IMG/VR virus record: IMGVR_UViG_3300049825_000379
Coordinates: 1-28,982 of that record
Source: a virus
Reading direction: 5' to 3' (one strand)
DNA length: 28,982 bases
Each line of letters begins with the position of its first letter. Positions within the stretch are counted from its first letter, which is position 1. Positions 1 through 28,982 of this stretch are shown here, piece after piece. The position numbers and the translations under genes are program-made. Under the pieces are notes generated by a model. It was not told the DNA's origin and searched no databases. It saw nothing but the letters and a program-made list of their open reading frames with translations.

Positions 1-270
1 GCCGTATTGCGAAGCCACGTTGGCAGACATCGCCCACGCGCACGGACCGCGATTACCAGCGACCAGGCGCGTCGTCGTGGCCGCATACTGGTCGTAGATC
101 ACGCAATCGCCGATGGCGGTCGAGGCAACGCCCTTCAGGTAGATGAATTCGCCCTCGCCGTAGGTGGGATCAACGGCACGGATGCGCGTCCCCAGCGGGA
201 AAAGCTGGGTCGTGCTCGTCTCGTTGATCGCCTGCGGAAGAACGTTCGGGATAGTAGAAGTGTAAGCCAT
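1..270 (-). CDS. Phage decoration-like protein, C-terminus cut by window edge
   Basis: A minus-strand frame opens with ATG at 270-268 and stays open for 90 codons to the window edge, so the 3' end is missing. AAAGGA precedes the ATG at good spacing. The visible protein is rich in Thr, Ala and Gly, with beta-type segments such as GTRIRAVDPTYGEGEFIYLKG and no catalytic motif. It lies just downstream of the major capsid gene, where tailed phages often encode head decoration or stabilisation proteins. The capsid-accessory role is inferred from position and composition. Confidence 0.75.
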   Translation of the reverse strand, partial: MAYTSTIPNVLPQAINETSTTQLFPLGTRIRAVDPTYGEGEFIYLKGVASTAIGDCVIYDQYAATTTRLVAGNRGPCAWAMSANVASQYG

Positions 271-295
271 GATGATTCCTTTCTCGCCTTGGCGG

Positions 296-1255
296 TTAGT
301 CTTTCAGAACCCCTTGCAACATGGCGTTGGAGAGCGTCATGTTGCCGGCGAAGAGGATGAGATGAGTATCCACGTCCTGATTCACCGGATGGACGGGCTT
401 CGTGGGCTGGAACATGCGCCCTTCCGCGTACTTCAAGAAGATGTAATCCGTGTTCAGGAAGTACATGTGGTTGGTCGTGATGCCCGTCGAATCCTCGTAG
501 ACCACGGGCGCACCCATGAACATGAGGTTCGTGAAACCCGCTTCCGCCGTTTTGGCATCGGTGAACCGCTGATTCGCCTGCAAGCTCGAGTTGTAGAGCT
601 TGTAGTAGTTGCGGTCAGCGATGAGCAAGTCCGGCTTATCCGTGCCGCGCGTGCAACGCAGATAGACTTCGGTCATGTACGTCTGGATATTCGCCGCCGT
701 CGCCGCCGCGCCGCCATCGGTGGTCGCGTCGTACGACTGGTTGCGCCAGAACGTCCACGTCGCGCGGTCGATGCCGCCCACGGAGCCCGAGGTCGGAGTG
801 TCGGCCACCAGCAGTTGCAGGCCGCCGATCTGCTTACCGCCCGAGCCCGTGCCATCGGAGTACATGCCGATCGTCACGTTGTTCTTCAGCGTGATTTCGG
901 CCGTCTTGATGCGAGCTTCCAGCAGGTTGTGGATTTCTTCCTTGCCGCGGTTCTGAACGAATTGCTCCAGGCCAGAGATGGACACGTTAGCCTGACCTTG
1001 CTTCCACGCGAAGTTCGCGGAGGTGAGCATGTCGGTGGGCGTGATATTGAGCACTTCGTAACCCGAGTACCACTGGAAATTGCTTTCCGCGTACATCAGG
1101 TTTTCGAGGATTTCGCGCCCGGCGGCGGACTTCCATGCGCCCTTGTCTTTGAGCTTTTTCAGCAGGACGTTGCCCTTGCTCACGTTGTCGGCGAGCTTGG
1201 GCGAATAGTTTTGCAGCGTGGTGGTAATCAGTTCCGACAAATTGGGATTTGCCAT
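296..1255 (-). CDS. Major capsid protein
   Basis: This 319-residue protein is the probable shell subunit. It has an N-terminal helical segment (residues about 5-40, LSELITTTLQNYSPKL onward), a central region with the GLEQFVQNRGKEEIHNLLEAR stretch that looks like the long spine helix of an HK97 fold, and a C-terminal beta-rich region with the motif LIADRNYYKLYNSS. Start ATG 1255-1253 follows AGGAG, which overlaps the stop of the scaffold gene, suggesting translational coupling. Scaffold upstream and a small decoration-like gene downstream match the usual head-module order. The assignment rests on length, context and general resemblance to podovirus capsid proteins; no search was run. Confidence 0.8.
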   Translation of the reverse strand: MANPNLSELITTTLQNYSPKLADNVSKGNVLLKKLKDKGAWKSAAGREILENLMYAESNFQWYSGYEVLNITPTDMLTSANFAWKQGQANVSISGLEQFVQNRGKEEIHNLLEARIKTAEITLKNNVTIGMYSDGTGSGGKQIGGLQLLVADTPTSGSVGGIDRATWTFWRNQSYDATTDGGAAATAANIQTYMTEVYLRCTRGTDKPDLLIADRNYYKLYNSSLQANQRFTDAKTAEAGFTNLMFMGAPVVYEDSTGITTNHMYFLNTDYIFLKYAEGRMFQPTKPVHPVNQDVDTHLILFAGNMTLSNAMLQGVLKD

Positions 1256-1265
1256 GATTTAGCTC

Positions 1266-2360
1266 CTATGCAGAAAGTTGTTGTTCTGCCAGCCTCATCG
1301 CATCGGCGATGGAATTTACCGATGACGCTTGGGTGACAGCACCAGTACCGCTCGGGCTAAATCCGGCGCGCTTGGCGTTCGCGGCATCCTTTGCAAGCTT
1401 GTCGGCTTGAGCCTTCTTGGCCTTGGCCTGTTCAGCCTGCTGGGTGCGGCTCCAAACAGCGTCATTCATGCGGATTGCCTTGCTATAGGCGGTGTTGAGA
1501 TCGACTTGATGCCCCGCTGCGACTTGCGCTTTCACGGCCACGATTACGTCGCCGAGCACTTCATCGAAGTACGGGTATTTCGGTTGCCCGCTGGCATCCT
1601 TGGCGGAGGCGAATGCCTCAATCTCGCCGAGATAACCTTGAAACTGGGCTTGCTGCTGATGCTGCGCCTGACCGTTGAGGTGACCCTTCAGGTCGTTGAC
1701 CTCTTTCATCAGGGCGCGCACGTTGGGGTCTACCTGCTGCTCTTGCTGCAACAGGGTATTGAGATCGAAGCCGATCTGCTCTGCAATCCAGAGGATGCCC
1801 TGGCCGGGGTCTTGGGCTAGCAGGTTGTCGGCGGCGGCGAGGCGGGAGAGGTACGCCACATCGTCCATGCCATTCAGGCGGCGCGCATCGCGCGAGGGGC
1901 CAAGCACCGGCTCAAGAGAGCGCATCACGTTGGCGTAGGGTTCCACGCGCGCCATCGCGCGGTTGTACTGGCCCTTCATGAAGGACACTTGATCCTTCAG
2001 CCACTTCGCCCCTTCGGGGTATGCCTTGGCGTGCTTGTCGAATTCTTGGCGCACGTGCTCGGGCCACGTTTCAGGCGCACGAACGTCTTGCGTGTCGGCC
2101 TCGGATGCGGCTTCTTCAGTGGCGGCGCTCGGGTCTTCGGTCGCGTTCGGGTCGGTGGATTGCGAAGAGTCTTCTTCGTTCGCTTGGGTCGCGCCGTTTT
2201 GCGGCACGCCACCGTTAGCGCTGTCGCCAGTAAGCGGCTTGCCCGTGGTGCCTTGGTTTGCGGGGACGCCACCCTCTTGACCCGAGAGTTCATCGTACGA
2301 CTGGGAGATTACGGCGCTCAGTGTCTCAGGCGCTGCTGCCTGACCGGCGGGGGTGGACAT
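1266..2360 (-). CDS. Probable capsid scaffolding protein
   Basis: The 364-residue protein has an acidic, low-complexity N-terminal third rich in Glu, Asp, Ser, Thr and Gln (residues about 25-95). Helical regions follow, including a Gln-rich stretch near residues 205-245 and a Lys/Ala-rich C-terminal helix (AEQAKAKKAQADKLAKDAAN). Charged, largely helical proteins encoded just upstream of the major capsid gene are typically internal scaffolds that guide shell assembly and then leave. A strong AAGGAGG lies 8 bases before the ATG at 2360. No protease motif is visible, so a fused maturation protease is unlikely. Confidence 0.72.
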   Translation of the reverse strand: MSTPAGQAAAPETLSAVISQSYDELSGQEGGVPANQGTTGKPLTGDSANGGVPQNGATQANEEDSSQSTDPNATEDPSAATEEAASEADTQDVRAPETWPEHVRQEFDKHAKAYPEGAKWLKDQVSFMKGQYNRAMARVEPYANVMRSLEPVLGPSRDARRLNGMDDVAYLSRLAAADNLLAQDPGQGILWIAEQIGFDLNTLLQQEQQVDPNVRALMKEVNDLKGHLNGQAQHQQQAQFQGYLGEIEAFASAKDASGQPKYPYFDEVLGDVIVAVKAQVAAGHQVDLNTAYSKAIRMNDAVWSRTQQAEQAKAKKAQADKLAKDAANAKRAGFSPSGTGAVTQASSVNSIADAMRLAEQQLSA

Positions 2361-2376
2361 GCGATAGCCTCCTTGG

Positions 2377-2634
2377 CTAAGACATTCCCGAATCGCCGAC
2401 TTCTACCATGCCCGTCTTTGCGAGCATCTCCCGTTTGTGTGAGCGGGAGGTAATCCATTCGCCCTTGTTCGCCACGTTCTTGAATGGCTGGATGTCGGGC
2501 TGGATGTATGGCGCGGATAGTACTCGCTCGACTTCGCCTCCGCAAGAGCACGAGGGCGCACAGTTCCTGCCATCGATTGTGCGATACTCGGTGAACACGT
2601 TTCCGCAGGCGCAGCGAAAGTCATAAATCGGCAT
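2377..2634 (-). CDS. FmdB-type zinc-ribbon protein
   Basis: The small protein begins MPIYDFRCACG, the hallmark of FmdB-type zinc ribbons (MPIYEYxCxxCG), and a second CSCGG knuckle near residue 30 completes a four-Cys zinc site. Two adjacent ATG codons (2637 and 2634) follow AAGGA. The second gives better spacing and the canonical MPIY start. A much longer upstream extension in the same frame, to 2802, would overlap the preceding gene and looks non-coding. In phages such ribbons occur among virion genes without a settled function; DNA or protein binding is a guess. Confidence 0.8.
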   Translation of the reverse strand: MPIYDFRCACGNVFTEYRTIDGRNCAPSCSCGGEVERVLSAPYIQPDIQPFKNVANKGEWITSRSHKREMLAKTGMVEVGDSGMS

Positions 2635-2656
2635 CATTTTTCCTTGTGAGTGGTCA

Positions 2657-2794
2657 ATGTCTCTACTTGCTGCGTTCCTGAAACCCTTCATCCTGACCGC
2701 GTGCCTGCTGGTGTTCTGGGCTGCGCGCGCCGCGGCGTCGAAGCTGCCCGACGGCCGACTGAAACGACTGCTACTGCTGCGCGTTGACCAGTAG
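2657..2794 (+). CDS. Possible 45-residue membrane peptide on the opposite strand
   Basis: A plus-strand ATG frame of 45 codons sits in the only sizeable gap of the leftward virion operon, and its 3' end overlaps the last codons of the 2771-4654 gene. The peptide has a hydrophobic segment (residues about 2-27, including FLKPFILTACLLVFWAA) followed by a basic tail (LPDGRLKRLLLLR), the layout of a single-pass inner-membrane peptide. Third codon positions are mostly G or C, as in real genes here. The ribosome binding site is weak and no plus-strand promoter was identified. Function is unknown; an antisense artefact remains possible. Confidence 0.4.
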   Translation: MSLLAAFLKPFILTACLLVFWAARAAASKLPDGRLKRLLLLRVDQ

Positions 2795-4654
2795 TCCAGC
2801 ACTCCCCCACGCCCCCGAGGCCTGAAGCAACTTCGCCAGCTCAGCGCGCGCCGCCAACTGCGCGGGTGTCATGTTGTTCACCGCTTTGCCCATGAGCGCT
2901 GACGCGTATTTCGGCTCCATGAGCGCCTTGGCCAGCACCTCGCGCGTCTTTTCCTCTGCGCCGCTGTAGGCCAGGTTCGCGCCGCGCAGGAATGGCGCGA
3001 CGAAGGCTGATTCGGCGAAAGTTTCCGGTGCGCCCAGCGGCCCCGCGATCTGGCGAACGATGTTCTTGGTCACCAGGTTCTGCGCGGTGGTGCTGCCGGT
3101 GGTTTTCGCCAAGTCCTGAGCGCGCGCGGAGCGAGCAACGTCTTTCGCCACGCCGGTAATTTTGGCGAGTTGTTCTGGGTCAAGCACCGATTCAAGCGTG
3201 CCGTTTCGCCCGGTGGCGCCGCGCACAGTCGCCTCGCCGTTACGGATCGCCTGTGCGAACTCCTGCGGCCGCGTGCGCGTCGGTGCGCCTTCCATGAAGT
3301 CGGTGATCGCAGGCGTCAACTTGTCTTTCAGGTATCGACCCACTTCCATCTGGTTGATGGGTTGCGAGTCGGCCTGATACTGCATGCGCGCGGCGTAGTA
3401 AGAGGGCGCAAACTTGTCGCTTTCGAGCACGCCAAGGAATTTATCCTTGGTATCAATCAGCGCACGTTTCAGGTTGCCTTCTGCGCTACCAATCATGTCG
3501 TCCAGCGCGAGTTTCGTGTAGTGCGCCATCTCGACTTGGCGATTCGGGTCGAAAATGCCCTTCTTCGGGTCGAATTTGATGCCGCTATTCGCGGCGAGCT
3601 GCTGCGCCTGAGCGACGGCATCGCGGAACGCCGGACGCTGCATCAGTTTCGTGAATTCACCCTTGATCCAAGGCGAGTCCTGCGGTTGCTCAGTGAATGC
3701 CTGGTCGTAGAGCGCCTTAGCATTTTGCTCCCGCGCGTTGGTGGCCGTCTTCATCATCGCGTCATCGCCCGCCACGTCGCCCAAGGCTTTCAGGCGAGCG
3801 GCGGTGTTCTCGCCGGATTGCTTGGCGAGCGCGGATTTCACCGCTGGGTCCGACTGCATGGCGAGTTGCAGCGCGGCGATGCCTGCGTCGTCGCTCGCCT
3901 CGGCAAGCGTGGGGTTTGAGCCAGGCACGTATTGCGGCGCGCTGGCGGCAGACTGCATCGCGGCGTTCGCATTGCCGCCCGCGGCGCGCCGGATCAAGTC
4001 GCCCGCGATTTGCTCACGGCCCCCCTCAGTGAAGGGCTTGACCATTGATTTCACGCCCTCATACCCCGCCTGCGCAGCGCGGCCTGCGGCGAGGCCAGCG
4101 GCGCTCCCGAATGCGCCCAATGCGGTATTGGCGGCACGGCTTTCGTCCGAGGCGACCGGGCGCAGGAATCCCAGCGCGGCGCCACCGGCAGCGGCCGCCT
4201 TGTAGGTGGCAGGGCTCGTGAGCGCCTTCCCGAGCGCCGCGAGTTTCGGCGCGGACGACAGCTTGGAGAGCGCGCCAGCAGGAAGCATGGTCATCGCGAC
4301 CTGTCCGGCCACGTCGCCAACCTTGCCGCCCCAGGTGCCTTCCAGCTGCTTGTCCAGCCGTTTGGCTTCATCAACTTCGGCCTGAACCTTAGTTGGATCG
4401 AAAGTATCAAGCTGGTTCAGCCCGGGCACATTGGACCCAAGCTGACGCAGGCCACGCCCAGTATCGACCACGGCCTTACCCGCGCCTGCCAGCATGTTTT
4501 CGCCGAAGCTGCCCGTGGTCGTGTATTTCTCCGGCGCGGGCTTGGCCTTCCATTGGGACTGTGCGAAGGAAAGCACGTCCTGCTCACTCGCGCCATCCGG
4601 TGCGGTGATCTCGAAGCGCTCACCAGTGGGTGAGGTGATTTCGTAGCGTGGCAT
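2771..4654 (-). CDS. Large virion protein, probable DNA-ejection or internal virion protein
   Basis: The 627-residue protein starts with a short beta-type module (YEITSPTGERFEITAPDGAS) seen at the N-terminus of many phage internal virion and ejection proteins. Ala- and Gly-rich stretches follow (residues about 110-205), then long helical regions. Ala/Gly-rich helical proteins of this kind in podoviruses are often carried in the head and released with the DNA. No transglycosylase or peptidase motif was recognised. The start lies 2 bases after the stop of the 4657-5910 gene without a strong ribosome binding site, which suggests coupled translation. Role inferred from composition and context. 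Confidence 0.68.
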   Translation of the reverse strand: MPRYEITSPTGERFEITAPDGASEQDVLSFAQSQWKAKPAPEKYTTTGSFGENMLAGAGKAVVDTGRGLRQLGSNVPGLNQLDTFDPTKVQAEVDEAKRLDKQLEGTWGGKVGDVAGQVAMTMLPAGALSKLSSAPKLAALGKALTSPATYKAAAAGGAALGFLRPVASDESRAANTALGAFGSAAGLAAGRAAQAGYEGVKSMVKPFTEGGREQIAGDLIRRAAGGNANAAMQSAASAPQYVPGSNPTLAEASDDAGIAALQLAMQSDPAVKSALAKQSGENTAARLKALGDVAGDDAMMKTATNAREQNAKALYDQAFTEQPQDSPWIKGEFTKLMQRPAFRDAVAQAQQLAANSGIKFDPKKGIFDPNRQVEMAHYTKLALDDMIGSAEGNLKRALIDTKDKFLGVLESDKFAPSYYAARMQYQADSQPINQMEVGRYLKDKLTPAITDFMEGAPTRTRPQEFAQAIRNGEATVRGATGRNGTLESVLDPEQLAKITGVAKDVARSARAQDLAKTTGSTTAQNLVTKNIVRQIAGPLGAPETFAESAFVAPFLRGANLAYSGAEEKTREVLAKALMEPKYASALMGKAVNNMTPAQLAARAELAKLLQASGAWGSAGLLVNAQQ

Positions 4655-4656
4655 GG

Positions 4657-5910
4657 CTATTGGATAGGTTTGATTGACCAGCCAGCAGGGACCGCAGGCG
4701 AGGCCATACGGCGACTTTCGGGGACTTCGGCCAGGATTCCTTGGATGGCCGTTTTTCGATTTGCTTCTTTTTGCGCCATCACCTGAGGGCTGTCGCCAGG
4801 TTGCGGGAAATACTGCTGCTGCGCGTTCGTGAATTCTCCAGGCGAGATCACCGCGCCGGACTCACGGCGAAGCACCGCGTTGATGAAGTCACGCTGTGCC
4901 TGCTCAACCTGCTGCTGCTCGGGTGAAGCCATGGCGTTCGCAGCCATCGCGACAGGGGCGCCGAGAAGGGGGATGGCCTCGGCGGCGCGCTTGACCAGCG
5001 ATGGCTGCGTGACACCATTTTTCGCAAGGCTCCCCAGGGTGGCATTGCTCTGAGAGGCGCGCGTACCAAAGAGATTTGCCTTGGCTTGGGCGTCGGTGAG
5101 TTCCTTCGGGGCCTTGCGCAGCTGCTGGCCGCTCGGCGCGGTGGCAGGCCCCGAATAGCCTTTCTGCGGCGGCGCAACCCATTGGTAGCCGTTCTCGGTC
5201 TCCACCAACTGCGCGGCAGGCGGTTGCTGACCAGCGCGCGCGATTTTCACCTTGGCGTCGATTGCGGCTTGGTTGACTGTCGGCTTGCCGTCCGGCCCCA
5301 TGATGATGAGGTCATCCGCGCTGATTGCCTTGCGCAAGTCCGCTGGATTCTGCGTCTGCAAGAACTTCGAGTAGCTGTCCGGCGAGTAGTCCTTCGGCGC
5401 GAAGTGGCTGGTGTCGATGCCGCCCCCGCCGATCTTCTTGAGAGCGCCGCTCTGGTCGCGCTCGAAAGCGTTTTCCCCAGGCTTCAGGGTCAGGATTTCT
5501 TTCTTGCTGGGCATGAGCGTGCTCATGGCGAACTGGCGCGCTTCCGGCGACGTGGAAGCCAGCATCGCGCGGGCAAGCTGCACGCGGCGCTCCTGGAAGG
5601 CTTCCGGCGTCTCCGCCCCGGTCGGCATCGGGTTGCCCTCGTCGTCGTTGGGCGTTACGGGCTGCACACCAGCACGCGGCCGCAGGGTCGCCAAGTCGGC
5701 CATCTTTTGGCGACCGACGCCCTCATCATATTCGCGCTGATCGCGCACGCCGCGCGCCAAGCTCTCGCTCTCACGCATGAGGTTTTCAGCGCGGTTCTGA
5801 CGCACAGCGTTTGCGAGCACGTCCCAGCCGGAACGCACAGGCTGCGCCTGCATGAGCGACTGCGCGAGGCGAAGGCGGTTCTGTGAGGGCAGAAAGTCGT
5901 AGTCGTCCAT
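4657..5910 (-). CDS. Conserved virion protein, likely ejection-associated
   Basis: The 417-residue protein is Gln-, Arg- and Ala-rich and mainly helical. Near residues 335-385 it carries the recognisable phage motif FINAVLRRESGAVISPGEF followed by a QQQYFPQPGDS segment, common in structural proteins encoded next to internal virion proteins. The exact function of that family is not known to me. ATG at 5910-5908 directly follows the TAA of the preceding gene, whose last codons supply GGTGGA as ribosome binding site. Together with its two neighbours it probably forms an ejection or connector-associated set; that is inference. Confidence 0.7.
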   Translation of the reverse strand: MDDYDFLPSQNRLRLAQSLMQAQPVRSGWDVLANAVRQNRAENLMRESESLARGVRDQREYDEGVGRQKMADLATLRPRAGVQPVTPNDDEGNPMPTGAETPEAFQERRVQLARAMLASTSPEARQFAMSTLMPSKKEILTLKPGENAFERDQSGALKKIGGGGIDTSHFAPKDYSPDSYSKFLQTQNPADLRKAISADDLIIMGPDGKPTVNQAAIDAKVKIARAGQQPPAAQLVETENGYQWVAPPQKGYSGPATAPSGQQLRKAPKELTDAQAKANLFGTRASQSNATLGSLAKNGVTQPSLVKRAAEAIPLLGAPVAMAANAMASPEQQQVEQAQRDFINAVLRRESGAVISPGEFTNAQQQYFPQPGDSPQVMAQKEANRKTAIQGILAEVPESRRMASPAVPAGWSIKPIQ

Positions 5911-7317
5911 TTATTCCACCTGGTCGTAGTACACCGCCTTCACGCCGCCGACTTCCGTCACCGCACTTGGCTTCACCTTCTCGACTTCCTGCGCCATCAC
6001 ACCCATCTGCGCCAAGGGGGAACCCTTGTAGTTGTAGGTGTATACCGGCAGGCCGCCATCGGTTTTGCCAACGCGCTTGATGTTCTCCTTCACGCGGCGG
6101 TCGGAGAACATAGCAGCGCCGAAGTTGAGCGCGCCGTTGATGTTGTTCGAGCGGCGTTGCGTGTTCTGATTCCAGACACCCACGGCGTTGTTGTAGTTGT
6201 TCATGTTCGCCTGATTCTGCAAGCCGTATGCGCCATTCACGTCAATTTGCCCGGGTTCAGCGAATCCAGTGCCGCGCTCGCCACCGCGGGCTGACCCAAT
6301 CAGCGTCGCCAGCTCGTTGAACTGTTGATCGCGGGCGCCCATGAGCTGTCCGCGGCGCTGCAAGTCGAGGCCTGCGGCGGCAAGCCGAGCCTGAATGTCT
6401 TGCCCGCGCATCGCAACGGCGTTGGAACCAGCGGCGCTTGATGCAGCCTGCGCGCGCGCCGCGGCAGACTCGGAGAGTTGCGCCTTCTGCGCCTGTTCGC
6501 CGAACAACTGGCCGCGAGACTTGGAGCGAACGTCAATGTTTGAAAGCCGCTCGCCGATACCCTGTTGGCGAGTTGCCAAGGCTTGTTGAAAGAGGCGCTG
6601 CGCTTCCTGACCGCCAGCAATATCGGCATCCAGCGCCGAGCGCTCGCGTGACAGGTTTTGCGCCTGATCAAGGCGGTTGAATTCGTCGTTCCACGCGTCT
6701 GACCCGACCACGAGGCCCTGATTGGCGAGCTTCTGGCGCAGGCCATCCTGCTGCTGGGCGCGTTCAGGCTCCATGAGCATGCTGGTGCGCTTGAACATGG
6801 CATCGCGCGCGCGTTGGGATGCGGCGCTGGTGTCCTGATCGAGTTCCGCGAGCCCACTGGTATCAAGCTCTTTGTAAAGCTCCGGGAGGTCTTTGTCGTT
6901 GAAGCCGCCGTACGCCGCTGCACCGCCACCCCCTCCTCCACCACCACCGCCGTAGCCGCCCGCCTGACCGCCAGAGCCGAAGAGCCAGTTGAAGTCCTGA
7001 TCGCCGACGCCTTTTTGCAGCTCATCGAAGAAGAGATCGCCGCCCGCGTTGTTCTGATTCTGCCAGTCCACGCGGCCCTGGGCCAGGCCAGTGACGCCAA
7101 GATTCAGCTTGTTGTTCGCGTCGCGGAGCGCTTGGTCGTCTGGCGTCAGCGTGTCGGTCAGGGTCGACCGGCCATCAGGCCCAGTCGTCCACGTGCGAGA
7201 GCCGCCCGGACCTACACGATTGTAGCGGTTGGCGTTTTCCTGCTCGCGGATGATGTCCGCTGGGTTCGGCGCGGGAGGCGCTTCAGGTGCTTTGGGGGAC
7301 TTGAACGGATTGCTCAC
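5911..7317 (-). CDS. Gly-rich virion protein with C-terminal S74 chaperone domain
   Basis: The start is GTG at 7317-7315 with AGGAG 7 bases upstream; the start overlaps the acetyltransferase gene. The 468-residue protein has a poly-Gly tract near residues 120-135, long helical Arg/Gln-rich segments (residues about 150-330), and a C-terminal domain from about residue 405 beginning SDRRVKENI, with MGVMAQEVEK further on. That is the signature of the S74 intramolecular chaperone of tail spikes and fibres, which assists trimerisation and cleaves itself at the Ser of SDxRxK using a Ser-Lys pair. Both residues are present. The body does not look like a classic fibre, so its place in the virion is uncertain. 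Confidence 0.75.
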   Translation of the reverse strand: MSNPFKSPKAPEAPPAPNPADIIREQENANRYNRVGPGGSRTWTTGPDGRSTLTDTLTPDDQALRDANNKLNLGVTGLAQGRVDWQNQNNAGGDLFFDELQKGVGDQDFNWLFGSGGQAGGYGGGGGGGGGGAAAYGGFNDKDLPELYKELDTSGLAELDQDTSAASQRARDAMFKRTSMLMEPERAQQQDGLRQKLANQGLVVGSDAWNDEFNRLDQAQNLSRERSALDADIAGGQEAQRLFQQALATRQQGIGERLSNIDVRSKSRGQLFGEQAQKAQLSESAAARAQAASSAAGSNAVAMRGQDIQARLAAAGLDLQRRGQLMGARDQQFNELATLIGSARGGERGTGFAEPGQIDVNGAYGLQNQANMNNYNNAVGVWNQNTQRRSNNINGALNFGAAMFSDRRVKENIKRVGKTDGGLPVYTYNYKGSPLAQMGVMAQEVEKVKPSAVTEVGGVKAVYYDQVE

Positions 7318-7723
7318 TGGATGCTCCTAGCCATCTGCATTCGGATTTGAGAATGCGAGAGCAGGCGGCATCCTCGGCGCCGTAGAAGCCTGACAACATG
7401 GCCTCGTGGGTAGCGCCGAGCCGCTTGTGCAGCTCGATTGCGGGTTTGTTGCTGACGCGCGACATGAAGGTAATGCGGGTCACACCAAGCGTCTGGAAAG
7501 CGTATTGGAACACGGCGCGCGTGTAGGCGAGCGTCACGGGTTTCTGTGCTGCGAAGGAGATGAACACGTTGTGGTCGCTCCAACCGGTGAACACCGTGAC
7601 GGCCGCGATGGTGCCGTGCTCGTCTTTCAGGGTCAGCCAAGACGACAGGCGCGGGTCGAATGAGTCCCCGATACGCTCGGAGGCCCATCGCAGCGATGCC
7701 TGATCTTGGCTGTAGTCGATCAC
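7283..7723 (-). CDS. GNAT-family N-acetyltransferase
   Basis: GTG at 7723 overlaps the stop of the preceding gene (GTGA). The 146-residue protein shows the GNAT layout: an N-terminal helix, a central sheet, and the C-terminal motif SRVSNKPAIELHKRLGATHE typical of acetyl-CoA-binding acetyltransferases (N..A..l..rlGf-like). Such enzymes occur in podovirus structural operons and transfer an acetyl group to an unidentified substrate, possibly a virion or host protein. The 3' end overlaps the following gene by 35 bases. The fold assignment is fairly secure; the substrate is unknown. Confidence 0.78.
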   Translation of the reverse strand: MIDYSQDQASLRWASERIGDSFDPRLSSWLTLKDEHGTIAAVTVFTGWSDHNVFISFAAQKPVTLAYTRAVFQYAFQTLGVTRITFMSRVSNKPAIELHKRLGATHEAMLSGFYGAEDAACSRILKSECRWLGASSEQSVQVPQST

Positions 7724-8430
7724 TGCGCGGCTTCGAGTGCGGCGATGCGCGCTTCAAGGGCTGCGATCTTGCCCAGAATGTTTTCGCCGAAGACATGCAG
7801 GCCGGATGGACCGATAGTGGCGTAGGTCGCCTCCAGGCTCTTGGGGCCGCCGCGGAATTCAAATTGCCTACCGACGCCGCGAGTGATGAACCGGATGTCT
7901 CCAGCGTCCAAGCCGCCGACTTCCTCTCCGCGAAAGGTGCGTGCCGTTAACTCCACCGCCTGGTTGTCCAGGTAGGGCTGGCCTGTCTCAGGGTCGATGA
8001 TGTAGTTGTTGCTCTCGTCCACCCGGCACTTCCCTACTTTCTGGATGTAGAGCGCGCTCGTGTCAAGCCGATCACCGAAATATACCTCGGGACCATCGCA
8101 TTTCGTTCTAGGAAGAAGGTGCGCATAACGGAAGTTGTAGCGGAAGGAAAACCGCTCGGTCATGACCTCCCACAGCCCGGCGTACTCAGAAGACAAGCCA
8201 TACGGATAGGCGCGATGAAAGAACGGCTCAACGCCGCCGCCCATTTTGGGCACATCCATGCGCAAGGCGAAGGTGACGCCCTGCCCGGCATTTGCCCAGT
8301 CAATTGCGCTGATAGATGACGTGTCATGCGCGACCGAAACCGGCCCGAGCGTAACGGGAGTCGTGAGGTTCGTTCCCTGCGCGAAGACGGGTGACGCGGC
8401 GAAAATGAAAATTGTGAGGATGCGCTTCAT
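7720..8430 (-). CDS. Secreted-looking protein with C-terminal coiled coil
   Basis: The 236-residue protein begins MKRILTIFIFAASPVFAQG, a clear Sec signal peptide with a likely cut after VFA. The body is beta-rich with no recognised family. The C-terminus ends in a short heptad repeat (KIAALEARIAALEAA) suited to a trimeric coiled coil. A strong AGGAGG precedes the ATG. Export is unusual for a gene inside a virion operon. It might be a surface or periplasmic protein made during infection, or a virion protein with a membrane-inserting N-terminus. Two Cys residues (in RTKCDG and VGKCRV) could form a disulfide in the periplasm. Confidence 0.75.
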   Translation of the reverse strand: MKRILTIFIFAASPVFAQGTNLTTPVTLGPVSVAHDTSSISAIDWANAGQGVTFALRMDVPKMGGGVEPFFHRAYPYGLSSEYAGLWEVMTERFSFRYNFRYAHLLPRTKCDGPEVYFGDRLDTSALYIQKVGKCRVDESNNYIIDPETGQPYLDNQAVELTARTFRGEEVGGLDAGDIRFITRGVGRQFEFRGGPKSLEATYATIGPSGLHVFGENILGKIAALEARIAALEAAQ

Positions 8431-8503
8431 AGCAAAACCTCCTGACGGCTGCGATAGTTAAAGGTTGACGTGACTTGGGCGATCTGCAATTCGTTTTCGT
8501 GCG

Positions 8504-9055
8504 TTATGAGAGGGGGTTGAGTACCACGAAACCTACCTTCGTTTCCGCCGTCGCGTTAGCCGTGAACCTGATGATGAACGAGCCGGCCGAACACACAACG
8601 TTCTTGATGAGAGCGGTGGTGTCGTTGGTCAGAATGGTGGGAATGACAACGGAATTGGCGGTCACCAAGCTATTCGTCACAGTCACCGTGGAGTTGCCCG
8701 CCGCGATATTCACGGAGCCAAGGGCCTTGTTTATCGTCTGGTTTCCGGTGGTTCCGCCAGCCGTGATCGTTGCATCGATGCGCAGCTGGGTCAGGAACAT
8801 TGTGCCGAAAGGAAAGGCCGCAGCGCCCCAATTGTAGCTGGCGCCGTTGGGCGGATAGCCCTGCGTGCCGTCGAAATTGACCGCTGCAATGCCGCCCCCA
8901 GCAATGCCGAACGTGTTCCCGCCGGGGCGGTAGAAGCCGGTGTCCGGGTCGCTGGCGAAGGTGCCGGATGGCAGGCTGAAAGTGCCGTCGGCGAACTTCG
9001 CCTGCCCGGTAAAGGTAGGTGCAATCGTGGTGCGGCGCGCGCTTGCGGACCTCAT
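8504..9055 (-). CDS. Tail-fibre-like protein
   Basis: The 183-residue protein carries the segment SDPDTGFYRPGGNTFGIAGG near residues 34-55, a motif repeated widely in phage tail fibres and spikes where short beta strands form triple-stranded shafts. The rest is Thr-, Asn-, Val- and Gly-rich with beta character. ATG overlaps the stop of the upstream gene (ATGA), indicating coupling. It is short for a full receptor-binding protein, so it may be an adaptor, a shaft fragment or a head fibre. A 73-base gap with AGGAGG separates it from the next gene. Confidence 0.65.
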   Translation of the reverse strand: MRSASARRTTIAPTFTGQAKFADGTFSLPSGTFASDPDTGFYRPGGNTFGIAGGGIAAVNFDGTQGYPPNGASYNWGAAAFPFGTMFLTQLRIDATITAGGTTGNQTINKALGSVNIAAGNSTVTVTNSLVTANSVVIPTILTNDTTALIKNVVCSAGSFIIRFTANATAETKVGFVVLNPLS

Positions 9056-9363
9056 GAGTCACCATTCCCGGGCGAAACAATCAACGATTGCGCAGCCGTC
9101 CCTGAGATGGTGGAGATGAAGACCGTGGCTTGTTCGGGCAGCGAAATCAGCTTGCAATGGCCAGGCTGAACTGGATAGCTGGCCGCCACCGTTGCTGCGC
9201 TACCTGCTGCCAACGCAACGCGGACATACACGATATCGGTGTTGGTGTCCGGCGCGTTAAGCTCCATCTGTTTGGCGCGGACGGTTGTGACTTCAACGGT
9301 CGCACTGGCAACGCCAACGGCAAGTGTGGTACTGCCTTGGTCATTCGGGGTAAAAGCACTCAT
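9052..9363 (-). CDS. Small phage head or tail accessory protein
   Basis: The 103-residue protein is beta-rich and Ala-, Val- and Thr-rich (segments such as TTLAVGVASATVEV), with no catalytic motif or membrane segment. It overlaps the portal stop and the fibre-like start by ATGA at both ends, placing it firmly in the virion operon. The composition fits a small jelly-roll-type accessory protein such as a head fibre or decoration subunit, but this is inferred only from composition and position. Confidence 0.65.
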   Translation of the reverse strand: MSAFTPNDQGSTTLAVGVASATVEVTTVRAKQMELNAPDTNTDIVYVRVALAAGSAATVAASYPVQPGHCKLISLPEQATVFISTISGTAAQSLIVSPGNGDS

Positions 9364-11582
9364 GGCAGGGTCTCTTGTTCTTCAAGCTCTTCCCCGGGCT
9401 GCCGTTGCATGTGGGCCGCAATGGCGCTGTCAACGCGCGTCATGACCTCTTTTTCAAGCGCGAGGATACGCTCCCGATAGTCCAATTGCAATTCGGCCTT
9501 CTCAAGGTCTTTCTGCTTCAGTTGGGCATCCTTCGCGGCAAGCTGCGCCTGGTGCTCGGCGTCCTTCACCTTCGCCTCACGCTCACCGAGCTCCTGCTCC
9601 TTCTGCTGGATCATCTGCTGGGCTTTCTTTTGCTCCACTGACTCGCCGCTTTCGTCGCTGCCCCACTCATCAAGTGCTTGCTCAAGAGACGAGCCCACGC
9701 GAAACGCACGCGTACCGAACATCAGGAGCTCCTTCGCCACCGTCAGCGGCATGGTGCCCTGCTGCACGGCTTGCGCGAGCATCGGGAAGAGGTTGCCCAA
9801 GGCTTGGAGGAATTCCGTGCGCGCCTGCTTCTCGGCATCCGCGTCCGCCTGGATTGTCGAATCGGTTTCGATATCGATCTTGAAGCCGCGCAGCTTGTCG
9901 TTGCGCAGGATGCCCAAGACTTCCTCCCATGTGGGCATCTCGAGCTTTTTCTTTTCCTCAGGCGACAGCGGAGGCACTTGCGGCGCGGGTGGCTGTTGCT
10001 GGCCTTGGCCTGTTGCCTGCTGCTGTTGCGCCTGCGCTGCCTGCTGCTCCATCGCTTGTCGCGCTTGAATGGCCTGCTGCTTCTCCGCCTGCGTCGAAAA
10101 CAAGTCCACGCCGGAGATTAGGGCCATGGTCTGCTCGCTGAAGTGCTCGGCGATGATCTCGGCCTTCAAGCGGATCAGGTCACGCGCGAACTCGGCGAAG
10201 CGCTGCTTGCGCGCCTGAAGGCGAAGGCCTGCCCATTGGCCCTTGATGCGCTGGGCCGTCGCCGTCTCGGATGCCTGCGAAGAACCCCGGATGATGTCCG
10301 CGATGCCGGTGATCTCGTAGATGATTTGCTTGGTCTGCTCACGGTAGCTGTAAAGCTGCAAGATGACCTGGGCAATCTTGTCGAGCGGAGCCTCGGCGAG
10401 CAATTTCTCGAGCCCGCCGTCCTGCATGAATTGCTGGAACTCCTCGATAGGCACGAAGCAGTTATCGGACGCAGCATTCGCCACGTCGCCGAGCGTGTTG
10501 GCGTACTTTTGCGCGTAGACCCCGCGGCGCTTCAGGGCGGCGATGAGAATCTGGATGCGCTGGCTGATGTTGTCGAGCTCGAGCGCCAGGTCCTGGTACA
10601 TGCAGTACTCAGGGATCGGGATCATCGTGCGGTTCGTGCTGACCGTCCAAATCGGCTTCGGATTAGGGAACATCCCTTCGAGATGCAGGGGGTCATCCTC
10701 GACGGGCATGAGGAATTGCGAGGCCCCCTCAGACACAAAGAAGCGCTTGCGGGCGCGCTTGTCCCAACCCTCCCACACCCGCACCGTGTTGCAGCCTTCC
10801 TGGGTGTCGACCTCGGAGCCGTTGATGTTCTCTTTGTTCTGGTAGGTAAGGCTGGCAGCCACATCCGGACCGAATTGAATCCGAACCTCTTCCTCCGTCA
10901 TGTCGATGGCGTAGGCCACCCACCACACCTTGTCGTAGCGCTTGACCCTGGACATCGCGAACATGTCCCACTGGATGTAGGCGCACGTCGCCTCCTCGTA
11001 GACCTTGCGGTCCTGCATGACCGGCTTGCCGTCAGGTCCGATGACGGGCTGACCCGACTCATCGTTCACAGGCTCGGGCTGAAAGTACGGCTTGTAGACG
11101 GCCCGCGCGACTGCGAAGCCGGGCAGGAGCGTGTCCTCGTTGCAGGCACCAAGCACGGCACCGAAGTCGTAGTCCGGCTTGGGCTCGATGCTGTAGCTCA
11201 CACAACGCTGCAGAACATCCGCCGCCACACGCCCGACCACATCTTTGTCGGCGAAGCGACGGCGCACATCGGGAATAGGCGAGTTCGAGTACACCGCGCT
11301 GCGCAGTGTCTCCACGTTGGCGTAGAGGATGTTGAAGCGCACGCCGCCAGAGTTGGAGCTGGATACTATTGCGCCGGCAGCGTTGGCGGTGTCGCGCTCA
11401 TCCCGGTACCGTTCCTCAACCTTGCGAGCTCGCTTGTAGTAGGGCTCCCAATGCTTGCAAGAGCGACCGATCTCCTTCACCCACCAATCGGCGGTCTTGT
11501 ACGCATCACCCTCTTTCGTGGCCGCGGGTTCCTCGGCCCCCTTGGCGCTTAAATCCGCCCGCTGCCCTGTTGGTTTTTCCAT
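9360..11582 (-). CDS. Portal protein, P22-like
   Basis: The protein is about 740 residues from ATG 11582, which overlaps the 3' end of the terminase gene by 34 bases. The frame also opens further upstream to 11705, but that part only shadows the terminase gene. The core contains the portal-type region ITGIADIIRGSSQASETATA followed by QRIKGQWAGLRLQARKQRF, characteristic of P22-like portals. A Gln-rich insert and a C-terminal Glu/Lys/Ala/Gln coiled coil (about the last 110 residues) recall the P22 barrel extension. It forms the dodecameric vertex that docks the terminase and passes DNA. Length and position next to TerL support the call. Confidence 0.9.
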   Translation of the reverse strand: MEKPTGQRADLSAKGAEEPAATKEGDAYKTADWWVKEIGRSCKHWEPYYKRARKVEERYRDERDTANAAGAIVSSSNSGGVRFNILYANVETLRSAVYSNSPIPDVRRRFADKDVVGRVAADVLQRCVSYSIEPKPDYDFGAVLGACNEDTLLPGFAVARAVYKPYFQPEPVNDESGQPVIGPDGKPVMQDRKVYEEATCAYIQWDMFAMSRVKRYDKVWWVAYAIDMTEEEVRIQFGPDVAASLTYQNKENINGSEVDTQEGCNTVRVWEGWDKRARKRFFVSEGASQFLMPVEDDPLHLEGMFPNPKPIWTVSTNRTMIPIPEYCMYQDLALELDNISQRIQILIAALKRRGVYAQKYANTLGDVANAASDNCFVPIEEFQQFMQDGGLEKLLAEAPLDKIAQVILQLYSYREQTKQIIYEITGIADIIRGSSQASETATAQRIKGQWAGLRLQARKQRFAEFARDLIRLKAEIIAEHFSEQTMALISGVDLFSTQAEKQQAIQARQAMEQQAAQAQQQQATGQGQQQPPAPQVPPLSPEEKKKLEMPTWEEVLGILRNDKLRGFKIDIETDSTIQADADAEKQARTEFLQALGNLFPMLAQAVQQGTMPLTVAKELLMFGTRAFRVGSSLEQALDEWGSDESGESVEQKKAQQMIQQKEQELGEREAKVKDAEHQAQLAAKDAQLKQKDLEKAELQLDYRERILALEKEVMTRVDSAIAAHMQRQPGEELEEQETLP

Positions 11583-13093
11583 TGCTGTACATGCCTTTCG
11601 GTGAGTTCGCCCAAGGTGGGCTGACGGACATTGACCTCTGGTAAGCGCGGGTATACCACAGGTTTGGGCTTTACCCAAGGGCGCGACATGCAGGCGTAGC
11701 GCCACTCGTCGGCGGCGTGGTCTTCGCCGTCAGTGTCGACATCCTCCGCGCGGTGCTCGTCGTGCATCAGCGACGGGATGGTGCGGATGGAGTCCGTGCA
11801 GGTGTCAAAGACGAAGAGCATGGGCACGCCATCGAAGCCCGTGATGCGGTCGCTCATCTGCTGCCAGCCTGCGATGCGCGCGTTGTCGGCGGGGATAAAG
11901 TTCACGGTCTGGTCTTCGTTGTAAATCTGCTCGGCGATGGATGGTCCGCCCTCTTGCTTGAAGCATGCCGGGTCGGCGACCGAGTAGGCGTAGGACTCGC
12001 CCTTGTCCAAGAGGCGCCCGCGCTCGTCACGGATCACGCCGGAGCGCTCGGCGATGCCGGCCGCAATCTCGGAGTTTTTCAGCTTCAGGCCCACGTTCGC
12101 CATGATTGCGCCGTCGGGAGTCTTACGCACGCCGTACCACTCGCGGTACCGCACCAGCGCGCCACGTGGCAGCAAGCGGCCATCGTCCAGCGTCATGTCG
12201 TCGCCCACGACTGCCCACCAGCCCACAGAGAAGGGCCGCGCGGAGCCCCAGTCGAATGAGCGAAAGCGCGTCCAGTCGGCGGGGATGGTGAAGGGCGGAA
12301 TCTCGTGGACCGCGGAGGCGTAGGTGTCGAAGAAGGCGCCCTCGATTGCCCCCCAGTCGCCGTCCAGCATGGCCTTGACCAGTGCCGCAGAGCCCAGGCC
12401 AGCCAGGCGGTCAAGGTAGTCCGGATCGTCGTTCAGCAGCGTGGGGTTGTCGCGCAGCAGCGCCTTGATGTACTGCCGCTTCATGCCGCCCTCTGACTTG
12501 GGCATCTGGCGGATTTCCCCGTCGCGCGCTCCGTCGACAAAGGAGACCTTCACCCACGTGTGTCCGATGTTGCCAGGGTTCGAGCCGCACACGATACGCG
12601 GGAAACGACTTGCGATTGCAGCCGGGAGCTTCATGCCCACCATACGCACGCGGCCTCGCAGGAAGCGGTAGATGATTTCGGTGAAGTGGGTGAGCTCGTC
12701 AATGAGCAGGACGTGAATCTCAGCGCCCTGGTACTTGAAGCGGTGCTTCTCCTCTTGGCAGTGGCAGAGGTAGATTTTCGATCCGTTCCAGAGGAAGCGA
12801 ATCTCGCCCTCCACGATCTCGACCAAGCGCTCATTCACCCACGGCGCGAGAAGCGCGCGGAAGCCCTTTGGGCCCTCGACGTGGTTCTTTACCAGATCGT
12901 CGCTGATGCGGCGGAAAAGATAGACCTGAAGGCCGGGGATGGCGAAGCACCAGAGGATCGCTAGCACGCGAAGGAGGAATGATTTGCCTGGGCCAGCGGC
13001 ACCACCAAAGAGGATTTCAGTTGCTTCTGACTGGTACACGTCAACTTGACGAGGGTGCAGCCCAACGTCGAGCGTGGCAACCTCAGTGACCAC
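11549..13093 (-). CDS. terL: Terminase large subunit
   Basis: This 514-residue ATPase/nuclease drives DNA packaging. The Walker A motif is GGAAGPGKS (residues 30-38), Walker B is VLLIDE (128-133) and the coupling motif is CGSNPGN (169-175). The C-terminal RNase H-like nuclease domain shows acidic residues in FDWGSARP (Asp281), SVADPAC (Asp374) and a late DxxDEW-like segment, as expected for the metal site. GTG at 13093 follows the TerS stop by 6 bases. The length is normal for the family, and all motifs needed for activity are visible. Confidence 0.95.
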   Translation of the reverse strand: MVTEVATLDVGLHPRQVDVYQSEATEILFGGAAGPGKSFLLRVLAILWCFAIPGLQVYLFRRISDDLVKNHVEGPKGFRALLAPWVNERLVEIVEGEIRFLWNGSKIYLCHCQEEKHRFKYQGAEIHVLLIDELTHFTEIIYRFLRGRVRMVGMKLPAAIASRFPRIVCGSNPGNIGHTWVKVSFVDGARDGEIRQMPKSEGGMKRQYIKALLRDNPTLLNDDPDYLDRLAGLGSAALVKAMLDGDWGAIEGAFFDTYASAVHEIPPFTIPADWTRFRSFDWGSARPFSVGWWAVVGDDMTLDDGRLLPRGALVRYREWYGVRKTPDGAIMANVGLKLKNSEIAAGIAERSGVIRDERGRLLDKGESYAYSVADPACFKQEGGPSIAEQIYNEDQTVNFIPADNARIAGWQQMSDRITGFDGVPMLFVFDTCTDSIRTIPSLMHDEHRAEDVDTDGEDHAADEWRYACMSRPWVKPKPVVYPRLPEVNVRQPTLGELTERHVQQWKNQQGSGRI

Positions 13094-13099
13094 GGCCGC

Positions 13100-13408
13100 T
13101 TATTCCGACTTGACCATGCCGCCCAGCACGAGGTTGATTTCAGGCACTACGGTGACCTTCGCTTCCATGTCCATGGTCAGTTTCGGCTTGCCATCCAGCC
13201 GGTCACCAATCTCCTTGATCGCTGCCTGGTCACCTTCAAGCGCCATGGCAATCGTCTTGTTGGCGATCTTCAGCAGAGCGTGGCCGCGCTCGATGCCAGC
13301 CTTCTTGTCCTCGTACTGCTTCAGCGCCTTGTCGAGCGCGTCGCCCCAAGGCTTGCCCTTGCTCGCATTCTGGTTGCCCGGCTGAGCGCCAATCTTCTTG
13401 CCCGCCAT
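13100..13408 (-). CDS. terS: Probable terminase small subunit
   Basis: ATG at 13408 (or the adjacent ATG at 13411) follows AGGAG; the longer reading upstream has no ribosome binding site and runs through a hairpin. The roughly 102-residue protein starts with a basic segment (AGKKIGAQPGNQNASKGKPW). It continues with helices and the motif MALEGDQAAIKEIGDRLDGK, common in small terminase-like proteins that recognise the packaging site. Its position just upstream of terL supports the call. It is shorter than many TerS proteins and lacks an obvious HTH. Confidence 0.75.
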   Translation of the reverse strand: MAGKKIGAQPGNQNASKGKPWGDALDKALKQYEDKKAGIERGHALLKIANKTIAMALEGDQAAIKEIGDRLDGKPKLTMDMEAKVTVVPEINLVLGGMVKSE

Positions 13409-13428
13409 CATCGCTCCTGAGGAAAAGT

Positions 13429-13450
13429 GCCGGGAGCCTGAGCCCCCGGC
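13429..13450 (-). terminator. Hairpin between regulatory genes and terS
   Basis: On the minus strand GCCGGG and CCCGGC enclose a 10-base loop and are followed by ACTTTTCC. This resembles a weak intrinsic terminator or attenuator placed directly before the terS ribosome binding site. The T tract is short, so partial readthrough into the virion operon would be expected. It could instead only structure the leader. Confidence 0.4.
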
Positions 13451-13458
13451 TAATCGGC

Positions 13459-13505
13459 CGCACATCGCAAATGTGCGATGCATGCTACGGGAAAGGAAGC
13501 ATGCA
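13459..13505. repeat. Overlapping inverted repeats upstream of terS
   Basis: Three perfect inverted repeats share this stretch: CGCACAT/ATGTGCG (13459-13477), CATCGCA/TGCGATG (13463-13480) and TGCATGCT/AGCATGCA (13479-13505, 11-base loop). The first two are mutually exclusive as hairpins. Such sites next to terS are candidates for the TerS-binding packaging site or for an operator. The symmetry is read directly from the sequence; the function is inferred. Confidence 0.6.
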
Positions 13506-13547
13506 CGGACGCGATGTTGCGATAAAAAGCCCTGAGTCGTCAAGAAG

Positions 13548-13594
13548 GTTTGTGACAAACGACAAGTTTTTGAGCGAAATGACGTTTTGCGTCA
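13548..13594. promoter_or_regulatory. Two short palindromes, possible operators
   Basis: GTTTGT-G-ACAAAC (13548-13560) and TGACG-TTTTG-CGTCA (13580-13594) are perfect inverted repeats in the gap between the XRE regulator and terS. Their size suits dimeric HTH regulators, and the XRE protein is encoded right beside them. No convincing promoter hexamers were found nearby. Confidence 0.4.
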
Positions 13595-13631
13595 CATTGG
13601 CTGAAGGTGTTGAGGGGGATGATTTTGTGAT

Positions 13632-13835
13632 TTATATCGATGACTCCCGACGCTGACGCCGGAAGGGCAGGCGCTCAAGCCCGGCCAGATGCCGGTAGAG
13701 GCGCAGGAACGCGGGCGGCATGGCGGCAACGCCGCGCTCCCAGTCCTGCCATGTGCGGCGGCCAACCCCGATCAGGTCAGCCGCCTGTTCTTGCGTGTGA
13801 CCGGTCAAATCACGAGATGCGCGGGGTTCGGCCAT
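13632..13835 (-). CDS. Small XRE-type helix-turn-helix regulator
   Basis: The 67-residue protein contains a compact XRE/Cro-type HTH: TQEQAADLIGVGRRTWQDWE (residues about 14-33) followed by AAMPPAFLRLYRHLAG. That covers the turn, the recognition helix and the stabilising helix of phage regulators that bind DNA as dimers. ATG lies just after the stop of the 13838-14038 gene. It is transcribed toward the virion operon and flanked by palindromes on both sides, so it may control late gene expression or its own promoter at about 14250. The target is inferred, not shown. Confidence 0.8.
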   Translation of the reverse strand: MAEPRASRDLTGHTQEQAADLIGVGRRTWQDWERGVAAMPPAFLRLYRHLAGLERLPFRRQRRESSI

Positions 13836-13837
13836 GC

Positions 13838-14038
13838 TCAGCGCTCGGTGTGATACGAATGAAGGATTTCTTCGAGCAGGACTTCGTGCTCTTCGGTGTA
13901 GTCACCGTTCGGCATCAAGGTCTTGACGCGGATGCCGTCTTTGGAGAGCGAGACCAGCAGCGCATCGTGTTTTTCGTTGGTGTCGCGGTCAACATAAACA
14001 ACGTTGGTTGGGGAGGCAAAGAGTTTTGTTTTTTTCAT
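13838..14038 (-). CDS. Small unknown phage protein
   Basis: A 66-residue charged protein (MKKTKLFASPTNVVYVDRDT onward) with short beta-type segments and a C-terminal acidic helix (EEHEVLLEEILHS). I recognise no family. AAGGGA precedes the ATG, and the gene sits between the 54-residue gene and the XRE regulator, so all three probably share the promoter near 14257-14285. Confidence 0.7.
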   Translation of the reverse strand: MKKTKLFASPTNVVYVDRDTNEKHDALLVSLSKDGIRVKTLMPNGDYTEEHEVLLEEILHSYHTER

Positions 14039-14053
14039 TTTGGCATCCCTTGG

Positions 14054-14218
14054 CTAGAGTTGAACTTGGCCGACTTTACCGGTCCAGTATGCGACTGCTG
14101 GCTTGTGACCTTCGATGAAGGCGCGCGCAAATTTGTTATCGCCGACGATCTTGGCTGTGGGAAGCGAAACAGTAACTGCATCTTGCCACTGCTTGAAGGT
14201 TTTAAAGGTTGCGTTCAT
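14054..14218 (-). CDS. 54-residue unknown protein, first gene after a regulated promoter
   Basis: ATG at 14218-14216 follows AGGAG at 8 bases and opens a 54-codon frame ending TAG. The protein starts MNATFKTFKQWQDAVTVSLP and is slightly basic, with no recognised domain. It is the first gene downstream of a well-formed sigma70-type promoter, with a leader of about 32 bases. The strong ribosome binding site and the precise fit of promoter, leader and frame make it likely to be real despite its size. Confidence 0.7.
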   Translation of the reverse strand: MNATFKTFKQWQDAVTVSLPTAKIVGDNKFARAFIEGHKPAVAYWTGKVGQVQL

Positions 14219-14669
14219 GTTGTTTCTCCTGGTTGTGGTGCGTTGTTGATGACTGCATTGTGCACGGAGTCCGTGCGCACGTCAACAACTTTCGATTGTG
14301 CACTGCAACCAAGAGCGGGCAGTGAGTTAACAATATGAATCCCATGATTTTTTCGGAGTTGGGGCTTCGATGAAGAAAAAAGAACCCTCCCCGCTTTTTT
14401 CTGAGGGCGTGTTTGGCGCTTGGCTTTTTGGCCGGTCTGCTTCCCTTTCGGGTGACCTTGGGCGCTTCATGGTTGCCGGCCTCAGGCCAGGCGAAACCGC
14501 TCCGGGGTTCAGAGCCACGTACCGCTTTTTGCTCATGCGCTGCGGTTTCGCGCGCCGCCATGATAGCTTGAAGTGTGCCCTGCTGGTCAAACCCTGGGGG
14601 CACGCTCAGGGTGGAGAACCTGCGCATTTACCCGTGCGCAGCCATCGCCAGCCGATGGTAAGTGCGGGT
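14219..14669. other. 450-base region with regulatory sites but no convincing gene
   Basis: Apart from the promoter and palindrome at 14257-14285, this gap holds a second copy of ATTGTGCAC near 14294-14302, an 8-bp AT-rich inverted repeat (GAAAAAAG/CTTTTTTC, around 14375-14402) that might act as a weak terminator, and a CCATCG/CGATGG hairpin near 14644-14660. Minus-strand frames of up to 141 codons cross it, but they compete with frames of similar length and lack a good ribosome binding site. A basic protein starting near 14562 (MAARETAAHEQ) cannot be excluded. Confidence 0.5.
14257..14285 (-). promoter_or_regulatory. Sigma70-type promoter with a palindrome in its spacer
   Basis: On the minus strand TTGACG (14285-14280) and CACAAT (14262-14257) are separated by 17 bases. 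The perfect inverted repeat GCACGGA-G-TCCGTGC (14262-14276) fills almost the whole spacer and touches the -10 element. A repressor bound there would block RNA polymerase. Transcription would start near 14250 and serve the 54-residue gene, the 66-residue gene and the XRE regulator. The likely repressor is a phage HTH protein; which one is unknown. Confidence 0.68.
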
Positions 14670-15092
14670 TCAGATTCGAAGCTGGGCGATCATCACGCGA
14701 AGTTGTTCACGGGCGGCCATGGCGCGATTGGTGAGCATGTTGACGCGCGCCTCGATCTCGGAGATAGGGGGCGCAGTTTCGCTTGGAGCTGAGGCCGCAG
14801 AATCGTTGATGCTGACAGAAACGGGCTGAATTCGAACCGAGAGGGCATCGATGGACGAGACCACTTCGGAGAGGGCGTAGTCCAGGCCGTCGATGGTGTC
14901 CTGCACGGTCGGGCGCTTTACCTCTGGCGGCGGAAGGTCGAACGCTGACGATGGGGGCGGCGGCATGCGATCCACGCCAAGCCATCTTGCAACCATCTCC
15001 GGCGACAGGCCTCGCTGGATCGGGACCATTTTCGGCACCCGCTTTTTCGCTGGGGTCTTCGGTGCCACTTTCTTCGCTTTTCTGGTGCTCAT
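14670..15092 (-). CDS. Unknown phage protein, basic N-terminus and helical C-terminus
   Basis: The 140-residue protein begins with a Lys-rich stretch (STRKAKKVAPKTPAKKRVPK), has a central Pro-rich segment (MPPPPSSAFDLPPPEVKRP), and ends with helices that could form a coiled coil (SEIEARVNMLTNRAMAAREQ). A strong AGGAGGT precedes the ATG. It follows the resolvase in the replication operon, and the basic tail suggests nucleic-acid contact, but no family is recognised. Confidence 0.68.
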   Translation of the reverse strand: MSTRKAKKVAPKTPAKKRVPKMVPIQRGLSPEMVARWLGVDRMPPPPSSAFDLPPPEVKRPTVQDTIDGLDYALSEVVSSIDALSVRIQPVSVSINDSAASAPSETAPPISEIEARVNMLTNRAMAAREQLRVMIAQLRI

Positions 15093-15130
15093 TTCGATGT
15101 ACCTCCTGTGGTTTGGGCGTGATCGCCCGG

Positions 15131-15667
15131 TTAGAACGGCAGCGCGTCAAAGTCTTCGCGCGGCTTGTTGATTTTTTCGACCTTCGATGGAGGCTCCACT
15201 ACGACTAGTGGTTTACCCGTAGCGCACATCAGAACGGCGATGGCATCGGCCTCATTGTGGTCTTGAGGGTTGAACCCGAGCTGCGCCGCGCGGACCATCA
15301 TCTCCTGCTTCGTCGCGCGCCCGGAGCCCGTGAAGGCTTTCTTAACCGTACCCGAGTGGAACTGCTCGACGGTGATTCCGCGGGCATCGGCGGCCATGTA
15401 GAGCACCGCCAGGAACCCGCCGCGCACTTCAGCTGTGCCGCCGTGATCGTTGGGCGCGGAGAAGGCCTTCTCGACCGCGATGCGCCGGATGTTCGGATAG
15501 CGGTCGAAGGCGCAGCGCAGCCAGTCGGAGAAGCGCGCGAAGCGGCGCCCGGGCTCCGTGGCCTTGTGCGCGAAGGTTTCGGTGCCGGATTCGACCTTGC
15601 CATCAGGGCGCAGAACCGCCCAGCCGGTGACGGTCGCGAGATCGAGGGCCAGCACGGCTTTAGACAT
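15131..15667 (-). CDS. RuvC-like Holliday-junction resolvase
   Basis: From ATG 15667 the 178-residue protein starts MSKAVLALDLATVTGWAVL, the first RuvC strand with catalytic Asp9. Glu66 in RRIAVEKAF and the Asp pair in PQDHNEADAIAV (about 136 and 141) complete the RNase H-fold metal site. The ATG overlaps the stop of the upstream HTH gene by 8 bases; a longer upstream frame has no support. Phage enzymes of this type cut branched DNA made during replication or recombination, clearing it for packaging. All catalytic residues are present. Confidence 0.87.
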   Translation of the reverse strand: MSKAVLALDLATVTGWAVLRPDGKVESGTETFAHKATEPGRRFARFSDWLRCAFDRYPNIRRIAVEKAFSAPNDHGGTAEVRGGFLAVLYMAADARGITVEQFHSGTVKKAFTGSGRATKQEMMVRAAQLGFNPQDHNEADAIAVLMCATGKPLVVVEPPSKVEKINKPREDFDALPF

Positions 15668-15956
15668 GGCGCCAGGTCCTGCGGCTGATGACGTGCTGGA
15701 CGGTAGCCACCACGACTTGCAGGTCAAGTTGCTCGCGTATCTCGAAGGCGACGAAGCCTGCAGTGGCCATCGTGCGGATGCTGCGCACCTGGTCTGGCGT
15801 TAGCTTTGCCGCGGGCGACCACGGCGGGCGCTCAGCGAGGGTGCGCTCGCGCTCCAGCGCCTGCAGCGCGATCTGTTGCGACATTGCTTGGCGGGCGGCG
15901 AATTCGGCAGCGTTTCGAGAACGCAGTTCGGCGAGGCGATCTTGGGCGTAGCTCAT
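15660..15956 (-). CDS. Small helix-turn-helix DNA-binding protein
   Basis: ATG 15956 overlaps the helicase stop (ATGA). The 98-residue protein has an N-terminal charged helix (YAQDRLAELRSRNAAEFAAR). Its C-terminal HTH (LTPDQVRSIRTMATAGFVAF followed by IREQLDLQV and HVISRRTWRHV) resembles the DNA-binding tail of phage HNH endonucleases and related small regulators, but there is no HNH nuclease part. It probably binds DNA within the replication module. Longer upstream starts would overlap the helicase and lack a ribosome binding site. Confidence 0.72.
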   Translation of the reverse strand: MSYAQDRLAELRSRNAAEFAARQAMSQQIALQALERERTLAERPPWSPAAKLTPDQVRSIRTMATAGFVAFEIREQLDLQVVVATVQHVISRRTWRHV

Positions 15957-16885
15957 GAATCCTCTCCAGGTTGGCGTAACGCAATGTCGTAAGGCTCGGG
16001 CGGATTGGTCGCATCTTGCGTGAATCGAAAGCTTTGCTGGTCGTACCACAACTTGACTGGCCCTTCCCACTCGCCGTGTCGTTGCTTATCGCACAGCAAA
16101 TAGGCATCCGGCTCCGACCAGTCCCCGCTTCCGCCTTTCTGACGGTCTGCCTCCTTTCGCTTGTTGCGCCATACGGTAAACACGTTGTCCACCTGGTCCG
16201 TGATCGAGCTCGAGCCTTTCGCGTCAAACTTTCCCGGCATCGTCCGTTCGTCAGCCATTTTCTTCGCGTGGTGAATCAAGTGAATGTGCATGCCGGTGTC
16301 TAGCGCTATCGTGCACAGCGAGTTGACGAAGTCTTTCTGTCCGTTGTAATCGTCGTCACCGCGCACGCACTTCATGAGCGAGTCGAGAAAAAAATGTTGA
16401 ATACCAAGCTGGTCGTGACACCAGCGGATGACCGCCTGCATCTTCTTCGGATCGACCATGCCAAGCTGGTCGTAAATCCACAGACGGTTCTCAGTCCAGT
16501 TGTGGAAGCCTCGAATGAACGGTATTTGCGGCTCATGTGATGCGGCGGCTTGCCGAACCATCCGGCTCAACGTCTTAACCGGCTTCATCTCCAGCGATGC
16601 GATGCACACCCGCTGCCCCTGCCAGCAGAGGGAGAGTGCAACCTCCGAGGTCATTGCGCTTTTGCCATGGCCGTTGATCCCAGGCCAGAGCGAAACCTCG
16701 CCCGGACGTAGCCGGATGTCATGCTTGGTCTTCGACCATGGCAATACACACCCGGTGTGCTCCGCTGGCATGCACATCGAGTCGATGACACGCTGTGCCA
16801 TCGTGCAGGCGGCAATGACCTTTTCGCCCGGGTCCGGCTCTTTCAGGTACTCGGAAAGATCGATGCTATCGGGTATAACGTTCAC
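15953..16885 (-). CDS. DnaB/T7-type replicative helicase or RecA-fold ATPase
   Basis: The 310-residue protein consists of a RecA-like motor: Walker A GINGHGKS (residues 69-76), a catalytic Glu in SLEM (about 99), Walker B HFFLDS (164-169), the IHLIHHAKK motif (about 201-209) and the late segment ITDQVDNVFTVWRNK. These match the ATPase domain of SF4 helicases such as DnaB, T7 gp4 and Twinkle. There is no primase domain and no full DnaB N-terminal domain, so it is a stand-alone motor. It would unwind the fork, perhaps loaded by the replication protein encoded just upstream. Confidence 0.88.
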   Translation of the reverse strand: MNVIPDSIDLSEYLKEPDPGEKVIAACTMAQRVIDSMCMPAEHTGCVLPWSKTKHDIRLRPGEVSLWPGINGHGKSAMTSEVALSLCWQGQRVCIASLEMKPVKTLSRMVRQAAASHEPQIPFIRGFHNWTENRLWIYDQLGMVDPKKMQAVIRWCHDQLGIQHFFLDSLMKCVRGDDDYNGQKDFVNSLCTIALDTGMHIHLIHHAKKMADERTMPGKFDAKGSSSITDQVDNVFTVWRNKRKEADRQKGGSGDWSEPDAYLLCDKQRHGEWEGPVKLWYDQQSFRFTQDATNPPEPYDIALRQPGEDS

Positions 16886-17339
16886 CGAAAATATCCCCCT
16901 CGGTTAGTTTGTGTGAGCGAAGCACCATGCGCCAACGAGCGCGATGCGCCCATTCCGGGAACCACTTCGCGGCATGCTTCTGGATCGCGCCAGGCGCCCC
17001 AGCAAGCGCATCCAGCTCGCCAACAAAGTCACCCCAGTTGCGCGGGCTGAAGTCCGGCCAGATGCGCCAGCCCTGCTTTGCATCTTGCGCCCAAAGATCG
17101 ATGCTCTTGGGATACCAAGCTATGTCCGCCAATGCGCCTGCAACGCCGCTACCGCTATTGCACCAGACCAGTACGTTGAGGCCAGCCAGGACGGTCCAAT
17201 CGCAGCCTGGGCGGTAGTGAATCGTGGGGTTCGTGTACGGCGTCGCGCCGACCAGCGAGACAATGACCTCGTCCGCGGGCGCGCTCCCATTCCTGCGAGC
17301 TTCTAGGATGCGCTGAGCGCCTGGAGCGAGTTCAGTCAT
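16866..17339 (-). CDS. Unknown protein between replication protein and helicase
   Basis: A 157-residue, Trp-rich protein (about eleven Trp) whose ATG overlaps the stop of the replication gene and whose end overlaps the helicase start by 20 bases. A central segment (LAGLNVLVWCNSGSGVAGAL then DIAWYPKSIDLW) looks like a Rossmann-type or nucleotide-handling core, but no standard motif is complete. The tight overlaps suggest a replication role, for example helicase loading or priming. The family is not recognised. Confidence 0.72.
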   Translation of the reverse strand: MTELAPGAQRILEARRNGSAPADEVIVSLVGATPYTNPTIHYRPGCDWTVLAGLNVLVWCNSGSGVAGALADIAWYPKSIDLWAQDAKQGWRIWPDFSPRNWGDFVGELDALAGAPGAIQKHAAKWFPEWAHRARWRMVLRSHKLTEGDIFGERYTR

Positions 17340-18091
17340 TTCGCCCTCGCAAACATTTCAAGCTCTTGAGCAGAGCGAGTCGATGTTGGCATTTCGACAG
17401 GGAGCTTCGCCCAGTTATCGGTGATCGCGTTCATGAAGGCTTTGTCCCAGTCGGCGTACCTGTAGCCTTTCGCGGCGACCTTCAGCAAGAATGACTGCAA
17501 GTGCAGGTCAAGTCGGGTATGACCTTTCGTGGTCGCCCACTTTCGTACTGCCTCGGATATTTCAAATCCTTCAGGCAGGTCTGTCAGGATGGGTTTCGAG
17601 CGACGCCTAATATCTTTAGAAGAAGAAGAAGAAGAAGAAGAAGAAGAAGAAGAAGAAGGGGTTGGCTGAAGGTTGGCATCAAGGTTAACCTTATCTTCAA
17701 CCTTGTCCATATCCTTGGAGATAACCTCCTTGAGTTTTTTCAAGGTCGGATTTCCGCCTAAGTGCCCGCCCTGACTACGTTTTTCCCTAACTAGCTCATC
17801 CCTAATCATGCGGCGAGACATGATGGTGCCGTCACCATCTGTGCTAAGCACATTGGCCTGTGACAGCTCCTCAAGCCAACCTTCAACCTCAGGTAAGGTT
17901 GCGCCCACAATGCTCGCAAGGTTGGCTGGAAGGATAACCTTCTGCCCAACCTTGAGGTAACCATAGGGTGAACCTTGATGCATTAGGCAAAGCATTTCAA
18001 TCCAGAGGCCGCGGGCGCCAACTGAACACGCGCGAAGGCCAAGGTCACGTTGCCAATCGCCTGGGTAAAACTGGAAAGATGGGCGCTTCAC
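17336..18091 (-). CDS. Replication initiation-type protein, probable origin-binding protein
   Basis: The chosen start is GTG 18091 with GGAG 10 bases upstream; TTG at 18097 is closer to it and less likely. The N-terminus (KRPSFQFYPGDWQRDLGLRA then GARGLWIEMLCLMHQG) is the winged-helix-like domain of phage replication proteins related to DUF1376. A flexible linker with 13 consecutive Ser near residue 150 leads to a C-terminal helical domain (ISEAVRKWATTKGHTRLDLH onward) that could contact the helicase. It lies upstream of the helicase and contains iteron-like DNA repeats within its own coding sequence, as lambda O does. Residues 1-90 are the likely DNA-binding part. Confidence 0.78.
   Translation of the reverse strand: MKRPSFQFYPGDWQRDLGLRACSVGARGLWIEMLCLMHQGSPYGYLKVGQKVILPANLASIVGATLPEVEGWLEELSQANVLSTDGDGTIMSRRMIRDELVREKRSQGGHLGGNPTLKKLKEVISKDMDKVEDKVNLDANLQPTPSSSSSSSSSSSSSKDIRRRSKPILTDLPEGFEISEAVRKWATTKGHTRLDLHLQSFLLKVAAKGYRYADWDKAFMNAITDNWAKLPVEMPTSTRSAQELEMFARAK
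17618..17656 (-). repeat. (TCT)13 trinucleotide repeat encoding poly-Ser
   Basis: Thirteen perfect TCT codons lie in frame inside the replication gene (AGA on the plus strand). All thirteen Ser codons are identical although the gene otherwise mixes Ser codons, so slippage rather than selection on the protein probably built the tract. It gives a pure polypurine/polypyrimidine stretch beside the iteron-like repeats. Length changes would stay in frame. Confidence 0.9.
17669..17976. other. Candidate replication origin with iteron-like repeats
   Basis: The hexamer AAGGTT or its complement AACCTT occurs ten times here: 17669, 17681, 17687, 17699, 17878, 17895, 17918, 17936, 17948 and 17971. Several are extended to CAAGGTTG/CAACCTTG. 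About 0.15 copies would be expected by chance in 308 bases. The copies fall in more than one reading frame, so they are not a protein repeat. They form two clusters inside the replication gene, one beside the (TCT)13 tract, which mirrors the lambda origin (iterons plus purine-asymmetric DNA within gene O). Confidence 0.62.
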
Positions 18092-18104
18092 GGTCAATTC
18101 ACTC

Positions 18105-18182
18105 CAGGTAGGGGGCTGGGTAGTAAGCCCAGCAGACGAAAACCGACCAAGGGAAGCCGGGAAACGCCTCGGCCCCTACCTG
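18105..18182. ncRNA. Structured leader RNA upstream of the replication gene
   Basis: A 10-bp stem CAGGTAGGGG/CCCCTACCTG (18105-18114 with 18173-18182) encloses a 6-bp hairpin GCTGGG/CCCAGC (18115-18120 with 18128-18133) stacked directly on it. A second hairpin at 18157-18172 abuts the 3' strand of the stem, leaving about 23 unpaired bases between the two. On the minus strand the closing stem ends right at the GGAG ribosome binding site of the replication gene, so folding could control translation. The second hairpin is slightly better on the plus strand (G-U rather than A-C), so the transcribed strand is not certain. It does not match any tRNA or riboswitch I know. Confidence 0.55.
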
Positions 18183-18252
18183 CAATGAACTTGATGGAAT
18201 TTGACACAAAGACTCCCTTGATTGGCTGTCGGATTACGAGCCCGACGGTGTG

Positions 18253-18282
18253 ATTATTGTCGAGCTATTGCGGCAGAGTCAA
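18253..18282 (-). promoter_or_regulatory. Promoter for the replication gene
   Basis: Minus-strand TTGACT (18282-18277) and AATAAT (18258-18253) are spaced by 18 bases, each matching the sigma70 consensus at 5 of 6 positions. The -35 overlaps the stop codon of the upstream gene. Transcripts starting near 18246 would carry a leader of about 155 bases that includes the foldable element at 18105-18182. Confidence 0.6.
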
Positions 18283-18446
18283 GCTTTTCCCTGCAAATGA
18301 TGCCGCCCCGCCAGCGCCTCGTACCTCTCGCAGCGCTTGACGCACGGCCGCAAGAGAGCGCACTTCGGATCGCCGCCGCGGACCGCGATGCAGTAGCGGC
18401 AGGGGAGGCATGCGTAGTAGGCGGGCAGCTTCACGGCCGCGATCAT
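18279..18446 (-). CDS. 55-residue Cys-rich small protein
   Basis: ATG 18446-18444 overlaps the TGA of the preceding gene (ATGA). The peptide contains ACLPCRYC (Cys13, 16, 19) and later Cys29, Cys35 and Cys39, spacing that suits a compact zinc-binding knuckle. A much longer reading of the same frame, to 18629, only shadows the upstream gene. The gene ends at the -35 of the next promoter. Function unknown; binding of metal, DNA or protein is plausible. Confidence 0.6.
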   Translation of the reverse strand: MIAAVKLPAYYACLPCRYCIAVRGGDPKCALLRPCVKRCERYEALAGRHHLQGKA

Positions 18447-18658
18447 CTCCGGGAGTCTCCACCCCAGTAATTCAGGTCCGAAGTGTGCGTCGAGCAGGAT
18501 GGGCAGTACGGCCCCGATGTGCCCCACAATCGTCCGCAACAGGATGCGCAGAGCGGCTTGAAAGGGTCGGTTTTCGCAGGCAGCGCCAATTCGACGGCGG
18601 TGGGCTGGCGAGCCGGCATCTTCGCGCACTCGTCAATGATGATGAGATCGGGTTTCAC
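18443..18658 (-). CDS. 71-residue zinc-ribbon-like protein
   Basis: GTG at 18658 overlaps the upstream stop (GTGA). The C-terminal half has CASCCGRLWGTSGPYCPSC, a CxxC...CxxC zinc ribbon (residues about 37-55). The N-terminus (MKPDLIIIDECAKMP) looks like a strand ending in acidic residues, reminiscent of a Walker B strand, but no Walker A is present. It belongs to a run of small Cys-containing genes between the sigma-like gene and the replication gene. Confidence 0.68.
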   Translation of the reverse strand: MKPDLIIIDECAKMPARQPTAVELALPAKTDPFKPLCASCCGRLWGTSGPYCPSCSTHTSDLNYWGGDSRR

Positions 18659-18912
18659 AGATGTGCCTCTGCGTCAGCCACGCGCTCTGCGAAGGTTGCG
18701 GGCTCGAATCCGGGGATGCGGCGCAACTTGTGCTCGGGGTAGTCGCGCGATTTGAGCGCTGGCCCACGAACTTCGCCGTTGCAGTGATAGGTGGCGTAAT
18801 CAAAACGAAGCCCGCCAATAATCACGGCGGTGCAGCCGTCTGCGAGCGAAAAAGGCAACTCAACGTGCCCAAGCAGGCGCGTATCGCAACAACAACGAAT
18901 CGGGATTTTCAT
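18655..18912 (-). CDS. Small phage protein of unknown function
   Basis: From ATG 18912, which overlaps the upstream TGA (TGATG), this is an 85-residue protein starting MKIPIRCCCDTRLLGHVELP. The N-terminal Cys triplet and a later YHCNG give a possible metal site, and the rest appears beta-rich. Upstream extensions of the frame lack a ribosome binding site. Tight overlaps on both sides make it a genuine member of the leftward early operon; no family recognised. Confidence 0.65.
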   Translation of the reverse strand: MKIPIRCCCDTRLLGHVELPFSLADGCTAVIIGGLRFDYATYHCNGEVRGPALKSRDYPEHKLRRIPGFEPATFAERVADAEAHL

Positions 18913-19133
18913 CACAGGCTCTCCAAGTTGTCGTGGCCCAGGTACGGATTGTCGCCGCGCGCACCGATGAGCAGCTGCTCGAAGGTAAAGCCGCGCAGCT
19001 TGCACTCAGCGCGGACCTTCGCAAGCGCTTGACGTTCGATCTTGTGCACGTGCCCGTGGCTGCACCCCATAACCTGCGCCACTTCGGCGCAAGTCATGGC
19101 GTAGCAGTTGTCCGCAAGGATCTTGGCGGGCAT
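18912..19133 (-). CDS. Sigma-factor region 4-like DNA-binding protein
   Basis: The 73-residue protein contains MTCAEVAQVMGCSHGHVHKI followed by ERQALAKVRAE, the HTH of sigma70 region 4 (normally the -35-recognising part: an A-x-x-x-G turn, then V..IE..AL.K). It lacks regions 1-3, so it cannot act as a full sigma factor. Small phage proteins like this may bind RNA polymerase or DNA to redirect transcription. ATG follows the upstream TAA by a few bases. The fold is well supported; the role is inferred. Confidence 0.75.
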   Translation of the reverse strand: MPAKILADNCYAMTCAEVAQVMGCSHGHVHKIERQALAKVRAECKLRGFTFEQLLIGARGDNPYLGHDNLESL

Positions 19134-19138
19134 GGTGA

Positions 19139-19630
19139 TTACTCGGATTCGGGCATTTCAGCGAGCGCGGGAGGCTCGATGGAGATGGTGATGTCGGACT
19201 TCTGGTGCTCGTACAAATAGGAATGCACGTCGCTATGGCCGACGACTTGAATGCGCAGCGTCGTCTCCACGGTGCCGCCTGTCATGGGCTTGATGCTGAT
19301 GTTGTTGATTTTCGCGCTGTCGATTTTCAGGATGGTTTCGACGCCCAGGTGAATGAGAACGCCAGCGCCGACCAGCTCGTAATCAATGCCGATGGGGTAA
19401 TTGATTTCCGGATGGCGCAGCACGAAGTTTTTTCCGCCCACCATGTCGTTGACCGTCTCGTCTTTGTACGTTTCGGCGCACAAGCCGCGGCAGATCACAT
19501 CCAGCATTTCCTTCGGCAAATGCGCGACGATTTTCATGTCGAAGGCGCCCTTATTGTCGCCACCTTCGGTGCGTGTGTTGAGATGCGAAAATTTGACAGG
19601 CTGCTCTTTGAGGGCGAAACGAGTGTCCAT
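19139..19630 (-). CDS. Conserved phage protein of unknown function
   Basis: The 163-residue protein begins MDTRFALKEQPVKFSHLNTR, an N-terminus shared by a widespread family of phage proteins encoded near replication and recombination genes. The remainder is beta-rich, with alternating hydrophobic strands (GVLIHLGVETILKIDSAKIN, then TVETTLRIQVVG) and an acidic C-terminus. An acidic tail after a beta domain recalls ssDNA-binding proteins, but no OB-fold signature is certain. AAAGGA precedes the ATG. The leader between 19640 and 19720 carries GC-rich palindromes. Confidence 0.75.
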   Translation of the reverse strand: MDTRFALKEQPVKFSHLNTRTEGGDNKGAFDMKIVAHLPKEMLDVICRGLCAETYKDETVNDMVGGKNFVLRHPEINYPIGIDYELVGAGVLIHLGVETILKIDSAKINNISIKPMTGGTVETTLRIQVVGHSDVHSYLYEHQKSDITISIEPPALAEMPESE

Positions 19631-19671
19631 GCAGGTTCCTTTCGGTGGGGGTAAATTGAATGTAGGTGGTG

Positions 19672-19716
19672 GCCGGACTTGATACCGGCTCCAGTTTTGC
19701 AGGACCGGCTAGCCGG
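19672..19716. repeat. GC-rich palindromes in leader
   Basis: GCCGG/CCGGC with an 8-base loop (19672-19689) is followed by the perfect 12-bp palindrome CCGGCTAGCCGG (19705-19716); CCGGCT occurs twice. They lie between the small HTH gene and the conserved 163-residue gene, with no T tract, so an operator or mRNA-stability hairpin is more likely than a terminator. Confidence 0.4.
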
Positions 19717-19729
19717 GGTTCACCGCTCA

Positions 19730-19912
19730 CTACCTGGCGTGCATCTGCCCGCCGTTCATTTTCTTGACGAGTTTTTCCTCGTATTGCTTCACGATGAATT
19801 GCGCGCGCTGAGGGGATACGTCGAACTTCTCACCTATTTCCGCCCATGTATAGCGCGCTTTTTTCATGCGCCGCATTGCTGCCGCGCGTTGGTTTGGTGT
19901 CATGTCATTCAT
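19730..19912 (-). CDS. Small helix-turn-helix protein heading the leftward operon
   Basis: A 60-residue basic protein (MNDMTPNQRAAAMRRMKKAR) with the HTH-like segment YTWAEIGEKFDVSPQRAQFI followed by VKQYEEKLVKK, resembling sigma region 4 or MarR-type turns. It is the first gene left of the divergent promoter region. No ribosome binding site precedes either ATG (19912 or 19903), and the nearest promoter-like hexamers would start RNA almost at the ATG, so it might be translated leaderless, as lambda cI is from PRM. A regulatory role is likely but unproven. Confidence 0.68.
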   Translation of the reverse strand: MNDMTPNQRAAAMRRMKKARYTWAEIGEKFDVSPQRAQFIVKQYEEKLVKKMNGGQMHAR

Positions 19913-19919
19913 GGACGCG

Positions 19920-19949
19920 ATGTTTGCATGAGGGGTTGAGGTATGTCAA
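19920..19949 (-). promoter_or_regulatory. Candidate leftward promoter
   Basis: Minus-strand TTGACA (19949-19944) is a perfect -35. The best -10 at 18 bases is AAACAT (19925-19920), a weak match. The palindrome ATACGTAT (19949-19956) touches the -35 and could be an operator. Confidence 0.4.
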
Positions 19950-19982
19950 TACGTATCGAATAAATATATTTTGCTTGGCCTG

Positions 19983-20012
19983 TTGACAAATCTCAACGGC
20001 TTGGCGCAATAT
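19983..20012 (+). promoter_or_regulatory. Candidate rightward early promoter
   Basis: TTGACA (19983-19988) and CAATAT (20007-20012) are spaced by 18 bases, giving a start near 20019 and a leader of about 30 bases to the first rightward gene. An AT-rich stretch (about 19957-19972) lies upstream and could serve as an UP element. Together with the leftward signals this forms a divergent control region. Confidence 0.5.
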
Positions 20013-20048
20013 CCGTCCATCGCATCACAAAACAACCTGGAGAACACC

Positions 20049-20414
20049 ATGTCCAACAATCAAGCCAGCCATACGCCGACGCCCAATTGGGCCGAAGTTG
20101 CAACGCCCTTGGTCATCGATACCGACAATCGCGGATGCATCATCGTGCGCGACTCGCGCGGCGACATCGTGATCTTCGAGCGCTATCCCAACGACACGCA
20201 TGACGGGAAGGACTCATTTTACGAAGCGATGATTACCCGTACTCGTGCCAATTTCCACGCCATCGTCCGCGCCGTGAACAGCCACGCGCAACTCGTGGCG
20301 GCGTTGCACTCAGTTTTTCGTGGTATCGAACATGAAGTCGCATCAGGTGGCGGCATCTTCAGCGACAAGCAACTCACGAAAGCCCGCGCCGCCCTCGCTG
20401 CGGCCCGCGAATAG
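20049..20414 (+). CDS. First rightward gene, unknown phage protein
   Basis: ATG 20049 follows GGAG at 6 bases; a TTG further upstream at 19971 would read through the promoter region and is rejected. The 121-residue protein has a beta-type core (ATPLVIDTDNRGCIIVRDSR then GDIVIFERYPND) and a C-terminal helical part (ANFHAIVRAVNSHAQLVAAL) common in phage early proteins of unknown function. It is the first product of the rightward operon and therefore probably made early. Confidence 0.75.
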   Translation: MSNNQASHTPTPNWAEVATPLVIDTDNRGCIIVRDSRGDIVIFERYPNDTHDGKDSFYEAMITRTRANFHAIVRAVNSHAQLVAALHSVFRGIEHEVASGGGIFSDKQLTKARAALAAARE

Positions 20415-20423
20415 GGCGTCGAG

Positions 20424-20570
20424 ATGAACTTCCGCGAAGAACTAAAAGCCATCGATGAACACTACCGCAAGCTGGCGCAGTTCAATGCTGCGCGCCAAGG
20501 CAGTTTTGAGTGGCTTGCGCTTGAACAGAATCTCTTTGTGGTTGAACAGCCGGATGGAGAAGAAGATTGA
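20424..20570 (+). CDS. 48-residue acidic helical protein
   Basis: ATG 20424 opens a 48-codon frame whose TGA overlaps the TTG start of the next gene (TTGA). The peptide (MNFREELKAIDEHYRKLAQF onward, ending DGEEDstop) is charged and probably helical. The tight overlap and G/C-rich third codon positions support it; the ribosome binding site is weak. No family recognised. Confidence 0.6.
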   Translation: MNFREELKAIDEHYRKLAQFNAARQGSFEWLALEQNLFVVEQPDGEED

Positions 20571-20761
20571 GCGACCAACCCACAGAGCGCCTAAATCGTC
20601 ATGTTGCCGAATGCGATTCCCGGAGCTGGATGACATTCAAGTCCGGCATCGCTGTCGGCTTCTTCCTCGGTGCGATGTCGCTTGGCTTCGTAGTCTTCTT
20701 TGCGCTGTTCATCGCCGCGCCGTTGGTTGAACTCTTTACACGATTCGGAGGTATCTGGTGA
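20567..20761 (+). CDS. Small single-pass membrane protein
   Basis: TTG at 20567 overlaps the previous stop, and the frame ends in a GTGA overlap with the next gene. The 64-residue protein has a hydrophilic N-terminus and one strong membrane segment at residues about 27-54 (SGIAVGFFLGAMSLGFVVFF onward). Phage early membrane peptides of this kind often interfere with host functions or superinfection, but no specific role can be assigned. Confidence 0.65.
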   Translation: MSDQPTERLNRHVAECDSRSWMTFKSGIAVGFFLGAMSLGFVVFFALFIAAPLVELFTRFGGIW

Positions 20762-20946
20762 GTTTTGCTTTTGAAAGTCGGCTGATAAAAATCAGCGAGG
20801 AACGCTGGGCCGAATTGCATGAATTGTGCGGCGACGCGTGGCACGACGAAGGGCATCGCTATTTAGTTATTGACACTCTTCTTGATATCGCCATCCCGAT
20901 CCAGCGCGACAAGTTAGACGGCGAGTTGTTGGATCAAGTGCTATGA
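20758..20946 (+). CDS. 62-residue unknown protein
   Basis: GTG overlaps the upstream TGA, and the stop overlaps the next ATG (ATGA). The acidic protein (SFAFESRLIKISEERWAELH onward) is mostly helical and has no recognised motif. Its place in an uninterrupted chain of overlapping frames is the main evidence for it. Confidence 0.6.
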   Translation: MSFAFESRLIKISEERWAELHELCGDAWHDEGHRYLVIDTLLDIAIPIQRDKLDGELLDQVL

Positions 20947-21122
20947 CGCTCACCATGCACGGCATGAAAGTTCGAGTCGAGTACGACGACAAGGGCATGC
21001 CGTACCTGAACGCGCATGATCTACAGCTCGCGCAGCAATCGGGGCACCCAGCCACATTTGCCGAAGAGCGCGAAGTTCGTGATTTTTTCGCTGAAGCTCT
21101 AAGAGAGAAAGGGTTGCAATGA
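20943..21122 (+). CDS. 59-residue unknown protein
   Basis: ATG 20943 overlaps the preceding stop and the TGA overlaps the next ATG. The protein starts MTLTMHGMKVRVEYDDKGMP, with short strands followed by a charged helix (FAEEREVRDFFAEALREKG). The N-terminal part is reminiscent of excisionase-like or small winged modules, but this is too vague to call. Overlaps on both sides support a real gene. Confidence 0.6.
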   Translation: MTLTMHGMKVRVEYDDKGMPYLNAHDLQLAQQSGHPATFAEEREVRDFFAEALREKGLQ

Positions 21123-21370
21123 AAACAGACTATACGCAGCACGTTGGCGAAGAAGCGCGCCCAACGATCATCGGTGCAGAGATTCGAGCGCTGGGCCAGA
21201 AAGCGACCGAAGTCGCGTGCAGCGAGTTTAACCGTGGCTATCACCATGGGTACGATGCCGCAATCGAAGACCGGGAAGACATGATTAAGTACGCCGCGAA
21301 AGTTTGGTTTTGCATCGGTCTTCTCACTGCGGCTTCGGTGACTTGCCTAATTTTTATCATCAAGGCGTGA
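21119..21370 (+). CDS. Small membrane-anchored protein
   Basis: The 83-residue protein has a soluble N-terminal region with RGYHHGYDAAIEDREDMIK, then one membrane segment at about residues 62-82 (AAKVWFCIGLLTAASVTCLI onward) ending in a Lys. The layout fits a tail-anchored inner-membrane protein. ATG overlaps the previous stop. Function unknown. Confidence 0.68.
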   Translation: MKTDYTQHVGEEARPTIIGAEIRALGQKATEVACSEFNRGYHHGYDAAIEDREDMIKYAAKVWFCIGLLTAASVTCLIFIIKA

Positions 21371-21404
21371 CCCAGCGCATTACACAACCACAAGGAACGA
21401 GACA

Positions 21405-22226
21405 ATGACTCTTGTTTTGCAAGAACCCTCCGAGCGCGAGCTGAGCGCCGACTATTTTGATGCGGATGGCATCAATTGGTCGACGCTGAAGGCGATGCGA
21501 GAGAGCCCGAAAGCTTACCTCTACGCAGCCGAAAACGACCGCGAAGACAAGATTTCCTTCATGGTCGGGCGCGCGGTGCACACGAAAGTTTTCGAACCGG
21601 ATTTATTCGATGCCGAGTTCGCCATCTGGACCGAAGGCGACCGCCGCGGGAATGCCTGGAAAGCGTTTGCCGAGGCGCACGCGAGCAAGACCATCCTGAA
21701 GACTGACGAGATGATTCTCGTGGACGCGATGGTCGCCGCAGTTCGCAACGATCCTGTCGCGAAGCCTTTCCTTTCCGGCGTATTCGAGCGGCCTATTTTC
21801 TGGATCGACCCGACCACTGGATTGCTCTGCAAGGCGCGGCCTGACATGGTCGACAAATTCAAAGAACGCGTGGTCGACCTGAAGACGTGTCGCAGCATTG
21901 ATCCTCGCCGCTTCGGCAACGACTGCGCGCGGCTTGGGTATCACCTGCAGATGACGCACTACTCGAACGGCGTGAAGACTGGTCTCGGGTGGGAGCCGAA
22001 AGAGCATGTGCTGATCGCGGTGGAGAAAGCGCCGCCGCACGATGTTGGCGTGTTCTTGATTTCGGCCGTCGACATTGGCAATGCGGCCGAGGAAGTGGCT
22101 GCGCTGCTCGTGCGCGTCCTGGAATGCACCGAGGATGGTGCGTGGCCTGGTCGCTTTTCCGAGGTGCAGGAACTGCAAATTCCGTCGTGGGTGAATGGCG
22201 ACGTGGAAATCGAGGAGATTCAGTAA
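21405..22226 (+). CDS. PD-(D/E)XK exonuclease, RecE-like
   Basis: The 273-residue protein carries the nuclease core: GRAVHTKVFEP (residues 55-65), KARPDMV with catalytic Asp147, VVDLKT with Asp158 and Lys160, and LGYHLQMTHYSNG with Gln182. This is the order seen in RecE/lambda-type exonucleases and the PDDEXK family annotated DUF3799. It probably degrades one strand of linear DNA to make overhangs for annealing. AAGGAACGAGAC precedes the ATG. The next gene overlaps it (TAATG) and is the likely ssDNA-binding partner. Confidence 0.85.
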   Translation: MTLVLQEPSERELSADYFDADGINWSTLKAMRESPKAYLYAAENDREDKISFMVGRAVHTKVFEPDLFDAEFAIWTEGDRRGNAWKAFAEAHASKTILKTDEMILVDAMVAAVRNDPVAKPFLSGVFERPIFWIDPTTGLLCKARPDMVDKFKERVVDLKTCRSIDPRRFGNDCARLGYHLQMTHYSNGVKTGLGWEPKEHVLIAVEKAPPHDVGVFLISAVDIGNAAEEVAALLVRVLECTEDGAWPGRFSEVQELQIPSWVNGDVEIEEIQ

Positions 22227-22894
22227 TGACCAATGCCCGCGACTTGTCGCACACCATCATCCCGAAGTCTGACCAGTTGAACTCGGAGCAGCTTATCAGC
22301 GGCCCGATCACGGTAACTGTCACCAAGGTCACCGAGAGCGAAAGCGCCGAACAGCCCGTGCTCATCCACTACGAGGGCGAAAACGGCCGGCCGTTCAAGC
22401 CGTGCAAGACGATGCGCAAGCTGCTCATCTTTGCGCTGGGCAAAGATGGTACGCAGTGGGTCGGCCGGCAACTGACGCTCTACAACGACCCCGCCGTGAA
22501 GTTCGGCGGCGCGGAAGTGGGCGGCATCCGCATCAGCCACATTTCCGGCATCGACAAGGAAATCCGCGTCAACCTGACCAGCACGCGCGGCAAAAAAGCG
22601 CTGTACGTGGTTAAGCCGATGGATGCGAAGGCACGTTCGGCACCAGCGACTGCGCCCGAAGTGGCCGCCAGTGCCCCGCCAGCTAGCCGGGAACGCGATG
22701 TAGAGCCTGCAGGCGAAAACGTGGAGTACATCACCGAAAACGAGGTGGCGACGCTGGAAACGCTTTGTAGCGAGCGTGGCGTGAGTGTGGAGCGACTGCG
22801 CAGAAAGGCTCAAGTCGAAAAGCTGTCGCTGATGCCCGCGGCCAAGTTCGCCGCCGCGCTCGACTGGGTGAAGAACGCCAGGCCGGATGCCTAG
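22226..22894 (+). CDS. Recombination partner of the exonuclease, probable ssDNA-binding protein
   Basis: The 222-residue protein starts MTNARDLSHTIIPKSDQLNS. Its beta-rich N-terminal domain contains GRPFKPCKTMRKLLIFALGK and WVGRQLTLYNDPAVKFGG, seen in a common phage family encoded next to exonucleases. A disordered Ala/Pro/Glu linker (about residues 132-165) leads to a short helical C-terminal domain. Position and overlap with the exonuclease suggest binding or annealing of ssDNA, but the family lacks a RecT or Erf signature, so the role is inferred. Confidence 0.75.
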   Translation: MTNARDLSHTIIPKSDQLNSEQLISGPITVTVTKVTESESAEQPVLIHYEGENGRPFKPCKTMRKLLIFALGKDGTQWVGRQLTLYNDPAVKFGGAEVGGIRISHISGIDKEIRVNLTSTRGKKALYVVKPMDAKARSAPATAPEVAASAPPASRERDVEPAGENVEYITENEVATLETLCSERGVSVERLRRKAQVEKLSLMPAAKFAAALDWVKNARPDA

Positions 22895-22896
22895 CG

Positions 22897-23082
22897 ATGA
22901 GCGCCGCCACACCAAAGTCGCTCGACCCAAACGGCCTTGTCGTCGTGCTCGCAGAGGAAGCAAAGCGAGTGGGCGAGGTCATCTGCTACCGGAAAGTTGG
23001 AAATGGCGGGGAATTGCAACCATTCCCAGCGGAGCTGATCCCGACTGGCTGGGCGGCTTTCCCGATCAACGTGAAGTCGTGA
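22897..23082 (+). CDS. Small unknown protein
   Basis: ATG follows the previous TAG by 2 bases. The 61-residue protein (SAATPKSLDPNGLVVVLAEE onward) has a beta-rich second half with GWAAFPINVK and no recognised family. The compact spacing and absence of a competing frame support it. A longer minus-strand frame opposite has no ribosome binding site. Confidence 0.58.
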   Translation: MSAATPKSLDPNGLVVVLAEEAKRVGEVICYRKVGNGGELQPFPAELIPTGWAAFPINVKS

Positions 23083-23125
23083 AAACAACACCACCCCAAC
23101 CTAACCAGTACAGCCGGAGAGTGAG

Positions 23126-23356
23126 ATGACGTTTGACGAGCTGCGACGCAATGCCGTGAGAATCGTAAATCACATGGACGATCCGGCGAAACGTTGCCCT
23201 GATTACGACGACGAGTGCGTTGACGTGCCCGACCATTTCACTTGTTGGAACGGCTGCACGCGCGTGCTAAATGGCGAAGAGTACACAACCGACCGGGCGG
23301 ACGGTTACTGCCCATTCCTGATCGGGCAACTCCCCAAGGAGGCGAAGAAGCCATGA
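23126..23356 (+). CDS. Small Cys-containing protein
   Basis: GGAGAGTGAG precedes ATG 23126. The 76-residue acidic protein has five Cys (RCPDYDDEC, TCWNGC, GYCPF), possibly a zinc site, and an N-terminal helix TFDELRRNAVRIVNHM. The stop overlaps the next ATG. No family recognised. Confidence 0.65.
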   Translation: MTFDELRRNAVRIVNHMDDPAKRCPDYDDECVDVPDHFTCWNGCTRVLNGEEYTTDRADGYCPFLIGQLPKEAKKP

Positions 23357-23646
23357 AAGACAGCGAGATTTTCCTGAGGGCGGCTGAGACTTGCGCCCTT
23401 CCCGTGGAGACCTGGAGCGACGAACACTATTATTGCGCGTGTCCGGCGATAAGCAATGCTGGCGATTACGGCCCAGCGGCAAATCGACTGCGGAAAGAGT
23501 TCGAGTTGATGTTCATGCCTCAAAGACCGGGTCCAGATGGTGAGTGGTTCGGCAAATATTACGGCCAGAACGCAGCCAACAACAGCCACTATCGCGTGAT
23601 CGCGCTTGGGTTCATGGCCGCTATCGCCGCCGACGAAGGGCGGTAA
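23353..23646 (+). CDS. Small phage protein, 97 residues
   Basis: ATG 23353 overlaps the preceding stop (ATGA); a longer frame starting upstream only reads through that gene. The protein (MKDSEIFLRAAETCALPVET onward) has an N-terminal helix, a Cys pair YYCAC and a C-terminal helix HYRVIALGFMAAIAADEG. Proteins with this layout recur in phage accessory operons, but I cannot name the family. It ends 3 bases before the tnpB start codon. Confidence 0.68.
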   Translation: MKDSEIFLRAAETCALPVETWSDEHYYCACPAISNAGDYGPAANRLRKEFELMFMPQRPGPDGEWFGKYYGQNAANNSHYRVIALGFMAAIAADEGR

Positions 23647-23649
23647 GCC

Positions 23650-24696
23650 ATGAAGCTGACTTTCAGGTATCGGGTGAAATCGATGAACGGGTTGCTAAAT
23701 AGGCAAGCCCGCGCGGTCAACTTCGTCTGGAACTATTGCAACAACGTCCAGAAGCACGCTCTGAAATGGGGCACGAAGTGGCCTAGCGGCTTCGATCTCA
23801 ATCGCCTTACCACCGGCTCATACCATGAGCTTGGGATCGCATCCGGGACCATAAACGAGGTTTGTGAGAGGTATGCGAAGTCCCGCTTTCAGCAAAAGAA
23901 GTCGCACCTTCGTTATCGCGGTAAGCGCTCCCTTGGTTGGGTGCCAATGAAGGGCTACTTGGTTAAGCAAAGCCCGGACGGTTTTGTGTTTCAGAAAAGG
24001 TTGTTCCGAATCTTTAAGAGCCGGCCTTTGCCGGACGGCAAGATATGCGACGGAAGCAACTTCAGCGAGGACGCCAAGGGAAACTGGTTTCTGAATATCG
24101 TTGTTGAGGTCGCCGATACTCCTGCGCGCAGCGTGGAATCCGGGATCGGCATTGATCTTGGTCTGAAGGATTTCGCAACCCTTTCGACTGGCGAGAAAGT
24201 CGAAACTCCGCGCCACTACCGGCGCATTGAGGAACGACTGGCGACAGCCCAGCGGGCACGAAAGAAGCGCCAAGCGAGAAACCTTCACGCGCGCATCGCT
24301 GCTCGCCGCAAAGACTTCCTTCACAAACTCTCGACGCGCATCGTTCGGGAGTTCGACCACATCGCCGTGGGCAACGTGAATGCGGCCGGACTTGCCAAGA
24401 CCAGCATGGCGAAATCCGTACATGATGCAGGCTGGTCTAACTTTAGAAACATGCTCCATTACAAAGCCATTGGGCACGGGGCGTCATTTGAAGAGGTTAG
24501 TGAAAGTTTCACCTCCCAAACCTGCTCTTCGTGTGGTGCGCTGCCACCGGAGAGGCCGAAAGGTATCGCGGGTTTGCGAATAAGAGAGTGGGTTTGTGGT
24601 GACTGCGGGGCCGTCCACGACCGCGACACAAACGCAGCTATCAACATTCTCCGACGCGGGCATGCGTCGCTTGTAGAAGGAGTCAGTGCACCATGA
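23650..24696 (+). CDS. tnpB: TnpB-like RNA-guided nuclease (IS605 OrfB family), no TnpA
   Basis: The 348-residue protein has an N-terminal OrfB-type region (NRQARAVNFVWNYCNNVQKH), RuvC-I IGIDLGLKDFATL with Asp169, a zinc finger with Cys292, 295, 316 and 319, and RuvC-III HDRDTNAAINIL with Asp326. In TnpB these bind an omega RNA and cut DNA. The usual RuvC-II Glu is Gly241 (IAVGNVNAAGL). Glu281, 282 and 285 lie 40-44 residues later, the region where Fanzors and some TnpBs carry a relocated catalytic Glu, so the enzyme may still be active. It sits in the operon without recognisable element ends, and its stop overlaps the next ATG. A CGACGC/GCGTCG hairpin lies at 24652-24669 in its 3' end. Confidence 0.9.
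   Translation: MKLTFRYRVKSMNGLLNRQARAVNFVWNYCNNVQKHALKWGTKWPSGFDLNRLTTGSYHELGIASGTINEVCERYAKSRFQQKKSHLRYRGKRSLGWVPMKGYLVKQSPDGFVFQKRLFRIFKSRPLPDGKICDGSNFSEDAKGNWFLNIVVEVADTPARSVESGIGIDLGLKDFATLSTGEKVETPRHYRRIEERLATAQRARKKRQARNLHARIAARRKDFLHKLSTRIVREFDHIAVGNVNAAGLAKTSMAKSVHDAGWSNFRNMLHYKAIGHGASFEEVSESFTSQTCSSCGALPPERPKGIAGLRIREWVCGDCGAVHDRDTNAAINILRRGHASLVEGVSAP
24652..24669 (+). ncRNA. Hairpin at the 3' end of tnpB, possible omega RNA element
   Basis: CGACGC and GCGTCG pair around the loop GGGCAT within the last codons of tnpB. TnpB guide RNAs usually come from the 3' end of the gene and the adjacent element end, so this hairpin is a candidate scaffold piece. No right-end boundary or guide start could be located. 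Confidence 0.3.
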
Positions 24697-24947
24697 CTGA
24701 AGATGCCAAGACCGATACCAAGACGCCGACTCCGCGAGTGGATGGGTTATTGCTGGTAATAAATGAGGGGCGCGTGACCGGACCGAACGCCCGGTTGCAG
24801 AACTCGCCCGCACCCTTGAGCGAGAACTGGCCGAGGCGAATGCGACGATCCGCAGCCTGCGTAGACAACTTGCCGATGCCGACCGGCAGATTACGGGAGA
24901 TTGACATGACCACCACCCCGCCGCTTGACCCTGTGAGGGAGAAGTAA
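24693..24947 (+). CDS. TPR(T/V)D-type phage protein, probably frameshifted
   Basis: The frame starts MTEDAKTDTKTPTPRVDG, typical of small phage proteins that continue into a LARxLEREL coiled coil. Here that coil (VAELARTLERELAEANATI then RSLRRQLADAD) lies in the -1 frame at 24767-24904, open but without a start codon. The annotated frame instead continues through unrelated residues to VREK. A one-base change near the GAGGGG run (24765-24770) would restore a protein of about 70 residues. It may be a broken gene, a sequencing error or a programmed shift. The last codons carry the ribosome binding site of the next gene. Confidence 0.55.
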   Translation: MTEDAKTDTKTPTPRVDGLLLVINEGRVTGPNARLQNSPAPLSENWPRRMRRSAACVDNLPMPTGRLREIDMTTTPPLDPVREK

Positions 24948-25286
24948 ATGCACTATGAACTGAGGCTAGTGCGCCCGGAAGGCACTAGTACCGAGCAATC
25001 GATTTTGCAGCAGCGCTATGCGCCCGATAACGGTTACTGGTGCGAATGGCACCGCGTCCCCGTGCTATGCGTTCCAAAGGAAGAGTTCGACGCAATTAAG
25101 AATCGTGGTCGCGAAACCTCAGAAAAGATGGAGCCCATCTGGGTGCAAATCAACACGGCCATCAACGAACTTCGCAACGCGGAATTTTCGGCTGGGCAGA
25201 CTGAAGAAGTGGAAATGCAGACTCAAGCCGACTTGGCCGCAGAACATCTGATTCGACTCATCCAACGCATCAAGGGGGCGAAATGA
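24948..25286 (+). CDS. Unknown phage protein, 112 residues
   Basis: ATG directly follows the previous TAA, with GGGAG 6 bases before it. The N-terminal part is beta-type (MHYELRLVRPEGTSTEQSIL then GYWCEWHRVPVLCVP). The C-terminal half is a charged helix (EEVEMQTQADLAAEHLIRLI) that may form a coiled coil. The stop overlaps the next ATG. No family recognised. Confidence 0.68.
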   Translation: MHYELRLVRPEGTSTEQSILQQRYAPDNGYWCEWHRVPVLCVPKEEFDAIKNRGRETSEKMEPIWVQINTAINELRNAEFSAGQTEEVEMQTQADLAAEHLIRLIQRIKGAK

Positions 25287-26065
25287 CGACAGTCACACGT
25301 GAACAGTTGCAGAGGCTGATTGCGGCGAACATGTTGCGCTCCGAGTTGGTCGACGCGCACGCAGCGAACACGTTGCTCGCCATCTACAGGCTGGCCATTA
25401 GCGGACTCGAAGCCGAAGAGGGAAGGTTGGTTGCACGCTCAGAGTTTGATGCGCAGCAAGTCGCTCACGGGCAAGCTGTTGACGAACTTGCCGACCTCCG
25501 CGCGCAGGTAGCAGAGCTAAATGAGTTCGCTGGGAAGTGGTACTGCGAAAACCATCCACTAGAACTGATGGGGCACGATGGCTGCAGGGGCGGTGGGATT
25601 CTCGGTTGCGCCCGCGTCAGCCAGGCAGAAAATCGGCTGCGCCTTGCAGAGCAAGCGGAGCGTGAATCGCATCGGTGCTTCGGGGACCTGCTTATGCAAG
25701 CACGTCAGCGCTGCGCCAAATTGGAATCGCAGGTAGCAGCAAGAGAATCAGAGGTGTTGGCGTTGCGTGAGGCGCTGGAAGACATCGGAGGCGATTGGAC
25801 TCCTGATCCAGACGCGCTGGAATTGTGCATCACGGAGATGCAAGAGGCGGCGCGAGAAGCACTCACCGACACCACCCCCTCCACCACAGCCACCCCCGAG
25901 CGCATTGAGCGGGAGGCGACGGACCGCATTTTCGATCACTGCAAGGTCGTGTATTACGGGCTGAATGCTGAGTACCCGCTGGAACACAACCCGCTCGCAA
26001 AGAAGGAATGCCGCGCTGACATCAAGCGCGCGATTGCCGAAATGATTGCACGCAAAGAAGGATAG
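25283..26065 (+). CDS. Coiled-coil phage protein with small Cys/His motif
   Basis: The 260-residue protein has heptad-rich helices at about residues 60-80 and 112-170, interrupted by WYCENHPLELMGHDGC and LGCARV, which could bind zinc. A Thr/Pro-rich linker (DTTPSTTATPE, near residue 199) separates a C-terminal helical domain. A modular make-up joined by Pro/Thr linkers is common in phage accessory proteins of the Ea22-like type. The exact function is unknown. ATG overlaps the preceding stop. Confidence 0.7.
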   Translation: MTTVTREQLQRLIAANMLRSELVDAHAANTLLAIYRLAISGLEAEEGRLVARSEFDAQQVAHGQAVDELADLRAQVAELNEFAGKWYCENHPLELMGHDGCRGGGILGCARVSQAENRLRLAEQAERESHRCFGDLLMQARQRCAKLESQVAARESEVLALREALEDIGGDWTPDPDALELCITEMQEAAREALTDTTPSTTATPERIEREATDRIFDHCKVVYYGLNAEYPLEHNPLAKKECRADIKRAIAEMIARKEG

Positions 26066-26069
26066 AACC

Positions 26070-26399
26070 ATGAGCGACAAAGCCACAAGAGAACTTGAAG
26101 TCCGCACCATTCTTACCCATCGGTGCGGGCAGTCTTTATCGCCGGACTTGATCGACAAGCTATGCGAAGAATTCAACGCGGCAATGGATTCGGGCCCATG
26201 TGCGTGGGCGTTCAATAACGCCCAACTCCGCGCCGACCTCGCCGCGCGAGAAGAAGATTGCATAACGATGACGTTTCGTCTGATGGGTGAGGATGTGGAC
26301 TCGTTTTCACCAGAGACACGCGAAGCGTTCCTTCGCTGGCAACCAAAGGCGTGGGAGCGGCTTGGCGGCAAACCGGAGGACAACACATGGATCAAGTGA
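26070..26399 (+). CDS. Unknown phage protein, 109 residues
   Basis: ATG 26070 starts MSDKATRELEVRTILTHRCG. The protein is mainly helical (LIDKLCEEFNAAMDSGPCAW then ARAD-like NAQLRADLAAREED) and ends in a Trp-containing segment. A slightly longer start upstream (26046) overlaps the previous gene. Its 3' end overlaps the next gene by 13 bases, and a GGAGG inside it serves that gene. Confidence 0.68.
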   Translation: MSDKATRELEVRTILTHRCGQSLSPDLIDKLCEEFNAAMDSGPCAWAFNNAQLRADLAAREEDCITMTFRLMGEDVDSFSPETREAFLRWQPKAWERLGGKPEDNTWIK

Positions 26400-27484
26400 A
26401 TGAACTGTTTGAGGCATGGCACCGCGAAAAGTACGGGACGGCCACCTTTGATCGTCAATACAACCGCTTTAACGCGGCGCTCATTACCTACGCACCAGAG
26501 GAGATTCAACGCGACTTTGAAGCATTTGAAGCTGGTACTACTGACCTCGCCGCGCGGGATGAGAGGATCAAGCAGCTTGAAACAAACGTTGCTGAGGCAT
26601 ACGGCCATCTGTGGCACGTTAACAATGAACCGCTTGCACCAGTGCCGCTCTACTCTCCCGCCAAGGCTGCGTATGAAGCGCGAAAGATACTTCGCGACTC
26701 CATTACGCATGAGCAGCGCGGGCAAGGCATAGCAAATACTCAGCACGTTTGGGGAGACGTCACGAACACTGCGGCGCACGCAATAGTTGACACCCCACCC
26801 CTTCCCTCGCAGCCCCAGGACGAAGTGCAGCGATGGCCGATTCGCATGCCGAAGGCGTTGCATCGCGACACGAAAGCCCTCGTCTCCGGGTTCGCTACGG
26901 CACTCGCTGAAAAGCTTCACGCGGCCGAGCAGAAATATGGTTATTCGAACGGCTGGGATAACCCGGACTGGATGGACGAGTGCCGTGCCAAATTGCGCGA
27001 GCATCTCGACAAAGGCGACCCGCGCGACGTGGCGAACTACTGCGCATTCCTGTGGTATCACGGCGCGTCCACGAAACAACCTGTAACCACTGGGGCTATC
27101 GTTGGAGAAATTGTCAATGCGCGGCACGCTGAAGCCATGCGCAAATTGTATCCCTCCACCCCCTCGCAGGAACGGCCCCAGGTGAGCGAGGCGGGGGATG
27201 TGGAGACCAGGGAGATTTTGCTCAGGACCGCGCGGTTGATGATCACGCTGTACCGAGGGGCGGCCTACAAGCTGCGCCAGTACAACGTCCCAACGCCGAT
27301 AGCAGAGGTGGAATGGTTCCGAGAGAACGAGAAATACACGCGGCCATGGTTGCTTGTCGCTAGCCGACTGCTGAAGATTAGCGGAAGCGATTGCCCCCAC
27401 CCTGAGAACGATGAATGGCTAAGCAAACTAGAAGCTGCCGCTGACACCGCCCTTCGGCAAGCGGGGAAGGGAGAGGGAGCGTGA
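26387..27484 (+). CDS. Mosaic phage accessory protein, Ea22-like module
   Basis: ATG 26387 has GGAGG 7 bases upstream; the GTG at 26351 is rejected. The 365-residue protein consists of a helical N-terminal part, a Pro-rich linker near residue 140, a central module (ATALAEKLHAAEQKYGYSNG then WMDECRAKLREHLDKGDPRD and VANYCAFLWYHG) conserved in phage Ea22-like proteins, a second Pro-rich linker, and a helical C-terminal segment. The function of the central module is not known. The layout suggests shuffled domains. Its GTGA end couples the next gene. Confidence 0.72.
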   Translation: MDQVNELFEAWHREKYGTATFDRQYNRFNAALITYAPEEIQRDFEAFEAGTTDLAARDERIKQLETNVAEAYGHLWHVNNEPLAPVPLYSPAKAAYEARKILRDSITHEQRGQGIANTQHVWGDVTNTAAHAIVDTPPLPSQPQDEVQRWPIRMPKALHRDTKALVSGFATALAEKLHAAEQKYGYSNGWDNPDWMDECRAKLREHLDKGDPRDVANYCAFLWYHGASTKQPVTTGAIVGEIVNARHAEAMRKLYPSTPSQERPQVSEAGDVETREILLRTARLMITLYRGAAYKLRQYNVPTPIAEVEWFRENEKYTRPWLLVASRLLKISGSDCPHPENDEWLSKLEAAADTALRQAGKGEGA

Positions 27485-27738
27485 GCAAGCACAAGGAACA
27501 GGCGATCAAGATCAGCGTCCACATGCAAGAGCTAATGAGCATCGTAGATCAGTATCTTGCAGAAGTCGCGGGCGAGAACGTGTCGTTCGTGCTGATGGTG
27601 TGCGCCGATGGCGTGACGCAATACGGCGCGAACGTCGAACGCAAGGATGGTGTCGAGTTGATCGAGGGCCTTCTCGAAAGATGGAAAGCCGGTCGCGCTG
27701 ACATTCCCGCTCACCACAACCCGGACATCAAGAAATGA
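27481..27738 (+). CDS. Small unknown protein
   Basis: GTG overlaps the previous stop (GTGA) and the stop overlaps the next ATG. The 85-residue protein (SKHKEQAIKISVHMQELMSI onward) has alternating helices and strands, including ENVSFVLMVCADGVTQYGAN and EGLLERWKAG. It is one of several small phage early products with no assigned role. Confidence 0.65.
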   Translation: MSKHKEQAIKISVHMQELMSIVDQYLAEVAGENVSFVLMVCADGVTQYGANVERKDGVELIEGLLERWKAGRADIPAHHNPDIKK

Positions 27739-28046
27739 ACACACCCACCCCACCCGATCTAGACCTTGATGCGCTGGATGAATTGCCCGCTCTATTTGGG
27801 GAAGGCAAGCCGCTAGTTTTGAATGCTGAACAATTTAGAAATCTAATGGCCGCCGCCCGCACGCTGCAAAACCTGCGCGACGGACAGGAGTGCGACGGGT
27901 TCAGGTTGGTGCCAGCAGTTAAGGGGTTGTGCGACCTATGCGGAGAGGGTCCGCAGAAATTTGAGCATGCCCACGGCACGCCAGCACATCTGCGCATTTG
28001 CGCGACTTGCAATGGAACGCTGTTTCGCAAGGAGATACTTCAATGA
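27735..28046 (+). CDS. Small zinc-ribbon protein
   Basis: The 103-residue protein has an acidic N-terminus and a C-terminal zinc ribbon formed by LCDLCGEG and ICATCNG (about residues 65-93). The ribbon type is common in small phage regulatory and anti-host proteins. ATG overlaps the previous stop, and AAGGAGAT within the last codons serves the next gene. Confidence 0.7.
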   Translation: MNTPTPPDLDLDALDELPALFGEGKPLVLNAEQFRNLMAAARTLQNLRDGQECDGFRLVPAVKGLCDLCGEGPQKFEHAHGTPAHLRICATCNGTLFRKEILQ

Positions 28047-28189
28047 ATTTCGATGGAATTTGGGAGGGCATGGTCGCTGTGTTCTTTGCTGCCTGCATCC
28101 TGTGTGCCGCACTCGGTGCGCTCGCAATGTGGCTGCTGCCGAAGGTGTGGGCGTGGTTCAAGCCGATTCTTATTGGTTGGCTGTCGTGA
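28043..28189 (+). CDS. 48-residue membrane peptide
   Basis: ATG 28043 overlaps the previous stop and follows AAGGAG. Residues about 10-36 form one long hydrophobic segment (MVAVFFAACILCAALGALAM onward), and Trp and Lys residues follow at the membrane edge. It is a single-pass inner-membrane peptide; a holin-type role is possible, but no neighbouring lysis gene is seen. Confidence 0.65.
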   Translation: MNFDGIWEGMVAVFFAACILCAALGALAMWLLPKVWAWFKPILIGWLS

Positions 28190-28201
28190 AAGGGAAAGAC
28201 C

Positions 28202-28594
28202 ATGCCTGACAAATCGCTGGTAGCGAGGTTGGATGCGCTCGCCGACTGGTTCCATAGCCACACCTGGATGCAGAACCGCGCTTTAGCGCTCGAAGCTAAA
28301 GCCAAGATCGAAGCGCAAGCCCTCGAACTCGAACGCCTGCAAGGGATGGGGTGGTTGCCGATGGAATCCGCGCCGAAAGATGGGACGAAAGTCCTAATGA
28401 CCGATGGCCGCGGGAATTTTGCGTCTGCTAGCTGGATCGATTGCAACTCTTGCGATAGTGGTGAGCCAGGCCACGAACCTTCGTTCGGATGGTACATCTC
28501 TGACTGGCACAACGATCCGATTCATCTGAGGGGCCACCTGTACGCAATGCACTGGATGCCGCTCCCCAACCCACCAGAACAGGAGAAGGTATGA
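28202..28594 (+). CDS. DUF551-like phage protein
   Basis: After a helical N-terminal half, the 130-residue protein shows the DUF551 pattern: WLPMESAPKDGTKVLMTDG (about residues 51-69) and the closing HWMPLPNPPEQ. The family is frequent in phage accessory operons; its function is unknown. AAAGGGAAAGACC precedes the ATG, and the stop overlaps the next start. Confidence 0.8.
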   Translation: MPDKSLVARLDALADWFHSHTWMQNRALALEAKAKIEAQALELERLQGMGWLPMESAPKDGTKVLMTDGRGNFASASWIDCNSCDSGEPGHEPSFGWYISDWHNDPIHLRGHLYAMHWMPLPNPPEQEKV

Positions 28595-28809
28595 ACAACG
28601 TGCTTTGCGGCTCCAGGTTAGCTTTCGATGCGTGCCGATTTGGACTGCCGGAAAATGTGGACAAGAATGGCGCGCACCATTGTGGCTGCGAGCGACCCTG
28701 CGAAGAGTATCGAGACGTAGCGGAAATAAACCATAGGCGCGAGGGCATCAAGCCAGACAAGCATTTCGAACGCAAAGTAATCTCGTGGAAAGAGGCAAGT
28801 CATGACTAA
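28591..28809 (+). CDS. Small Cys/His-containing protein
   Basis: The 72-residue protein has HHCGCERPCEEY near residue 29 plus earlier Cys6 and Cys15, a possible zinc site, and a basic C-terminal half (HFERKVISWKEA). ATG overlaps the previous stop and the gene overlaps the next ATG. Function unknown. Confidence 0.65.
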   Translation: MNNVLCGSRLAFDACRFGLPENVDKNGAHHCGCERPCEEYRDVAEINHRREGIKPDKHFERKVISWKEASHD

Positions 28810-28982
28810 TGAAGAGCAGAAAGCATTTGAAGCCATTTTCGGCCCTGAACCTGAATGTAAAACGCGCGGTATATGCCCACCACAGCCATGGGAAATATGG
28901 AACGCCCGGCGTGAAGGATTCACTGCCCAATCCCCCACACTTCGGGCGCTGGTGGAGGCGCTAGAAGAAACACAGAAGCACT
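28802..28982 (+). CDS. Unknown protein, 3' end cut by window edge
   Basis: ATG 28802 opens a frame running to the edge (60 codons seen). It starts MTNEEQKAFEAIFGPEPECK and contains WEIWNARREGFTAQ followed by a helix, a pattern of small phage accessory proteins (W..W.aR..) that usually continue into a coiled coil. It overlaps the previous gene by 8 bases. Confidence 0.6.
   Translation, partial: MTNEEQKAFEAIFGPEPECKTRGICPPQPWEIWNARREGFTAQSPTLRALVEALEETQKH

Follow-up and report, generated by a model that had tools for sequence, protein, structure and literature searches.

A dense array of AAGGTT/AACCTT sites, held at fixed spacing, lies inside one gene of the bacterial virus studied here. We interpret it as the origin from which the phage starts theta replication, embedded in its own initiator gene (probability about 0.88). 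The window is the whole virus record that was analysed (28,982 bases), possibly a fragment. An initial annotation of this DNA had proposed a lambda-type origin, with iteron-like repeats and a polypurine tract. The present analysis supports this proposal: the iterons are located in the initiator gene, an A+T-richer, strand-asymmetric tract follows them, and helicase or loader genes are found downstream. From this arrangement, we infer a mechanism in three steps. The winged-helix N-terminal domain of the initiator would bind the AAGGTT half-sites (dyad AAGGTTAACCTT), which follow registers of 12 bp in the linker-coding part of the gene and 11.67 bp in the upstream cluster, to form a phased nucleoprotein complex. 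The linker array, fixed at 18 nt from an ACCCC element, would then direct the opening of the (TTCWTC)n tract and/or the capture of one of its strands. Finally, the C-terminal domain of the initiator and the downstream loader or DnaB-like helicase would be recruited onto the opened tract.

The gene carrying the array (17336..18091, minus strand) encodes a replisome-organizer-like protein of 251 residues. The listed ORF begins with a TTG at 18097, but the GTG at 18091 is the more likely start codon because relatives begin with M-K-R-P-S-F. The idea that the product is the initiator, which had been presumed at first, is strengthened by a match to the replisome organizer family phrog_13246 (E 4e-6) and by a predicted wHTH close to those of plasmid replication initiators. 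The only other PHROG match is phrog_24189, whose function is not annotated. phrog_13246 is also matched by the N-terminal region of all ten relatives scanned (1e-4 to 1e-11). No Pfam model matches the window protein and a PDB search with its sequence gave nothing significant. The predicted layout comprises an N-terminal winged helix (residues ca 1-115), a disordered polyserine linker and a C-terminal helical domain (175-230). An AlphaFold2 model built from 61 sequences has a pLDDT above 90 over most of regions 11-100 and 171-220, and below 50 in regions 131-138 and 146-158. The best rows of a VIA-align comparison correspond to the plasmid replication initiators 4pql, 4pt7 and 5kbj (Z about 8, 79-87 residues). 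In the comparison with the pSK41-type RepA winged helix, the best Z is 8.3 (80 residues, 2.2 Å), CRP and LexA wHTH rows being barely lower (7.5-7.8), and the match to RepA_N initiators has 9% sequence identity only. Search against viral models using Foldseek gave matches that include DUF1376 and phage replisome-organizer proteins. A winged helix is the clear prediction for the fold of the DNA-binding domain. Upstream of the gene, a sigma-70-like promoter match (TTGACT-18-AATAAT, 18253..18282, minus strand) may be at chance level, three such matches being found versus 2.0 expected in shuffles.

Exactly ten AAGGTT/AACCTT sites are present in the 308 bases from 17669 to 17976, in two clusters (17669-17704 and 17878-17976), which bears out the count first given. 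The whole record contains 24 of them, as compared to 8.5 ± 3.1 in shuffles. This cluster is the densest among the strand-symmetric hexamers of the window, the runners-up reaching 7 per 308-base stretch. An unguided repeat search also puts the initiator-gene region first, with 78% identity over 37 nt between 17918-17954 and 17669-17705, showing that the upstream and linker clusters resemble each other. As the annotation had noticed, the sites occur in more than one codon phase; in fact all three are used (7 sites in phase 0, 2 in phase 1 and 1 in phase 2). Synonymous codon shuffles of the gene gave 2.9 sites on average and 9 at most, and none of 20,000 reached ten. Re-coding according to the codon usage of the genome (20,000 trials) gave a mean of 1.04 and a maximum of 6. 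Together with the invariant codons of 48 genes, confined mostly to the sites and the joint (see below), these values agree with the earlier view that the repeats are kept as DNA. The extended octamer CAAGGTTG fared less well. Three exact copies do lie in the initiator gene, but two others are found elsewhere in the record, making it less special. We rejected it as the repeat unit, 2/5 of its exact copies being outside the gene. Judging from the sequence, the functional unit would be better described as AAGGTT, or as the dyad, on a 12-bp (11.67-bp) register. A GC-skew switch had also been suggested as a check. No decisive one was observed at the gene: the skew over the record shows a small sign change near 17.5 kb, with comparable swings elsewhere, and is uninformative.

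Relatives were searched for in two ways. The DNA pattern AAGGTTAWCCTTN5CAACCTT, derived from the site clusters, was found in 95 stretches of 2.9 million viral contigs, 94 of them in the initiator gene family. Read backwards as a control, the pattern gave 1 match in the same contigs. The lone match outside the gene family (L048:6401-6424, CAAGGTTAACCTTCCATCCAACCTTG) has no recognisable initiator reading frame and is possibly an origin or an operator elsewhere. Because a DNA-pattern search brings ascertainment, the protein search used two peptide patterns lying outside the repeats, FQFYPxD and GGxxGGNPxL. It confirmed 463 relatives. The best 80 of these 463 were kept, three from the first protein search were added, and removal of near-duplicates left 48 genes including that of the window. 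All 48 non-redundant genes have 4-10 AAGGTT sites, including 25 genes without the seed DNA pattern. In the 47 relatives, the density is 21.8/kb in the gene region versus 0.68/kb in the flanks, and it is at background level over the 3 kb upstream and the 3 kb downstream of the gene. Thus, a similar repeat density elsewhere in the genome, which the annotation had named as a point against its own reading, did not occur. Nor did the second such point, homologous genes of related phages without the repeats, since all 48 family genes have them. More distant relatives, at 26-33% identity, do lack the AAGGTT unit.

Codon conservation was then analysed in the 48 genes. Out of 106 testable codon columns, 22 have one codon at 90% or more. 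Twenty of these 22 are AAGGTT/AACCTT codons or belong to Q-P-T-P-S-S-S-S, written as CAA, CCA-ACC-CCT-TCW-TCT-TCW-TCT. The neighbouring codons, for residues that are equally conserved, drift freely; on this drift, the alignment that also took in pattern-found genes is illustrative only. A search of 50,697 phage records revealed no family member. Among isolate phages, the only relative of the window protein is a distant one in Pam1, with 43% identity over 101 residues and no polyserine. Phages matching the C-terminus of one relative (e.g. Limnohabitans phage DC33 and ctEw122) were discarded, their N-termini being unrelated and the signals absent. In plasmids, matches are limited to C-terminal or distant N-terminal ones. 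A scan of cellular genome contigs revealed 8 relatives, at 29-45% identity, without AAGGTT arrays or polyserine. Pseudomonadota genomes gave a match in 6 of 398; one of the six was read, and the array is absent from it.

The sites obey strict registers. Positions were counted from the start of AAGGTT; for AACCTT, 6 was subtracted from its start, which places the two halves of the dyad in one register. The upstream iteron cluster is located in the winged-helix-coding part of the gene (17878..17976, minus strand). It contains AAGGTT, in either orientation, at 17971-17976, 17948-17953, 17936-17941, 17918-17923, 17895-17900 and 17878-17883, as well as a near-match, ATGGTT, at 17959-17964 (minus strand). 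Across the 48 genes, upstream sites are found only at positions -23, 0, 12, 24, 47 and 70 from the first KV codon, that is to say at about 11.67 bp multiplied by -2, 0, 1, 2, 4 and 6. Steps of 23 bp shift the codon phase where 24 would keep it, as would be expected if selection acts on helical phase and not on coding. The linker iteron array (17669..17728, minus strand) contains exact AAGGTT/AACCTT at 17699-17704, 17687-17692, 17681-17686 and 17669-17674. Two degenerate sites on the minus strand, AAGGAT (17711-17716) and GAGGTT (17723-17728), follow the same 12-nt register. In the 48 genes, linker sites are located 18, 30, 42, 54 or 66 nt before ACCCCT, four copies being off by one base, and RAGGWT is exactly 18 nt before ACCCCT in 46 of them. 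The window has the full linker set: AACCTT (18), AAGGTTAACCTT (30) and AAGGTT (42), plus two degenerate sites, AAGGAT (54) and GAGGTT (66). Spacing in the upstream cluster is no less rigid than in the linker array. Its role may be to bring in additional initiator, to bend the DNA or to regulate copy number.

The joint element ACCCCT (17657..17662, minus strand) is preceded by a CCA codon (CCAACCCCT). Its ACC and CCT codons are 100% invariant in the 48 non-redundant genes and are kept in a superfamily with other iterons, described below. Then comes a (TCT)13 tract coding for 13 serines (17618..17656, minus strand; family form (TCWTCT)n), the presumed unwinding or strand-capture tract. Its position beside the sites and its thirteen TCT triplets are exactly as first annotated, and the exact triplet tract 17618-17658 reads (AGA)13.7 on the plus strand. 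TCT and TCA make up 442 of the 447 serine codons in 47 tracts, and AGY is absent, although it accounts for 169/610 elsewhere in these genes. Alternate tract positions are TCT in 203 of 221 cases, pointing to TTCWTC as the DNA repeat unit. The GC content of the tract is 34% over 27 nt family-wide, as compared to 48% for the genes' first 300 nt, and the tract is strand-asymmetric, with the TCW repeats on one strand. Its length ranges from 5 to 20 codons and behaves like that of a hexamer microsatellite; repeat slippage could account for part of its uniformity. The description as a polypurine tract stands in part. The tract is pure purine/pyrimidine in the window, but most relatives have (TCATCT)n, and the conserved feature is ACCCC(TTCWTC)n. 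A triplex (H-DNA) reading was set aside because most relatives carry TCATCT and not pure TCT. BLAST of the joint and tract against phages gave matches that appear to be of low complexity.

Could the sites be operators, at which the initiator or another phage regulator represses or times its own or downstream transcription, the tract being incidental? The wHTH fold is common to transcription regulators, inverted half-sites resemble operators, and autoregulation could coexist with origin function. However, the sites are intragenic, starting about 120 nt past the start codon, and the 3 kb on either side are at background density. Moreover, the array is at fixed distances from ACCCC(TTCWTC)n, which an operator does not need, and the superfamily retains the tract as the repeats change. 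We consider operators an unlikely explanation.

Evidence for this superfamily came from a search for ACCCCTTCWTCTTCWTCTTCWTC, which gave at least 120 stretches. Among the matches listed, 62 are new loci, 36 of which have the AAGGTT-family motif. The remaining listed loci are mostly clearly related wHTH proteins with other upstream repeats (AACCAA, TAACCA, AAGCAA, CTGACC and others); a few are truncated copies of the AAGGTT family. Over the 60 nt leading up to the joint, self-identity peaks at lag 12 (0.48) and lag 24 (0.45) in the AAGGTT group, and likewise in 26 others (0.40 and 0.43), as compared to ca 0.22-0.24 in a control region. These peaks in both groups suggest that the iterons differ in sequence but keep the 12-nt step and the joint; individual statistics for non-AAGGTT iterons are weaker. 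The linkers of three superfamily members, L247, L251 and L210, are highly repetitive (PKPQPKPQPNPNQSPNQSPNQK; repeated LKGQSKGQPTP; VKQEVKQEVKQEDKQ) and appear to contain iterons of a different unit in front of the ACCCC joint.

The C-terminal domains are of at least 10 types, exchanged just after the tract. Of 429 gene pairs whose N-termini are at least 85% identical, 172 differ in C-terminal type, and in some of these the N-termini are fully identical. The C-terminal parts of L041, L083, L148 and L170 match the O-like replication initiation families phrog_678/345, and DnaT is matched by the C-terminal domains of three members. One may ask whether ACCCC(TTCWTC)n is simply a short homology for swapping unrelated C-terminal modules, kept or homogenised by exchange and slippage. 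Such a recombination linker would leave unexplained the fixed iteron codons among freely diverging ones, the placement of the nearest iteron at 18 nt in 46/48 genes and the absence of AGY codons in genes that are 45-60% identical. The change of C-terminal type exactly after the tract, in the 172 pairs mentioned above, and the microsatellite-like variation of tract length are in its favor, but swapping at this place is also expected if an origin separates two functional halves. Overall, we find the linker explanation quite improbable. A further proposal, to which we give somewhat less than even odds, is that ACCCC(TTCWTC)n serves phages as a portable opening module with sequence specificity, corresponding to the DnaA-trio/DUE repeats. 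It would be common, unchanged, to a large superfamily of environmental phages with initiators recognising differing iterons at fixed 12-nt steps in front of it, and would also act as a joint for swapping helicase-recruiting C-terminal domains.

Selection on the mRNA, either through hairpins formed by inverted AAGGTT/AACCTT or through codon choice governing translation or frameshifting, is very unlikely. The region folds somewhat better than shuffles (z -2.5), a score that inverted repeats yield automatically, but most of the sites form direct repeats with a 12-bp step, and strict 12- and 23-bp spacing is conserved rather than a pairing geometry. The predicted fold leaves the (TCW)n tract unpaired, and an Rfam search gave no matching family. 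Ordinary coding of a low-complexity K-V-N/polyserine linker with biased codons is hardly credible: 7/10 sites are indeed in phase 0, as Lys-Val or Asn-Leu, but codon shuffles never give ten, three phases are in use, invariant codons occur only at the sites and the joint, and the sites encode unrelated peptides (HQGS, KVGQ, GATL, VEGW). Each rival explains parts of the data, and none accounts at once for the fixed distances and for the confinement of the sites to the initiator gene. The interpretation as an origin is the one we prefer.

The genes downstream of the initiator include a helicase or a helicase loader in several of the members checked. DnaB-like helicases are found in the window and in L133, DnaC-like loaders in L131 and L134, and a helicase-loader match (phrog_2289) in L132. 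In the window, the initiator gene is followed by an ORF of 157 residues without family match (16866..17339, minus strand), a possible loader or adaptor judging by its position only. Next is a DnaB-like replicative helicase with a RecA fold (15953..16885, minus strand; PF03796 E 3e-10, phrog_5482 1e-65, phrog_239 primase/helicase 1e-53). A RuvC-like Holliday junction resolvase (15131..15727, minus strand; PF02075 E 2e-10, phrog_159 5e-23) lies within the same replication cluster. In several relatives, DNA methyltransferase genes are found directly downstream of the initiator (L133:4672-5391, L142:4073-5572, L176:3576-4796). Upstream of the replication genes, the window encodes a 73-residue sigma-70 region 4-like protein (18912-19133, minus strand; PF04545 1.5e-7). 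Farther away, a DUF3799 PDDEXK-type gene (21405-22226, plus strand; 1.2e-37) precedes an ORF of about 210 residues without family match, and the two are possibly a recombination pair. A TnpB-like gene (23650-24696, plus strand; Cas12f1-like TNB domain 3.5e-23, OrfB_IS605 5.7e-19) is also present in this phage genome, with no adjoining TnpA-like ORF noticed.

These results provide a sequence-defined candidate origin for a large group of uncultured phages, one search having given over 460 related contigs. The joint and tract stay constant as iterons and C-terminal domains change, so that the superfamily amounts to a swap experiment made by nature on the handover from an initiator array to the unwinding element and the helicase loader. 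This handover has been described as still open (PMC5043065). In viral metagenomes, origins for which GC skew gives no answer can also be found through codon-level conservation combined with spacing.

In phage lambda, the N-terminal half of the O protein binds DNA, its C-terminal half binds a partner, and the origin lies between the two. The origins of lambda and Stx phages are located in the middle of gene O, with iterons that bind O and an A+T-rich tract having almost all its purines on one strand (PMC7466680, PMC5043065). The system described here is alike in that its putative origin lies midway through the initiator gene, with dyad-like iterons, an adjoining A+T-rich strand-biased tract, a DNA-binding half before and a partner half after. 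It differs in its elements. Lambda has four 19-bp inverted-repeat iterons (six in Stx) and a 40-bp A+T tract. Here, half-sites of 6 bp, or dyads of 12 bp, recur on a 12-bp register; the ACCCC joint is invariant, the tract is built of TTCWTC hexamers, and there are two phased clusters. The upstream one of these, within the region coding for the DNA-binding domain, has no counterpart in lambda. In addition, the N-terminal domain matches replisome-organizer families and not those of O. In SPP1, oriL lies in gene 38 and has direct repeats and a DUE; gp38 is the replisome organizer, gp39 the loader and gp40 the helicase (PMC6316719). The likeness, by description, is that of an origin within the replisome organizer gene, used with a phage loader and a DnaB-type helicase. 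Unlike SPP1, whose oriR forms another origin about 13 kb from the first, the 28,982-base record showed no second full origin.

RepA_N initiators bind semi-palindromic direct-repeat iterons and have host- or genus-specific C-terminal domains (PMC7145576). The predicted winged-helix domain of the window protein matches best the structures 4pql, 4pt7 and 5kbj, from RepA_N plasmid initiators (pSK41, pTZ2162) and PLE RepA. RepA_N iterons, however, have another sequence and length, and the RepA_N Pfam model PF06970 has no match among 61 members at E 0.01. On the basis of these sequence comparisons, the protein is not assigned to the lambda O or RepA_N families. DnaA and plasmid initiators capture one strand of short repeats adjoining double-strand sites (PMC8287927, PMC4081077). 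Duplex binding sites at a defined distance, followed by a short spacer rich in GC and by short tandem repeats, are features common to our system, the bacterial basal unwinding system (DnaA-boxes, GC-rich spacer, DnaA-trios) and the DUE repeats of RK2 and F. In contrast to the DnaA-trio system, the initiator here is a non-AAA+ wHTH protein, the TTCWTC tract differs from the DnaA-trio consensus and single-strand binding is putative. Near DnaA boxes (at most 1 mismatch) occur in the 48 family genes at 1.13/kb within 600 nt of ACCCCT versus 0.63/kb elsewhere, an approximately 1.8-fold difference to be read with the resemblance of some iteron variants to the box. Variants such as GTTAACCACA are one mismatch away from a DnaA box. 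The open-access literature gave no match for the dyad and no description of such an origin type. The best reading of these comparisons is that of a lambda-type origin of a kind not yet described there, which would work like the lambda/Stx, SPP1, RepA_N and DnaA/plasmid origins.

What the first reader, a model, noticed from the sequence alone, without database searches (positions are those of the whole stretch)
23650..24696. Phage-borne TnpB with a moved catalytic Glu and no transposase partner
Gly241 replaces the canonical RuvC-II Glu, but Glu281, 282 and 285 lie 40-44 residues downstream. Fanzor proteins and some TnpBs are known to use a relocated Glu at about this distance. The gene is embedded in an early operon with 3-base and overlapping junctions and no TnpA, so it may be domesticated, for example for competition with other phages or mobile DNA, or for regulation. 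A nuclease-dead repressor role is the alternative.
Basis: partly seen in the sequence, partly recalled or inferred. Interest (0 to 1): 0.75.

Follow-up and report, generated by a model that had tools for sequence, protein, structure and literature searches.

The report
Phage-captured TnpB RNA-guided DNA cutter
A phage gene encodes a TnpB protein, a small RNA-guided DNA-cutting enzyme, whose key glutamate sits in an already known alternative position; its guide RNA appears intact, but this copy has lost the transposon left end and sits inside a phage operon, so it looks like a captured, probably active enzyme rather than a jumping gene.

Summary
The ORF 23650-24696 is a full-length TnpB (348 aa) with D169 and D326, Gly at the canonical RuvC-II Glu (G241), and a Glu 44 residues downstream. 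Of the three Glu named, E285 is the catalytic candidate: among 68 aligned members it is E in 67, all with G241, and the one member that keeps the canonical Glu has Q there. This 'Ealt' arrangement is published for Fanzors and a clade of TnpBs, and is a family trait, not special to this phage. The family is a multi-copy, tnpB-only IS200/IS605-type element of Burkholderiales chromosomes, so lack of TnpA is ordinary. What is unusual is this copy's state: no left end, altered right end, 3-nt and overlapping junctions in an operon, purifying selection, and an omega-RNA scaffold kept by compensatory change (loop GGCAT with ATGCC, where relatives have GACAT/ATGTC or GACGT/ACGTC). Most phage copies of the clade lack the left end but keep the omega-RNA end. 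Best reading: an immobilised, phage-resident, probably active RNA-guided nuclease with one built-in guide. A nuclease-dead repressor is less likely. No target or empty site was found; activity is untested.

The parts
23650..24696 (+). tnpB CDS, 348 aa, Ealt-type TnpB (RuvC + Zn ribbon)
   Evidence: AF2 model pLDDT 91.6, structural match to ISDra2 TnpB Z 25.8 and mimivirus Fanzor2 Z 25.1
24154..24156 (+). codon of RuvC-I Asp169 (DLG motif), invariant
   Evidence: 68/68
24370..24372 (+). codon of Gly241 at the canonical RuvC-II Glu position
   Evidence: aligned to the ISDra2 TnpB catalytic Glu; G in 67/68 members
24502..24504 (+). codon of Glu285, the relocated catalytic Glu (Ealt), six residues before the first Zn Cys
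   Evidence: 67/68 E, reciprocal Q in the one member with the canonical Glu; spacing rule in PMC10711439
24523..24606 (+). Zn-ribbon (TNB) cysteines C292, C295, C316, C319
24625..24627 (+). codon of RuvC-III Asp326, invariant
   Evidence: 68/68
24644..24709 (+). 3' part of the omega-RNA (reRNA) scaffold overlapping the tnpB 3' end; ends ..ATGCCAA (relatives mostly ..AYGTCAA)
24652..24669 (+). omega-RNA hairpin 1: CGACGC (24652-24657) / GCGTCG (24664-24669), loop GGGCAT
   Evidence: 6 pairs, all with changes on both sides across 34 sequences
24659..24663 (+). pseudoknot 5' strand GGCAT, pairs with 24703-24707 (ATGCC)
   Evidence: 100% paired in 34 sequences; window has G-C where most have A-U
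24703..24707 (+). pseudoknot 3' strand ATGCC
24681..24700 (+). terminal hairpin, sequence unlike that of relatives (about 5 bp, -5.1 kcal/mol), weakly supported (shuffle p about 0.055)
24710..24729 (+). predicted guide GACCGATACCAAGACGCCGA (inferred from the scaffold end; lies within the 5' part of the next ORF)
   Evidence: inference; 18-nt exact matches in 3 viral contigs lack a TTCAT-like TAM
24693..24947 (+). downstream ORF whose ATG overlaps the tnpB stop; its start codon lies inside the omega-RNA segment

Best explanation
A TnpB with an intact active site using the alternative RuvC-II glutamate (D169-E285-D326) was captured by a phage from a Burkholderiales-type tnpB-only IS200/IS605 element. 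The transposon left end has been lost and the right-end tetramer is changed from TCAA to CCAA, so the copy should no longer be mobilised as an IS. Protein and omega-RNA scaffold both appear to be maintained by selection. The operon transcript is probably processed at the tnpB 3' end to an omega-RNA whose scaffold ends ATGCCAA, followed by a fixed guide starting at 24710. The complex would cut DNA carrying that guide sequence next to a TTCAT-like TAM and spare its own locus, which lacks the TAM. That could protect the allele or exclude related phages (homing or inter-phage competition). Shown: the sequence features, family, conservation, covariation and loss of ends. Inferred: expression, RNA processing, cleavage, guide, TAM and target.
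For: [quoted passage not shown]). AF2 model (pLDDT 91.6) has strand 279-283 with E285 in the loop before the TNB domain, the place described for the catalytic Glu in PMC11423790, and aligns over 327 residues to Fanzor2 9b0l (Z 25.1). dN about 0.25 and dS about 2 against the nearest relatives; only three departures from otherwise invariant residues. Omega-RNA helices: 99.5% of cells paired, covariation score 0.673 against 0.189 in shuffles, and the window row forms all 11 pairs; a pseudoknot is needed for activity in ISXfa1 (PMC10711439). Left end absent.
Against: No expression or cleavage data. Active-site distances could not be measured because no coordinates were returned. No target or empty site was found. 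The terminal hairpin is only weakly supported. Selection was inferred at saturated dS and largely reflects the history of the whole family, not only the time since capture. The window phage has no close relatives, so stable residence in one phage lineage cannot be shown. Direct descent from a Burkholderiales chromosomal copy is not shown: the window protein sits near the base of that clade on a long branch.
Confidence: 0.6

Rival explanations
1. Nuclease-dead, RNA-guided repressor (TldR-like): the phage uses TnpB with its guide to bind and silence a promoter.
For: Phage-borne TnpB derivatives with this role exist (TldR, PMC13418256); the canonical Glu is gone; no TnpA.
Against: E285 replaces the lost Glu in 67/68 members with a reciprocal switch, and D169 and D326 are invariant. 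TldRs are defined by RuvC inactivation. Of the 121 copies in which the automatic scan recognised a right end, only L176 had a guide matching beside a TCAT upstream of its gene (10 nt; the same 10-mer recurs inside its own ORF); the window was not recognised by that scan. The viral-contig matches to the window guide lack the TAM.
Confidence: 0.12
2. Passenger copy: an old IS remnant carried by the phage with no present function.
For: No left end, altered right end, long branch in the tree, no detectable target.
Against: Intact ORF, dN/dS about 0.12, no loss at catalytic positions, compensatory pseudoknot change. Two further operon-embedded phage copies (L008, L010), not sisters in the tree, suggest recurrent retention.
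Confidence: 0.2
3. Ordinary recent insertion of a tnpB-only IS200/IS605 (IS1341-like) element.
For: The family is a multi-copy mobile element in Burkholderiales chromosomes.
Against: No left end, right end without the usual GC hairpin or TCAA, nearest copy only 71% identical in protein.
Confidence: 0.05

Closest known systems
Ealt TnpBs / pro-Fanzors / Fanzor2 (Yoon et al. 2023, PMC10711439; mimivirus Fanzor2, PDB 9b0l)
   Same: Glu six residues before the first Zn Cys replaces the canonical RuvC-II Glu; same fold; reRNA with a pseudoknot
   Different: RuvC-I is DLG, not DPG; shorter protein (348 aa) whose spacings fall outside the published search pattern (0 of 118 members match it exactly, 111 match with relaxed spacings); IS200/IS605-type ends in relatives; phage host
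IS200/IS605 tnpB-only elements (IS1341-like) of Burkholderiales
   Same: Same TnpB family (about 62-71% identity), same Ealt active site and omega-RNA architecture
   Different: Window copy lacks the left end and TCAA and is embedded in a phage operon
ISDra2 TnpB (8exa, 8bf8, 8h1j)
   Same: Fold (Z 25.8), equivalents of D169 and D326, omega-RNA guided nuclease family
   Different: Canonical Glu in ISDra2; Gly241 here with E285 instead
TldR (phage-encoded, fliC-associated; PMC13418256)
   Same: Phage-resident TnpB derivative outside an IS
   Different: TldR lacks a working RuvC triad and is linked to a partner gene such as fliC; here the triad is intact in Ealt form and no such partner is seen

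Membership tests
TnpB (RNA-guided nuclease, OMEGA) | OrfB_IS605/guided_TnpB profile and Cas12f-like TNB domain | tested here: met
TnpB (RNA-guided nuclease, OMEGA) | fold of TnpB/Cas12f | tested here: met
   predicted model: Z 25.8 to 8exa over 302 residues, rmsd 2.5
TnpB (RNA-guided nuclease, OMEGA) | omega-RNA encoded at the 3' end with hairpin and pseudoknot | tested here: met
   (covariation); expression not tested
TnpB (RNA-guided nuclease, OMEGA) | RNA-guided DNA cleavage | not testable with these tools
   needs biochemistry
Ealt (rearranged RuvC-II) TnpB clade | no Glu at the canonical site; Glu six residues upstream of the first CxxC | tested here: met
   PMC10711439
Ealt (rearranged RuvC-II) TnpB clade | Ealt close to the two Asp in 3D | tested here: inconclusive
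   position on strand/loop and global superposition agree, distances not available
Fanzor / pro-Fanzor | DPG motif at RuvC-I together with Ealt | tested here: not met
   motif is DLG
TldR nuclease-dead repressor | inactivated RuvC triad | tested here: not met
   D169, E285, D326 present and conserved; activity itself untested
TldR nuclease-dead repressor | guide matching a promoter | tested here: inconclusive
   the scan of fetched loci did not process the window copy; viral-contig matches to the window guide lack a TAM
Intact IS200/IS605 (IS1341-like) element | left end with hairpin next to TTCAT | tested here: not met
Intact IS200/IS605 (IS1341-like) element | right end closing with TCAA | tested here: not met
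   CCAA in the window

The most novel reading that the evidence does not exclude
Phages have repeatedly stripped tnpB-only IS elements of their transposon left end while keeping nuclease and omega-RNA, giving free-standing, RNA-guided homing-type nuclease cassettes (start codon to ..YCAA) that use phage flanks as guides. The window copy is an operon-embedded example with a compensated scaffold.
Probability: 0.35. Interest if true: 0.7.

Novelty: new variant of a known kind. Interest (0 to 1): 0.45.

Why it matters
If phages keep TnpB plus omega-RNA after discarding the transposon, TnpB is being selected for its cutting activity alone, as a homing or exclusion nuclease. That would be a nuclease-active counterpart to the nuclease-dead TldRs. 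The family also gives a compact (about 348 aa) Ealt TnpB lineage, similar in active-site layout to Fanzor, with an L051-type relative that keeps the canonical Glu for direct comparison.

Tried and rejected
Rfam scan of the window: no family matched. Empty-site search through neighbouring phage genes 23353-23646 and 24948-25286 and DNA 24697-26500 found no relatives; the gene at 22226 has relatives but none share the region downstream. A short peptide of the next ORF found nothing. Guide search: three exact 18-nt matches in viral contigs, without a TAM and probably coding coincidence around DTKTP. Guide-to-own-locus matches: only isolated 10-mers apart from repeats in L047 and L222; L176's 10-mer, which looks like a recurring Shine-Dalgarno complement, was set aside as weak. 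That scan did not recognise the window's right end, so the window was not covered by it. A generic hairpin finder did not separate left ends well, so the profile result was used. E281 and E282 as catalytic Glu were rejected: E281 is variable, E282 is replaced by V or I in five members, whereas E285 switches reciprocally with the canonical Glu. The first AF2 model with 13 sequences was too poor to use (pLDDT 67). Key papers on TnpB classification and TldR (PMC10691335, PMC11702177, PMC8929163) were not held, so whether left-endless phage TnpBs have been described there could not be checked.

Full report
Check of the observation. The ORF at 23650-24696 encodes a 348-aa TnpB that matches Pfam OrfB_IS605 and Cas12f1-like_TNB and NCBIfam guided_TnpB with 239 bits against a cut-off of 100. 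In the alignment with ISDra2 TnpB, G241 falls on the canonical catalytic Glu, while D169 and D326 are conserved. The junctions are as described: TAA, three bases, ATG upstream, and an ATGA overlap downstream. No Y1 transposase is found in the 28,982-base virus record; the rest of the record carries terminase, portal, replicative helicase/primase and RecE-like genes, so it is a tailed-phage genome or fragment.

Which Glu. Relatives were collected from viral contigs and bacterial genomes. In an alignment of 68 members position 241 is Gly in 67 and Glu in one, and position 285 is Glu in 67 and Gln in one, the same row, L051. E281 is variable, E282 is replaced by V or I in five members; D169 and D326 never vary. 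A reciprocal switch of this kind is good evidence that E285 has taken over the catalytic role, although it rests on a single canonical-Glu relative. Yoon et al. (PMC10711439) define the same thing: Ecan about 50 residues upstream of the zinc finger, Ealt six residues upstream of it; E285-SFTSQT-C292 fits exactly. They report Ealt proteins in two clades, with D-Phi-G and with DPG at RuvC-I; this protein has DLG. None of 118 members of the present family matches their regular expression exactly, because the spacings lie outside the allowed ranges, although 111 match when the spacings are relaxed. The moved Glu is therefore real, known in kind, and a family trait rather than a peculiarity of this phage.

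Structure. AlphaFold2 with 68 sequences gives mean pLDDT 91.6. The model matches ISDra2 TnpB (8exa, Z 25.8, 302 residues) and mimivirus Fanzor2 (9b0l, Z 25.1, 327 residues) best (Foldseek). E285 follows strand 279-283 directly before the TNB domain, the place that PMC11423790 describes for the catalytic Glu.

What the family is. In bacterial genomes the family is abundant in Burkholderiales: 13 matches in Burkholderia sp. MS389, 40 (including fragments and more distant TnpBs) in a Malikia MAG. Pairwise comparison of 80 chromosomal loci shows shared units that mostly start about 60-165 nt before the ATG, often near -97, and end about 17-21 nt after the stop, with unrelated flanks. Left ends carry a hairpin after TTCAT (T before TCAT in 46 of 59 recognised ends), right ends close with GAYGTCAA. 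This is a tnpB-only IS200/IS605-type element (IS1341-like, from general knowledge of that group), so the absence of TnpA is ordinary. TTCAT is the inferred TAM.

The omega-RNA. The 66 nt up to the conserved CAA end of 34 members align well. A 6-bp hairpin and a 5-bp pseudoknot between its loop and the terminal AYGYC are paired in 99.5% of cells, with a covariation score of 0.673 against 0.189 in shuffles and at most 0.112 in slid controls. Members with loop GACGT end in ACGTC, members with GACAT end in ATGTC, and the window, L008 and L040 have GGCAT with ATGCC; some members with GGCAT keep ATGTC through a G-U pair. The TCAA to CCAA change that would spoil the IS right end is thus accommodated in the guide RNA scaffold. 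A pseudoknot of this kind was shown by compensatory mutation to be needed for activity in ISXfa1 (PMC10711439). The terminal GC hairpin of relatives is replaced in the window by a weaker one (-5.1 kcal/mol, shuffle p about 0.055). The guide would start at 24710, inside the next ORF. Hairpin 1 lies in coding sequence, but the pseudoknot pairs coding with post-stop sequence, which coding constraint alone does not explain.

State of the window copy. There is no left end: the upstream gene stops three bases before the ATG, and a left-end profile finds nothing. The nearest relative is 71% identical and the protein sits on a long branch near the base of the Burkholderiales clade. dN is about 0.25 and dS about 2 against the nearest relatives, and only three otherwise invariant residues differ, Y5F, V121I and Y237H. 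So the copy looks old, not decaying, and not mobile as an IS.

A wider pattern. The left-end profile finds a left end in 74 of 80 chromosomal copies but in 6 of 27 phage copies of the clade (17/20 against 4/22 after clustering at 90%, Fisher p 3e-5), while most phage copies keep the right-end/omega-RNA sequence. The profile was trained on chromosomal copies, which favours them, and L189 has a plausible left-end hairpin that the profile missed, so the true contrast is probably smaller. Operon embedding with coupled junctions is seen again in L010, and L008 overlaps its downstream gene; neither is a sister of the window copy. L013 and L016 share 99.7% identity over exactly the ORF plus 17 nt in unrelated flanks, so left-endless cassettes can still change place by an unknown route.

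Mechanism. Most likely the locus makes an active RNA-guided nuclease with a single fixed guide. It would cut DNA that has the guide sequence beside a TTCAT-like TAM and spare its own locus, which has CCAA there. Homing into, or exclusion of, related phages is the natural consequence but no target was found: the phage has no close relatives in the collections searched, and three exact 18-nt matches lack a TAM. A TldR-like repressor is less likely because the RuvC set is intact; a functionless passenger is less likely because protein and scaffold are constrained.

Verdict. New variant of a known kind, interest 0.45.

Noticed in passing
L097:4867-5004, L098:4837-4998, L122:4858-4992, L147:4873-5004, L151:4840-5004, L177, L181, L183, L184, L185, L012: A roughly 43-50 aa ribbon-helix-helix (CopG-like) ORF lies directly before, and often overlaps, tnpB inside some elements of this family: an accessory regulator in a tnpB-only IS.
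   Followed up: partly
L013:3949-5009 and L016:2532-3592: Two phage copies 99.7% identical from one base before the ATG to TCAA, in unrelated flanks and without a left end: precise movement without a recognised left end.
   Followed up: partly
chromosomal loci L096-L175: Many inferred guides contain TCC/CTC 4-13 nt after the element end (40 of 73), as if elements often sit next to ATGAA start codons in antisense (TTCAT) with the Shine-Dalgarno region as guide; no background rate was computed.
   Followed up: no
genome of L111 (Burkholderia sp. MS389): 13 matches to the family but only partial or marginal Y1_Tnp matches (one 40-residue piece at 28.8 bits, one at 22.9 bits in a 273-aa frame): the transposase that mobilises them is unclear.
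   Followed up: partly
window 24693-24947: The ORF after tnpB looks frameshifted: a start MTEDAKTDTKTPTPRVD.. in one frame and a coiled-coil-like tail ELARTLERELAEANATIRSLRRQLADADRQITGD in another.
   Followed up: no
L051:4054-4770: A relative with the canonical RuvC-II Glu (VENL) and Gln at the Ealt position, useful as a natural contrast.
   Followed up: partly
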